From the NCBI GenBank assembly GCA_012514635.1, contig JAAYZX010000082.1, forward strand, positions 1 to 54,976: a stretch of DNA of 54,976 nt, read 5' to 3'. This document shows, one piece after another, positions 1 through 54,976 of this stretch; the first letter of the stretch is position 1, and the number at the start of each line of letters is the position of its first letter. The notes beneath the pieces were generated by a model. The model ran no database searches. It was not told where the DNA came from and saw only the letters and a program-made list of their open reading frames with translations. Position numbers and translations under genes: made by a program. The DNA is from Actinomycetota bacterium. Lineage in GTDB: Bacteria; Actinomycetota; Thermoleophilia; RBG-16-64-13.

Positions 1-296
1 CCGAAGGGCAGCCCCACGAACCAGCGGAAGAGCAGGTTGTACTCGATGTGCTCACAGAGGCATCTCTCGGAGGCGATGCCGTAGAGGATGCCGATGAGCT
101 GAGCGCGCAGGAGGTACTCCGGCGGGATGGAGACCCGGCCCCGCTCGGCATAGAGCGTGGTGAGCAGGGGGCTCATCTCCGAGAGCGCCCTATCTACCAT
201 GCGCCGGATGGAGCGCAGGGGATGATCGGCCGGTACCCGATCGTCAAGCGAGGCCAGCATGACCATGCTCTCCTGCCGTTCCTCATCTCCCCGCAT
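1..296 (-). CDS. IS5/IS1182-like transposase, N-terminal part (runs off left edge)
   Basis: The first 98 residues of a DDE-type insertion-sequence transposase; the catalytic part lies outside the window. Translation of the minus strand from the ATG at 296 gives the N-terminal DUF772/InsH-like domain: an opening MRGDEERQES, then RVPADHPLRSIRRMVD, a GRVSIPPEYLLRAQ segment and the FRWFVGLPF signature just before the edge. An AAGGAGAA ribosome binding site precedes the start. A small hairpin (TAGCC at 307-311 with GGCTA at 322-326) lies just upstream. Family assignment rests on recalled family motifs; the exact IS group and the element's ends cannot be fixed. Its position directly after the broken end of a helicase gene suggests it took part in that truncation. 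Confidence 0.85.
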   Translation of the reverse strand, partial: MRGDEERQESMVMLASLDDRVPADHPLRSIRRMVDRALSEMSPLLTTLYAERGRVSIPPEYLLRAQLIGILYGIASERCLCEHIEYNLLFRWFVGLPF

Positions 297-721
297 GGCT
301 TCTCCTTAGCCTTGCTTTGCAGGCTAAATTCTACCAATTGGGGGGCCAGAGGGATAGTCGTCCAAGCAGACGGGGGAACGACGAGGACGACGTGAGACTG
401 CGATTTTCAACACACTGCTAGAGCAATGAGGCTCTCTGGGTCTCGGCCCTCTTCCTCGACGATAGCCCACACGGCCTTCTTGGCGCCGCTTCGACTCGGA
501 TACTCTGCCACTGCCTTGTGCATCCTCGCTCCCCGCCGCCGCACCCGGCGGCTGGCTGGTTCGACAGCCCGTATGGACATGGGGCCACACAGTCTTGCCG
601 AAAACCCCCCTTCTGAGATCGCCTGTCCAGCGCTGTCCTTCCTCTGTGCCCGCCATTGCCTCCTCCGCCATTCCTCTCAAACAACGACATCTCTGTGCTC
701 CGATCTCGCCCTTCATGTTCA
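297..721. other. Non-coding or degraded stretch between IS and truncated helicase
   Basis: 425 bases with no convincing gene. It must contain the IS end and the junction with the helicase locus, but the terminal inverted repeat cannot be recognised because the other end of the element is outside the window. None of the three minus-strand frames continues the missing helicase C-terminus (no motif V/VI-like sequence seen). One minus-strand frame reads MHKAVAEYPSRSGAKKAVW and on to a stop near 420, which looks protein-like but I do not recognise it; it may be a gene remnant. Confidence 0.6.
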
Positions 722-3493
722 CTAATCTCTGGGTGATGATCGTCTCACGTCAGCTTGGCAGGGAGGGCAGACGCGGAGGCGCCCGCCATACCACTGGGAG
801 TTGCTGAACCGCACGATGTCTTCGTGAGAACGGAAGTGCTCTATGAGTTCGGCAACCCTAACGCCCACGGCCGAAGAACTGGCCAAATCGAAAAGGGAGT
901 TCGTACCGAATGTATAGGGTTGATCAGATGTGCTCTCCAGCCCATGCACATGCTGAAGTTGCCTATCCCGAAACTTGGCCAGTTTGGATATGTGTCGCAG
1001 CTGGTTCGGATCTCCGATGATCATGGCCCTCTTCGCTCTATAGAGTAGAGGGATAGCCGAAGGGATATCGCATTGGCTTGCCTCATCAATGACCACAAGA
1101 TCGAACAGACCGGGTCCCAAGGGGAAGGTTCCGCCTACCGAAAGGTTGGTGACGCACCAGAGCGGAACAGCACGAGTGACCTCAGGAAAGACCCGGTTCA
1201 GCTCTGCACGCAACTTGGCGTAGGCACTAGACTCCAGTCTCTCCCCGCTCAGCCTTTCCATGGTGGCCTTCAGTTCGCCAAGTGCCCGCCGGGAGGAGGA
1301 ATCCAGTCTGGCGGCGACCAGATCGCCTTCCACGTCAACGAGCGCTCGCCCAAGATCAAGCCCGTCGTTCTCGAGTTCGAGCATTTCGTCAGCCAGCGGA
1401 ACTGGAGACCCAGCCTCCATCAGGAGTTCGAATGCTCGCGTGTACTCAGAGAGGTATTCGGCCAGACCGAGTGTCTGCCTCAGCTCATCGATACCTCGGC
1501 GAAGTTCCGCTCGGGGAACATGCGAGAGATTCCCCGCGTGGAGTGGTTCGGGAATCAATTCCTCGTAGACCCCGAGGAGGTTTCTGACCCTGCGGGCAAT
1601 CCCCTTGTTTCGCCAGTGCCGAAACCAACCGATAGGTTCGCTGCCCTTGCCGGCGCCGGCACCGGCGCTCCCCTGGTGTTTTATGCCCATAGCCTTTGTG
1701 GCTCTTCCCAACAGCTCATCGTCGGCGAGGAGTTTGAGCTGTTCACGAGGGCCGGGGGGTAGCGCTTGAAGCAAGGGAGCGATACGCGCGTCCAGTTCGT
1801 TGACGCGATCGCGAGCTGCCCTTACTCGCTCGAGTCCATCAAACACAGACTCCTGCTGCTTCCTGATCACCGTTAGTCGCTCTCGCAAACGGTGCGCTTC
1901 GGCGCGCTGAGCTTCGCCCGCCTGAGTTGCGAGCGCGTGAGTGAGGAACTTTACTACTTCGGCCCGGAAATCCCGGCTCGAGTAACGAGAGCCAGCCCGC
2001 AGGAGCAGTCGGCCTCGGGACAGCGCGCTCGTGCGTGTCTCAACCACCTCGACGGCCTTGTTGTTTCGACTCGAGAACAGCACGGATTGACCGGCCAGAA
2101 GGGCATTTGCCAAAAGGTTGACGACGACCTGAGACTTTCCGGTCCCTGGAGGTCCCGTCACCACAGTGACGGATGAATCCAGCCCGGCCGCCACCGATTG
2201 CGTCTGTGCCTCATTCAGCGGGCTCACGACGACAACGTCGTTTGGACCCAATTGACCCCGGCTCTCCCTGGGGACGGCATCTGGATCGACGAAGAACCGC
2301 AACGCGCTTCGTGCCAGATCCTCCTCTGACACGAAGTCGCGCAGCTGCGCCAACTCACGTTCCAGCGACTTCGTATACGTGGGCCGGTCGGAGAAGAAGA
2401 GACCCGACCAGTTGAAGATGCCGGTCTCGCCCACCTCAATTGGGCGTCCGATCGGCGTATTCACGGCCTGAGGGTCTATGATCTCGGCGACCTCTCCAAG
2501 AACCTCGAGTTCTGCGAGTCGTGAGCCAAGGCTCCCAAGGCCACCCTCGGGCGGCTCAGCATCCGACAGGCCCAGTCCCAGCCCGTCCAGCAAGGCCCTG
2601 GTCTCTTCGGTGCGAAGGCCCAAACCCTCCGTGAGTGAGGGGTTGAGCCGAGGCCAATCGTCTGCTCGGGCGATCTTCAAACTGGATCCTTGGATGGAAT
2701 GATCCACTGGGAGGACAAAGACCGGGAACATGGTCGTGTTCCCGTCACGGCCGTTGAGAACCGCGATTGGGTATCCATACAGTAGGGAGGTGGAGGCGGC
2801 ACTCTGCAGTACGTACGAGGCGAACGAAGTATCGGCCTCGGTCATTGGGATGACGAGCGAATCCTCTCCGGAACCTGACCACTCCCGCTGACCCAACAGG
2901 GGCAGCCATTTGTCCCCCACATCCTTGAGTCTCACCCCGACGCCGAAACCCTCATCTTCACGAATGCAGTCGAGGTCGTAAGAGACGAAACGATTGAACC
3001 GCTGCCACGCCGGTTTCGTCCGAGGAGCCTTCGCGCCACCGGTGGTTACCCGTCGTACAGATTGGCCAGACGTAGCCGCTGCCGCTACAGAAGCAGTCTT
3101 ACGACTTCTTGGCTGAACGGCCGGCCGGTCGTCATTCGCAATCCTCGCTTGCGGCGTGCTCTCGCCTACTGCCTTAACCAGCCGCATACGATCCGTTCGG
3201 AAGACCCGATCTGCATGGCGTTCTTCGCAGAACGCTTCCACGTAGGTGGCCGAGTAGCCATCCTTGGTATAGACCGCCTTTGGCTTAATCCAACGCTGTC
3301 GGGGCGGCCCTGAACCTCCAGAGTAGTGGACGCAGACCCGTTCCCCCGCGGAACACGCTCTCAGAAGCTCCTTCACCAAGGGATCGTTGGACTTGGTGAT
3401 TGCGGTACGTCCCGAGGCTTCCCAGTCGTTCAGCCCTTCGAATGATCTGTAGTTTGTCAAACCCAACCTCACAACTAGCCGGACTGGACTCAA
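722..3493 (-). CDS. SF1 (Upf1/Dna2-like) helicase with WYL-like N-terminus, C-terminally truncated
   Basis: Likely a defence-associated ATP-dependent helicase. Residues about 45-105 resemble a WYL ligand-sensing domain (YVEAFCEERHADRVFRTDRMRLV). Walker A is GPPGTGKS at about 447-454, followed by a coiled-coil-rich insertion. Walker B is VVIDEASQ at about 800, then GDPNQLRHI and EHFRSHEDIVRFSN (motif IV region). Family members normally continue for well over 100 residues with motifs V and VI. Here the ORF stops soon after YGGRLRV with an unrelated-looking tail, so the protein is probably inactive. The listed start is TTG; a TTG 11 codons later, with GAGG six bases upstream, is equally plausible. 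It lies 63 bases after the UvrD-like gene, apparently as the last gene of the res-mod operon. Confidence 0.8.
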   Translation of the reverse strand: MSPVRLVVRLGLTNYRSFEGLNDWEASGRTAITKSNDPLVKELLRACSAGERVCVHYSGGSGPPRQRWIKPKAVYTKDGYSATYVEAFCEERHADRVFRTDRMRLVKAVGESTPQARIANDDRPAVQPRSRKTASVAAAATSGQSVRRVTTGGAKAPRTKPAWQRFNRFVSYDLDCIREDEGFGVGVRLKDVGDKWLPLLGQREWSGSGEDSLVIPMTEADTSFASYVLQSAASTSLLYGYPIAVLNGRDGNTTMFPVFVLPVDHSIQGSSLKIARADDWPRLNPSLTEGLGLRTEETRALLDGLGLGLSDAEPPEGGLGSLGSRLAELEVLGEVAEIIDPQAVNTPIGRPIEVGETGIFNWSGLFFSDRPTYTKSLERELAQLRDFVSEEDLARSALRFFVDPDAVPRESRGQLGPNDVVVVSPLNEAQTQSVAAGLDSSVTVVTGPPGTGKSQVVVNLLANALLAGQSVLFSSRNNKAVEVVETRTSALSRGRLLLRAGSRYSSRDFRAEVVKFLTHALATQAGEAQRAEAHRLRERLTVIRKQQESVFDGLERVRAARDRVNELDARIAPLLQALPPGPREQLKLLADDELLGRATKAMGIKHQGSAGAGAGKGSEPIGWFRHWRNKGIARRVRNLLGVYEELIPEPLHAGNLSHVPRAELRRGIDELRQTLGLAEYLSEYTRAFELLMEAGSPVPLADEMLELENDGLDLGRALVDVEGDLVAARLDSSSRRALGELKATMERLSGERLESSAYAKLRAELNRVFPEVTRAVPLWCVTNLSVGGTFPLGPGLFDLVVIDEASQCDIPSAIPLLYRAKRAMIIGDPNQLRHISKLAKFRDRQLQHVHGLESTSDQPYTFGTNSLFDLASSSAVGVRVAELIEHFRSHEDIVRFSNSQWYGGRLRVCPPCQADVRRSSPRD

Positions 3494-3556
3494 AACCCAT
3501 TGACCATCGTGGCCGCGGAAGTTCCTTCTGAACTTGAGGCTCCTATTTCTTTACCG

Positions 3557-5623
3557 CTACATATCCTCCAGGAACTCCGACGCCGGCTCGACTCCCGTCA
3601 CCAACAGGTAGTCGCGTGCCCTTGTGCAGGCTACGTACAGCAGATGCCGCTCGGTGTTGTAGACTTCTTCTAGGTCCGATTCGTCGGCAACGGCGGCGAT
3701 GCGCTCCATCGAGGGGATGACCTCGTCATCGCAGGCCATGACCACCACTGCCCGGAATTCCAGCCCTTTCGCCAGATGCATGGTGCTGATGGATACGCGT
3801 CCACTGACCGTCGCTACATCTTCATCCAGTACTCGTGAGAGAAGACCGGCATCGGCAACCGCTGCGCCGGCGCGGTCAAGATCTGCAGCGGAGCGAACAA
3901 AGACACCGATCTCATGCGGCTCCACACCCTCGTCTGCCCGTTCAGCCAACCACTCTCCCACCACCTCGATCTCGTCCTGCTGGGAGTCCAGAATCCTGAT
4001 GACGGGCTCCGGCCCGTTGAACACCGATACCGTGCCCCTGCGATCTTCTACGTTTCCGTCAACGTCTGCGATCTGTGCGGACAGCAAACGATCGGCACGC
4101 ATCCTTATTTGGTGAGAAGTGCGGTAGTTGACACGTAGAGTGGACGATCGACCCCTGATGTCTACACCCAACGCCTTCCATGAGAACGGCTGTTGGAAGA
4201 TGCGCTGACCGAGATCGCCCGCGAAGAAGAGTCCGTTCGAACGGTCACCGCCCACCCCGGCTAAGAACCTGAGCTGGGAGACGCTAATATCCTGGGCCTC
4301 GTCTATTACGACGAATTCGAACGGAGCATGCTTGGCCTGCGCGAAGTGGGCACCCAGCCGACTGAACATGTCGGCCAACGTGATGAGACCCTGCTCTAGG
4401 AGCCGCGTCTTCACCCGCGCAAATAAGGACCACAGCACGGCCCGGCGCGCCTCCGGCAATCGCCTCTTCCGTCCCAGGCGAACGACATCGCGGTACGCCT
4501 CCCACGTGTCAAGTTGCCACGCGTCCACCACCTGCTCCCATTCGGCCCAAAGAAAACCAGGGCTGAACTCAGATTCCGCGTTCTCTTGGAGTGCCTCTGC
4601 GAGCAGGCCACGTATGTGTTCCGAAGAGGCGATCTTCAGCGGACCGAAATTGGATTCGTACAGTCGCCGCCCGATAGCATTCATGGCGTGGACCTCGATG
4701 CGCTCACCCAACTTCGGGTCGCTGCTGATCAGTCGCCGCAATCTGGCAAGAAGTGCGTTGGCCAGGGCATCGGAGAACGTTGCCAACAGCACCCGCGCCT
4801 CCGGGTTCGACCGGGCGAGGAACACGGCACGATGCAGCGCCACGATGGTCTTGCCGGTCCCGGCAGAGCCAGACACCCGAGCGGGCCCGTTGTAATCGCG
4901 CTCAACCAGGCGGCGTTGCTCCGGATGCAAGAAGATGATCCACTTCTCCCACGGATAATCCAGGGCGAGCGATAACTCCTCGACATTATCGACCACCCGG
5001 AACCGTCGTTGTGCGTCGGGATGATCAAAGGCCTCAGCTCCTTCCGGTGCCGGTTGCGGGAGCGGGGGTGTCACCCCGACGGCCAGGTCGAGTACCGCCT
5101 CTGCCGCTTCCGCGGGCAGGTGATCCACCACATCAAGGACTGTGTCTTCCGTGGCCCGCAAGACCTCCTCCACCCAGGCGGGCGGAACCCCGTAGGTCAG
5201 CAGTTCCTCTTCGGTGATCCGCTCAGACAACGGCGGCCCGGTGGGGGACGGAGATTCCTCCGGTACATACTGAGGGATAACGACTTCCACCACCGTCTCC
5301 CTCACCTCGACCAGCTGCGCTGCCCCGGTCTTAGGGTGAGTCTCCAATCGCCTGCGCTCGGCCCACCGGTACGCCTCATCATGATGGTCTACGTAGCAAA
5401 GAAGAAGGCTGGACGCAGTCTGGTGGACGATCAATCTAATATCTTTACTCACCCTCACCGACCAGAAATCTGGGTCCTTCGCCTTATCCAGGCGGTGGAA
5501 CTGCATCCCCGGGTTCGCGGGATCCAGTTGAAGGTCGAAGGCAGTTGTCTTCACCGCCTTCTGCTCATCGCCAGTGAGCTTGGCGAGACTTTCGGTGAAG
5601 GTGTCTGCTATACGAAACTGCAT
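3557..5623 (-). CDS. RelE/ParE-like domain fused to UvrD/Rep-type helicase
   Basis: Residues 1-95 look like a RelE/ParE toxin fold: beta-alpha-alpha-beta pattern, with WSVRVSKDIRLIVHQ and LLLCYVDHHDEAYRWAERR in the places of the family's core strands. A linker of about 110 residues follows, then an SF1A helicase: Walker A GSAGTGKT at 252-259, Walker B VVIDEAQD near 440, motif V TMHLAKGLEFRAVVV and motif VI YVACTRARDYLLV near the end. All helicase motifs are intact. At 688 residues it is the usual length for this fused family as I recall it. The ATG start has GAGGAC upstream at a long spacing. It sits 41 bases after mod and 63 before the truncated helicase, so it is probably part of the restriction operon. 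Whether the RelE-like part is a nuclease or only a binding module is unknown. Confidence 0.88.
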   Translation of the reverse strand: MQFRIADTFTESLAKLTGDEQKAVKTTAFDLQLDPANPGMQFHRLDKAKDPDFWSVRVSKDIRLIVHQTASSLLLCYVDHHDEAYRWAERRRLETHPKTGAAQLVEVRETVVEVVIPQYVPEESPSPTGPPLSERITEEELLTYGVPPAWVEEVLRATEDTVLDVVDHLPAEAAEAVLDLAVGVTPPLPQPAPEGAEAFDHPDAQRRFRVVDNVEELSLALDYPWEKWIIFLHPEQRRLVERDYNGPARVSGSAGTGKTIVALHRAVFLARSNPEARVLLATFSDALANALLARLRRLISSDPKLGERIEVHAMNAIGRRLYESNFGPLKIASSEHIRGLLAEALQENAESEFSPGFLWAEWEQVVDAWQLDTWEAYRDVVRLGRKRRLPEARRAVLWSLFARVKTRLLEQGLITLADMFSRLGAHFAQAKHAPFEFVVIDEAQDISVSQLRFLAGVGGDRSNGLFFAGDLGQRIFQQPFSWKALGVDIRGRSSTLRVNYRTSHQIRMRADRLLSAQIADVDGNVEDRRGTVSVFNGPEPVIRILDSQQDEIEVVGEWLAERADEGVEPHEIGVFVRSAADLDRAGAAVADAGLLSRVLDEDVATVSGRVSISTMHLAKGLEFRAVVVMACDDEVIPSMERIAAVADESDLEEVYNTERHLLYVACTRARDYLLVTGVEPASEFLEDM

Positions 5624-5664
5624 CGACGGGCTACGTCCTCGTCCAGATGTGTACTCGGCCGCAC

Positions 5665-8445
5665 CTAGACACGAAACACCTTCATCACTTCGTCACCCAG
5701 ATGATTGATCACTTTCACCGCTATCCTGCCGGATTCCGGTTTGTCGAACGGTCGAGAAATGTCGCTGTGTAGGCTCTCCCAAGCTTCTTGGTCGATCTCA
5801 GCCTTAAGCGTGGTCTTCAGGGCCTTGTAGGGGTCGTTGGCTCCTAAGAAATAGGCGTGCCGTACAAAGAAGCTTTCCTCGTTGTAGTCGGTGTCAATAA
5901 ACCAGCAGGCGATACCTTCTGGGCCATCGCTCCTAACTTCTCCTGTGCTGGGATGGAACACGTCAACGCCTTTGATTCTGACCTGGATCTGGTTGTCGGC
6001 AGCGTCAAGAATATCGATATCAGGCTCCCCAAAGATGACGAACAGGTTGCCCTTGCCCGTGTTCTTGAGGTCGTCTGCCATGTGGAGATCGGCGTTCATG
6101 CGCGCCTTTAGCACCGGAAGGCGGCCCAGTCGGTCAAACTCTGAGGAATGGGCGTCGTAGCTGAAAGCACAGGCAATGAGCACATCAAAGTCAGCGTCAC
6201 CGGCCTCGCGAGCGGCTGCGACCAAGTCCGGCCGGGACACAGTGCCAAACTCGGGACCGATAAAGACGGCCGCCCGCTTCTCGGCACCCTCTTCCCCACC
6301 CTCTATGTAGCGACCTTCAGCACAGATCAGGTTCCCCGGCCAAGGCGTCAGGGATGTGAAGACGATCTTGTCTTCTTTGTGCGCCTGCTGGACGCCGGCG
6401 ACCTTGAGGTTTTCGAGAATCATCTGGGCGAAATCAAGATCTCCACCAGCACCGCGATCAGTGCCTGCTACACCGTCCACGAGTTCGTCATCCTCGTTGA
6501 CAATCAGCACACGGTGAGGGGCGAGGCTCTCGACAGTGAAGGGGCCGGCCACTCTGACCTTGCTTCTATCCTCGTAAGGCTTGTCGTAGAGGTACTCGAA
6601 GTCGGCCCGAGCAGATATAGACTCATCAATCTCCATCTGCCGGGCAATGCGCGCAGCCCACCAAGCAGCATGTGCTTGTTTGGCATCGTCCGGCCAATTA
6701 TCGTTGAGATCGAGCGGTACATCCCATTCCAGCCACTTGGTCCCAAGGCTCATGTTGAGCGTTTCACGGAGCGGTTCAAGTGTAGCTTGCCACTTGTCCC
6801 ATATGACATCGATCTCCGCGTTGTTAGCAATTGCTTTGAGAGTTATGCGCGGTAGCCGCTCATAGACAAAGCCCTGACGTATGCTTTTATTCATTGCTTG
6901 TTTGTCTGGTGGAGAGCCACCAAGACCTATCTCTATACGCCGCCCCTCTGCAGAATCAACGAGTAGAAAGTAAGGATACCGGGCACCCATGATTCGTGCT
7001 CTGGCCAACGCGAGTGCTACCCGAGAAGTATCGACAGTGATCCAGCGTCGGCCCCATTGCTCTGCAACATATGCAGTAGTACCTGAGCCACAGGTAGGAT
7101 CTAGAACCAAATCACCAGGATCTGTTGTCATGATAATGCAACGCTGAATAACGGAGGGTGCTGTCTCGACCACGTAGGTGAGGCCCGTACCAATCTGAAG
7201 GGATTCCCAACGATCATTTAAAGGCAACAATGCAAAGTCGGCCAGGTAGCGTTTATATCGAATAGTGGTTCTCCCTATAGCTAGCCTACCAGCCAAACCA
7301 AGACGAGCAAGACCTTCAACAGTCGTTTTCCAGTGATTGTTGGGGCCTGGCTCAAATCGAATCCCACGGAACTGGAACGACTGTTCGGACGAAGTTGCAC
7401 CTGAGCTAACCAGACTGGTATGCTGAAATATTCTGCCTTCTGGAATGTCCACTGTTCGAGCCAACTCATCTTTGGATAGCCGCCGTTCAACTCCAATTGC
7501 AAGTTCTATCTGGTCATAGCGGTCAGAAGAGGCATGGCCGGCTTCACGCTCTCCGTAGCATGGCCGGTATTTCACGCGATCCCTGGTTTTCGCGTACCAC
7601 AAAATGAAATCGACCGTGTTAGCCAGAAGCCTACTTGCCTGGCTACCAGTTTTCTGAACTTGCACCATAGATACGAAGTTTTCTTCCCCAAACACCTCGT
7701 CCAAGAGGAGCCGCACTCTGTGCAAGTTGTCGTTTCCAATCTGGACGAACACGGACCCTGTCTCGCCGAGCAAATCGCGACAGACACACAGGCGATCTCG
7801 TAAGTAAGTCAAGTATGTGTGAATCCCATCTCGCCAGGTGTCTCTGAACGCCTTCACCTGCTCGGGTTCTCGGGTTATGTGGTCAGCTTTGCCATCCTTA
7901 ACGTCTCGACTCGTCGTCGACCACTGGAAGTTCGAGTTGAACTTGATGCCGTAGGGTGGATCGATATAGATGCACTGCACTTGGCCGCGCAGCCCTTCCC
8001 GCTCAGCAAGTGACGCCATCACCTGCAGGCTATCTCCCAGGATCATTCGGTTCGACCAGTTACCGTCGTGCTGGTAGAACTCAGTCTTGGCAGCCTCGCT
8101 CGGCAGACCGTTAAAATCTGCAAATAAGTCCAGCTGCTCATCGTCGGTGGCGTTGTGCCGGCGCATGAGGTCGTCAATGAGGACCTTGGGGTGAACCTTC
8201 TCCTGTATGTAGATGGGCGGAGCATGCACCACTAAGTCCGACCAGTCCTGCTCATCCTTACCCCGCCAGACCAGCTGCGGGTCCAGGTCTCGGTTGCGGC
8301 GCTCATAAGCAACACGTATAGGGCTCTCTTGCTCTTTGGAAAGGAGCGATTGATACTCAGCCGGAGGGATGTTCTTCCGTACAGCCTCTTCATGGATGAA
8401 GGACTCAACCTGCTTGCCCGCTCTGTCGTCCTTTCGTTTCTTCAT
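5665..8445 (-). CDS. mod: Type III restriction-modification DNA adenine methyltransferase (Mod)
   Basis: Transfers a methyl group from S-adenosylmethionine to adenine in the recognition site, protecting host DNA and specifying the target for Res. Motif order is that of beta-class N6-adenine methyltransferases: the catalytic DPPY at 162-165 precedes the AdoMet-binding DPTCGSGT at 449-456, with the target-recognition region between them. A C-terminal extension of about 420 residues follows, as in large Mod subunits. The ATG overlaps the res stop by four bases (ATGA), which indicates translational coupling. Two 60-base lines counted within the recognition region (7261-7320 and 7381-7440) are 48 percent GC, visibly lower than neighbouring genes. 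This fits exchange of recognition domains or horizontal transfer. The reading frame is intact, so methylation could persist even if restriction is lost. Confidence 0.92.
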   Translation of the reverse strand: MKKRKDDRAGKQVESFIHEEAVRKNIPPAEYQSLLSKEQESPIRVAYERRNRDLDPQLVWRGKDEQDWSDLVVHAPPIYIQEKVHPKVLIDDLMRRHNATDDEQLDLFADFNGLPSEAAKTEFYQHDGNWSNRMILGDSLQVMASLAEREGLRGQVQCIYIDPPYGIKFNSNFQWSTTSRDVKDGKADHITREPEQVKAFRDTWRDGIHTYLTYLRDRLCVCRDLLGETGSVFVQIGNDNLHRVRLLLDEVFGEENFVSMVQVQKTGSQASRLLANTVDFILWYAKTRDRVKYRPCYGEREAGHASSDRYDQIELAIGVERRLSKDELARTVDIPEGRIFQHTSLVSSGATSSEQSFQFRGIRFEPGPNNHWKTTVEGLARLGLAGRLAIGRTTIRYKRYLADFALLPLNDRWESLQIGTGLTYVVETAPSVIQRCIIMTTDPGDLVLDPTCGSGTTAYVAEQWGRRWITVDTSRVALALARARIMGARYPYFLLVDSAEGRRIEIGLGGSPPDKQAMNKSIRQGFVYERLPRITLKAIANNAEIDVIWDKWQATLEPLRETLNMSLGTKWLEWDVPLDLNDNWPDDAKQAHAAWWAARIARQMEIDESISARADFEYLYDKPYEDRSKVRVAGPFTVESLAPHRVLIVNEDDELVDGVAGTDRGAGGDLDFAQMILENLKVAGVQQAHKEDKIVFTSLTPWPGNLICAEGRYIEGGEEGAEKRAAVFIGPEFGTVSRPDLVAAAREAGDADFDVLIACAFSYDAHSSEFDRLGRLPVLKARMNADLHMADDLKNTGKGNLFVIFGEPDIDILDAADNQIQVRIKGVDVFHPSTGEVRSDGPEGIACWFIDTDYNEESFFVRHAYFLGANDPYKALKTTLKAEIDQEAWESLHSDISRPFDKPESGRIAVKVINHLGDEVMKVFRV

Positions 8446-11111
8446 GCCGGGCTCCCGTCGGTGGACCTATTCGTAGCCTTTTCGATCATCTCGTCGAACC
8501 GGGATTCAACCAGGGTCTCAAAGTCCGCCTGGATCCTGTAGACCTCGGTGAATTCTGCGAAGGCCCATCGTCCGTAGCGGCCCAGATGGTTCACTGCGGG
8601 TACCCAGTAGGTCTCCATGGTCGACTTCTTTTCCTTGGCATCTTCTCCGCGATATCCCTTGATCTCGACTATCAGATGGAGGGGATCCTCATAACCGTCA
8701 TCCACCAGGACGATGAAGTCGGGGACATATTTGCGCACCTGCGAACCGAAGCGATAGGGCACCTCGAACCCTAGGTTGTGATTCTTAACGTAGGCCTTGA
8801 CCTTGGGATGTGCCTCAGCAACACGGCAGAACTCGGCTTCCCAGTCACTATCGAGGATGATCCAGTTAATGTGGCTCCGCTCAGGGTCGGTCTGCCAACG
8901 GTCTTTCTTGGACGTAGTGAAGTTCACGTGGGTGGTGGAGCCGGTGGGGTTGTAAGGATCGAGGATGGCCTTGACCGGGCGATCGCCCAGTAGAGATCTT
9001 GTAATTGCAGCCGTGATCTTCTCGCAGGCCATATCAGCCAATTCTTGGTACATAAGCAGGGCGGGGTGAGTGCCGCCAACGCATTCCAGATAGCCATCCA
9101 TCCACTGCCTGGCGATCCGCTTGAGCTGGCCGAAAAGATAGAGTTTCGGCTCCTCGTCCGGATCGCGCCACTTGGTGTAGATGAGGCGCTGGGTCAGATG
9201 GAAGAGAACACTCGATAGCCGCATGTCCTCTAGATGATCGAGGTTGAGATCGACCACCTCACCAATGATTCCGGCATTCCGTGTGATCGAGGGCCCCACC
9301 AGATCCGGATTCAGGCTCAGCTTCGAATCCTCAGTGAACTCGGCCGTTAGTCGTTCTTCAGGCAACTCAACACGGTAACCCTGCACACGCGGGAAAACGA
9401 TCTCGAGATGGTCTCGCTCGGGACGTACGGCCTTGACCTGAATGGTCTCGCGAGGCGGTTGCGGAGGCGCAACCACGGGCTTGGCGGTGAAATCAAACGG
9501 GATACCGAGTACATCCGCATATTCGACATTGAACAGGCCTTCTTCATTGAGATCATACGATTGCCGGCGTAGGGCGCGACCTATCACCTGCTCACAAAGG
9601 AGCTGCGTGCCGAAAGCGCGGACACCCAGCACGTGTGCAACAGTGTTGGCATCCCAGCCTTCGGTGAGCATGGAGACCGATACCACGCAACGGATAGACT
9701 CGCCCAGGCGATCTTCTTTGCCCACGGTGTTCATCACTTCACGCAGCAAGTCCTGGTCGGTAATGGTCTCGGCCTGGCGTCGATCCCCCGTCCGTTCGGT
9801 GATCTCCCGCCGGAAGCGCTCTATCTCATCAGAAGCCATGACGCGGAAGTCCTTGTCGAGGGCATCTCCGGATTCCAGCTGTTCGCTGTCGATAAGAAGG
9901 GTGCGGGGACGCGCGATGGCGTTGCCGTGTTCGTCGAAATTGCGAAAGAGCTCTAAGCGACCATTCTCTAGAGATGTAGACCCATCCTCGTTTTCCCGAT
10001 GGAAGCCGGATACATAGTCATACACCAACTTAGAAGTGGCGGTGTTGTTACACACGATGATGAAGCAGGGCGGCACACGAACGCCCGCCTCCTGCCATAG
10101 ATAGAAGGTTTTCTCGTAGTGCCCGTACAGCGCTTCCAATGCCGTCTGCAGTTCCACCGGCAGGCTGAGCGGATCCAAAACCTTGGCCTTGCCCCTGCCC
10201 CTCTTGGGCATACGCGAGCGAATGTGCTCCCAAAGATTGCGGAACTTGGGCATATCCCCACCGGGAATATTGTCGGCGATCGGTACCCTCGGCAGTTTGA
10301 CGATGCCGCACTCTATGGCATCCATGAGGGAGAAGTCGCACATAGTCCAGGGGAAGAGGGTGCCCTCAGCATAGCCAGAGCCACGAAGAAAGAATGGGGT
10401 GGCCGAGAGATCGATGACCTGGGAGATTCCCAGTTTGCGACCGACCGCCTCCAGCCCCGACATCCACAATCGCGCGGCTTCCTTGTTCTTCTCGGCCTCC
10501 GCTCTTTCGTCACCTTTGAGAGCACCTTCACCGTCCCCGTCTGCTTTCTCTCGGTAGCAGTGATGCGCCTCGTCATTCAACACCATGATGTTTTTGAGCC
10601 CCATGAGCCCAGGCATGACTCTCTGAATCATCTGCCCTTCGGTCTCTAGGGTCTCTAGCTCCGGACCGCGCCCCTGAAGCAGAGACCGGGTTCCCCTGGA
10701 GAGCTCCATCCGACTGCGCAACTTGAACGCGTGGTAGTTGGTGATGACTATCTTCGCCCTCTCGAGGTCGCTCAGCATGTCGTTGGGGACGAGCTCGCGG
10801 CTGGCGTAGTAGCTATCGGGGTCGTTCGGCTGAAGAACACGTAAACGGTCTTTGATGGTGAGCCCTGGAGCCACCACCAGGAAGCCGCGGGTGAACTTCT
10901 TACTCTGCGGACGACGCACGGCGTTAATGGTCTGCCAGGCTATAAGCATGGCCATGACCGTGGTCTTACCTGCCCCGGTGGCCAGCTTGAGCGCCAATCG
11001 GGCCAAGTCCGGACTACCTGCTTGGTTCGCCTCGGCCAGACGGTCCAAAGCGGCCCTGCCCGCCTTGCCGGCGCGTGGTGCCACCTCCGTCAACCATATG
11101 ACGGTCTCCAC
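8442..11111 (-). CDS. res: Type III restriction endonuclease subunit Res, main body after an in-frame stop
   Basis: SF2 helicase/translocase plus nuclease of the type III system; works with Mod. Walker A ATGAGKTT is at about 43-50 of this ORF, a DEAH box (LNDEAHH) at about 180, and a C-terminal PD-(D/E)xK nuclease at about 796-820 (VPDFIVLV followed by VEIKG). The ORF as listed opens at an internal GTG in the middle of a conserved stretch (QVEAVETVIWLTEVAP) and is not a natural start. The same frame continues upstream through RHHRFSNIRPFF to a TGA at 11163-11165 and then into the missing N-terminus. The real gene therefore spans 8442-11513 and is interrupted by one nonsense codon. All helicase and nuclease motifs lie downstream of that stop. 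Translation from an internal start could give a protein lacking about the first 135 residues. Best treated as a probable pseudogene of res. Confidence 0.88.
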   Translation of the reverse strand: METVIWLTEVAPRAGKAGRAALDRLAEANQAGSPDLARLALKLATGAGKTTVMAMLIAWQTINAVRRPQSKKFTRGFLVVAPGLTIKDRLRVLQPNDPDSYYASRELVPNDMLSDLERAKIVITNYHAFKLRSRMELSRGTRSLLQGRGPELETLETEGQMIQRVMPGLMGLKNIMVLNDEAHHCYREKADGDGEGALKGDERAEAEKNKEAARLWMSGLEAVGRKLGISQVIDLSATPFFLRGSGYAEGTLFPWTMCDFSLMDAIECGIVKLPRVPIADNIPGGDMPKFRNLWEHIRSRMPKRGRGKAKVLDPLSLPVELQTALEALYGHYEKTFYLWQEAGVRVPPCFIIVCNNTATSKLVYDYVSGFHRENEDGSTSLENGRLELFRNFDEHGNAIARPRTLLIDSEQLESGDALDKDFRVMASDEIERFRREITERTGDRRQAETITDQDLLREVMNTVGKEDRLGESIRCVVSVSMLTEGWDANTVAHVLGVRAFGTQLLCEQVIGRALRRQSYDLNEEGLFNVEYADVLGIPFDFTAKPVVAPPQPPRETIQVKAVRPERDHLEIVFPRVQGYRVELPEERLTAEFTEDSKLSLNPDLVGPSITRNAGIIGEVVDLNLDHLEDMRLSSVLFHLTQRLIYTKWRDPDEEPKLYLFGQLKRIARQWMDGYLECVGGTHPALLMYQELADMACEKITAAITRSLLGDRPVKAILDPYNPTGSTTHVNFTTSKKDRWQTDPERSHINWIILDSDWEAEFCRVAEAHPKVKAYVKNHNLGFEVPYRFGSQVRKYVPDFIVLVDDGYEDPLHLIVEIKGYRGEDAKEKKSTMETYWVPAVNHLGRYGRWAFAEFTEVYRIQADFETLVESRFDEMIEKATNRSTDGSPA

Positions 11112-11162
11112 CGCTTCGACCTGGCAGAAAAAAGGTCGGATGTTGCTGAATCTATGATGTCG

Positions 11163-11513
11163 TCAGTGTTGAAGCAGACGCGCGGTTTCAGGCGTCACCT
11201 GCCATTGATTGGGATTGGGCAGTGCACGCCAAGCATCGACCAGACTACGCAGAGCGTTGATGTTGGAGGTAGGGTCGTACTCTTGCTCTTCAGTCGACAG
11301 ACCCTTGCCCTCATCGAAGATCATGTGTTGCTGTGTGGTCTCGACCTTGCGCTTCCTGGGCTTGGGTATGGGGGTGATGAACTCCGCAGGCCGACGCCGA
11401 TGGACTATCTGTTGGGTGGGCTGACCTTGATCGTCGAGCTCCCAATGCTGCTCGGGATACTCATATGGTGAGTTGAGGACCGGCTGTTCGAAAAAGCGGT
11501 TGTCGTCGCTCAT
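11163..11513 (-). pseudogene. res: N-terminal fragment of Res, ending at an in-frame TGA
   Basis: 116 residues beginning MSDDNRFFEQPVLNSPYEYP, with the conserved ITPIPKPRKRK, DEGKGLSTEEQEYDPT and PNPNQWQVTPETARLLQH segments that open the large Res family. The expected next residue after LLQH is Trp (TGG) in the family, as I recall it; here it is TGA, and the same frame resumes RHHRFSNIRPFF without any shift. The start ATG at 11513 has only a weak GGGGTG-type ribosome binding site. A direct repeat GATCAC-ACT-GATCAC at 11542-11556 lies about 30 bases upstream and might be a regulator site. The fragment alone has no helicase or nuclease motif and is not expected to function. Confidence 0.85.
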
Positions 11514-11981
11514 GGGGCACCCCGTCCAGAGGGATAGGTTGGATCACACTGATCACCATTTGCGGCGAACGGTCGGATGAAGCCCAGATGGTTCACACGG
11601 ACGGACTGTGACGCATCACCCGAGCAGCGCTCTAAGCGTTTGCATCTGCAGGCAAGCGAGCACCCTTCCGCCGAATCGTGTGGAAACTTAATCATCACCC
11701 CCACCGTTTTCCACAGGCTGCACCATGATACAACCTTGGTCGGACGGAAGCACAGCCGTTTGTTCCACAAACCAGTGGAATCGTCCCCTACGACGCTGCG
11801 GGCCATCGCCTGGCGACCCTGTCCAGCGGCGGGACTCCCCACCTACCATGGCGCTGCGGCAGCGGAGCCTCGAACGGGAAGTAGTCTGTCGCCGCCACCG
11901 CATGAGCCTTCGTCGCCCGTCTTGCCGCCCCGTTGATTCCGTGCCTTCCACCGCCTCCACCGCCTTCGCCGCCACCGAAGC
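11514..11981. other. Intergenic region upstream of res operon
   Basis: 468 bases without a gene I can support. It should hold the res-mod promoter on the minus strand, but no clear -35/-10 pair is visible. It contains three TTCCACA motifs (11681-11687 inverted, 11709-11715, 11764-11770). The first two form an inverted repeat TGTGGAAA...TTTCCACA. The part next to the HD gene (11900-11981) is low-complexity CCGCC-rich sequence. It probably marks the right boundary of the accessory island, but no attachment site or integrase is seen. Confidence 0.5.
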
Positions 11982-12455
11982 CTACGGCGCCAAGCGCGCG
12001 AGTGCCCGCCGATACCGACCGACCAGAGCCTCCGGCACCGGGCCCCGGGAGAGGTCCAGGTTGTCTTCGAGATCGCACGTCTTGACCAGGATGGCGGTGG
12101 CGTTGCCGCTCTCTATGATGCGCAGAATGAAGTCCTCGTAGCCCTCGGTGTGCTTGTCTCGGCTGAGCAACTCCAGGGCATCGCACACCTGAGGGGCAAT
12201 GCCCCTGGCTTCCAGATCCGCGCGGGAGAAACCCCCGTCTTCGATCACGTCGTGGAGGAGGGCCGCCATCACCGCCGTCCAATCTCCCCCCTTGTCAAAC
12301 ACCCGCGCGGCCACGCGCAGAGGGTGACTCAGGTACGGCTTTCCCTGCTTGTCTTTCTGCCCCCGATGGGCCAGAGCCGCCACAGCCAGACAGGCGCCCA
12401 GGCGGTCGGTTGTGTCGTCAACGGTGCTCACGAAGATGCTCGCAACGGTGGTCAC
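11982..12455 (-). CDS. Small HD-domain hydrolase, (p)ppGpp hydrolase-like
   Basis: A 157-residue single-domain HD protein resembling the hydrolase half of RelA/SpoT (MESH1-type small alarmone hydrolases). Visible metal-site motifs are AHRGQ, SHPLRVA, the HD pair in ALLHDVIED and a later VKTCDLEDNLD segment. No synthetase, TGS or ACT domain is present. The family is known to remove the 3'-pyrophosphate of (p)ppGpp, but some relatives have other substrates, so the activity is inferred. The start is uncertain: residues 1-12 are weakly conserved in appearance, and a later in-frame start is possible. It lies 211 bases downstream of the pirin gene in the same direction, at the end of the nrf cluster. 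Confidence 0.82.
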   Translation of the reverse strand: MTTVASIFVSTVDDTTDRLGACLAVAALAHRGQKDKQGKPYLSHPLRVAARVFDKGGDWTAVMAALLHDVIEDGGFSRADLEARGIAPQVCDALELLSRDKHTEGYEDFILRIIESGNATAILVKTCDLEDNLDLSRGPVPEALVGRYRRALARLAP

Positions 12456-12649
12456 ACCGGTGGTCGCAACGGGGCTCCGCGTCGGCCCCGGCGGGTCGGC
12501 CCCGTAGTTCCCGGGGGCACCGACGGTGGGTGGGTGGGAATCACCGCGCGATGAGTCGGCCCCGTGGTTACCGGGGGCGCTCCTCGCGGCGCCGAGACCG
12601 GGGCCACGGCCGGCAGGGAGGCCAAAGCCCGAAGGTCAACTGAAGCCAC
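12452..12649 (-). CDS. Possible Pro-rich small ORF before the HD gene (weak)
   Basis: A 65-codon ORF whose stop overlaps the HD-gene start by four bases. The product is rich in Pro, Arg and Thr with a repeated TTGPT-R unit that follows from the DNA repeat at 12495-12578. There is no recognisable domain. It could be a spurious frame in GC-rich repetitive spacer; the four-base overlap is the only argument for expression. Confidence 0.2.
   Translation of the reverse strand: MASVDLRALASLPAVAPVSAPRGAPPVTTGPTHRAVIPTHPPSVPPGTTGPTRRGRRGAPLRPPV
12495..12578. repeat. 24-bp imperfect direct repeat, two copies 60 bp apart
   Basis: GTCGGCCCCGT-GTT-CCGGGGGC occurs at 12495-12518 and 12555-12578 with two mismatches. 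A third partial copy (GTCGGCCCCG) is at 12481-12490. The repeat lies between the HD and pirin genes; function unknown. Confidence 0.7.
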
Positions 12650-12666
12650 GCCGTCCGGCCGGACCG

Positions 12667-13539
12667 CTAAAGACGAGACCGCACGAAGATGCCGGTGTCG
12701 AGGTCACGCCACGCCTGGTCGAGTTCCTCGCGCGTATTCATGACGACCGGGCCCCGCCAGGCGATGGGTTCCCGCAGCGGCCGACCGCTCACGAACAGGA
12801 AGCGAGCGCCCTCATCGCCCGCCTCCACGGCGGCGGCCTCACCATCGCCCAGGAGCACGATGGTGCCTCCGCCGGCCGCGATCATTCCGTGTGCATCGCG
12901 ACCGCCGGTGTCGAATCGCGCCGCCCCCTCGAACAAGTACGCGAACACCGTGTGCCCGGGAGGCGTGGGATGTCGCCAGAAGGCACCGCCGGCCAGCGCG
13001 ACGTCGAAGTACTCCGGCTCGATGACCACGTCGTGCACGGGACCGCTCACGTCGCCCAGGCGTCCACAGATGACGCGCACCTGCGCGCCGTCCGCCTCAA
13101 AGGTGGGGATCTCGGCGGCCGTGATGCCGCGATAGCGGGGCTCCATCATCTTCAGCCGCGCGGTCAGATTGGCCCAGAGTTGGAAGCCGCCCATGCGACC
13201 GGCCGCGTCACCCCGCGGCATCTCCTGATGAATGATGCCGCTCCCGGCCGTCATCCACTGGACGTCACCGGCACGGATGGTGCCCGTGTTGCCGAGGGAG
13301 TCGCCGTGATCGACTTCGCCCTCCAGCATATAAGTGATGGTCTCGATGCCACGATGTGGGTGCCACGGAAAACCCGCCCGGTACAGGGCGGGGTCATCGC
13401 CCCGAAAGTCGTCGAGCAAGAGGAAGGGGTCGAACAGGGTCTCTTTGCCGAACCCGAACGCGCGCCGCAGATGCACCCCCGCCCCCTCGAGCGTGGGGCG
13501 CGCGGCGGCGACGAACTGCACACCACGCACGTCTGTCAT
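12667..13539 (-). CDS. Pirin family protein
   Basis: A bicupin of the pirin family, 290 residues, the usual length. The N-terminal cupin carries the metal-binding residues: HPHRG near residue 60, a second His in VDHGDS, and HQEM near 104, with the family's FDPFLLLDDFR segment ahead of them. Pirins bind Fe(II); some have quercetin dioxygenase activity and others act as redox-sensing partners, and the sequence does not tell which applies. The ATG has a good GAGGAGGGTGAGG region upstream. It starts 42 bases after nrfA and is probably co-transcribed with it. Confidence 0.92.
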   Translation of the reverse strand: MTDVRGVQFVAAARPTLEGAGVHLRRAFGFGKETLFDPFLLLDDFRGDDPALYRAGFPWHPHRGIETITYMLEGEVDHGDSLGNTGTIRAGDVQWMTAGSGIIHQEMPRGDAAGRMGGFQLWANLTARLKMMEPRYRGITAAEIPTFEADGAQVRVICGRLGDVSGPVHDVVIEPEYFDVALAGGAFWRHPTPPGHTVFAYLFEGAARFDTGGRDAHGMIAAGGGTIVLLGDGEAAAVEAGDEGARFLFVSGRPLREPIAWRGPVVMNTREELDQAWRDLDTGIFVRSRL

Positions 13540-13581
13540 CGTTGCCTCACCCTCCTCGGCGGCTTCGCGGCAACCCCGCCC

Positions 13582-15144
13582 TTACTTGGCCGCACTGCCC
13601 TGCAGAACCTCGGCAGCGGTGGGCGACTTCAGCGCCGGAGACGACGGCACCGCCTTGAGCGTCTCCATGTTGTTGGGCCACAGGTTCAGGTGTGTAGGGA
13701 AGGGGTCGTCGAACAGCTGGGAAGACACGAACCCCAACTTCTCTACGCCGCGACTGATCAGGTACTTGCCCAGCTCGAGATCCACCTCGTCGGGCACGGC
13801 GATGTCGTGCTCAGCCAGGATACCGCGCAGGATGCCGCTGCAAAGCTTGGAGTAGGCCATGGCATCACGCAGGATGCGGCCGGCTTCGCTGGGGTTGTGG
13901 AAACCCACGGAGTTCTCGGCTCCCATGTAAACCAAGCGGTAGAAGGCCTGCTCGTAATAGGCCTTGGCCCGCTCGTAGGCCGGCTGAACCTCGGGCCTCT
14001 GCGTATCGATACTGCTGTTCAATAGCTCGAACAACTTGGCGTCGGCGGCCACCGAGTACCCGGTGTCGATAAGCATGCTCACCGTGCGGTCCTGGATCTT
14101 GAAAACTTGGCTCTTGAGGTCATCGAGGCTGTCGGGGTGACACGTCACACACGACGTCATCCCCTGCTTGAGCGGACTCATGACATTGTGATCGGGGGTC
14201 TTCACGCCGTTGACTACCGTGTAGGGCATGTGGCAATCGGCGCACGCCACACCGGCCCCAAAGTGAACCGAATCCGCCGTGAAGAACTCCACATCGGGAT
14301 GGCGAATGTAGCCCAGCTTGAACCCGGTCACCGACTGTGTCCACTCCAGCCGAGCGGGGTCGGAACGTAGGTTATCGATGATGGTCTCCACCGAAACATC
14401 ACCCCAGCTGCCACCCTGCCAGGGGAAGTTGACATCGACCGATTGGCCGTCTTCCTTCATGACCGAGTACGTGGCGTGACATTGACCGCACACTATGATC
14501 CGTCGCTGTTGTTCGTTGGGTTCGGTCAGGCCCACATCGGCCAACGCCCGCTTCATAGTCCAGCGGGGCGAACGCAGGTCGAGCGTCTCGTTGTCGTGGC
14601 AATCGATACAGCTCACGCCCAACCCCTGTTCGCCGGGTGGCAGCAGCTCCACCGCGTCCAAGTAGGGCATGCTCATAACTTCTTTGCCGCGCTCGCTGTA
14701 CAGCCTATCGGCCGAGGGCGACTTGCAGGTCAGGCAGGCGCCGCCGGCTTTCACGCGCGAGGGATCGATGGCCTGCTGGTCACGCATCATCCACCAGTGG
14801 CCGCGCGGCTCGTTGTATTCCACGCCGAAACCCCAACCGCTGAACAGCACGGGCATGAACGGGTATTCGGAGAGCTTGTCATAGGTGAGTCCGTCGTCGA
14901 ACCCCCGCTTGTACTTGGAGAGACCACCGGGCCGCTCCTCCGAAGTGGCATACCACTGCGCATATTGGACCGGATAGAGCTCCGCCCAAGCCGCCGGATT
15001 CGTCGCGGCGGGCGCTGGGATTATCTGAGCGGCCTCGGGCCGGGGCTGAGTGGCGCACGACACCGTCAGCACCGCCACCAACGCGCCGACCACGACAATA
15101 CAGACCACGGCCCCGAACAGGCGCCGTTTAGTTGCGCGGGTCAT
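13582..15144 (-). CDS. nrfA: Ammonia-forming pentahaem cytochrome c nitrite reductase NrfA
   Basis: Reduces nitrite to ammonium with six electrons outside the cytoplasmic membrane, drawing electrons from menaquinol through NrfH. Five haem sites are visible: the catalytic CLTCK at 137-141 with Lys as the diagnostic NrfA ligand, then CIDCH (179), CGQCH (219), CADCH (301) and CVTCH (332). Residues 1-30 form a basic start, a hydrophobic segment and LTVSC, a near-consensus lipobox, so the enzyme may be a lipoprotein, suited to a cell without a closed periplasm. I chose the ATG at 15144 over an upstream one at 15186 because AGGAGG lies five bases ahead and only 17 bases overlap nrfH. Downstream is the pirin gene. 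Confidence 0.96.
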   Translation of the reverse strand: MTRATKRRLFGAVVCIVVVGALVAVLTVSCATQPRPEAAQIIPAPAATNPAAWAELYPVQYAQWYATSEERPGGLSKYKRGFDDGLTYDKLSEYPFMPVLFSGWGFGVEYNEPRGHWWMMRDQQAIDPSRVKAGGACLTCKSPSADRLYSERGKEVMSMPYLDAVELLPPGEQGLGVSCIDCHDNETLDLRSPRWTMKRALADVGLTEPNEQQRRIIVCGQCHATYSVMKEDGQSVDVNFPWQGGSWGDVSVETIIDNLRSDPARLEWTQSVTGFKLGYIRHPDVEFFTADSVHFGAGVACADCHMPYTVVNGVKTPDHNVMSPLKQGMTSCVTCHPDSLDDLKSQVFKIQDRTVSMLIDTGYSVAADAKLFELLNSSIDTQRPEVQPAYERAKAYYEQAFYRLVYMGAENSVGFHNPSEAGRILRDAMAYSKLCSGILRGILAEHDIAVPDEVDLELGKYLISRGVEKLGFVSSQLFDDPFPTHLNLWPNNMETLKAVPSSPALKSPTAAEVLQGSAAK

Positions 15145-15739
15145 CGGTCCTCCTCTGTGCCTGTTCGGTCTTCCAATCCTGGCCACGGTGAGTGACGCTG
15201 TGGTGGCAATCCCAACAGTGCCGCTCAGACGATTCGGCTACCTTAGCCATGGTCCCGTGGCAACGCATACAGTTGTCCTGTAGGAAGGCGTGTGTGCGAG
15301 GTTTGGCTCTGATCGGTTCTTCCCAGGAGCCCGTCACGTAGAACTTCCACAGATCCCGGGCACCGAAGTATCCTTCCCACACCAGCCGTGACACCGGCTC
15401 TTCCGGAAGATGGCAATCACCGCAGATCTGCGAGTTGTGTGCCGACACGCGCCAAGTGTCGTATTGCGGCTGCATATTGTGGCACAGGCGAATGCAGAAA
15501 GTGGGATTGGCCGGCACCTCTGCCAGACCAACTGGGCCCCAAATCAAGAACCAAGCGACGAAGACCAGGGCGCACGCCGCCAGGAGCCAGGACTTCCAGT
15601 CCCATCTCCGCCACCAACGACGCTTGGCGCCCGATTTGACGTCTACTTGAACGGCGGCTTCGGCCTCCGTCTCAACTTCCGGCTTCGCACCCGTTTCAGC
15701 GTCCGCCTCAGCATCGGGTTTCAAGTCCAAGTCACTCAT
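15128..15739 (-). CDS. nrfH: NrfH/NapC-type tetrahaem quinol dehydrogenase subunit
   Basis: Membrane-anchored cytochrome that oxidises menaquinol and passes electrons to NrfA. An acidic N-terminal extension of about 40 residues, then RRWWRRWDWKSW and one membrane helix (about 50-68), precede four haem sites. The first is CIRLCHNM at 82-88, with three residues between the cysteines instead of two. The others are CGDCH (106), CMRCH (157) and CWDCH (175). The Met after the first CH keeps the position of the usual NrfH haem-1 ligand. There is no obvious ribosome binding site before the ATG at 15739; TATGAT about 35 bases upstream may be a -10 element. The stop overlaps nrfA, so the two are coupled. 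Confidence 0.93.
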   Translation of the reverse strand: MSDLDLKPDAEADAETGAKPEVETEAEAAVQVDVKSGAKRRWWRRWDWKSWLLAACALVFVAWFLIWGPVGLAEVPANPTFCIRLCHNMQPQYDTWRVSAHNSQICGDCHLPEEPVSRLVWEGYFGARDLWKFYVTGSWEEPIRAKPRTHAFLQDNCMRCHGTMAKVAESSERHCWDCHHSVTHRGQDWKTEQAQRRTDDPRN

Positions 15740-15811
15740 ACAGCTATATTCGCACGAAAACGCTCAAAATCATACCGGATATTAATGAGACTCAGGCTGC
15801 GACCCTGGGCG

Positions 15812-15840
15812 GGATTGGACGCTCCGCCGGCCTCCAATCC
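15812..15840 (-). terminator. Hairpin between ccmD and nrfH
   Basis: Perfect inverted repeat GGATTGGA (15812-15819) and TCCAATCC (15833-15840) with a GC-rich 13-base loop. No T-run follows on the minus strand, so it may be a weak terminator, a processing site or an attenuator between the ccm and nrf genes. Confidence 0.35.
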
Positions 15841-15871
15841 TGAGTGCCGGGGCCTCCAACCCTGAATGCCG
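15829..15871. repeat. 22-bp imperfect tandem duplication
   Basis: GGCCTCCAATCCTGAGTGCCG at 15829-15849 is repeated as GGCCTCCAACCCTGAATGCCG at 15851-15871, with two mismatches. It is in the non-coding gap between ccmD and nrfH and overlaps the hairpin there. Confidence 0.7.
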
Positions 15872-15896
15872 ACAAGAGGAGTCGGTCGGCCGTTGC

Positions 15897-16028
15897 TCAG
15901 CGGGCCGAGTCCACGCGGTCCAACCGCCTCTCCAAAGCAACCAACCGCCTCCCCAACCAGTACAGGTACCACCCCACGATCAGCCACAGCACACCAAAAC
16001 CCACGGCCAAATACGCCGTTCCGTTCAT
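15897..16028 (-). CDS. ccmD: Haem exporter protein CcmD
   Basis: A 43-residue protein read from the ATG at 16028: MNGTAYLAVGFGVLWLIVGW and on, one membrane helix (about 5-26) followed by a basic, amphipathic tail (RRLVALERRLDRVDSAR). This is the size and layout of CcmD, which links CcmE to the CcmABC haem-handling complex. The start overlaps the ccmC stop by four bases, and it closes the ccmEFABCD order. It is easily missed by gene finders because of its length; the context makes the assignment firm. Confidence 0.85.
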   Translation of the reverse strand: MNGTAYLAVGFGVLWLIVGWYLYWLGRRLVALERRLDRVDSAR

Positions 16029-16735
16029 TTCTCTACTCCTTCATCCTCCGCCTGAGCCTCACGTTCCGCGAGGAGGCTGCTCAAATTCAAGATGCGCACG
16101 CGCAGCACCAACAAATACACGAACAACAGGGTGAAGGCCGCGAGGCACAGGGCCAACACCCAGGCCATCGACCCGGCGATGGCAAATCCTCCGCTGCCCA
16201 AGATGCGCGGGTGAACCGTTCTCCACCACCAGATGGACAGGAAGACAATGGGCACGTCGACCCACCCCACAACCCCATACACCGCCGCCAATCGCGCCCG
16301 CTTATGCCCGGGAGCGGCCACCCAACGCAGCAGCAGATAACCCACATAGATGAACCAGAGGATGAGGGTAGTGGTCAGACGTGGCTCCCAGGTCCAGTAG
16401 ACGCCCCAGACCGGCTTGGCCCAGAGCGATCCGGTGATCAGAGTGATGGTGGTGAACATAACCCCGATCTCGGCCGCGGCCGCCGCGATGCGATCGTAGC
16501 GCAGATTGCGGGTGACCAAGTACGCGATACTGAAGCCAAAGACGCACGTGATGGCCAACCCCAGGGCTACCCAGGCGCAGGGCATGTGGAAATAGAAGAG
16601 TCGCTGCACTTCCCCCATCTCTCCTTCGCGAGGAGCCAAGAAGAGGGCGGCCACCGCCGCCAACGCCATGATCGCGCCCGTGACCATCCCCCAAGCCGCG
16701 AGCACACTGCGCCGCCTCCGCACCAGATCGTCCAT
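16025..16735 (-). CDS. ccmC: Haem exporter/handling protein CcmC
   Basis: Membrane protein of System I cytochrome c maturation that presents haem to CcmE. It has 236 residues and six predicted membrane helices. The WWD-type haem-binding motif reads WGVYWTWEPRLT near 110, with Glu where Asp is common. Conserved His residues are present in the flanking loops (FYFHMPCAWV near 49 and WRTVHPRI near 172). The ATG at 16735 shares one base with the ccmB stop (TGATG). The same frame stays open far upstream, but that extension overlaps ccmB and is Gly/Ala-rich nonsense, so it was not used. Confidence 0.94.
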   Translation of the reverse strand: MDDLVRRRRSVLAAWGMVTGAIMALAAVAALFLAPREGEMGEVQRLFYFHMPCAWVALGLAITCVFGFSIAYLVTRNLRYDRIAAAAAEIGVMFTTITLITGSLWAKPVWGVYWTWEPRLTTTLILWFIYVGYLLLRWVAAPGHKRARLAAVYGVVGWVDVPIVFLSIWWWRTVHPRILGSGGFAIAGSMAWVLALCLAAFTLLFVYLLVLRVRILNLSSLLAEREAQAEDEGVEK

Positions 16736-17412
16736 CACTCCACCACGAACTCGAAGATAGCGATCCCTACAGCCACGAATACTACATCGTAGATCGCCAT
16801 CAGCACCGGCCACAGGCCCAATCCACTCCAGGGCTCCGAGCCCAACAGCACCACCGAGCAGCGGGCGGCGGCCACCAACAGTGGCACCAGCAAGGGGAGC
16901 ACGAGGACGGAGAGCAAAGCACCCCGAGCCTGCACTCCCACCGTAACAGCGGCGGCCAGCGTCCCCACAGCGCTTAGCCCGGCGGCCAGCAGCAGCATGA
17001 TGCCTAGGAGGGCGGGCCATTCCCATCCCAGCCCTACGTTGTAGAGCGCGGTAAAGAACACCAACACCACCAAACCGCTGCCCCAGCACAGAATGGTGCT
17101 GCTCAGCAGCTTCCCCAGATAGATGAGCGACCGGTCCACCGGGCAGAGCAGCAGGCCTTCCAGACACTGCACCTCTTTTTCGCCTTCGAACGAGCGACCC
17201 ACCGCCACGAGGCCTGGGAACAGGAAGGCCGCCCACAGGATGCCGGAGCGGGCCGACGCGGACTCCCTGGCCGCCGACTCCAGACAGAAACTGAACACCA
17301 GCACTACCAGAAAACCCAACAACACCATGGTTATGATCCCGCCGGCCGCCCGCAGTTCGCAACGCAGGTCCTTCCAAGCTATGGTCCACACGAGTCCCAG
17401 CGCAGTCCTCAT
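16735..17412 (-). CDS. ccmB: Haem ABC exporter permease CcmB
   Basis: Integral membrane subunit of the CcmAB ABC transporter that releases holo-CcmE. It has 225 residues with about six hydrophobic segments, and the N-terminal WTIAWKDLRCELR is typical of the family. The F-GEKE--CLEGLLLCPVDRS-Y-GK stretch is the cytoplasmic coupling-loop signature shared by CcmB proteins. The start overlaps the ccmA stop by four bases (ATGA). Confidence 0.94.
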   Translation of the reverse strand: MRTALGLVWTIAWKDLRCELRAAGGIITMVLLGFLVVLVFSFCLESAARESASARSGILWAAFLFPGLVAVGRSFEGEKEVQCLEGLLLCPVDRSLIYLGKLLSSTILCWGSGLVVLVFFTALYNVGLGWEWPALLGIMLLLAAGLSAVGTLAAAVTVGVQARGALLSVLVLPLLVPLLVAAARCSVVLLGSEPWSGLGLWPVLMAIYDVVFVAVGIAIFEFVVE

Positions 17413-18269
17413 GCCGGGGGGACCTCGCCCCGGGCGGCGGGACCGCCGTCGCCACTACCGCCGTCGCCGCTGCGGTCATCGCCACTGCCGCCCCCGCCCT
17501 CGCTGCCACCCCCGCCGTCGCCACTGCCGCTCGAGGCGTCACCCCCGTCGCCCGCTACCGTTTCCCGGTAGCGGGCGAGGAAGGCCGCACGCTCCCACGG
17601 CGGGGCGCCGGTCTCCAGCGCCAGCTTCCCGCGCACCAGCACCGCCACCCGATCCGAAAGACCCAGGCCTTCATCGATGTCGTGCGTTGCCATGATCACG
17701 GTCCTCTCTTCATCCCCGACCGTGCCCAGAAGCGAGGCCAACGACCCACGCGCCTGGTGGTCCAGACCGGTGAAAGGCTCATCCAGCAGGAGGACCCGGG
17801 GGCGATGCAGCAGCGCCCGCGCGATGCTCAGCCGCTGCTGCATACCGCGCGAGTAAGTGTTCACCTCCCGGTCCATGACCGTGGCCAATCCCATCTGCTC
17901 CAACATCGACCGGGCTTCCCGGCGAGGATCCGCCACCCGGTACATGCGGCCGTAGAACTCCAGGTTCTCCCGGCCGGTGAGCTGTGGATAGAGGTAAGTT
18001 TGGTGCGATATCAGTCCGATGAGTCGCCGCAGGGCCGTGGGCGTCTTCATCGCATCCATGCCTTCGATGCGCACGCTCCCCTGCGTGGGTACTAGCAGGC
18101 CGGCCAGCACTTTGAGGAGGGTGGTCTTCCCCGCCCCGTTGGGCCCGAAGATGGTAAGCGTGGAGCCCCGCTCCACCACCAGGTCGAGCCCGCGCAGTAC
18201 GGGGGTAATCCCGAAGGAGAAGGTGAGACCTTCCACCTCGACGGCGCCCACGCCCTCAGCCTTCCACAT
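17409..18269 (-). CDS. ccmA: Haem ABC exporter ATP-binding protein CcmA, with Gly-rich tail
   Basis: ATPase of the CcmAB transporter; its ATP hydrolysis frees haem-loaded CcmE from CcmC. Walker A GPNGAGKT, the YSRGMQQR signature, Walker B VLLLDEPF and the ATHD switch are all visible. The ATG at 18269 was chosen because GGAGG lies eight bases upstream and the overlap with ccmF is 14 bases; the longer open frame runs antisense to sense in ccmF. The last roughly 47 residues are a Gly/Ser/Asp low-complexity tail (SSGSGDGGGGSEGGGG and similar) not found in typical CcmA. It is encoded by GC-rich repetitive DNA, so length variation by slippage is likely. Confidence 0.93.
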   Translation of the reverse strand: MWKAEGVGAVEVEGLTFSFGITPVLRGLDLVVERGSTLTIFGPNGAGKTTLLKVLAGLLVPTQGSVRIEGMDAMKTPTALRRLIGLISHQTYLYPQLTGRENLEFYGRMYRVADPRREARSMLEQMGLATVMDREVNTYSRGMQQRLSIARALLHRPRVLLLDEPFTGLDHQARGSLASLLGTVGDEERTVIMATHDIDEGLGLSDRVAVLVRGKLALETGAPPWERAAFLARYRETVAGDGGDASSGSGDGGGGSEGGGGSGDDRSGDGGSGDGGPAARGEVPPA

Positions 18270-20286
18270 CGGACGGGCCTCCGGAAGGGCCGCCCGGTGC
18301 AACCGCGGACGGGTCCCCGGACGGGGCCACAGGCCGGCCGTCGGGTGTGTCCCCGGACGAAGTCGCCTCCTCAACCGCCCCGTGACGGCGCCTCCGCGCA
18401 GGCCACAAGGCAATCGCCCCGCCCAGGGCCATGATCCCGCCTCCCACCCACAGCCAACCGATCAGAGGATGTAGTTCCAAGCGCAGACTGACAACATCGT
18501 CCTCCAGGGAGACGGCCAGCAGAGTCACATACACATCGCCTCCGAGCGACCCGCGCCGGGCCACCCGCGTCCATATTTGGTCGGACGCCGGATAGTACTC
18601 GAGAGAAGGCAGCAACTCTCCTCCGGGTCTGCCGTCCACGGTCAGAGCCAGCCGCGCTCGCACATCGCTCTTATCCAATTCATCGCTGAAGCTAAGCTCT
18701 CGATAGGTCACCTGCACGTTCCCCAGGAAGAGGGCTTCGTCCTGGGCCAGATCCCCATCCACCGACTGCTTGTACGACCACGACCCGGCGATGCCGATCA
18801 CCAATATCGCCAATCCCAGATGCACCAGCAGTGCCCCGTAGCGCCGGCGAACTCTGCGCACACTCCTGTTCCGAACGAAGGTCAGCACCACGGTGGCGAT
18901 CAGCATGGAGGCCAGAGCGAAGGCGGCCAGAGGATAGGGCCTGCGCACACCCAGCACCAGCAGAATGATCAGCACCAGCAGACCGAAGCCTCCGGTGACC
19001 AGGAGGTCTCGGCTTAGACGGCCCTTGGATCCTCGAGAATCCCGAACCAGAGGGCACAGTGCCGTGAGCAGCACCAGCAGCAACCCCAAGGGAGCGGCGC
19101 CCGCGTTGAAGAACTCAGGACCAAGGCCGAACTCGCCGCCACCAAATGCGTGGACCAGCGGCGGGAACACCATGCCCCAGAGGATCACGAAAGTGATGAC
19201 CGACAGGAGCAGTTCGGTACAGAAGAAACTAAAGGTCTCGCTGATCAAAGGAACGGGACCATCGTCTCTCCGCAGCGAGGATATCCGCCGTCCCACGACC
19301 GCCACGGCCAACACCAACATCGCGAGGAGGAACGAGGCAAACCAGGGGATCATGCCCGACGCCGTGAAAGCGTGGACCGATGCCACCACTCCCGATCGAG
19401 TGAGAAACGTACCGAACACGGTGAGCAGGAACGTGACCGAGGTGAGCGACACCATCCAGAGCCGGTGCCGGTCCTTGCGTTCCACGATGATGACGGAATG
19501 GAGCAGGGCGGTCGCCGTAAGCCAGGGAACGAGAGAGGCGTTCTCCACAGGATCCCAGGCCCAGTAGCCGCCCCACCCCAGAGTGACGTAGGCCCACCAC
19601 GCTCCCACCACGTTGCCGATGGTGAGAAACAGCCACCCGGCCAGCGCCCACCGTCGCAGCGGTGCGATCCAAGAAGCCACCGCGTCGCCGTTCACCAGAC
19701 CCGCCACCATCAGCGCGAAAGGCATGGCCATGGCCACATAACCCAAGTACAGGGCCACCGGGTGCACCACCATTCCCGGGTGCAGCAACATGGGATTGAG
19801 GCCCAATCCATCGCTAGGAGGCGGAGAAGTCGGATGCTGGACGAATGGGTTGCAATTAGGTCCAAACAGCAGGAGAAGCGAAAAGAACAGCGTCATAGCC
19901 GACAGCGTAGCGACGAGATAAGGCGCGGAGAGAGGAGAGCGTCGCCAAGCCCCGCGGGCGGAGGCGACGGCCATGGCGGCCAGGACCAGGAGCCACAGCA
20001 GGAGCGAACCGGCATTGCCCGCCCACACGGCCGAAACCGTGTAGACGAAGGAGAGGGACCGAGAGCTGTGCTCAAAGACATAAAGATTGCTGAAATCTCG
20101 AGTCAGGAAGGCCGTGAGCAGGAGCAGCATGGCGCCCGTCGCAGCCACCAGAGTGCCACTGAGGGCCCACACTCCCCATCGGGACCAGCGGGGCCGCCGG
20201 AGCAGACGCCCCCCCAGAGACAGCGCCACCGCGCCGAAACTGGTCACGGCGGCCAAGATCAGCAATAGTTCCCCGATAAGGCTCAA
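18256..20286 (-). CDS. ccmF: Cytochrome c haem lyase subunit CcmF
   Basis: Large polytopic membrane protein that transfers haem from CcmE to apocytochrome c. The WWD signature WGGYWAWDPVENASLVPW is present, with many membrane helices and the conserved His-containing loops (LLHPGMVVHP). The start is unclear: a TTG at 20286 overlaps the ccmE stop by four bases and has GAGG seven bases upstream, while a GTG at 20313 would overlap by 31 bases. I prefer the TTG (676 residues). No ccmH or ccmG, the usual partners that hold and reduce the apocytochrome, is found in this cluster, so CcmF may work alone here. Confidence 0.93.
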   Translation of the reverse strand: MSLIGELLLILAAVTSFGAVALSLGGRLLRRPRWSRWGVWALSGTLVAATGAMLLLLTAFLTRDFSNLYVFEHSSRSLSFVYTVSAVWAGNAGSLLLWLLVLAAMAVASARGAWRRSPLSAPYLVATLSAMTLFFSLLLLFGPNCNPFVQHPTSPPPSDGLGLNPMLLHPGMVVHPVALYLGYVAMAMPFALMVAGLVNGDAVASWIAPLRRWALAGWLFLTIGNVVGAWWAYVTLGWGGYWAWDPVENASLVPWLTATALLHSVIIVERKDRHRLWMVSLTSVTFLLTVFGTFLTRSGVVASVHAFTASGMIPWFASFLLAMLVLAVAVVGRRISSLRRDDGPVPLISETFSFFCTELLLSVITFVILWGMVFPPLVHAFGGGEFGLGPEFFNAGAAPLGLLLVLLTALCPLVRDSRGSKGRLSRDLLVTGGFGLLVLIILLVLGVRRPYPLAAFALASMLIATVVLTFVRNRSVRRVRRRYGALLVHLGLAILVIGIAGSWSYKQSVDGDLAQDEALFLGNVQVTYRELSFSDELDKSDVRARLALTVDGRPGGELLPSLEYYPASDQIWTRVARRGSLGGDVYVTLLAVSLEDDVVSLRLELHPLIGWLWVGGGIMALGGAIALWPARRRRHGAVEEATSSGDTPDGRPVAPSGDPSAVAPGGPSGGPSDVEG

Positions 20287-20714
20287 GGAGCGGCCTCGTA
20301 CTTGCTGGGACACTTGGCGATGAAAGTGTGGGCCTGGAAAGTGCCGTCGGCCCGGTGATCCCCTTCCAACACCACCTCGGTCTCAGCGGTCTGCTTGAAT
20401 GTATCGGGTAGGGCACCGTCGTAAATCACGGCCATCGTATCGGAGGGGTTGTCCCGATCGTGGATGGTGAGGGAGAAATGGGTTCCTCCCTGCCGCACCA
20501 GAGTCCCTTCTTGGAACCGACCCGACACCCGCACGTTCTCGACGGCGCCGAGCGCCTTCAGTTCGGAGACGGTGTAGTAATAGACGGTCCCGCGCCCGAC
20601 ACCCAACCAGATAAGCGCACCGACGGCGATGATCGCCACCACGGCCGCGATAAGGACTTTAATCTTGCGGGCACCAAGAGAGCGCATAGTGGCCGACAGT
20701 CTATCAGCGCCCAT
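20283..20714 (-). CDS. ccmE: Haem chaperone CcmE, Cys (CxxxY) variant
   Basis: Membrane-anchored haem chaperone. It has an N-terminal helix (about 18-38) and an OB-fold beta barrel with VSGRFQEGTL and the FSLTIHDRDN strand. The C-terminal haem-attachment motif, usually HxxxY, is CPSKY at 135-139, so Cys takes the place of the haem-binding His. This variant is known from Desulfovibrio-type and archaeal Ccm systems that lack CcmG and CcmH. It is the first gene of the ccm run; no clear ribosome binding site precedes the ATG at 20714, and an ATG at 20687 is an alternative. Confidence 0.93.
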   Translation of the reverse strand: MGADRLSATMRSLGARKIKVLIAAVVAIIAVGALIWLGVGRGTVYYYTVSELKALGAVENVRVSGRFQEGTLVRQGGTHFSLTIHDRDNPSDTMAVIYDGALPDTFKQTAETEVVLEGDHRADGTFQAHTFIAKCPSKYEAAP

Positions 20715-20973
20715 CTACATCGACGAAGAAAGATGCCGTGCTCCCTCCCACCCACCTTCCCCCGCTCCGTCTCGAAGCCCTCGTCACTCTCCACCTCGTT
20801 CTTCCTGCGCCTCTGCGGTATCCTCCCTTCATCGCAGTTGCGGAGTAGTAGCCGCAGGCGGTGCTCGGGCGCACAGTCCTGATTGAGCAGTGTATCGAGT
20901 GCCGTTTCAGGCGCTATCGCAGTGCACTTTGTTCGCTATACGACTGTGGCGCCATCCATGAAAGGAGCAATGC

Positions 20974-21633
20974 ATGGAAGCCATCGCACTTCCAGTTGAG
21001 GAGAGGGGCGAAAATAGAGGGTCTTCCTCAGCCCGCAGGCTGCGTGCGGAGGGCAAGATTCCCGGTGTCGTCTACGGCAAGAAGAGTGACACCGTAAACG
21101 TGGTAGTCGCGGACGGCGAGCTGCGCCGCGTCCTCCGGCACGGGCAGAACGTGTTGCTGCAGCTCGAGTATGAAGAGGGTGTAGGGCCGGATAAGAAGCA
21201 GTATGCGGTCATCAAAGAGCTGCAACGCGATCCGCTGCGTCCGCGGTTTCTCAACGTCGATCTCCTGGAAGTCTATCTGGACACCGAGATCGAGTCGCCG
21301 GTGCCCATCGAGGTGCTGGGCGAACCCGAGGGAGTCAAAGTTGGAGGCATCCTGTCGCAACTGGTGTATGAAGTACTTGTGCGGGCGCTGCCCGGCAAGA
21401 TGCCGGCCAAGCTGCAGATAGACGTCACGACCCTCGACATGGGGCAGAACGTCAGGGTTGCCGAGTTGGAAGAGTCTCCTGACTACTTGGTGATCACGGA
21501 TCCCGAAGAAGTGATCGCTGCAGTTGTGGCACCTATGGCTGAGAAAGAGGTCGAGGAAGAGCTGGAAGCAGAAGTGGCAGAAGAGCTTGAAGAACCGACC
21601 ACGGAGTCGGAAGAGGAACAAGAAGAAGCTTAA
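20974..21633 (+). CDS. rplY: 50S ribosomal protein L25, Ctc form
   Basis: Binds 5S rRNA in the large ribosomal subunit. At 219 residues it is the two-domain Ctc/TL5 form: an N-terminal L25 domain (about 1-95, with SSARRLRAEGKIPGVVYG) and a C-terminal beta domain. It ends in a very acidic Glu-rich tail of about 30 residues. AAAGGAG lies seven bases before the ATG. It is the only clear plus-strand gene in the window, divergent from ccmE across 259 bases and convergent with the GH65 gene across a perfect hairpin terminator. Confidence 0.96.
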   Translation: MEAIALPVEERGENRGSSSARRLRAEGKIPGVVYGKKSDTVNVVVADGELRRVLRHGQNVLLQLEYEEGVGPDKKQYAVIKELQRDPLRPRFLNVDLLEVYLDTEIESPVPIEVLGEPEGVKVGGILSQLVYEVLVRALPGKMPAKLQIDVTTLDMGQNVRVAELEESPDYLVITDPEEVIAAVVAPMAEKEVEEELEAEVAEELEEPTTESEEEQEEA

Positions 21634-21650
21634 ACAGTACTCCGAGACTT

Positions 21651-21684
21651 TTGTGGGGCGCAGCACCCGTGCTGCGCCCCACAA
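21651..21684. terminator. Perfect 16-bp hairpin, shared terminator
   Basis: TTGTGGGGCGCAGCAC and its exact complement GTGCTGCGCCCCACAA are separated by CC. It lies 18 bases after the rplY stop and eight bases from the stop of the convergent HAD-GH65 gene, so it can serve both strands. Only short T-runs flank it. Confidence 0.85.
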
Positions 21685-21692
21685 GTCCCTCA

Positions 21693-24600
21693 CTACGGCT
21701 GCAGCGGTCGCTGCAGCATATGCGCTCGGCGCAGCGACAGCGTCTCCCCGTTATGGACTATGGTCATGCGATCACCGGCTTCCAACGCATACTCGGCACC
21801 CCGTTCCGTGATATCCACGGCCAGCGTGCACTTCTTGTACTGCACTTTGAAAGCAAGGCGCTTCATCCGACGCGGCAGCCGCGGCCGGAACGACAGAACA
21901 CCGTTCCTCTCGCGCATGCCCCCGAAACCGTTGACCAGCGCCATCCATGTCCCTCCTGCCGACGCCACATGTATCCCATCCCGTACATTCCCCGCCGCAT
22001 CCGCCAGGTCGATGCCCACCACATCTATGAAATACTCCTCCGCCGCCCGGAGGTCGTCACCCACCTCAGCGGCCATGATGCACTGAATGCACTCCGAGAG
22101 AGAAGAATCGCTGGTGGTTAGAGGATCGTAGTAGTCGAGGATTCTGCGCTTATCCTCGTGAGAAAACGCGTCGCCCAACAGGAAGGTGGCGAGCACTACG
22201 TCGGCCTGCTTGATCACTTGGTGTCTGTACAGAACCAGGGGATGATAGTGAAGCAGGAGCGGGTAGTTATCGGGAGGTGTATTTTCGAAGTCCCACCTTT
22301 CCTGGTTCAAGAAGTCGTCATCCTGAAGGAATAGGCGTAATTCTTCGTCGTATGGTATGTACATGAGGTCCGCGGCTTTCTCCCATACCTCGAGCTCCCC
22401 CTCCTCCAGGTCGGTGCGTTCCACCAGTCGCGCATGAGCCTCAGCGTCGGTCTCCTCCAGCCACCTCACCGCGCGGACCGCCTGTCGCATGTTTTCCTGG
22501 GCCATGAGGTTGGTGAACGTATTATTGTCGACCAAGGCGCTGTACTCATCGGGGCCGGTGACCCCATTGATGACAAAGCGACCACCTTTCCGCTCCGAAA
22601 ACACGCCCAAACCCGCCCAAAGACGTGCCGTCTCCACCAGAATCTCGGTTCCGTACCGTGCCATGGATTCAGTGTCATCTGTTGCCCGCGCATAGTGAAC
22701 CAACGCATAGGCGATGTCGGCGTTGATATGATACTGAGCGGTCCCGGCCGCATAGTAGGCTGAGGCCTCGTCCCCACTGATGGTCCGCCAGGGGAACATG
22801 GCCCCCCGTTCATTGACTTCACGCGCCCTCTCCCGCGCCTTATCCAACATGCGGTAGCGGTGACGCAAGAGATTCTTGGCAACGGCAGGAGCAGTATGGA
22901 TCAGGAACGGCAGTGTGTATATCTCCGCATCCCAGAAATAGTGGCCTTCGTAACCGCGACCCGTCAAGCCCTTAGCCGGAATACCATAACCTTCAACCCG
23001 AGCCGAAGCCTGTGCGAGCTCGAATAGGTTGAAGCGTACCGCCTGTTGCAGCAGAGGCGAGCCCTCCACAATGACATCACTCCGCTCCCAGAAACCGTCT
23101 AAGAAGCGGCGCTGCTCCTCCCGAACGGCACGAATACCCTCCGCCGTCGCCCTTTCCAGCGTCTGTTTGGCCCGGAACATGAGTTCTTGGATAGGCTCTT
23201 TGCCGTCGTGGTGGTAGGCCAGGTACTTGACTATACGGACGGGATCGCCCTGTTCCACCCTGAAGCGATAGACCACGCGCGACCAATCACCATCGATGTC
23301 GGTGCGCGGTGGCTCCGCCGGAGTACCGTTAACCAACCGGTGATCCATACCACAGGCCATCAACAGACCGCTGGCGCGTGTCTTATAAGCCAAGATCACT
23401 TGTTGGTCGCTCACACGTTCATCCACCTTCTGCAGCACGCCGTCGCCCAGCGCCCGGCTGCGCCGCGGATCAGGCTGCCCGTAGTCCCCGTTTTCAGGAA
23501 GGAGTATAAGGTTCGAGGAGATGGTGAGAAGTGCAGAGCGATCCAACGACGTCACTTCGTACTCCACACACGCCAGATGGCGACTCACAAACGACACCAT
23601 CCTCCTACTGCGGATGAGATACGCGCTTCCGTCGCTTGCGCGCCATAGAACCCTCCGCTCAAGGGCACCGTCTCTCATGTCGAGCGTGCGTTCGTACTCC
23701 GTCACGTCCGCCGTCTCGAGCGAGAAGGGCTCATCATCGACGTATAGGCGGATCACCGTGCCGTCGGGTATTCCCACCACGGTCTGGCCGGTCTCTGCAA
23801 AACCGTACGCGCGTTCCGGGTATTCGATGGGCCAGGTCTCGTAATAGGCGTTGAGGAGAGGGGCGGGATCGTACGACGGACGACCCTCATCTTGAGTACC
23901 GCGGATACCCAGATAACCGTTGGCGAGCGCAAAGATGCTCTCCATCTGCGGAACATACTGGGGATTGAAGCGTCGCTCCACCAGGCGGTGCTCGTCAACG
24001 GGAAAATCGTCCGCCGCCGCCAGCAGCCGGGTGGCCGCCGCGCGCAGACGGTGGCTGCGCGGCCCCGCCGGCTGGCGGCGCTCATGGTCGGTCTCTCTGG
24101 CAAGGAAGACGGCCAAGTCGTCCACCACCAGATCCGCACCCGCTTCTTCCAGCTCAACGGCCTGGTCGGCGCGATCCACTCCCACCACCAACCCAAAGCC
24201 GCCCGCGCGCCCGGCCTCCACGCCAGCCCGTGAATCCTCCACCACCACCGCCCGGGCGGGATCAACCTCGAGACGCCGGGCCGCCTCCAGAAAGATATCC
24301 GGCGCCGGCTTTCCCGCCAGACCCAATTCAGCTGCGGTGTTGCCGTCCACACGCGCATCGAAGAGATCCTGTATACCGGCGGCCTCCAGAACCTCCTCGC
24401 AGTTGCGGCTGGAGGTCACTACCGCCGTCAACATCCCCACGTCGCGTAGTTCTCGCAGCCATGCGATGGAGCCCGGGAAGACCTCCACCCCCTCCTCGCG
24501 CAACGCCTCTTCTACAAATTCCTGCTTGCGCTTAGCCATCCCGTGCACCGACCACTCCGTGATGGAATCCTCTTCCTCACCCACCGGCAACAAGATGCCG

Positions 24601-24875
24601 CGGGACAAGAGGAAGTCCCGCACTCCATCCTCCCGTGGCTTGCCGTCCACCGTTGCCGCATAATCATCGGCTATGGAGAAACGCGGCGTGTCGGTGCCGT
24701 GTATAGCGTCCCAGGCATCGAGGAAGTCGTCGAAGGTACGTTTCCACGCACTAGCGTGCATGCGCGAGGTAGTGGTCAGCACTCCATCCATGTCGAACAG
24801 AACGGCGTCGAACCTGTCGGGCGCCACTACCACCTGCGTCGCCGCCTCCTGTTCAGGCGCATCAAACATCAACAA
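21693..24875 (-). CDS. HAD beta-phosphoglucomutase fused to GH65 disaccharide phosphorylase
   Basis: Two enzymes of one pathway in one chain. Residues about 20-255 are a HAD-IA hydrolase like beta-phosphoglucomutase: nucleophile loop FDMDGVL, VVTSSRN, the GLAGKPAPDIF Lys, and VVVEDSRAG. Residues about 300-1040 are a family 65 glycoside phosphorylase: LANGYLGIRG, the YFWDAEIY barrel segment, the general acid Glu in GPDEYS at about 777, and phosphate-binding YDPLTTSDSSLS. Such a protein would split an alpha-linked glucose disaccharide (trehalose, kojibiose or maltose) to glucose and beta-glucose-1-phosphate, then convert that to glucose-6-phosphate. The linkage specificity cannot be read from sequence. 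The start may be TTG at 24875 (best ribosome-site spacing) or ATG at 24869. It begins immediately after the pfkA stop. Confidence 0.92.
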   Translation of the reverse strand: MLMFDAPEQEAATQVVVAPDRFDAVLFDMDGVLTTTSRMHASAWKRTFDDFLDAWDAIHGTDTPRFSIADDYAATVDGKPREDGVRDFLLSRGILLPVGEEEDSITEWSVHGMAKRKQEFVEEALREEGVEVFPGSIAWLRELRDVGMLTAVVTSSRNCEEVLEAAGIQDLFDARVDGNTAAELGLAGKPAPDIFLEAARRLEVDPARAVVVEDSRAGVEAGRAGGFGLVVGVDRADQAVELEEAGADLVVDDLAVFLARETDHERRQPAGPRSHRLRAAATRLLAAADDFPVDEHRLVERRFNPQYVPQMESIFALANGYLGIRGTQDEGRPSYDPAPLLNAYYETWPIEYPERAYGFAETGQTVVGIPDGTVIRLYVDDEPFSLETADVTEYERTLDMRDGALERRVLWRASDGSAYLIRSRRMVSFVSRHLACVEYEVTSLDRSALLTISSNLILLPENGDYGQPDPRRSRALGDGVLQKVDERVSDQQVILAYKTRASGLLMACGMDHRLVNGTPAEPPRTDIDGDWSRVVYRFRVEQGDPVRIVKYLAYHHDGKEPIQELMFRAKQTLERATAEGIRAVREEQRRFLDGFWERSDVIVEGSPLLQQAVRFNLFELAQASARVEGYGIPAKGLTGRGYEGHYFWDAEIYTLPFLIHTAPAVAKNLLRHRYRMLDKARERAREVNERGAMFPWRTISGDEASAYYAAGTAQYHINADIAYALVHYARATDDTESMARYGTEILVETARLWAGLGVFSERKGGRFVINGVTGPDEYSALVDNNTFTNLMAQENMRQAVRAVRWLEETDAEAHARLVERTDLEEGELEVWEKAADLMYIPYDEELRLFLQDDDFLNQERWDFENTPPDNYPLLLHYHPLVLYRHQVIKQADVVLATFLLGDAFSHEDKRRILDYYDPLTTSDSSLSECIQCIMAAEVGDDLRAAEEYFIDVVGIDLADAAGNVRDGIHVASAGGTWMALVNGFGGMRERNGVLSFRPRLPRRMKRLAFKVQYKKCTLAVDITERGAEYALEAGDRMTIVHNGETLSLRRAHMLQRPLQP

Positions 24876-25943
24876 TTACACCTCACCTACATAAATACCC
24901 ATACCCTGCGCCACCCGTACGAGTTGACCCTGAGGATCGACCAGGCATTGACCGGCGGTCACCACTTCTTTGAGCGGTACATCCTCCACGTTGTCGCCGC
25001 GCAGACACACCATACGATCAAAACGCTCCAGAGCCACCAAGTCCACGGCGTGCATACCGAACATGGTGGCCGTGAGGGTGTCCAGTGCCGTAGGGGGACC
25101 TCCGCGCTGCACATGGCCGAGAACGGTAGCCCGCGCTTCGACCCTCCCCTTGGTTGTGGACTCCAGAGCGGATACCACCAATTCCCCCACGCCTTGGAAG
25201 CGATCTCGGCCCTGACAATCCACCACCTTGCAGATCATGCCATCGGGGGCCGCCACTCCCTCCGCCACCACAATCACGGCAAAAAGATGGTTGCGCATTC
25301 GCGAGGTGCGATCGATGGCTTCAAGAAGCCCGTCGATAGTGTAGGGGATCTCCGGAATAAGAATGGCGTCGGCACCCGCAGACAGGCCGCCGTGCAGAGC
25401 CAGATGCCCCGCATGGCGCCCCATGGTCTCCAGCACCATCACGCGGTCGTGGCTGACTCCCGTGGTGCGCAGATATTCGATAGCTTTGGCCACCGTACGT
25501 ACCGCCGAATCGAATCCCAACGAACGATCGGTTAGAGGCACATCGTTGTCGATGGTCTTGGGGATGCCCACCATCTTCCAACCGCCCATGCGCGCGCTCT
25601 CCTGCAGGATCGCCATGCTCCCGTCCCCACCTATGGCGATAAGAGCATCCAGGCCGATGTCTCGGTAACCGTCTTGGATCTCTTTTTCTACGTCTCCCAA
25701 GCTACAGTTGATGGTACCGAGGAACGTCCCACCCGTACTCAACATGGGGTCGAAGCCTTGGGCATCGAGACTCTCGATAGTGAGGGGAACAATACGACGC
25801 TCCATCAAACCGCGGCCGGCGTCCTCGATACCGATCACCTCAAAGCCGTAGCCGTGCTGCGCACGACGCACAACGGCTCTGATGGCCGCGTTCAGACCGG
25901 AACAATCCCCTCCGCTGGTAAGAACCCCCAGACGATACCTCAT
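24876..25943 (-). CDS. pfkA: 6-phosphofructokinase (group III type)
   Basis: Phosphorylates fructose-6-phosphate in glycolysis. It has 355 residues with the SGGDCSGLNAAIR start, GGDGS at 105-109 and PKTIDND at 128-134, plus a GHVQRGG effector/substrate segment. Gly in GGDGS is the ATP-type residue, while Lys in PKTIDND is typical of pyrophosphate enzymes. This Gly/Lys pairing is known from ATP-using actinobacterial group III enzymes, so ATP is the likelier donor. It is followed directly by the HAD-GH65 gene, whose product would supply glucose-6-phosphate. Its ATG overlaps the stop of a 15-residue leader ORF. Confidence 0.95.
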   Translation of the reverse strand: MRYRLGVLTSGGDCSGLNAAIRAVVRRAQHGYGFEVIGIEDAGRGLMERRIVPLTIESLDAQGFDPMLSTGGTFLGTINCSLGDVEKEIQDGYRDIGLDALIAIGGDGSMAILQESARMGGWKMVGIPKTIDNDVPLTDRSLGFDSAVRTVAKAIEYLRTTGVSHDRVMVLETMGRHAGHLALHGGLSAGADAILIPEIPYTIDGLLEAIDRTSRMRNHLFAVIVVAEGVAAPDGMICKVVDCQGRDRFQGVGELVVSALESTTKGRVEARATVLGHVQRGGPPTALDTLTATMFGMHAVDLVALERFDRMVCLRGDNVEDVPLKEVVTAGQCLVDPQGQLVRVAQGMGIYVGEV

Positions 25944-25987
25944 GCCCTACCTTCTCGAAATCCGCGTGCACAACGTGTATGAGTCAT
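25940..25987 (-). CDS. Possible 15-residue leader peptide coupled to pfkA
   Basis: An ATG at 25987, with an excellent AAGGAGGTGG ribosome binding site, opens MTHTRCARGFREGRA and stops at a TGA that overlaps the pfkA ATG (ATGA). The pfkA start itself has only a modest AAGG site. The arrangement suggests translational coupling or leader-peptide control. Expression is not shown, and it is too short to test by conservation here. Confidence 0.4.
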   Translation of the reverse strand: MTHTRCARGFREGRA

Positions 25988-26180
25988 GGCGATGCCACCT
26001 CCTTGTACCTCCGGCATGCCACTGCGCGTGAGGCATCGCCAATCTAGCACAGCCTGATGAACGGAGGGTCATCCATTACGGTAAGCGAATCAGACTGCGA
26101 CGAAAGAGGGTCCCACGGGACCGTTGCCCATACAAAACACGTTCTTGGCCGGCTCCGCCGTGAATACCCACTTTTGACTC

Positions 26181-26212
26181 ACAAGCGGGTTTATGGCCTG
26201 AAACCCGCTTGT
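26181..26212 (-). terminator. 12-bp perfect hairpin after tRNA-Thr
   Basis: ACAAGCGGGTTT (26181-26192) and AAACCCGCTTGT (26201-26212) flank an eight-base loop, nine bases past the 3' end of the tRNA gene on the minus strand. No strong T-run follows, but the placement fits a tRNA terminator. Confidence 0.6.
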
Positions 26213-26221
26213 AATAAGGAA

Positions 26222-26293
26222 AGCCGGCGAAGGGAATCGAACCCCCAACCTACTGATTACAAATCAGTTGCTCTTCCGTTGAGCTACGCCGGC
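26222..26293 (-). tRNA. tRNA-Thr (anticodon UGU)
   Basis: The minus strand folds as a complete cloverleaf of 72 bases: acceptor GCCGGCG/CGCCGGC, D arm GCTC/GAGC, anticodon arm ACTGA-TTTGTAA-TCAGT with anticodon TGT at 26259-26261, and T arm with TTCGATT loop. The T stem has two G-U pairs at its base. The discriminator base is U and CCA is not encoded. It lies 182 bases downstream of sigH. Confidence 0.96.
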
Positions 26294-26475
26294 TCGGTAT
26301 GGTACGAGGCACGCGAGGACTATGAAACCGGGTATTGCCCAAGCGCACCCACCATCTTCGCCACCCGCACAGCACCCGCACAGATTCTACGGCCTCGAGA
26401 CGGTTTCTATCAAGGCAGAGTGGAGATTCTGCGGCGGGGAACCTACAGAGCGAGAGACAGACAGTCCAGAAGAGT

Positions 26476-27162
26476 CTAGCTTTTCACCCTTCTGCTTTCC
26501 AGATGCGCCGTTACCTTACGCTTGATCCGCTGGAGGGCGTTGTCCACGGTCTTGCTGTCGTGCTCAATCAATGAGGCGATGTCTTCGTATGATCGACCTT
26601 CCAGATAATGCCGCAAAACCTGTGACTCCAAGGGGCTGAGCAGGGTGGTTAAACAGTCGGTGAGGCTACTCAATTCCTCACTGCTTATAACCTGAGCCAC
26701 GGGGTCGGCGCTACGCCCTGCCGGCAGAAGATCGGCCAGAGTCCACCCATCATTGTCGAGGCCCATGGGAGAGTAGCTGAAACTGATATACGTATTGAGC
26801 GGCACATGTTTCTGGCGCGAAGCGGTCTTGATGGCTGTAATAATCTGGCGCGTTACACAGAGTTCCGCAAAACTGCGGAAGCTGGCCGCCCGATCCGCCC
26901 GATAGTCGCGTATGGCCTTGAACAGACCGATGTAACCTTCTTGAACGAGATCATCATTTTCTCCGCCGGCTATGAAGTACGAGATCGCCTTCATGCGCAC
27001 GAAGTGATGATAGCGAGTGATCAGGCGGCGCATGGCTTCGCCGTTACCGTGCTTGGCGAGTTCCACCAACTGCTTATCATCGTCCCAGTCGATCAGCGGA
27101 TATTCGGCAAGCACACTACAATCCATTTTCGCCACCCGCGGCCCTGCGGTGGCCTTCGTCAC
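26476..27162 (-). CDS. sigH: RNA polymerase sigma factor SigH (Spo0H type)
   Basis: Alternative sigma-70 family factor; in Bacillota it directs early sporulation and stationary-phase genes. It has 228 residues. Region 2 shows NDDLVQEGYIGLFKAIRDY and FAELCVTRQIITAIKTASRQKHVPLN, which is diagnostic for SigH. Region 4 shows LSPLESQVLRHYLEGRSYEDIA and the KTVDNALQRIKRKV helix. It sits beside the NYN RNase gene and rlmB as in Bacillota. Upstream, a promoter candidate contains a perfect palindrome. Whether this organism sporulates cannot be told from this window. Confidence 0.94.
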   Translation of the reverse strand: MTKATAGPRVAKMDCSVLAEYPLIDWDDDKQLVELAKHGNGEAMRRLITRYHHFVRMKAISYFIAGGENDDLVQEGYIGLFKAIRDYRADRAASFRSFAELCVTRQIITAIKTASRQKHVPLNTYISFSYSPMGLDNDGWTLADLLPAGRSADPVAQVISSEELSSLTDCLTTLLSPLESQVLRHYLEGRSYEDIASLIEHDSKTVDNALQRIKRKVTAHLESRRVKS

Positions 27163-27198
27163 CGGGCCGTTTGTAAGGATACAGTTCGCACTTGATCC

Positions 27199-27226
27199 AT
27201 TCTAATGCATATTTAAAAATATGCAA
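27199..27226 (-). promoter_or_regulatory. sigH promoter candidate with embedded palindrome
   Basis: On the minus strand TTGCAT (27221-27226), 16 bases, TAGAAT (27199-27204). Between and overlapping them is TGCATATTT - 2 bases - AAATATGCA (27206-27225), a perfect inverted repeat in an AT-rich island of a GC-rich chromosome. The -10 is good and the -35 weak, which fits an activator or repressor site. Confidence 0.55.
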
Positions 27227-27322
27227 CCTTTCTTGTGCAATACTTTTTACGAACACACGTTACGCAATATACTGTGCAAATTGCCAAGGACGGTGCAGAC
27301 CGGTATCCAGTCGGCCGAAGAC

Positions 27323-27865
27323 TCATGCCCCGTTTTCCTCCAAATCGTCGCGCAATTTGCGCAGACGCTCCAGCGTCTCCGATGCCACACGATCTTCCAC
27401 TCTGTGCGCATTGCCGGGCCCCGTCTTCGTAGATGAAATAGCTCGGACATTGGACTGGAGTTCGGCAACAAACTGTGCCGACGACCGTCGTACCACCGGA
27501 AATCTACCCTGGCTGGGCGAGAAAACGGTCTGCTGAAGAACATAATCGGAGCTGACCACAATAACCGTCTCGTCCCGACGCAGTTGGTAGGCCACCCGTT
27601 CAATAATAGTGTCGGCGGATCGCGAGAAGGAGCCAAAATAGACTTCCACATTTCGCGACGCCGCCTCGGACCGCTCCAGACGTGCACGTTTCGAATCGAA
27701 TACCGCGATGGCACGATCCGAGGTACCGGCCATGTAGCTGGCAACCCGGTCCACCAACCGCTCCCGCTCTCTTTCCAGGTCGATCGGCGTCAATTCTTCG
27801 CCCCGACCTCGGCTCTCCATCAGCGCGTGCAGGACATTGTAGCCGTCGATTATGTACAACGTCAC
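27323..27865 (-). CDS. NYN-domain ribonuclease, YacP/Rae1-like
   Basis: A 180-residue PIN-like NYN nuclease. The N-terminal IIDGYNVLHAL carries the first catalytic Asp, AIAVFDSKRA the second acidic site, and DTIIERVAYQL and VIVVSSDYVLQQTV follow as in Rae1 of Bacillus, which cleaves mRNA on the ribosome. The start overlaps the rlmB stop by four bases (ATGA). The C-terminal 40 residues are charged and probably helical. The function is assigned from family and gene order. Confidence 0.88.
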   Translation of the reverse strand: MTLYIIDGYNVLHALMESRGRGEELTPIDLERERERLVDRVASYMAGTSDRAIAVFDSKRARLERSEAASRNVEVYFGSFSRSADTIIERVAYQLRRDETVIVVSSDYVLQQTVFSPSQGRFPVVRRSSAQFVAELQSNVRAISSTKTGPGNAHRVEDRVASETLERLRKLRDDLEENGA

Positions 27866-28779
27866 AATGATCCCCCTACCGATCCCCCTTCGTTCCTACC
27901 GATCTCTGTTTGACGACCGACCGCCCGTTGACGGACGGCCTCGAAGAGCAGAATGCCCGCAGATACGCTCACATTGAGTGAGTTGATCCGCCCAACCTGC
28001 GGGATGCCGACCAACGCGTCGCAGACTGAGGCCACCCGCCGACCCAAGCCCTCGCCCTCCGACCCCAGGACAAAGACGGTACGTGCGGTGAAATCCTGCT
28101 GGTAATATGGGGGAGCGTCCATGGCAGCCCCGAACACCCAGAAGCCGCTGCGTCGTGCCTCATTCAGGAAATCGGACAGGTTGCGCACCTGTGCCAGAGC
28201 GGCATGTTCTGTGGCTCCCGCCGAGGCCTTCACCACCGCCGGTGTCACCGACGCCGCTCTGTGCCGCGGGATCACAATCCCCGCGCCCGCCACTTCCGCA
28301 CACCTTATCGATGCACCCAAATTGTGCGGATCCTGGATGCGATCGAGTGCCAGCAGTAGATCGTGAGCTGCCAAGAGCTCATCTTTCGGATGAAATCGAT
28401 ACGGCGCAACTTCAGCTACCATGCCCTGGTGATCGGAAGTGCCGCTCAGCGCCATCAATTCTTCCGCCGTGGCCGACATAATGCGGGGTTCCACGACGCC
28501 GGCGGCGCGGGCCCACTCCCTCACCTCGCGCTCCATTCCACGCGCAGCCACAGAGACCAACACCCATACCGTACCCACGGCACGAAGACCGAACAACGCT
28601 TCCCGAACCGGATTCACGCCATAGACAAGACGATCCGCTGCCACCGGAGCCGGCGCACCCACCGCGGCTGGGCGGCCACCGCGGCCGGGCGCTCTCTCCG
28701 CCTCGGGTCGCTTACGGCCGGACGGCCGTGGCCGACGCCGCTCTGCACCGCGTGAGATGGATCGCCGTCCTTGGGCCAT
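27862..28779 (-). CDS. rlmB: 23S rRNA 2'-O-ribose methyltransferase, RlmB/TrmH group 3
   Basis: SPOUT-family methyltransferase that modifies a guanosine ribose in 23S rRNA. A basic, low-complexity N-terminal tail of about 50 residues is followed by the substrate-binding domain (RLVYGVNPVREALFG). The knotted catalytic domain shows DRIQDPHNLGASIRCAE, VFVLGSEGEGLGRRV and IPQVGRINSLNVSVSAGILLFE, the three SPOUT motifs. It lies two bases after cysS and overlaps the NYN gene, so the group is one operon. Confidence 0.95.
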   Translation of the reverse strand: MAQGRRSISRGAERRRPRPSGRKRPEAERAPGRGGRPAAVGAPAPVAADRLVYGVNPVREALFGLRAVGTVWVLVSVAARGMEREVREWARAAGVVEPRIMSATAEELMALSGTSDHQGMVAEVAPYRFHPKDELLAAHDLLLALDRIQDPHNLGASIRCAEVAGAGIVIPRHRAASVTPAVVKASAGATEHAALAQVRNLSDFLNEARRSGFWVFGAAMDAPPYYQQDFTARTVFVLGSEGEGLGRRVASVCDALVGIPQVGRINSLNVSVSAGILLFEAVRQRAVGRQTEIGRNEGGSVGGSL

Positions 28780-28781
28780 GA

Positions 28782-30236
28782 TCAGACCTGACGCGGCACA
28801 ACCTTAAAACCGCCGGGCACGTCCCTTACTTCGAAACCCCGTGCGGCGATGGCATCGCGCAAACGGTCCGCCTCGGCAAAGTTCCGCTCCTCCCGCGCAC
28901 GCCGGCGATCCGCGGCCAACTGAAGAACCTCTTCCGGAACTTCCTCCCCAACCCGAGCCACCGCATCCAACCCCAACACGAACACCATGTCTGTCAGAGC
29001 ATCGCGCGCCGACGCCATTGCTGCAACGGACACATCCCGACGACCCAGTGCCGAGTTGACCTCTCGGGCCAACATGAAGACCTCACCGAGTGCCCCACCG
29101 GTATTCAAGTCCTCCGCCATGGCCTGCTCGAAACCCCGGCGGGCGGCTTCCACTGCCTCTGCCAGAGCCTCATCTCCGGAGGCAGAGCCGGCGGGAGCAT
29201 CCACCATGGCCTGCGGAGCTCTCGGCGCAACCTCGTCCGCCGTAGACCCTGTGTAATCGGCCAATGCCCGAAACACATTGCGCAACCGCTCTATCTGCCG
29301 TCCCGCTTTGGCCAACGATTCCTTACTGAACTCAATGGGACTGCGGTAATGGCTGCTGACAAAGAAGCACACCAATACCTCTGGTCGATACTCTCTAAGT
29401 GCCTCCCGCAGAAGAAAGATATTGCCCACGCTCTTGGACATCTTCTCGTCTTTGGTATTCAGCATACCGTTATGCACCCAAAAACGGACGAAATCGGTGC
29501 CCAGGGCACCCTCGCTCTGCGCAATCTCGTTTTCGTGGTGGGGGAATATAAGGTCACGACCGCCGCCGTGAATATCGAAACCCTCGCCCAGGTACTTCAG
29601 TCCCATGGCCGAGCACTCGATATGCCAACCGGGCCGGCCTAGCCCCCACGGACTTTCCCAGGCAGGTTCTCCCGGCTTGGCGGCCTTCCACAGTACAAAG
29701 TCCAGCGGATCGGCCTTGTCTTCACCTGGGTCTATGCGCGCACCGTGCCGCATCTCTTCTATGCGCTGCTTGGAAAGTTTGCCGTATGTATCGAAGCTGG
29801 CTACTTTGTAGTACACATCACCGTTGACGGCAACATAGGCATGTCCATTCTCTATGAGCCGCTGCACCAAATCGATGATCTCGGCGATGTGGTCGGTGGC
29901 GTACGGTTCCATGTCCGGTCGCCCCAGGCCCAATTGGTTCGTATCCTCTATATATGCGGCGGCAAATTCCTCGGCCACCTCTTTGGCGGTACGGCCTTCA
30001 GCCTGTGCTTTGGCAATAATACGATCGTCGATATCGGTGATGTTCTCTACCAGCGTCACCGACCAACCCAGGGATTCGAAGTAGCGCTTGGCTACCAACG
30101 AAAGCACATAAGGCCGAGCGTTGCCCAGATGCACGTAGTTGTAGACTGTAGGCCCACAGAAGTACATGGTGACGTGGTCGCCGTCGCGGGGAATGAACTC
30201 GCGTTTGTTTTGCGTTAGTGAATCGTACAGGCGCAT
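28782..30236 (-). CDS. cysS: Cysteinyl-tRNA synthetase
   Basis: Class I aminoacyl-tRNA synthetase charging tRNA-Cys. The HIGH-type motif reads HLGNARPY, the KMSKS loop KMSKSVGN, and the zinc ligands lie in FCGPTVYN, WHIECSAM and HHENEIAQSEG. From the ATG at 30236 it has 484 residues, slightly longer than usual. The 16 extra residues of the open frame upstream do not look like CysRS, and GGAGGA lies about 11 bases before this ATG. A long insert after the Rossmann domain (Ala-rich, about residues 345-390) is variable in the family. Confidence 0.95.
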   Translation of the reverse strand: MRLYDSLTQNKREFIPRDGDHVTMYFCGPTVYNYVHLGNARPYVLSLVAKRYFESLGWSVTLVENITDIDDRIIAKAQAEGRTAKEVAEEFAAAYIEDTNQLGLGRPDMEPYATDHIAEIIDLVQRLIENGHAYVAVNGDVYYKVASFDTYGKLSKQRIEEMRHGARIDPGEDKADPLDFVLWKAAKPGEPAWESPWGLGRPGWHIECSAMGLKYLGEGFDIHGGGRDLIFPHHENEIAQSEGALGTDFVRFWVHNGMLNTKDEKMSKSVGNIFLLREALREYRPEVLVCFFVSSHYRSPIEFSKESLAKAGRQIERLRNVFRALADYTGSTADEVAPRAPQAMVDAPAGSASGDEALAEAVEAARRGFEQAMAEDLNTGGALGEVFMLAREVNSALGRRDVSVAAMASARDALTDMVFVLGLDAVARVGEEVPEEVLQLAADRRRAREERNFAEADRLRDAIAARGFEVRDVPGGFKVVPRQV

Positions 30237-30319
30237 GACCGTAGTGTCCTCCTGCGGGGCTTGCCAACCAATGTATCTTACCATCGCGCCCGGACGTACT
30301 CCCCTGGCATGCCGTTTCC

Positions 30320-31768
30320 CTACAAGTACGCTCGGGCGGCCTCCAGCCTGGCCAGCACTCTGCTACGGCCCAGACCGGCCACCAGGTAGTAGAGCTCGGC
30401 GCCTTCGTTGCGACCCGTCAACGCCACCCGCAGAGGCAGATAGATCGACCGACCCTTGATACCGTGCTCCTTACAGGCGCCGGCCACCATCCGTACCACG
30501 GCACGACCATCTTCCACCGAAAGATACTCGTCGTAGAACTGCGCAAGTGCTTCTTCCAGCAGAGAAAACACCTGGGTGACTCCGGGCTCCCGCAGTGCGG
30601 CCAGATGTGGACTGTCTTTCAGATCTACGTCTGCCGTGAAGACCTCCGCATATGTGGGAGCGTCCGCCAATGTAACCAGGTTGGACTGGATGGCGGCCGC
30701 CACCACTTCGCGCTGACCGGGCTCCAGATGCATGTCCGCCTCGTGGAGGAAGGGTTCCACCTGTGAGTACAGCCGGCCGGGGCTCAGCTCGCGCATGTAC
30801 ACTCCGTTGAGCCAATTTAGTTTGTCGATATCGAAGATAGCCGGGCTTTTTGAAACCCGTTCCATAGTGAAAGCTTCTACCAGCTCCGGCAGACGAAACA
30901 GTTCCCGCTCATCGCCCGGATGCCAGGCCAGAAGAGCCAGATAGTTGACCATGGCTTCGGGCAGATATCCTAAATCGCGGAACTCGCCGATACTGGTGGC
31001 GCCGTGACGCTTCGACAGCTTTCCGCCATCGGGAGCATGGATCATAGAGTGATGGGCGTATGTGGGCGGCTCCTCGCCCAGAGCCCGGAACAGCAGAAGC
31101 TGGCGGGCGGTGTTGGTCACGTGGTCTTCGCCGCGAATGACGTGGGTGATACGCATGCCCATGTCGTCGATGACCACAGCGTAGTTGTACGAGAAGCCGC
31201 CGTCCGTGCGCTTGATGATGAAGTCGCCGATCACATCGGACGCAAAGGAAAGATGCCCGCGTATCATGTCCTGATACTCGATCTGACCCGGCGGCACCTT
31301 GAAGCGGACTGTGGCCTGCTCACCAGCGGCTAAACGCGACTCCACCTCCTCCGCCGACAGACTCAGGCACTGACGATCGTACTTGGGCATCTCCCCTCGT
31401 GCCAGTTGCGCCTTCTTGACATCATCCAACCGCTCCTGGCTACAGAAGCAGAGATATGCATGGCCTTCCGCCAGCAGTCGCTGAACGCCCTCTTCGTACA
31501 GGTGAGAGCGCTCGCTCTGACGATAGGGTCCCCAAGGACCGCCGACATCCGGGCCTTCGTCCGCCGTGAGGCCAAGCCAATGGAGATCACGGCTGATGCT
31601 GTGCTCGTGCTCACGAAGCGAACGTTTCATGTCGGTATCTTCAATCCGGAGCACAAACACGCCGCCCATGTGACGGGCGAACAGGTAATTGAAAAGCGCG
31701 GTACGGGCGCTGCCAATATGCAGGCTACCGGTAGGGCTGGGTGCAAAACGGACGCGAACTTTGCTCAT
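30320..31768 (-). CDS. gltX: Glutamyl-tRNA synthetase
   Basis: Class I synthetase charging tRNA-Glu. APSPTGSLHIGSARTALFN carries the HIGH motif and KLSKRHG the KMSKS loop. It has 482 residues, the normal bacterial length, with a helical anticodon-binding C-terminus. There is no glnS in the window, so it may also charge tRNA-Gln in the usual indirect route; this is inference from what is typical of such bacteria. A 126-base gap separates it from ispF; I see no gene or clear promoter there. Confidence 0.96.
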   Translation of the reverse strand: MSKVRVRFAPSPTGSLHIGSARTALFNYLFARHMGGVFVLRIEDTDMKRSLREHEHSISRDLHWLGLTADEGPDVGGPWGPYRQSERSHLYEEGVQRLLAEGHAYLCFCSQERLDDVKKAQLARGEMPKYDRQCLSLSAEEVESRLAAGEQATVRFKVPPGQIEYQDMIRGHLSFASDVIGDFIIKRTDGGFSYNYAVVIDDMGMRITHVIRGEDHVTNTARQLLLFRALGEEPPTYAHHSMIHAPDGGKLSKRHGATSIGEFRDLGYLPEAMVNYLALLAWHPGDERELFRLPELVEAFTMERVSKSPAIFDIDKLNWLNGVYMRELSPGRLYSQVEPFLHEADMHLEPGQREVVAAAIQSNLVTLADAPTYAEVFTADVDLKDSPHLAALREPGVTQVFSLLEEALAQFYDEYLSVEDGRAVVRMVAGACKEHGIKGRSIYLPLRVALTGRNEGAELYYLVAGLGRSRVLARLEAARAYL

Positions 31769-31894
31769 GGAGGTCCCATCTGGTTGGCACGAACCGGGGC
31801 GTCGCCATCTATGCGGCGCGCTCCATATCGTACCGCAGGCTTCTCGCTGCAGCCAAGACGGCTTCGCTCAGCCGCTCCCGTGACTGCCTATGCC

Positions 31895-32413
31895 TCACCC
31901 GTCCACAGTGGTCTCAATTTCCAAGAGCACCACCGCTTGGGCGGCTATCCCCTCGCCGCGGCCGGTGAAACCCATACCTTCCGTGGTCTTGCCCTTGACG
32001 TTCACCGCCACGGGGTCAACGCCTAGAGCGTCGGCCAGTATCGCCCTCATAAGACCGCGGTGCGGCCCAATACGGGGCTCTTCACACACCACCACCGCAT
32101 CCACGTTGACCACCCGACAGTCGCGCTGCTGCAGTCTCGAAACCACCTCCCGCAGGAGACCCACGCTATCTGCTCCCGCCAACATGGGATCGGTGTCGGG
32201 AAACAGCGAGCCTATATCGTCCATACCGGCGGCGCCCAGCAGAGCATCGATCACGGCATGCACCAGGACATCAGCGTCGCTATGGCCTGCCAACCCATCA
32301 TGCTCTCTGATACGCACCCCGCCAATAATGAGGGGTCGCTCCCAGGCGAAGCGGTGGGCATCCAAACCCAGGCCCACTCTAAGCGATTCAGCAGCCGCCA
32401 CAGCCGTCCTCAC
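31895..32413 (-). CDS. ispF: 2-C-methyl-D-erythritol 2,4-cyclodiphosphate synthase
   Basis: MEP-pathway enzyme that forms the cyclic diphosphate precursor of isoprenoids. The metal-binding LDAHRF, GHSDADVLVHAV and DIGSLFPDTD motifs are all present, as is the KGKTTEGMGFTGRGEGIAAQA C-terminus. The start at 32413 is GTG and overlaps ispD by 26 bases; an in-frame GTG four codons later would reduce this to 14. At 172 residues it is slightly longer than usual at the N-terminus. Confidence 0.95.
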   Translation of the reverse strand: MRTAVAAAESLRVGLGLDAHRFAWERPLIIGGVRIREHDGLAGHSDADVLVHAVIDALLGAAGMDDIGSLFPDTDPMLAGADSVGLLREVVSRLQQRDCRVVNVDAVVVCEEPRIGPHRGLMRAILADALGVDPVAVNVKGKTTEGMGFTGRGEGIAAQAVVLLEIETTVDG

Positions 32414-33143
32414 TCAGAAGCATCTCGGCCACGGCCAGATCCAACGGATTGGTCACCTTAAGGTTCCTCCACTCGCCGGGGACCGCTCCCACACGCCCGC
32501 CCACCTTCTCTACCAACGAGGCATCATCGGTAGCTGCAGCCAGAACGCCGTCCGGCTGCGCGTAGGCTCTGAGCAGTACTTCCGCACGGAACACCTGGGG
32601 AGTCTGCACCGCCACCAAACGACTGCGATCCAGATTCTGGATGATCATCCCTCGTCCATCGATTTTTTTGATGCTGTCGTTTGGTGGCAGCGAAGGCAGC
32701 GCCCCGTCCAGGTGCGGCGACGCTGCCAACCGCTCCATCAGCGCGCGCACCAAACCGCAGCCGACCAGGGGCCTGGCTCCGTCATGCACCCCAATCCAAT
32801 CCACCGACTCCAGCTCCACTAATCGATGCAAACCATTGCGTACCGAGAGCGCCCGAGTACCCCCCCCGGAGACAACATCTCGAACTTTGGGGTGAGATGG
32901 GGCCAACAATAGCCTCCGCCAGCGCTCGAGACCCTCGCCCTCTACACACACAACAATTGCCTCCACTTCCGGACAGGCTTCCAGTGCCTCAATGGTGCGC
33001 TCCAGAAGCGGTCTGCCCGCCAGGAGGGCGTGTTGCTTGGGACGGCCGGCACCCAAACGCCGTCCTTGCCCACCGGCCGCCACCACCAACCCCAAGCGAC
33101 CGTGGGCCGTCACCGCAGCTCTACCCCAAACCATATCCTGCAT
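32388..33143 (-). CDS. ispD: 2-C-methyl-D-erythritol 4-phosphate cytidylyltransferase
   Basis: MEP-pathway enzyme that joins CTP to methylerythritol phosphate. The nucleotide-binding loop reads AAGGQGRRLGAGRPKQ, the catalytic core HDGARPLV, and the late TDDASLVEK and VTNPLDLAVAE segments match the family. The first few codons are uncertain: ATG at 33143 or at 33134. It overlaps ispF, with which it forms consecutive pathway steps; ispD and ispF are separate genes here, not the fused IspDF. Confidence 0.94.
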   Translation of the reverse strand: MQDMVWGRAAVTAHGRLGLVVAAGGQGRRLGAGRPKQHALLAGRPLLERTIEALEACPEVEAIVVCVEGEGLERWRRLLLAPSHPKVRDVVSGGGTRALSVRNGLHRLVELESVDWIGVHDGARPLVGCGLVRALMERLAASPHLDGALPSLPPNDSIKKIDGRGMIIQNLDRSRLVAVQTPQVFRAEVLLRAYAQPDGVLAAATDDASLVEKVGGRVGAVPGEWRNLKVTNPLDLAVAEMLLSEDGCGGC

Positions 33144-33169
33144 GAGTTATATTGCATGGGCTGTATCTT

Positions 33170-34213
33170 CTACACTCCAAGGCGTCCAAACACCATCTTA
33201 CCTGCGGGATTCTGCAGCACAGAGGTCACCTCTACAATCACTTCCTGCCCCACACGATTGCGGCCGCCTTCAATGACCACCATTGTGCCGTCGTCCAGGT
33301 AGGCCACACCCTGATCTTCCTCCTTGCCCTCCCTCACCACCCGCACATGTAGACTCTCTCCAGGGAGCACCACAGGCTTGAGAGAGTTGGCCAGATCGTT
33401 CACGTTCAGAACGTCCACGCCCTGAATCTGTGCCACTTTGTTGAGATTGAAGTCCGTAGTCACAATCTTGGCATCGAGCTCCTTGGCCAGTTTGATCAGT
33501 TTTGCATCCACTTCGCTGAGACCCGGATAGTCTCGATCCATGATGGTGAGTCGCCCGTCCTTGCCACGCAGTTCCTCGACGCACTCCAGACCACGACGAC
33601 CGCGGGCCCGGCGAAGTGGTTCAGTGGAATCAGCAATGGATTGCAACTCTTCCAGCACAAAGCCCGGAAGGATCAGATCACCTTCCAAAAATTGGGTAGG
33701 AACGATATCGCCTATCCGAGCATCGATAATGGCTGAGGTGTCGAGCACCTTAGGACTGACCATGCCCCGCCCGGTGGATGCCGGTAGATTCTTCAGCCCA
33801 AACAAACGCGCTATATCTGCATGTCGCCTATACGCAACATAGGCAAAAATGTAGCCGGTAAGTGTGAATAGAAGCGGTAATAGATAGATCCCCACACCGG
33901 GAAGCCGAAAGACCGCCATGCCGGCCAGAGCGCCCACGCCCAGACCCATCACCAGCCCAATGGCCGTGATGAACAAGGCCGCCGCGCTGATACGCGCCGT
34001 AGCCCTGTCGAGCACACCTCCAAGCCTCTGCAGTTGCCGCCCCAAAGGGCCACCCAGCAGCAGACCAACCACCGCCCCCACCAGAGCACCCAGCCCCATG
34101 AGAAGCATTTCGTATGAACGAGACAAAGACGTACGATCCAAAATCCACACAGCCGCGCGGTAGGCGCCGAGTCCTCCAACAAGGGCGAGTAGAAGTCTTG
34201 TGATAAGCACCAT
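33170..34213 (-). CDS. Membrane PIN/TRAM-domain protein, YacL-like
   Basis: An integral membrane protein with a cytoplasmic PIN-fold nuclease-like domain and a C-terminal TRAM RNA-binding domain. Four hydrophobic segments occupy residues about 1-125. The PIN domain follows with acidic residues in [27 protein letters not shown] and VTTDFNL. TRAM lies at about 275-345. The ATG at 34213 is preceded by a near-perfect AAGGAGGTGA; an upstream GTG was rejected. Its place between disA and ispD is conserved in Bacillota. The substrate is unknown. Confidence 0.93.
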
Positions 34214-34281
34214 TGAAATCACCTCCTTTCCGCCTTAGACGTGTGATGATCCGCCTGAACATGCCGAATTTTCCCGCCCTC

Positions 34282-35364
34282 TTACCCATAGCGTTCAAGA
34301 AGATTCAGCTCGCGCAGGCGCACGAAGCCCTCTTTGATGTCCCGAGCGCGACCGGCACCCACGCCTTCCACCGTCTCCAGCTCCTCCGTGGAGGCCGAAA
34401 GCGCCTTTTGCAGGGACCCAAAACGCAACACCAGATTATTGATGACGCCCACGGGCAGACGCGGAATCTTCCGCAGCATGTGAAACCCGCGGGGAGAGAG
34501 ATGGAGTTCAATGGGGTTGACGCCTGTGTCGTAGCCCAGAATTTCGCCCACCCGAGACAGCGATACCAAATCTTCTGCATCCAGGTTGCTCAGATGACGA
34601 CAGGTCTTGAGCACAGAGGAACGAGAGAAATTGGGTAGGTAGTCCATAAGCACCGCCTGGCGATCTTCACGGACGTCCACCATCAGCTCGTCGAGCTGCA
34701 TCTTGATGAGACGGCCTTCGGTGCCCAGCTCGATTATGTAGCGCTCGATCTCACCCGCAATGCGCAACACCATCTCCGAGCGCTGCAACACGCTCAGCAC
34801 ATCATGCAGGGTGACGCCGTTCTCGAACTCGAGGGCGGAGAGGGCTGTGGACACTTGGTTCAGACGAGATTTATACCGCTCCAACGTCTGCAACGCTTGA
34901 TTCGACTTGGTGACAATAACGCGCACGTCTTCCAGAACGTAGCGCATACCGCCTAGGTACAGAGAGACAACATCGCGGGCCGCGGAAATAGAGAGCACCA
35001 GAGAGTCGATCTGCTTGGCGACACGTTCAGCCGTGCGATGCCGCGTACCCGTTTCTACTGAAGGAATGGTGGGATCCGGCATGAGATGGACGTTGGCATG
35101 ACTGATCCGCGTACCTTCCCGGTTGAGGAGGATGGCGCCGTCCATCTTGGCCAGCTCGTAAAGAATCATGGAGGTGAGCGCTACATCTATGGCGATCCCC
35201 CCTGAGATGACCGGAACTATATCACTCTCATCTGCCAGTACAATGAGCGCACCCCATTTGGCGCGCACGATGTTGTCCAGGGCCTCTCTGAGCGCAGTTC
35301 CCGGTGCTACCGAACGCAGAGCTTCTTCAAGCTCGCTTTGGGATACCATGCGCGCCTTACTCAA
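34282..35364 (-). CDS. disA: DNA integrity scanning diadenylate cyclase DisA
   Basis: Makes cyclic di-AMP from two ATP and pauses at branched DNA. The N-terminal DAC domain has DGAILL and GTRHRTAERV, both catalytic motifs. A central helical spine and a C-terminal helix-hairpin-helix DNA-binding domain (VEGVGAGRARDIKEG) follow. At 360 residues it has the typical length. The start is ATG at 35364 or at 35349; the first overlaps the radA stop by eight bases. Neighbouring radA is a known modulator of DisA in Bacillus. Confidence 0.96.
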   Translation of the reverse strand: MSKARMVSQSELEEALRSVAPGTALREALDNIVRAKWGALIVLADESDIVPVISGGIAIDVALTSMILYELAKMDGAILLNREGTRISHANVHLMPDPTIPSVETGTRHRTAERVAKQIDSLVLSISAARDVVSLYLGGMRYVLEDVRVIVTKSNQALQTLERYKSRLNQVSTALSALEFENGVTLHDVLSVLQRSEMVLRIAGEIERYIIELGTEGRLIKMQLDELMVDVREDRQAVLMDYLPNFSRSSVLKTCRHLSNLDAEDLVSLSRVGEILGYDTGVNPIELHLSPRGFHMLRKIPRLPVGVINNLVLRFGSLQKALSASTEELETVEGVGAGRARDIKEGFVRLRELNLLERYG

Positions 35365-36859
35365 ATACCCCCCTCAATAAACTTCGCACCTCGTCGACCG
35401 GCTCAGCCAACATTTCCGACGGCACTATACCTTGTTCACGCGCCTCCTGCAGGCTGCGCTTAGGAAGCAGCACTCTGCGAAATCCGCGTCGCGCAAGCTC
35501 CTGTATCCGTTTCCCGGCCTGAGCAACATAACGCACATGACCGGTCAGGCTGATCTCACCAAAAGCTGCCGTGTCCTCCGGTAACGGCCGATCCCGAAGC
35601 GAAGAAGCAATGGCCAGAGCCAGAGGCAAATCTGCGCCGGGATCCTCAACGGTCAATCCGCCCGCCACATTCACAAACAGGTCTTGATCCGCCAACCGCA
35701 GACCCGCTTTGCGTGTCAACACTGCCGTCACCATCGCCAAACGATTGCGATCCAACCCGCGTCCCACCCGGCGCGGCACCGCCAGGCTGCTGGGAACAAC
35801 CAAAGCTTGGATCTCCGCCAGCAAACATCGGGTTCCCTCCACAGCCGCCACCACAGCCGCGCCCGAGTCACGCCTATCATCCTCCAAGAAGAGCGCCGTG
35901 GGATCGGGCACTCCCTGCATGCCCTGTCCGGTCATCTGAAAAACACCCACCTCGTTGGTGGAGCCGAAACGATTCTTGACCGCACGCAGCAAACGGTAAG
36001 GGTGGCCGCGCTCCCCTTCAAAGGTCAGAACGGCATCGACCATGTGCTCTAGAACTCGAGGGCCGGCCAAGTAGCCGTCTTTGGTCACATGCCCCACCAC
36101 TACCACAGTGGTCTCCTGAGTCTTAGCAATACGCAGAAGATGGCCGGTAACCTGCCTGATCTGACTCACAGAACCCGGCGCCCCCGCTGCGTTCGGAGTC
36201 CATAGGGTCTGTACAGAGTCGATTACGCATACGGTAGGCCTGTCCCGCTCCAATGCGGCCCCAACCTTCTCTACTTGTGTCTCGGTCAGTAGACGCAGGC
36301 CCGACGCGCCCTCACCAAGTCTGCGGGCACGCATCTTGACCTGGGCAGGCGATTCCTCGCCGGATACCAGCAGGACGGGAATCCCGCTTCCGCCCAAAGC
36401 CAGCAACACCTGCAACAGCAGCGTGGACTTGCCGACTCCCGGCTCGCCGCCCACCAACACCAGTGACCCAGTTACCAGCCCTCCTCCCAGAACCCGGTCC
36501 AACTCCTCGAGGCCGGTGGGTAGACGCTCCTCGCCGGATACCATGAGGTCGTCCAACAGGACGGAAGGGGGCGCGGCCGCCTCCACGGCGGCCGCGCCCC
36601 CACTCTCCACAGCCTGTTCGCTCAGCGTGTTCCAGGACGCACAGTCAGGACACCGTCCCAGCCAGCGCGAACTTTGATAGCCGCAATTGCTGCAGATGAA
36701 GACGGTGCGCCCTCGGCCACTGCGGGCCTGATTACTTGGCTTCGTCGGCGACGAGTACCTCCTCCGGCCTGCCGAGCACCTCAGCAATGAACAGGTGGTC
36801 GTCTTCGCGGTCGAGGATGACGGTGCTGCCGTTGGGCAGCTTACCGGCCAATACTTCAT
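35357..36859 (-). CDS. radA: DNA repair protein RadA (Sms)
   Basis: DnaB-like helicase that extends recombination intermediates. The family start is the zinc finger CSNCGYQSSRWLGRCPDC at about residues 56-73 of this frame. Walker A GGEPGVGKST, the KNRFGSTNEVGVF RadA motif and a C-terminal Lon-protease-like domain follow. The true start is unclear. The ATG at 36859 gives a 50-residue leader that overlaps clpC and does not look like RadA. A TTG at 36787 is nearer. An AGGAGG stands at the expected place near 36760, but no ATG, GTG or TTG follows it in frame. The call is firm, the N-terminus is not. Confidence 0.92.
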   Translation of the reverse strand: MKYWPVSCPTAAPSSSTAKTTTCSLLRCSAGRRRYSSPTKPSNQARSGRGRTVFICSNCGYQSSRWLGRCPDCASWNTLSEQAVESGGAAAVEAAAPPSVLLDDLMVSGEERLPTGLEELDRVLGGGLVTGSLVLVGGEPGVGKSTLLLQVLLALGGSGIPVLLVSGEESPAQVKMRARRLGEGASGLRLLTETQVEKVGAALERDRPTVCVIDSVQTLWTPNAAGAPGSVSQIRQVTGHLLRIAKTQETTVVVVGHVTKDGYLAGPRVLEHMVDAVLTFEGERGHPYRLLRAVKNRFGSTNEVGVFQMTGQGMQGVPDPTALFLEDDRRDSGAAVVAAVEGTRCLLAEIQALVVPSSLAVPRRVGRGLDRNRLAMVTAVLTRKAGLRLADQDLFVNVAGGLTVEDPGADLPLALAIASSLRDRPLPEDTAAFGEISLTGHVRYVAQAGKRIQELARRGFRRVLLPKRSLQEAREQGIVPSEMLAEPVDEVRSLLRGVFE

Positions 36860-39218
36860 CTGCCAACGTATCCTCTACCAGGCGTTGCATGGCACGCCGC
36901 AACGGCCGGGCTCCCATGGTGGGATCAAAGCCCTCCTCCACCAGGAGCTCCTTAGCCGCCCCGGTCAGCTCCACAGTGAGATCTCTATCTTTGACCTGCT
37001 CACGCAGCCTGTTGAGCAGCAGGTCTATGATCTCGCGAATCTGCGTCTTGGTCAGCTTGTGGAAGACAATGATCTCGTCCACACGGTTGAGAAACTCGGG
37101 ACGGAAGACGCGCTTGAGCTCTCCCATGACCCGGGTCTTCATGTCGTCGTAATCGAGACCGCCTTCAGATACCTGTTCCGCGAAACCCAATAGCTGGCCC
37201 TTGGAAATTGTCGAGGCCCCGATATTGGAGGTCATGATCACAATGGTGTTACGGAAATCGACCGTGCGCCCCTGCGAATCGGTGAGACGCCCGTCCTCCA
37301 AGATCTGCAACAGAATGTTGAAAACATCGGGATGCGCCTTCTCTATCTCATCCATAAGCACCACCGAGTAGGGGCGACGGCGCACAGCCTCAGTCAGCTG
37401 ACCACCTTCCTCGTAGCCCACGTACCCAGGCGGAGAGCCTACCAGCCGACTGACTGCATGCTTCTCCATGTACTCAGACATATCGATCTGAATGAGTGAG
37501 TCTTCGTCACCAAAGAGGAACTCGGCCAGAGTGCGCGCCAGCTCGGTCTTACCCACACCCGACGGCCCCAGGAATATGAACGAACCTGTAGGACGTCGAG
37601 GATCGCTGAGCTGGGCACGCGATCGACGGATGGCCCGGGACACAGCTTTCAGTGCTTCGTCCTGGCCCACCACTCTATTGTGAAGCTCATCCTCCATACG
37701 CAGGAGCTTCTTTGCCTCAGTCTCGGTCAGCTTGACCACAGGAATACCGGTCCACATGGCCACAATCTGCGCTATCTCGTCCTCGCCTATGGCCACCCGG
37801 TCCGCCTCCTCCGAGTTGCGCCAGCGCTCTTCTAGCTCGCGTTTCTCCTGAATCAGCTTACGCTCCTTGTCGCGCAAATTGGCGTCCTTCTCGAACTCCT
37901 GGTTTTCTATGGCCGCTTCCTTCTCCTTCCGCACCGACTGGATGCGTTCCTCCAGTTCCTTGTAATCAGGAGGAGCAGTCATGGTCATTATGCGCTTACG
38001 TGATCCCGCCTCGTCCATCAGATCGATGGCCTTGTCGGGCAGGAAGCGGTCACTAATGTAGCGGTCGGCCAACGTGGCAGCCGACTCCAGTGCATCATCC
38101 GTTATCCGCACGCGATGGTGGGCCTCGTAACGGTCCCGTAGGCCTCTCAGGATCTCGATGGTCTCTGGCACCGTGGGCTCCCTGACCAGAATCTGCTGGA
38201 ACCGTCTCTCCAGCGCAGCGTCTTTGGCAAGATGCTTCCGATACTCGTCCAGCGTGGTGGCGCCAATGGTCTGCAGCTCACCCCGTGCCAGGGCGGGTTT
38301 CAAGATGGATGCGGCATCGATGGCTCCCTCAGCCGCACCGGCACCTACAAGATTGTGGATCTCGTCGATGAACAAGATGATGTCGCCGCGTTCAACTATC
38401 TCTTTCATCACCTTCTTCAGTCTCTCTTCAAACTCGCCGCGATACTTGGAACCGGCCACCAGCGCCCCAAGATCAAGAGTGTATATCTGCTTATCCTTGA
38501 GCGTTTCGGGCACCTCGTTGTGCGCTATCAGCTGCGCCAGTCCCTCCACCACCGCCGTCTTACCCACACCGGGCTCACCCACCAGCACGGGGTTGTTCTT
38601 AGTCCGGCGAGACAGAATCTGCATGACGCGCTCGATCTCCATCTGCCTACCCACCACCGGATCCAGCTTGTCCTCTTCAGCGTAGAGCGTGAGGTTGCGC
38701 CCGAACTGGTCGAGCACCTTGGAGCCTTTCTTAGAGCCCGCCGCGCCGCCGGCCGCCGCGCCGGCCCTAGCCGGGCGCCGGCTGGAACCGGACAGCACTC
38801 TCATGACCTCTTGCCTGATGCGGTCCGCATCGGCTTCGAGATCAGTAAGCACCCGAGCCGCCACACCCTCGCTTTCCCGAACGAGGCCAAGCAAAATATG
38901 TTCCGTACCTATATAGTTATGACCAAGCGAGAGCGCCTCGCGAAGGGCCAATTCCAATACCTTTTTGGCACGCGGTGTGAAGGGTATCTGCCCCTGGGAT
39001 TCATGCTCACCCTCACCCACGATGCGCATGATTTCGCCACGCACATCTTCCAGCGAGACGTCCAGAGCCGATAGCACCCGAGCCGCCACGCCTTCACCTT
39101 CTCGCAGCAGGCCCAGGAGCAGGTGCTCGGTGCCTATATAGTTGTGCTTGAGGTCTCGAGCCTCTTCTTGAGCCAGGACTACCACCTGCCTGGCTCGTTC
39201 CGTAAATCGCTCGAACAT
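36732..39218 (-). CDS. clpC: ATP-dependent Clp protease ATP-binding subunit ClpC
   Basis: Hsp100 unfoldase that feeds ClpP and, in Bacillota, degrades arginine-phosphorylated proteins. Two Clp-N repeats (about 1-145, each with [13 protein letters not shown]-like sequence) precede AAA-1 ([16 protein letters not shown]). A UVR-containing middle domain, AAA-2 ([19 protein letters not shown]) and the ClpB-D2-small domain follow. At 828 residues it has the family length. It lies 11 bases after mcsB and overlaps the possible radA start region. The N-terminal pArg-binding domain is retained although the neighbouring McsB looks inactive. Confidence 0.97.
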
Positions 39219-39229
39219 AATGCTGTCTC

Positions 39230-40246
39230 CTATCTGAGAACGCGCGTATCTGCGAAAAACTCTCGAAGAAGGCGCGCGCGCACTTCATCTATAACGGGTT
39301 CCTCAAGTCCACCGTGAGCGGACCTGATCTCTTCAACCACGAGGTGGCCCGGCTGAATGCGCCGCATGAGCGCGAAGGCGCTTTGCGAATCGAACTGCGG
39401 CTCCGTGAGGCCCATATCACCACCCACTTGTAGAGCGGAGATGAGACTTACCCCTTCCTCCACTCCCACCGAGTACGCCTGCTGAGCCACTCCAAGCGCA
39501 CGCCCCACATAGTCGCGGGCCCGACCGGGATTCTCCCGGAACAGCCACTTGCGGGCCGTCCGCTCTCTCTCGGCGAGTAATCGGGCCAACCCAAGACCCG
39601 TCGCCATTAGATCACCTTCACTTCTTCCCGTAGTGCCCCTATTGAAAACCTGGAATACTCCACCGGCACCTTCCCAGAAGGGCGCTAGGGCGAAGCCCTC
39701 GGATTCTAGTTTCGTGACCAGCGGTCCCACCCGTCCGGTCACCATGAGAGCCGGTAAATGGACCGTTAAATGAACGCGCAATCCCGTCCCTGCAGTCTCG
39801 GGAAGCGCAGTCAGATATCCTCTGAATTCGTCGAAAGCCCAAGCGAACTCCGCTTCCAGTTGATCGTCCAACCAGTCCACTAATCCCCACAGCTCCAGCA
39901 GACGATCCGCCGGACGTGAGCAGAGAATTCGCAAATGTGAGATGCCGTTGATCTCCAACGATGCTTTGCCGGCACGGAACACCCCCAACGAGCGCCCTGT
40001 ACCGCTCTGCTGTGAGAAACCGGGCGTCATCAGGCCCCGCTCCATCAGGTACGCGCGCATAGCCAGGGAGAGATCGTCCAAATTATGGAAATCCCACTCT
40101 CCCGGCAACGAGTTTGTGCTCAGGTGATCAACCGCCCTGTCGGCAAGCCGTACCCGGGACTCATCGTCGGCAATATGTGGAAGCACAGAACCACCATCAT
40201 TTCGTTCCAAAGTCAGCGCCGACGCGACAACAAGCGTCTCTTCCAC
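39230..40246 (-). CDS. mcsB: McsB-like phosphagen-kinase fold protein, catalytic motifs lost
   Basis: By position (mcsA-mcsB-clpC) and overall sequence this is McsB, the protein-arginine kinase that marks proteins for ClpC. Alignable blocks include DDESRVRLADR, FDEFRGYLT and GTGLRVHLTVHLPAL. The active site is altered: the NEEDH motif reads NGISH at 100-104, and the CPTN-GTG loop reads LPETAGTG at 148-155 with no Cys. The RG-YGEGSEA nucleotide loop is shortened to WEGAGG near 191-196. A kinase activity is therefore unlikely, and an adaptor or scaffold role is possible. The GTG start has AGGAG six bases ahead and lies two bases after mcsA. Confidence 0.88.
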   Translation of the reverse strand: MEETLVVASALTLERNDGGSVLPHIADDESRVRLADRAVDHLSTNSLPGEWDFHNLDDLSLAMRAYLMERGLMTPGFSQQSGTGRSLGVFRAGKASLEINGISHLRILCSRPADRLLELWGLVDWLDDQLEAEFAWAFDEFRGYLTALPETAGTGLRVHLTVHLPALMVTGRVGPLVTKLESEGFALAPFWEGAGGVFQVFNRGTTGRSEGDLMATGLGLARLLAERERTARKWLFRENPGRARDYVGRALGVAQQAYSVGVEEGVSLISALQVGGDMGLTEPQFDSQSAFALMRRIQPGHLVVEEIRSAHGGLEEPVIDEVRARLLREFFADTRVLR

Positions 40247-40248
40247 GA

Positions 40249-40824
40249 CTAGCTCCTAGGGAGCCCTCCGAGCTCCGCAAGCCTGTCCCTAACGCACGCC
40301 GCTTCTTCAAAACGCTCCGATTCCACCAACTCACGCAGCATGCGACGCAGGCGCAGCACTTCGCGGCGCTCTGTGGCTCCTTCGGATCCCCGTGCCGGCA
40401 GCTTTCCAAGGTGCTGTTGGATGTCCTCATCCTCTTCTGCAAAGGACTCCAAGGCCAAATAGGGACCAAAGATCTCGTAGCAGGAAGCACACCCCAGCAG
40501 GCCGCGTTCCCGCACGTCGGCACTGGTGGTGCCACACGTGTCACAGTAGACCTCCGGCAACTCGTCCTCCGGTTCCGCGATTTCCGCATCAGTCACGCCG
40601 AACAGCCCTCCCAGCAGATGACTCACGCCCAGAGGCACGGCGAAAACCAGGGCGGTACTTGCCGCTTCCCGCCCCAGCTCAGCTGCACACGACTGGCACA
40701 GATTGCTGGCAATGATCCTACCGTCTTCCACCCTAGCCACGTGGACCGTAGCCGGCTGAACTCCGCAGGACTCACAACTGCTTGTCGCACTGTGTGGTTG
40801 CGGTTCGGCTCCTTCGGCAAACAC
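40249..40824 (-). CDS. mcsA: McsA, zinc-binding UVR-motif partner of McsB
   Basis: Stress-response adaptor that in Bacillota activates McsB. Four CxxC pairs (CESC, CQSC, CDTC, CASC) form two zinc sites. A C-terminal UVR motif (LRRMLRELVESERFEEAACVRDRLAEL) follows an acidic linker. The GTG start at 40824 has AGGAGG eight bases ahead. In Bacillota this gene normally follows the repressor gene ctsR; none is present here. It is the first gene of the mcsA-mcsB-clpC group. Confidence 0.92.
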   Translation of the reverse strand: MFAEGAEPQPHSATSSCESCGVQPATVHVARVEDGRIIASNLCQSCAAELGREAASTALVFAVPLGVSHLLGGLFGVTDAEIAEPEDELPEVYCDTCGTTSADVRERGLLGCASCYEIFGPYLALESFAEEDEDIQQHLGKLPARGSEGATERREVLRLRRMLRELVESERFEEAACVRDRLAELGGLPRS

Positions 40825-40934
40825 CGAGAGATCCTCCTATGATGACGCCCGCTGTTGCGGGCCGGGTACATGGCATTGTGTGGGGCAACGCAGTGCCGCA
40901 TCCGCGGGTGCCTTCCCCGTGTCCGGCCGCTCCA

Positions 40935-40968
40935 ATTCTACCATACAGGGTCTCTAAGAACCCTTGTA
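40935..40968 (-). promoter_or_regulatory. Candidate mcsA promoter with inverted repeat
   Basis: An extended -10 (TGG TAGAAT, hexamer 40935-40940) lies about 110 bases before mcsA. Just upstream, TACAAGGGT and ACCCTGTA form an imperfect inverted repeat (40944-40968) over the -35 position, where no good -35 exists. It could be an operator, or the hairpin terminator of lysS. No CtsR (GGTCAAA repeats) or CIRCE element is seen. Confidence 0.4.
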
Positions 40969-41008
40969 GAGGACCGTATTGACGCCAGATTCCGCTGCAA
41001 AACGACGT

Positions 41009-42448
41009 CTAGCGGAAGAACTCCTCAGGCCGTAGCTGTGGGAAGAGAATGACGTCCCGGATGGAATCCACACCCAAGAACAACATCACCAGTCTATCGA
41101 TCCCAATACCCAACCCACCGGCGGGGGGCATACCGTATTCCAGGGCACGCAGGTAGTCCTCGTCCACCACGTGGGCTTCTTCGTCCCCTTGGGCCTTCTT
41201 CTCGGCCTGCTCCTCAAACCGGCCCCTCTGGTCTGCCGGATCATTGAGTTCAGAAAAAGCGTTGCCGATCTCCCTTCCAGCAATGATAGGTTGGAAACGC
41301 TCCACCAATTGCGGATCGTCGGGATGGCGCTTCGCCAAAGGGCTCAGTTCCAAAGGATAATCGATTGCGAAAGTAGGCGACACGAGTGTCGGCCAGGCGA
41401 GATGCTTCAAAGCCCGGTCTACCAGCGCCGCGAAATCGTCTTCGGGTTCGGTCTGTACCCGACGCTCCTCCAGCGCCCTCCGCCCTGCGCCATTGTTGGC
41501 ACGCATTTCCGCCAACGACAGATCCAAATTTTCTCTCAGCAGTTCATCGATGGTCACACGGGGCCACGGTGCGGCCAGCTCGATCTCGTTTTCGTCGACC
41601 GTTATGACCGTGGTACCGAGAACTTCCTGAGCCAGAGCCGGAATCATCTGCTCCACCAGTTCCATGATCTCGTTGTAGTCCACGTATGCCCAGTAGAGCT
41701 CCATCATGGTGAACTCCGGGTTATGGACCAAAGAGATGCCCTCGTTGCGGAAGTTCTTGCCGATCTCAAACACTCTATCAAAGCCGCCTACCAGCAGGCG
41801 TTTCAGGTAGAGTTCAGGAGCAATCCGTAGGTAGAGGTCGGTATCCAAAGCTTTGTGGTGCGTGACGAACGGCTTGGCGATAGCCCCACCGTGCAAAGGC
41901 TGCAGGATGGGCGTCTCCACCTCAATAAAACCCTGTCCCTCCAGGTAACGACGCATAGCAGAGACGAACGCGCAGCGAGTTTTGAGTTGCGCCGCCACCT
42001 CGGGATTGGCGATGAGATCCGCGTATCGTTGCCGATATCTGGTTTCTCGGTCTTGGAGGCCGTGCCACTTTTCGGGGAGAGGCCGAACGGACTTGCTCAG
42101 CAACACCCACTTCTCAACGAACACGCTCAGTTCCCCGCGCCGGGTCTTGAACACGTAACCATCCACGCCCACAATATCGCCGATGTCAAGGCGTGTGAAC
42201 TCCCTGTAGACTTCGTCGCCCAAGGCATTCACATTGGCGAAGAGCTGAATGTCATCCCAGCCGTCTCGAAGAGTAATGAAGGTGGCCTTCCCGTGCTCGC
42301 GGCGGGACATGACCCTACCGGCAACACGGCACTCTGAGCCTTCGGCGTTCTCGCCGGCTTCTAGGTCTCCATACTGTGCGCGGATCTCCCCCACCGCAGT
42401 ACGTGGCCAGAAACGCCGAGCATAGAGCACCGGTTCGTCAGCCATCAT
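41009..42448 (-). CDS. lysS: Lysyl-tRNA synthetase, class II
   Basis: Charges tRNA-Lys. The N-terminal OB-fold anticodon domain (about 40-150) is followed by the class II core. Motif 2 is FEIGKNFRNEGISLVHNPEFTMME (about 225-250) and motif 3 GLGIGIDRLVMLFLG near the end. It has 479 residues. The start is ATG at 42448 (ATGA overlap with the greA stop) or the next codon, also ATG. It is co-transcribed with greA. Confidence 0.96.
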   Translation of the reverse strand: MMADEPVLYARRFWPRTAVGEIRAQYGDLEAGENAEGSECRVAGRVMSRREHGKATFITLRDGWDDIQLFANVNALGDEVYREFTRLDIGDIVGVDGYVFKTRRGELSVFVEKWVLLSKSVRPLPEKWHGLQDRETRYRQRYADLIANPEVAAQLKTRCAFVSAMRRYLEGQGFIEVETPILQPLHGGAIAKPFVTHHKALDTDLYLRIAPELYLKRLLVGGFDRVFEIGKNFRNEGISLVHNPEFTMMELYWAYVDYNEIMELVEQMIPALAQEVLGTTVITVDENEIELAAPWPRVTIDELLRENLDLSLAEMRANNGAGRRALEERRVQTEPEDDFAALVDRALKHLAWPTLVSPTFAIDYPLELSPLAKRHPDDPQLVERFQPIIAGREIGNAFSELNDPADQRGRFEEQAEKKAQGDEEAHVVDEDYLRALEYGMPPAGGLGIGIDRLVMLFLGVDSIRDVILFPQLRPEEFFR

Positions 42449-42924
42449 GCCACTCCGATATCCAGGATCTCAAAGCGACGCGGTCCTCCCGGCGCCGGCA
42501 CCATAACCACATCACCCGGTCGCCGCCCCATGATCGATTGTCCCAGAGGGGATTCGTTCGACAAACGACCGGCTATAGGATCTGCCTCCGCTGAGCCTAC
42601 CATCTGGTACGAGCAGACCTCCTCGTCTTCCAAATCCTTGAGCGTCACCAAGGTCCCTAGTTGGACCCGATCGGTAGCAATCTCCGATGTTTTCACCACC
42701 CGCGCCCGATGCAGTTTCTCCTGCAATTGGCTAATGCGATGCTCCAGCATGGCCTGCTCATTCTTGGCGTCGTCGTACTCGGAGTTTTCGGAGATATCCC
42801 CAAATTCTCGAGCTTCTCGAATGCGCTGTGCCACTTCCTCGCGTTTGGTGGTACTTAGGTAATCGATCTCGTCCTGGAGCTTCTTGAGACCTTCCGCTGT
42901 CAGCATGATGTCCTTCTGAGACAC
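42445..42924 (-). CDS. greA: Transcription elongation factor GreA
   Basis: Rescues backtracked RNA polymerase by stimulating transcript cleavage. An N-terminal coiled coil (about 8-75) carries the acidic tip DISENSEYDDAKNEQ. The C-terminal FKBP-like domain has SNESPLGQSIMGRRPGDVV. It has 159 residues, the usual length. A near-consensus promoter lies about 70 bases upstream, and lysS follows with a four-base overlap. Confidence 0.96.
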   Translation of the reverse strand: MSQKDIMLTAEGLKKLQDEIDYLSTTKREEVAQRIREAREFGDISENSEYDDAKNEQAMLEHRISQLQEKLHRARVVKTSEIATDRVQLGTLVTLKDLEDEEVCSYQMVGSAEADPIAGRLSNESPLGQSIMGRRPGDVVMVPAPGGPRRFEILDIGVA

Positions 42925-42992
42925 TACTGGACTCCCCCGTAGGGACGGCCCCGCAGGGCAAGAGTGGGAACTTCCGCTGGAATCAGGCCGGC

Positions 42993-43022
42993 ATTATAGG
43001 CCGCGTCTTGACGGAGTGTCAA
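42993..43022 (-). promoter_or_regulatory. Near-consensus promoter of greA-lysS with inverted repeat
   Basis: TTGACA (43017-43022), 18 bases, TATAAT (42993-42998) on the minus strand: both hexamers are exact sigma-70/sigma-A consensus. The -35 is one arm of TTGAC - 5 bases - GTCAA, a perfect short inverted repeat that could be an operator. The expected transcript start lies about 60 bases before greA. Confidence 0.85.
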
Positions 43023-43150
43023 CGTCCACGACGAACGGGTGGCTGCGCAATGGCGGTAAACCCCAGCCACGCAGGACCTCCGTCTGAGCCCGGCATCAGC
43101 GCGCGACCGGTCCCGTATCCGCACGCGGACGGATCCACGTAGACACGGGG

Positions 43151-44170
43151 TCAACCCCGCGCCAGATCCATCAACTCCTGCTCCAAAAGTCCGGCTTCCG
43201 GGATAAGCCGTAGGCGATGGATTTCGGATGTCCGGACACGTTGACGACGCAGATACCAGCCCACGTGCGATCGAATCCACCGCACGGCGGCTTCATCCCC
43301 CATGTCACTGCGAGCGCGGGCAAAGAGCCGCAACAGATCATCCACGGCAACTTCCCGTGGCACAACGTAGCTACCACCTCGAGCCGATGGTTCAGTGTCG
43401 GAGCGGGCCGTCAGCAACTGTTCAACCAACCAAGGATTGCCCAACACGCCCCGTGCCAACATCAACGCCGCGCAGGGCACCCGATCCACGATGCCCTCCG
43501 CCGCCTGCAACGAGTCCACGTCTCCCGATATCACCAAAGGAATGGAGATGCGGGAGGCTACGCGCGCCGAGACCTCATGGTCCGCGCGACCCCGGTAAAA
43601 ATCGGTGGCGGCCCGCGCGTGCAGCGCGAGGGCCGCCACCCCCACTGCCTCCAGTCGCGGCGCCAGGTCCTCCGCTATGCCGTCTCCCGCCACCAGCCCG
43701 CTGCGCAGTTTAACGGTGACCGGGATGCCGGCGGCCGCCGTGGTGCGCACCACGGCGGCCGCCACCGCAACCGCCTTCTCCACGTCACCCAGCAGGGCTG
43801 CTCCGGCGCCGGTCTTCACTACCTTGCGGACGGGGCAACCCATGTTGATGTCAATGATATCGGGGGTACGCTCCGCCTCCAAAACACGAGCCGCCGCCTC
43901 ACTCATGACTTCCGGAGTACCCGCGAACAACTGCACAGCCAGCGGTCGTTCCCCCTCTTCAAAATTCAGGTAGTCCAGCGTCCGTTTGTTGCCGTAGAGC
44001 AACCCGTAAGCGCTCACCATCTCGGTGTACACGAGACCCACACCGTACGCCTTAAAATGTTGCCTAAAAGGACGGCATGTCACTCCGGCCATAGGTCCCA
44101 AGGTCACGCGGTTGGGGATGGCCACGGGGCCGATCATGAAAGAGCGCCCCAGCTGCAACTGCAAAGTCAT
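43151..44170 (-). CDS. dus: tRNA-dihydrouridine synthase, DusB-like
   Basis: FMN-dependent enzyme that reduces uridines in tRNA. LGPMAGVT opens the TIM barrel, NMGCPVRKV carries the catalytic Cys, and KLRSG and HARAATDFYRG are the RNA/FMN-contact segments. The helical C-terminal domain is complete. I start at the ATG at 44170 (339 residues). The open frame extends 51 codons further with unrelated sequence, and an ATG 11 codons later (MIGPVAIPNRV) is also possible. The ribosome binding site GGAGG sits very close to the chosen ATG. Confidence 0.94.
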   Translation of the reverse strand: MTLQLQLGRSFMIGPVAIPNRVTLGPMAGVTCRPFRQHFKAYGVGLVYTEMVSAYGLLYGNKRTLDYLNFEEGERPLAVQLFAGTPEVMSEAAARVLEAERTPDIIDINMGCPVRKVVKTGAGAALLGDVEKAVAVAAAVVRTTAAAGIPVTVKLRSGLVAGDGIAEDLAPRLEAVGVAALALHARAATDFYRGRADHEVSARVASRISIPLVISGDVDSLQAAEGIVDRVPCAALMLARGVLGNPWLVEQLLTARSDTEPSARGGSYVVPREVAVDDLLRLFARARSDMGDEAAVRWIRSHVGWYLRRQRVRTSEIHRLRLIPEAGLLEQELMDLARG

Positions 44171-44220
44171 CCCTCCGCTGGAGCTGCAACCGGCACGACT
44201 ATCGTTGCACCGTTCCCCTG

Positions 44221-44994
44221 TCAGCGGGCTTCCTGCGTGCGACGGTAGATAATTTCCAACCCTTTGAGAGTCAGCATATTGTCGACCAGATCCAGGGTGC
44301 GCGCATGCTCGAAGATCAGGCATGCCAGACCGCCGGTGGCTATGGAGACGGCCTTTCCACCCAGCTCTTCCCGCACACGAGACACGATACCGTCTACCTG
44401 TCCGGCAAACCCATACACCGCACCGGCCTGCATACTGTGCACCGTGGTCTTCCCTATCACCGTGCCCGGATCCACCAACTCTATTCTGCTCAATTTGGCC
44501 GCCCGCTGAGCGAGCGCCTCAATAGACACCTCGATCCCGGGAGCAATGACTGTACCCAGATATTCTCCACGAGCGGAGATGGCTGAGAACGTAGTTGCCG
44601 TGCCAAAATCCACCACCACACACGGGCCGCCATACTGATCGAAAGCAGCAACACCGTCAACTATTAGATCCGCCCCAACCTCCCGAGGATTGTTGGTAAG
44701 AATGGGCATACCGGTCTTCACCCCAGGCGCCACCACCAACGGTTCCACGCGCAGATGACGAGTGCTCATAATCTGATACTGGGCATTGAGACGGGGTACT
44801 ACCGAAGCCAGGATGAACGCAGAGATACAGGAGCGCTCCACCTCAGCCAGCTCCAAAAAATCAAAGACCATGATCCCCAGCTCGTCAGCGGTGCGCATGA
44901 CGTCCGTGGCCACACGCCAGTCATGCAGCAACTCCGATCCTGCGAACAGACCCAGCACGGTCTGACTGTTCCCAACATCGACCGCTAGCAGCAT
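44221..44994 (-). CDS. coaX: Type III pantothenate kinase
   Basis: First step of coenzyme A synthesis, ATP-dependent phosphorylation of pantothenate. The ASKHA-fold motifs are DVGNSQTVLGLF at the N-terminus, VDFGTATTF near 130 and IATGGLA near 225. It has 257 residues, a typical length. The start overlaps the nadC stop by ten bases. Type III kinases are insensitive to CoA feedback as a family. Confidence 0.96.
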   Translation of the reverse strand: MLLAVDVGNSQTVLGLFAGSELLHDWRVATDVMRTADELGIMVFDFLELAEVERSCISAFILASVVPRLNAQYQIMSTRHLRVEPLVVAPGVKTGMPILTNNPREVGADLIVDGVAAFDQYGGPCVVVDFGTATTFSAISARGEYLGTVIAPGIEVSIEALAQRAAKLSRIELVDPGTVIGKTTVHSMQAGAVYGFAGQVDGIVSRVREELGGKAVSIATGGLACLIFEHARTLDLVDNMLTLKGLEIIYRRTQEAR

Positions 44995-45854
44995 GGTCCC
45001 TCCTCATGCTTCCCAACGAAATCGAGTCCCAGATCCACTGGAGGCGCCCCGGTGGTCAGAGCGCTCGCCGAAATCAAGTCTACCCCGGTCCGCGCCACTG
45101 CACCCACGCTCTTCAAGTCAATACGACCGGAGGCCTCCAGTAACACCCGCCGCTCCAGCTCACGAGCAATACCCACACACCGCGTCATCTCTTCCACCGA
45201 CATATTGTCGAGCATGACGATATCCGCACCGGCAGCTATGGCCTCCCGCAGGCCGACCTCGTCTTGAACCTCCGCCTCCACCTTCATGCTGAATGGAGCC
45301 AAAGCCTTGGCCCGACGCACAGTGGCCCCAATCCCGCCACCGGCGGTTGCGTGATTGTCCTTGATCAGCACCATATCGAAAAGACCGAAGCGATGATTGC
45401 CGCATCCACCGTCACGTACCGCCTTCTTCTCCCATACACGGAGGCCCGGCGAGGTCTTCCTGGTATCGACTACCAAGGCCTCCGTACCCTGGACGGCCCG
45501 CGCGAAGCGCCGGGCCTGCGTAGCCACACCGCATAAATGGCGGAGGAAGTTCAACATGGTTCTCTCCGCCATCAACAGGCTGCGGGCCCGCCCCGAGATT
45601 TCGGCCAACACGCCTCCCGCCGTCAACTCCGCTCCTTCCGCCTCCAGCGACTCAAACTCAGCCTCCGCATCCACCCTGTTCATGACTGCTGCAGCCAACG
45701 CCAGCCCGGAGACCACCGCATCCTCTCGCGCCACGATCCACGCGCGCGCCTCGGCCTCGGCATCCACAGTCCACATTGAGGTGATATCACCGTAACCTGC
45801 AAGGTCCTCACGCAGGGCCAGCTCCACGAGCTCGGCCGTCACAGGATCAAGCAT
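44985..45854 (-). CDS. nadC: Quinolinate phosphoribosyltransferase (decarboxylating)
   Basis: Third de novo NAD step, quinolinate plus PRPP to nicotinate mononucleotide. DTRKTSPGLR, KKAVRDGGCGNHRFGLFDMVLIKDNH and the LEASGRI segment are the substrate and phosphate-binding signatures. The ATG at 45854 gives 289 residues, normal for the family; the frame is open 48 codons further but in sequence shared with nadB. It overlaps nadB by eight bases and follows nadA and nadB in the same operon. Confidence 0.96.
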   Translation of the reverse strand: MLDPVTAELVELALREDLAGYGDITSMWTVDAEAEARAWIVAREDAVVSGLALAAAVMNRVDAEAEFESLEAEGAELTAGGVLAEISGRARSLLMAERTMLNFLRHLCGVATQARRFARAVQGTEALVVDTRKTSPGLRVWEKKAVRDGGCGNHRFGLFDMVLIKDNHATAGGGIGATVRRAKALAPFSMKVEAEVQDEVGLREAIAAGADIVMLDNMSVEEMTRCVGIARELERRVLLEASGRIDLKSVGAVARTGVDLISASALTTGAPPVDLGLDFVGKHEEGPCC

Positions 45855-47550
45855 GGGCCACCCCCTCTCCCTCCAGCATGCCCTCCAATTCCAGTATCGG
45901 CGCTCCATCGGCCCCACCGACCAGCCTGATGTGACGCCGCCAATCATGATCATGTTCCGGGAAATCCGATCGCAGATGCACTCCTCTACTCTCCTCACGG
46001 ACCGCAGCCGACAGCACCATCAGCTCGGCCACCGTCAGCAGGTTCAGTAATTCCAGTTCCTCCGGGTGACGGCCGAGAGGACGGAGTTGAGATTTCATAT
46101 CCGCCACAACCCGACCCGCCCGCACCAGTCCGTCGGCTGAGCGGACTATGCCGCACAATCGGCTCATCATGATTCCGAGATGTTGCCGCATATGACGCAC
46201 CTCCTCCGGATCATTGCCTTCCCGCGACTCATGCGTCAGCTCCAGTTTAATCTTGCAGACCGAAGGATCGGAGTCCGTCAGGTATCGTTCCAGATCCCGC
46301 ACGACGCGCTCTCCAAACACCAACCCCTCCAGCAAGGAGTTGGAGGCCAGACGGTTGGCGCCGTGGACTCCCGTAGCCGTCACCTCGCCGCAGGCGTACA
46401 GACCGGGAATGGAAGTCCTACCCCACATATCAGTGGCCACACCACCAACGAAGTAGTGAGAAGCCGGCGATACGGGAATGAGATCCCGGCACAAATCATA
46501 ACCACGTCGCGCCAGCTCGCGATGAACGGTAGGGAAACGCTTTTGCAAATGGGCGCAATCCAGATGACGCGCATCCAACTGCACGAAATCCGTGCAATCC
46601 CGTACCATGATTTCGTGTGCTTTTCTGGTTACCACATCGCGCGGTGCCAGTTCCGCCTGCGGGTGCACTCCCACCATAAAACGCCGTCCGTCACGATCCA
46701 ACAGATAGGCACCTTCGCCCCGCAATGCCTCCGTCACCAGCAACGTTGGGTTCTCATGTCCGTGAAAAGCAGTGGGGTGAAACTGCATGAACTCCATGTC
46801 CCGCATAACCGCCCCGGCTCGATAAGCCATGGCTTGGCCGTCGCCGGTGGACACATCCGGATTGGTAGTGTTGGCGAACACATGCCCGGCGCCGCCCGCC
46901 GCCAGCACCACGGCGCGGGCGAAGCTTACGGTCAGCTCCCCCTCTTTTCCCAGGGAGAGCGCCCCCACGCATCGCCCGTTATTGATCAGCAAATCGATCA
47001 CGAACTCGTGCTCATGCAGTTCCACCCGGCTACCGGCTACTATGGCATCCACCAGAGCCCCGGCCACCACACTCCCGGTGGCATCGCCGCCTGCATGCAC
47101 GATACGTGGCACAGAGTGTGCTCCTTCCGTGCCCAAAATGAGCTGCCCACGACGCTTGTCAAAACGAATCCCAGCCCTATCAAGCTCGCGGACGCGTTCG
47201 GGACCCTCCTCCACCAGTATGCGCACCGCCGCTTCATCGCAAAGTCCGTCCCCAGCCGTCAGGGTGTCCCGTAAATGCAGAACGGGAGAATCGTACGGAG
47301 CCAAGGCGGCCGCGATACCGCCCTGCGCAAAGAAGGTGGCAGTGTCATCGAAACTACTCTTGGTAAGCAGGGCTACGTTCCACCTACGAGAGGCGCCTCC
47401 GGCTGCCGTCAGGCCGCCTATGCCGCCTCCGATCACCAGAACGTCGTAGCTGGAGTACCGGATCTTTCCGCCGCCTCCGGCCACCACATAGGGGATCGGT
47501 CGCTTCTTGTGGTTCAGAGTTGCACCCGATGAGGAGACGGACCTGTTCAC
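45847..47550 (-). CDS. nadB: L-aspartate oxidase
   Basis: FAD enzyme that oxidises aspartate to iminoaspartate for quinolinate synthesis. The FAD-binding VLVIGGGIGGLTAA lies at about 37-50, TFFAQGGIAAAL follows, and HPTAFHG, RGEGAYL and the ATGVHGANRLASNSLLEGLVFG flavin segment are all present. It has 567 residues from a GTG at 47550, with an atypical 30-residue leader. A GTG about 22 codons later would remove most of it. It lies 28 bases after the folK-nadA fusion. It needs an electron acceptor other than oxygen (fumarate, quinone) in an anaerobe; this is inference. Confidence 0.94.
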   Translation of the reverse strand: MNRSVSSSGATLNHKKRPIPYVVAGGGGKIRYSSYDVLVIGGGIGGLTAAGGASRRWNVALLTKSSFDDTATFFAQGGIAAALAPYDSPVLHLRDTLTAGDGLCDEAAVRILVEEGPERVRELDRAGIRFDKRRGQLILGTEGAHSVPRIVHAGGDATGSVVAGALVDAIVAGSRVELHEHEFVIDLLINNGRCVGALSLGKEGELTVSFARAVVLAAGGAGHVFANTTNPDVSTGDGQAMAYRAGAVMRDMEFMQFHPTAFHGHENPTLLVTEALRGEGAYLLDRDGRRFMVGVHPQAELAPRDVVTRKAHEIMVRDCTDFVQLDARHLDCAHLQKRFPTVHRELARRGYDLCRDLIPVSPASHYFVGGVATDMWGRTSIPGLYACGEVTATGVHGANRLASNSLLEGLVFGERVVRDLERYLTDSDPSVCKIKLELTHESREGNDPEEVRHMRQHLGIMMSRLCGIVRSADGLVRAGRVVADMKSQLRPLGRHPEELELLNLLTVAELMVLSAAVREESRGVHLRSDFPEHDHDWRRHIRLVGGADGAPILELEGMLEGEGVAHA

Positions 47551-47578
47551 ATATACCGGTCCTATGGCAGTTAGGCTA

Positions 47579-48997
47579 TCAGCGTCCGATGCTCACCATG
47601 CGCTCTACCGCTGCCAGTGCTTTGAGCCGGATCTCCTCCGGCACCGTCACCACCGGGCTCTCGCGGCGCAACGCCTGGAGGGCATTGGTCAACGTAGTGA
47701 GTTTCATATTGGGGCACACTGCGGACGACGTCAGCAGGTGGAAGTTCTTGTTAGGAACGTCCATCCGCAACCTGTGTATCATCCCCGCCTCAGTGCCAAT
47801 GATGAACTCAGCGGCAGGGTCATCGCGACAGAAGCGAATCATCCCGGACGTACTCTCCACGGCATCCGCCGCCATGCTTACCTCGGGCGTGCACTCGGGG
47901 TGTACCACAACTTTGGCTTCAGGGTAGCGCCTGCGGGCGACCTCAACGTCGGCCAGAAGGATCAACTCATGGGTGGGACAGAACCCCTCCCACAGGATCA
48001 TAGGGCGTCCTGTTTGTTTCTGCGTCCACGCCCCCAGATTCCGATCCGGTGTGAAAATGATCTCCTTATCCTCAGGTATCGAGGCCACCACCTGCACCGC
48101 ATTGGCGCTGGTGCAACATACGTCGGAGAGAGCCTTCACGGCCGCCGAGGTGTTGACGTAACTGACCACCCAAGCATGCGGGTGTGCGGCTTTGAGCTCG
48201 ACCAACCCCTCCACATCCACCATCTGTGCCATGGGGCAGCAGGCCCGCCCTTCCGGTAGCAACACAAGTTTCTGCGGAGCGAGTATGGCCGCCGTCTCCG
48301 CCATGAAGTCCACCCCACAGAAGAGGATGATCTCCGCATCCGATGCCGCGGCCTGCCGTGAGAGACCCAGCGAGTCTCCTACAAAGTCGGCCACGTCCTG
48401 TATCTCAGGCCTCTGATAATTATGTGCCAAAATAACCGCGTTACGAGCCCGTGCCAACTCCCGCAACTCTCGCTGCTGCTCCGCCACCTTTCTCACGGGA
48501 CTCATGTCAGCGCCCGGCTCCAAACACTCCACAGCCTGATCCATAACCTGTTTCATTGCCTCTTGCACCGTAATCCCACCGGGAAGACGTACCCAGGGGG
48601 CCAATTCTACGAGCGGTTCCAGTACGAACCGGCGCTCCCCAATCCGGGGATGTGGTACTTCAAGGTCCGGTTCATGTATCGCCTGCCCATCGTACCAAAG
48701 CAGATCGATATCGAGAGTGCGTGGTCCCCACCGTTCCGACCTGACGCGCCCCAAACGTGTCTCGATGGCCGACGTGGCCGTCAATAACGCCGCCGGCGCC
48801 AGATCTGTGGTTACTTCCGCCACCAGATTCAGGAACGCAGCCTGTGCGGTCGACCCCACAGGCTGCGTGCGATACAACGAGGACATTCTTACCAGAGTAG
48901 TAGAAGGAATCCGCGCGATCTCCGCGAGCGCAGCGAAGAGAAGGCTCCGGCTATCGCCCAGGTTAGAACCGAGACCAAGAAACCACCGGGAACTCAC
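47579..48997 (-). CDS. Fusion of FolK (HPPK) and NadA (quinolinate synthase)
   Basis: One uninterrupted 472-residue ORF carries two complete enzymes. Residues 1-155 are 6-hydroxymethyl-dihydropterin pyrophosphokinase: LGLGSNLGD, RTQPVGSTAQAAFLN, RWGPRTLDIDLLWYDG and PHPRIGERRFVLEPL. Residues about 165-472 are quinolinate synthase with its three [4Fe-4S] cysteines: C254 in CPMAQ, C340 in GFCPTHE and C428 in CPNMK, plus AHNYQRPEIQDVADFVGDS. The joint is a short helix. An in-frame ATG at codon 165 (48505) could also start a free NadA, but has only a weak GGAG upstream. The gene lies exactly where the folate and NAD gene groups meet, overlapping folB by four bases. Confidence 0.92.
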   Translation of the reverse strand: MSSRWFLGLGSNLGDSRSLLFAALAEIARIPSTTLVRMSSLYRTQPVGSTAQAAFLNLVAEVTTDLAPAALLTATSAIETRLGRVRSERWGPRTLDIDLLWYDGQAIHEPDLEVPHPRIGERRFVLEPLVELAPWVRLPGGITVQEAMKQVMDQAVECLEPGADMSPVRKVAEQQRELRELARARNAVILAHNYQRPEIQDVADFVGDSLGLSRQAAASDAEIILFCGVDFMAETAAILAPQKLVLLPEGRACCPMAQMVDVEGLVELKAAHPHAWVVSYVNTSAAVKALSDVCCTSANAVQVVASIPEDKEIIFTPDRNLGAWTQKQTGRPMILWEGFCPTHELILLADVEVARRRYPEAKVVVHPECTPEVSMAADAVESTSGMIRFCRDDPAAEFIIGTEAGMIHRLRMDVPNKNFHLLTSSAVCPNMKLTTLTNALQALRRESPVVTVPEEIRLKALAAVERMVSIGR

Positions 48998-49356
48998 GAC
49001 GATGTGCGCGCCAATTCAATGGTGGCGGCCGCGACCGCCACCACCGCCGCCAGCGGTGGCGCCGGCTTGGCCACCCGCACGCGCACCCGATCCACGGGAA
49101 ATGCAGCCAGGATGGCCTCGCCGACAGCCGCGGCCAAACGCTCCAGAAGTTGGAACTGATGGCGGACGACCGTATTCACGATCAGAGTAGAGACCGCCCC
49201 ATAGTCGACGGTGTCCTCCAAATCATCGGTATGCGCCGCCCGACAGTGCTCCAGGAATAGGCTCACGTCCACCACGTACCGACCACCCACAGCCCGCTCT
49301 TCCCTTGTTACACCGTGGTGCGCGAAGACTTCAAGCCCTTCGATCGTAATCTCCAT
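48994..49356 (-). CDS. folB: Dihydroneopterin aldolase
   Basis: Cleaves dihydroneopterin to 6-hydroxymethyl-dihydropterin, the substrate of FolK encoded by the next gene. EGLEVFAHHGVTREER at the start, DTVDYGAV, LLERLAAAV and the VRVAKPAPPL strand match the family. The ATG at 49356 gives 120 residues, the normal size. GAGGAG lies unusually close to it, and a TTG six codons upstream is an alternative. Confidence 0.94.
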   Translation of the reverse strand: MEITIEGLEVFAHHGVTREERAVGGRYVVDVSLFLEHCRAAHTDDLEDTVDYGAVSTLIVNTVVRHQFQLLERLAAAVGEAILAAFPVDRVRVRVAKPAPPLAAVVAVAAATIELARTSS

Positions 49357-49411
49357 CTCCTCACATCCCAAAATCGAGGATAAGGTGCGGGTGCGGTCCC
49401 GCGCCCCGCCG

Positions 49412-50638
49412 CTAAAGATTGAAAGTGGACTCGGGCGGAAAGAGGGCCCGCGTAAGCACCGCCGCCTGCACATTCTCCTTCACATCATGCACCCGCACGA
49501 CATCTACGGCCTGCATGGCCGCCAGCACGGTGGTGACCAAGGTGCCGGCCACCCGCTTCTTGGGCTCGGCCAATCCCAACAACCTGCCCAGGAATGCTTT
49601 GCGGGAGGCTCCCAGCACCACGGGACGCCCAAGGCAACGCAATCCTCGAAGCTGTCGCAGCAGCTGAAGATTGTGCTCTATAGTCTTGCCGAAACCGATA
49701 CCGGGATCCACCATTAGGTTGGCCTCAGGAATGCCCTGATCCACCGCCCAGCTCAACCGTTCGGCCAGAAACTCGTACACCTCCTCTACTACATTCTCGT
49801 ACACGGGCTCGTCCTGCATAGTAGCGGGCGTTTCTTTCATGTGTACCAAGATGACCGGGCAACCGGCATCACGCACCACAGCCGCCATCTCCGGGTCTCC
49901 CCGCATGGCGGTGATATCGTTCACCATGCCCGCTCCAGCCTCCAGTGCAGCCGCGGCCACCCGTGCCTTGCTCGTGTCCACCGAGATGGGAACTGAAAAA
50001 TCCGGACCGAGATTCCGAAGTACGGGAAGCAGTCTGGCCAGTTCTTGATCGGAATCAATCGCGGCCGACCAGGGACGCGTGGACTCCGCTCCTATATCGA
50101 TTATGCCCGCCCCCTCCTCAGCCATCTCCCAGGCGCGCTTGACTGCGGCGTCCGTTTCCAGGTAGTCGCCTCCATCCGAGAATGAGTCGGGAGTGACGTT
50201 GATCACTCCCATGACCACCGGACGCACAGATTCACCAAGGCATTCGTGGCAGACAACCTGAGATTGATCGTAATGAGTCAGAGCGGCCGCCATGGCTTCG
50301 CCCACAGGACGAAGTCCAAAAGGTTGGTCCTTGAGTTTGGGCAACAGTCGTTCAAACTGCGAAACCGTCCCCATCACCAGACATTCTGCTTCGCGTCCTC
50401 TACGTAGTTCGTAGACGTCGCGCGAAATAGCCACTTCACCGCCCCGCGACAGCATTTCCTGCTTGAGTATATTGGCCGCACGCACATCCAGGCCTTTGAG
50501 CCTCACCACCCGAAACAAAGCCTTCTTCTCCATGATGCTCACACCCGGCGCCGAGACGGCCATACCTTCCATAACCTCGCGCGCCGCGCTGAGATCCTGA
50601 ATAGAAACCACCTGCGGTAGTCCGGCGAGCGGAATCAT
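49412..50638 (-). CDS. folP: Dihydropteroate synthase with N-terminal extension
   Basis: Condenses the pterin diphosphate with p-aminobenzoate. The TIM-barrel core starts at about 138 (VVMGVINVTPDSFSDGG), with GAGIIDIGAESTRPW, SVDTSKARVA, VNDITAM and DPGIGFGKT as binding loops and a late VRVHDVKE. About 137 extra residues precede it, containing no motif I recognise. Long DHPS forms with such an extension occur in Clostridia-like bacteria. It lies 46 bases after folE. Confidence 0.94.
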   Translation of the reverse strand: MIPLAGLPQVVSIQDLSAAREVMEGMAVSAPGVSIMEKKALFRVVRLKGLDVRAANILKQEMLSRGGEVAISRDVYELRRGREAECLVMGTVSQFERLLPKLKDQPFGLRPVGEAMAAALTHYDQSQVVCHECLGESVRPVVMGVINVTPDSFSDGGDYLETDAAVKRAWEMAEEGAGIIDIGAESTRPWSAAIDSDQELARLLPVLRNLGPDFSVPISVDTSKARVAAAALEAGAGMVNDITAMRGDPEMAAVVRDAGCPVILVHMKETPATMQDEPVYENVVEEVYEFLAERLSWAVDQGIPEANLMVDPGIGFGKTIEHNLQLLRQLRGLRCLGRPVVLGASRKAFLGRLLGLAEPKKRVAGTLVTTVLAAMQAVDVVRVHDVKENVQAAVLTRALFPPESTFNL

Positions 50639-50684
50639 CGAATCACTTCCTCGTCAAAAAGGGGCTGAAAGATAAGAGCGTGGT

Positions 50685-51254
50685 TCACTTCCGTGGGGCG
50701 TCGATCAGTGCAAGCACCTCGGCGCGCGTGGCGGCGCTGCTGCGAAAGACCCCACGCACGGCCGACGTCACCGTCACCGCTCCCACCGCGCGCACCCCTC
50801 GCATAGACATGCAGAGGTGTTCGGCCTGGATCAATACCAAGACTCCTATCGGCTCCAAGCGCTCCATGAGCGTATCTGCGATGGTACTTGTGAGCCGTTC
50901 CTGCAACTGCAACCTGGCGGCCGCAGTCTGCACCAGCCTTGCTAGTTTGGAAAGGCCCACAATCTTGCCGCCCAGAGAGGGAATGTAGGCAACATGGGCC
51001 ATGCCGAAGAAAGGCGTAAGGTGGTGTTCGCAGAGCGAGTAAAACGGAATATCTTTGACCAGCACGAGTTCCTGGTGTGTGTCTGACGGGATGCTCTCGA
51101 TGATAGGGCCGAGATCCTGCTCTATGCCACTCAGGATCTCTTGGTACATTTCCGCCACACGACGGGGAGTCCCGACCAACCCTTCGCGTTCAGGATCCTC
51201 ACCAATACCTTCAAGCACCAACCGGATACCCTGTTGGATTCTTTCGAGATCCAT
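50685..51254 (-). CDS. folE: GTP cyclohydrolase I
   Basis: First folate step, GTP to dihydroneopterin triphosphate. The zinc-binding Cys and His lie in YSLCEHHLTPF, with the second Cys in EHLCMSMRGV. RLQLQERLT and VTSAVRGVF complete the family signature. It has 189 residues, the standard length. It heads the folE-folP-folB-folK order, 62 bases downstream of ftsH. Confidence 0.97.
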   Translation of the reverse strand: MDLERIQQGIRLVLEGIGEDPEREGLVGTPRRVAEMYQEILSGIEQDLGPIIESIPSDTHQELVLVKDIPFYSLCEHHLTPFFGMAHVAYIPSLGGKIVGLSKLARLVQTAAARLQLQERLTSTIADTLMERLEPIGVLVLIQAEHLCMSMRGVRAVGAVTVTSAVRGVFRSSAATRAEVLALIDAPRK

Positions 51255-51316
51255 CGCTTGATCCGCCTCCCGTGAGCGTCCGCAGATGTGCCCGCCTGCC
51301 TACCCGCTCCGCGTAG

Positions 51317-53278
51317 CTACTCCTGCCCGCCGGTCCCGCCGGCCGGAGACACGTTGGGGGCGGGCCCGCCAACCGGGCGCTCGCGCACATCGCGCTCGCG
51401 CGGCTGCCGCTGACGTTCACGGCGCGTAGCCTCCTCGGCTTTACGTGCCTTCTGCTCGTCTTTTGCTCGGAACACCTCGTCCGGATCTTCGCCGCGCAGC
51501 AGCGCCTCGAACTCGTCCTTATCAATAGACTCCCTCTCCACCAGCAGCTGCGAGAGCATGTCAAGCTCATCCCGATGCTCATGGAGGACACGACTGGCGG
51601 CGTTATAAGCCTCATCGATAACTCGACGGATTTCTGCATCTATAGCGCGGGCCGTCTCTTCTGAGTATTCCTGTCCCATCCCCAGTTCACGCCCAACAAA
51701 AGGTTGCGCTGGGTCATGGCCGAACGTCAGCGGGCCCAGATTCTCGCTCATGCCGTATTGGGTAACCATGCGCCGTGCCGTCTCGGTGGCCCGCTGCAGA
51801 TCGTTGGCTGCGCCCGTAGTGATGTCGTCGAAACGAACCTCTTCGGCTACACGGCCACCGAGCATGTGGGCCAGCTTATCCATGATCTCCTTGCGCGTCA
51901 CCATGAACTTGTCTTCTGTGGGAAGCGTGATGGTGTATCCCAACGCCTGCCCACGGCTGATTATGGACACCTTGTGAACCGGATCCGCGTTGGGCATATA
52001 GTGGGCCACTAAGGCGTGACCCGTCTCATGATAGGCCGTGATAAGCCGCTCTTCTTCACTCAGCACACGCGACTTCTTCTCGGGACCCGCAATCACACGC
52101 ATAACCGACTCTTCGAGCTCCTCGGAGCCCACAGCACGCTTGCTCTGCCGGGCGGCCAGTAGCGCCGCCTCGTTGATGACGTTGGCCAAGTCGGCCCCCG
52201 TGAAACCAGGCGTTTGGGCGGCCAGGGTGTCTAGGTCCACCGACGGTGCCAGCGGCTTACCTCGAGCATGAACCTGCAGAATGGCCTTGCGTCCCTCCCG
52301 ATCCGGGCGATCCACCATGATCTGTCGATCAAAACGTCCGGGCCGGAGCAGAGCAGGATCCAGGATATCCGGGCGGTTGGTGCCTGCCATGATGATGATG
52401 CTCTCGTTGGCTTCAAAACCATCCATCTCAACCAGCAGCTGGTTGAGGGTCTGCTCACGCTCATCGTGGCCGCCGCCCAACCCCGCGCCGCGATGGCGAC
52501 CTACGGCATCGATCTCATCGATGAAGATAATGCACGGTTGGTTCTGCTTGGCCTGATCGAATAAATCGCGCACCCGACTGGCGCCGACCCCTACAAACAT
52601 CTCGACGAAATCAGAGCCGGAAATACTGAAGAACGGAACACCGGCCTCACCGGCTACGGCACGAGCAAGCAGGGTCTTGCCCGTCCCCGGAGGACCAAAA
52701 AGCAGCACACCCTTGGGAATGCGGGCACCCAGCGACTGGAACTTCTTGGGATTCTCCAGGAAGTCCTTGATCTCTTTGAGCTCCTCAATGGCCTCATCCA
52801 CTCCTGCCACATCGGAGAAAGTCACTTTGGGCGAATCGATACTCAAACGCTTGGCGCGGGATTTGCCGAAGCTCATCACCTTGCTTCCACCGCCCTGCAT
52901 CTGATTCATGATGAACAGGAAGAACACCACCATGAGGATGATGGGGGCAAAGGTGCCCAGCAACGTCAACCATACCGACTGTTTCTGCACATCCGTTCGA
53001 AAATCGACGTTGTTCCCAATCAAGAAATCCTCCATGGCATACCCCTCGGTAAAACCCACGGAGAACACCTCGCCGGTTTCTTTTATCTTGCCTTCCACCA
53101 ACAGGTCTTTGGTCTTGATACGTACATCTTCAACCTTCTGCTGTTGCACCAGCTGCTGGAAGCCCATAAAGCTCAGGTCTTTGCGTGCCTGGTTCCCGTA
53201 CAGCAAATTCTGCACGAAGAAGGCGAGCAGTATGACGATCAATATGGGGAATGCCGCGCTCTTGAAAAACTTACGCAA
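51317..53278 (-). CDS. ftsH: ATP-dependent zinc metalloprotease FtsH
   Basis: Membrane AAA protease for quality control. Two membrane helices (about 8-25 and 107-127) flank an external domain. Then come Walker A GPPGTGKT, Walker [12 protein letters not shown], the arginine-finger region and the zinc site HETGH near 420. The C-terminal 40 residues are charged and Pro/Gly-rich. The start at 53278 is TTG (RKFFKSAAF follows), with AAGGGA seven bases upstream and a stop just before it in frame. Upstream, 134 bases separate it from hpt. Confidence 0.97.
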
Positions 53279-53412
53279 AGGGCCGTCCCTTCATACGTGA
53301 TACACACAATGAATGGTACCACAGCGACCATGCAGTCCCCCGCCCGTCAACCCGACTTGCGACGGACGCGGAAGCCAACGTGGCGCAAGGTGGAAAGAGA
53401 GATACGACGAAG

Positions 53413-53937
53413 TCAGGATACCCTGTCCTGCTCGTCCAGTTCCGCGATGTACGTGAGATTGCGCCCCTGCTCTCCATGATCCAGGCCGTACCCGACCACG
53501 AAGGCGTTGGGTATGCTGAAGCCGGTGTACCGACAAGGAAGCGGCGCTTTACGACGCTCCGGCTTGTCGAGCAGTGTACAGATCTCCAAACTGGCCGGGT
53601 TACGCGAGCTCAGGTTCTTGAGCAGATATTTGAGCGTCAGACCGGAGTCGATGATGTCCTCAACAATGAGCACGTGACGATCCTTGATGTCCATATCGAG
53701 GTCTTTGAGGATCCGCACGATCCCGGAACTGTCCGTGGAGGACCCATAGCTGGACACCGCCATGAAGTCCATCTCCAGATCGAAGGCAAGGCGGCGTACC
53801 AGATCCGCCATGAAGATGACGGCTCCTTTTAGCACGCAAACAACGACCGGGCACAGGTCTTTGTAATCTCGGGTAATTTCGACAGCCAGCTCGTCCAGAC
53901 GGGCCTGGAGTTGTTCCTCAGAGATTAGAACCTTCAT
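53413..53937 (-). CDS. hpt: Hypoxanthine phosphoribosyltransferase
   Basis: Purine salvage: converts hypoxanthine and guanine to nucleotides with PRPP. The PRPP loop is VLIVEDIIDSGLTL, with VCVLKGAVIFMADLVR earlier and a C-terminal AFVVGYGLDHGEQGRNL segment. It has 174 residues, typical. Its start shares one base with the tilS stop, and the tilS-hpt-ftsH order is conserved in Bacillota. Confidence 0.97.
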   Translation of the reverse strand: MKVLISEEQLQARLDELAVEITRDYKDLCPVVVCVLKGAVIFMADLVRRLAFDLEMDFMAVSSYGSSTDSSGIVRILKDLDMDIKDRHVLIVEDIIDSGLTLKYLLKNLSSRNPASLEICTLLDKPERRKAPLPCRYTGFSIPNAFVVGYGLDHGEQGRNLTYIAELDEQDRVS

Positions 53938-54976
53938 CAGCGGTCTCCCGGGTCGGTTTCCACGCTGAGACGCACGATGGCACGCGTGTCCCTGACTATT
54001 CTAGCGTCTTCCGCCACCACAAGCCCTGCCACCCATACAATCGAGTCGCCCCGGACCAAAATTGGCACCTGCCGCCGCAGCCACACCGGTACACGTAAAT
54101 CGGCGAACACATCCTGCAGCTTGCGCGACCCAGCCGCCCCCAGAGGGTGCACTCGATCTCCCGGCAGCCATCCCCGCACACACAATTCGTCACCTACACG
54201 CCGTTCATCAACATATGCTTCCCACGGTCCGTTGGGAGCGTAAAAATCCACGCCGCTCTCCGCCCGCACTATAGCTTCCCGCCACCTGACCTCACCCGGA
54301 ACCATCAACCTCGCCTGCTCCGGCTCCGCCCCCTCTCCGACTCCTTCTGTGACGTCCGGTGCGCCCGAGAGATCAAAACACAGGACATCGTATGTTTTGA
54401 TGGCCTTCCAGCCACCTCCCAAACCTTCTTCCGCACACCCAGGTCTGTGGATGAGTTCCTCCAGCGCCTCCACATGCGCCCGCGACACTTCTATTCCCGG
54501 TCGGGCAAGCAGAAGCGCATGAAACACCAGCCGCCGCATACGCGGTTTGAGCCCCAGGAGACGAGCGATCGACCACAATCCACGACCTCGACGGCAATCC
54601 GCCTCAGCAGCATCTACAAACGTATCCAACATTTCTATGACTTCGCCCGCCACTTCCGCCGCCCGTGTCACCGCTTCCACCGCGCCGGGGACCGCTTCTT
54701 CCCACGCCGGCAGAACACGTTGCCGGATCCCGGTACGAGCATAGCCCGGATATTCATTCCCGCGGTCAACAGCAAAAGGCAGGCCCTCCAGACGACAGTA
54801 CCGCTCGGTATGGACCCTGCGCAGGCACAGGAGAGGACGCACCAAGAGTCCATCGGTTGGAACCATAGCCCTCAACGAACGCAGCCCTCCATACCGCCCC
54901 AGACGATAGAGAATGGTCTCAGCTTGGTCGTCCATAGTGTGCCCTAAGGCTATGTGCGACAGGCTGAGGCGGGCGG
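53937..54976 (-). CDS. tilS: tRNA(Ile)-lysidine synthase, C-terminal part (runs off right edge)
   Basis: Modifies the wobble cytidine of tRNA-Ile(CAU) to lysidine. The visible part begins ARLSLSHIALGHTMDDQAET, the conserved segment after the PP-loop, so the frame is open to the window edge. The ATP-binding SGGxDS loop lies beyond it. A helical substrate-binding domain and a C-terminal TilS domain (GDRVHPLGAAGSRKLQDVFADLRVPVWLR) follow. The first internal ATG (54935) is inside the motif and is not the start. Confidence 0.93.
   Translation of the reverse strand, partial: ARLSLSHIALGHTMDDQAETILYRLGRYGGLRSLRAMVPTDGLLVRPLLCLRRVHTERYCRLEGLPFAVDRGNEYPGYARTGIRQRVLPAWEEAVPGAVEAVTRAAEVAGEVIEMLDTFVDAAEADCRRGRGLWSIARLLGLKPRMRRLVFHALLLARPGIEVSRAHVEALEELIHRPGCAEEGLGGGWKAIKTYDVLCFDLSGAPDVTEGVGEGAEPEQARLMVPGEVRWREAIVRAESGVDFYAPNGPWEAYVDERRVGDELCVRGWLPGDRVHPLGAAGSRKLQDVFADLRVPVWLRRQVPILVRGDSIVWVAGLVVAEDARIVRDTRAIVRLSVETDPGDR

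Follow-up and report, generated by a model that had tools for sequence, protein, structure and literature searches.

A conserved McsB-fold protein without the arginine-kinase active site in the mcsA-mcsB-clpC operon of a Thermoleophilia family

McsB of the Firmicutes is both a kinase and an adaptor of ClpC, and which of the two roles matters where is disputed. In Bacillus subtilis McsB, the numbering of which is used throughout, the substitutions R29K, R31K, R34K and R207K each abolish kinase activity, the C167S protein is described as kinase-inactive, and the lysine mutants of R255, R272 and R341 lose only the stimulation by McsA (PMC7235348). A loop of Staphylococcus aureus McsB docks the zinc finger of McsA (reviewed in PMC12467219). 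The presence of phosphoarginine and of its receptor ClpC in actinobacteria, with no McsB known in mycobacteria, constitutes an open problem (PMC9604228).

The protein described here resembles the McsBs of B. subtilis (6tv6, 8wtb), Geobacillus stearothermophilus (6fh1) and S. aureus (8gqd) in its two-domain fold (full-length identity about 28%), the McsA-docking GYL loop, the dimer domain and the mcsA-mcsB-clpC operon. It differs from them in the absence of R29, R31, E120, E121, C167, R207, E212, R337 and the N-terminal segment, in a shortened lid, and in a genome devoid of ctsR and of a YwlE-type phosphatase. Animal phosphagen kinases (arginine and creatine kinase) share the fold of the catalytic domain (TM about 0.55-0.60) but are active enzymes with another N-domain and no McsB dimer domain.

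The locus and the former active site

The window, that is the whole stretch of 54,976 nucleotides analysed, carries the following features, all on the reverse strand.

36732..39218 (-), clpC; N-domain GTEH sites, which we take to be the counterparts of the phosphoarginine-binding Glu32/Glu106, and LGF loop intact
39230..40246 (-), pseudo-mcsB, 338 aa; protein of the McsB fold that lacks the arginine-kinase active site
39275..39292 (-), IDEVRA in place of the phosphoarginine-receptor motif RDxxRA; R337 lost, D338 and R341 invariant
39659..39685 (-), APFWEGAGG, the shortened former nucleotide lid; four residues deleted, R207 and E212 lost, W and GG new invariants
39782..39805 (-), LPETAGTG in place of CPTNVGTG; no catalytic Cys167
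39806..39838 (-), AFDEFRGYLTA, corresponding to the McsA zinc-finger docking loop; G-Y-L without exception in the 18 homologues
39935..39949 (-), NGISH in place of NEEDH; E120 to G, E121 to I
40199..40225 (-), ASALTLERN in place of SSRIRLARN; R29 to A, R31 to T, R34 kept
40249..40824 (-), mcsA; two intact Cys4 zinc fingers and a UVR motif
40935..40945 (-), TATGGTAGAAT, extended -10-like element preceding mcsA and conserved in relatives

The reading frame of pseudo-mcsB opens with GTG downstream of an AGGAG ribosome site, contains no internal stop, and is separated by 2 nt from the end of mcsA and by 11 nt from the start of clpC. An earlier note, made from the letters of this DNA, had described an undamaged frame in a preserved gene order between intact McsA and ClpC, and this description holds; the order dusB-greA-lysS-mcsA-mcsB-clpC-radA is kept in the family wherever the contigs are long enough. 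On one long contig (L021) clpC, radA and dusB are split across frames, probably by sequencing error in the MAG. Since the extended -10-like element is conserved, TGTGNTANAAT being also found upstream of mcsA in relatives, the operon probably has a promoter of its own. Alongside this element, mcsA is preceded by a long leader (40825-41008 in the window; L026-L034). A covarying hairpin, CCGGCAC...GTGCCGG, is common to the leaders of nine relatives and, in those loci that were tested, matched no Rfam family; in the window the leader shows no more than a short GC hairpin ahead of the ribosome site. A pattern search upstream of mcsA found no CIRCE, HAIR or ClgR box.

Alignment with the McsBs of B. 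subtilis and Geobacillus bore out the three changes reported in the earlier note, namely NGISH for NEEDH, LPETAGTG without a cysteine and a shortened nucleotide loop. It further revealed the loss of the SxRxR arginines and of R207, the absence of the N-terminal segment of about 20 residues, such that the protein begins directly at the first strand, and the survival of R34, R125 and R176. All seven residues needed for catalysis in B. subtilis McsB (R29, R31, E120, E121, C167, R207 and E212) are missing. In the wider loop SCPTNVGTGLR has become ALPETAGTGLR, with leucine at position 167, and in the lid RGIYGEGSEAVGN aligns to APFWEG----AGG, with alanine at 207 and E212 gone. As four residues that are singly essential (R29, R31, R207 and C167) are lost together with both acidic residues, phosphotransfer by this protein appears very unlikely. 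A weak residual phosphorylation of arginine, or a different transfer reaction through the rearranged site, would find some basis in the remaining phosphate-contact arginines and the conservation of the cleft (see below), but is highly doubtful in view of those six losses and of the loss of the lid.

The protein clearly belongs to the McsB fold family, with a PF00217 score of 85.5 bits against a gathering threshold of 22.4 and a dimer domain. By its catalytic and nucleotide residues it falls outside the functional arginine kinases. It also scores below the NCBIfam equivalog cut-offs (155.8 against 385 bits and 134.4 against 500 bits), a weak criterion by itself, as only two of the four canonical Actinomycetota controls pass NF002194 and the other two reach 334-343. 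Annotation may wrongly label such proteins as protein-arginine kinases. The best solved structural matches are McsBs (8wtb and 6tv6, E about 4e-33; 6fh1, 1.8e-30), and no significant viral structural homologue was found. An AlphaFold2 model built from 18 pseudo-McsBs only (pLDDT 78) has a TM score of 0.81 to 6tv6, the octameric B. subtilis McsB. A model from 48 sequences reached pLDDT 94, pTM 0.90 and a full-length Foldseek TM of 0.87 to 6tv6 (rmsd 2.8), the canonical rows in its alignment biasing it towards the canonical fold. Both predict a helical turn at residues 191-196, the site of the kinase lid, and according to these models the two-domain McsB fold is retained.

Conservation within the family

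A search of 61 genomes, 18 from the same family of Thermoleophilia (Actinomycetota) and 43 from other families of the class, identified PF00217 proteins in 17 of the 18 family genomes (18 homologues in total) and in none of the 43. McsA and McsB occur together in the same 17 genomes, and both are absent from the remaining family genome (G011, 78% complete) and from the other 43; four of these give weak partial matches to the McsA profile, each a short segment within a longer frame. Genome G006, a MAG with 7% contamination, carries two different mcsAB copies (L008 and L018), probably from two organisms binned together. In the source genome (98% complete) pseudo-McsB is the only PF00217 protein and hence the sole guanidino-kinase homologue, which answers the question of a second McsB raised in the earlier note.

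The substitutions are shared by the relatives. R29, R31, E120, R207, R337 and Cys167 are gone in all 18 homologues, one of which has serine at 167; position 121 varies freely, with Glu in 3/18. E212 aligns to Gly or Ser, an alignment that is not unique, with a neighbouring Glu in the window protein, L007 and L017. In their place the family has fixed new residues: glycine at positions 120 and 219 and where the VEKH histidine stood, and tryptophan at 210. The family retains 2-4 of 10 strict catalytic residues, as compared to 7-10 (mostly 9-10) in 22 control McsBs from Actinomycetota and Lentisphaerae. Among the residues associated with stimulation by McsA, R255, R272 and R341 are invariant, and R86 and R281 are not kept, R86 being missing in canonical Actinomycetota McsBs also. 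All family members of McsA keep the two Cys4 zinc fingers, with their eight zinc-binding cysteines, and the UVR motif.

Strong purifying selection acts on mcsB in the family: comparisons of close relatives gave dN/dS values of 0.06-0.09, against 0.07-0.11 for mcsA and 0.01-0.02 for clpC. In a tree of 73 proteins the family forms one clade (support 100/100) on a long stem of 1.42 changes per column. Such a branch might be expected of a gene in decay that chance has left in the operon, or of an assembly artefact, an explanation that is extremely improbable and already contradicted by the data: the 18 reading frames are intact, derive nearly all from separate MAGs and encode proteins 42-62% identical to the window protein, and dN/dS is low and new residues have become invariant. 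Shared losses, low dN/dS, the position between mcsA and clpC, the joint absence with McsA and the status of sole homologue together indicate a conserved pseudokinase and not decay, as the earlier note had proposed: a kinase fold whose catalytic motifs are lost and whose relatives are conserved under purifying selection.

Measured against the remainder of the kinase domain, the docking loop has a conservation ratio of 1.41, the remodelled cleft one of 1.28 (interval 1.08-1.51) and the dimer domain one of 1.16; the intervals overlap those of some canonical groups, so that the ratios are support and not proof. Such a profile agrees with a protein retained for binding, in which the cleft would have been rebuilt and not given up.

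Possible roles beside McsA and ClpC

The reading preferred here, with a probability of roughly 0.6, is that an ancestral kinase-dead McsB was fixed at the base of the family and serves ClpC as a scaffold or adaptor that is bound to McsA and independent of kinase activity. Judging from its lost residues, the protein would be unable to hold the phosphates of ATP or to activate a substrate arginine. It retains both domains of the McsB fold, the dimerisation domain and the loop for docking McsA, and may form a complex with McsA and either deliver clients to ClpC or hold ClpC in check, while the McsA zinc fingers would supply stress or redox control. The adaptor role is plausible from the genetic neighbourhood and from the retention of the docking loop, R255/R272/R341 and the dimer domain. 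Precedents for kinase-independent action exist, as the B. subtilis mcsB C167S mutant retains part of MgsR turnover (MgsR half-life 12.3 min, compared with 17.7 min in the deletion; PMC7235348) and McsB, once released from oxidised McsA, can strip CtsR from DNA independently of its kinase activity (reviewed in PMC5506225). C167S is, however, a laboratory point mutant, whereas the family described here has fixed a replacement of its entire active site. Against an adaptor, the ClpC-adaptor function of B. subtilis McsB and ClpC activation are reported to be kinase-dependent (reviewed in PMC5506225). A natural, long-lived, kinase-free McsB accompanied by McsA and ClpC would separate the two roles and make them testable.

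The joint retention and loss of McsA and McsB, and the complete set of zinc-binding cysteines, could also be expected if pseudo-McsB, as a purely structural partner, mainly stabilised or sequestered McsA, the regulation of ClpC by stress or redox state being the work of McsA. This is unlikely, as by itself it leaves the conservation of the remodelled cleft and of the dimer domain unexplained.

As R34, R125 and R176 remain, a leftover anion-binding pocket exists, and ligand binding is possible. Since actinobacterial phosphoarginine has no known writer, the most interesting alternative to the adaptor reading is that the remodelled cleft binds phosphoarginine made by an actinobacterial writer and presents the marked proteins to ClpC. 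R34 is kept in 18/18, R125 in 15/18 and R176 in 15/18 homologues, the cleft is conserved above the rest of the domain, Mycobacterium smegmatis contains phosphoarginine although it has no known McsB, and the ClpC of actinobacteria binds phosphoarginine (PMC9604228). Such a function is nevertheless slightly less likely than the stabilisation of McsA: the McsB receptor site has lost R337, a YwlE-type phosphatase is absent, and ClpC, in which no erosion of the phosphoarginine sites was seen (both N-domain GTEH sites are intact), can probably read the mark itself.

Several candidate correlates of the kinase loss were discarded. CtsR was detected in a control organism but in none of the 18 family genomes and none of 396 sampled Actinomycetota, including those with canonical McsB. 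Its absence from the genome, noted earlier, is therefore confirmed, but not the interpretation of that absence as a sign of a rewired stress pathway; nor does the operon belong to a CtsR regulon. No YwlE-type phosphatase was found in the 18 family genomes (15 without an LMWPc match, three with ArsC-type P-loops), and it is also lacking in four genomes of another family (f12, g106) with degraded McsB; as some genomes with canonical McsB are also without it (for example G157), its absence is only supportive. McsA R96, needed for the stimulation of McsB, is replaced by a hydrophobic residue in 17/18 family members, and is uninformative as it is also replaced in f28 genomes that carry canonical McsB. 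Similarly, R337 is missing in most canonical Actinomycetota McsBs.

McsB across the Actinomycetota

PF00217 proteins are present in 55 of the 396 sampled Actinomycetota genomes. Catalytic residues are mostly canonical in families f11, f13, f28, f48, f50, f56, f73 and f76, and canonical McsB-McsA-ClpC operons occur in several families (L038-L057, L129). In family f12 (L043-L067, L128-L146) the number of catalytic residues ranges from 10 to 2 of 10 with McsA retained, and on these alignments f12 is a natural series of kinase decay. Degraded McsBs were also identified in f43, in one f13 genome and on one Verrucomicrobiales contig (L037). These degenerate proteins share with the window protein the gene order with McsA and ClpC and the loss of several catalytic residues; they differ in that their losses are independent, with other replacements, and their cleft is not preferentially conserved, the f12 proteins moreover keeping the length of the lid and often E120/E121.

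On the 73-protein tree the kinase-dead label requires seven changes, at least five of these being forced by well-supported branches, although the changes could in principle include regains and the label follows a lenient threshold of our own (seven or fewer of 10 residues), under which borderline proteins could be active. Kinase-dead McsB would thus appear to have arisen independently at least about five times. The occurrence of canonical McsB in other Actinomycetota families and the repeated origin of the kinase-dead form are new; the open literature searched, most subscription papers lying outside its scope, held no description of a natural pseudo-McsB. Several families have the canonical enzyme, others a kinase-dead form, and the remainder of this class no McsB at all; this gradation may run from enzyme through non-enzyme to loss, and it bears on the problem of phosphoarginine in actinobacteria. 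More tentatively, pseudo-McsB might have replaced the arginine-kinase pathway, either as a ClpC adaptor that needs no phosphorylation or as a reader of phosphoarginine, a change from kinase to non-enzyme that would have been made several times in the Actinomycetota before most classes lost McsAB. The McsB of the Verrucomicrobiales contig (L037:4731-5870), which lies beside McsA and ClpC, has neither Cys167 nor R125 nor a normal lid motif.
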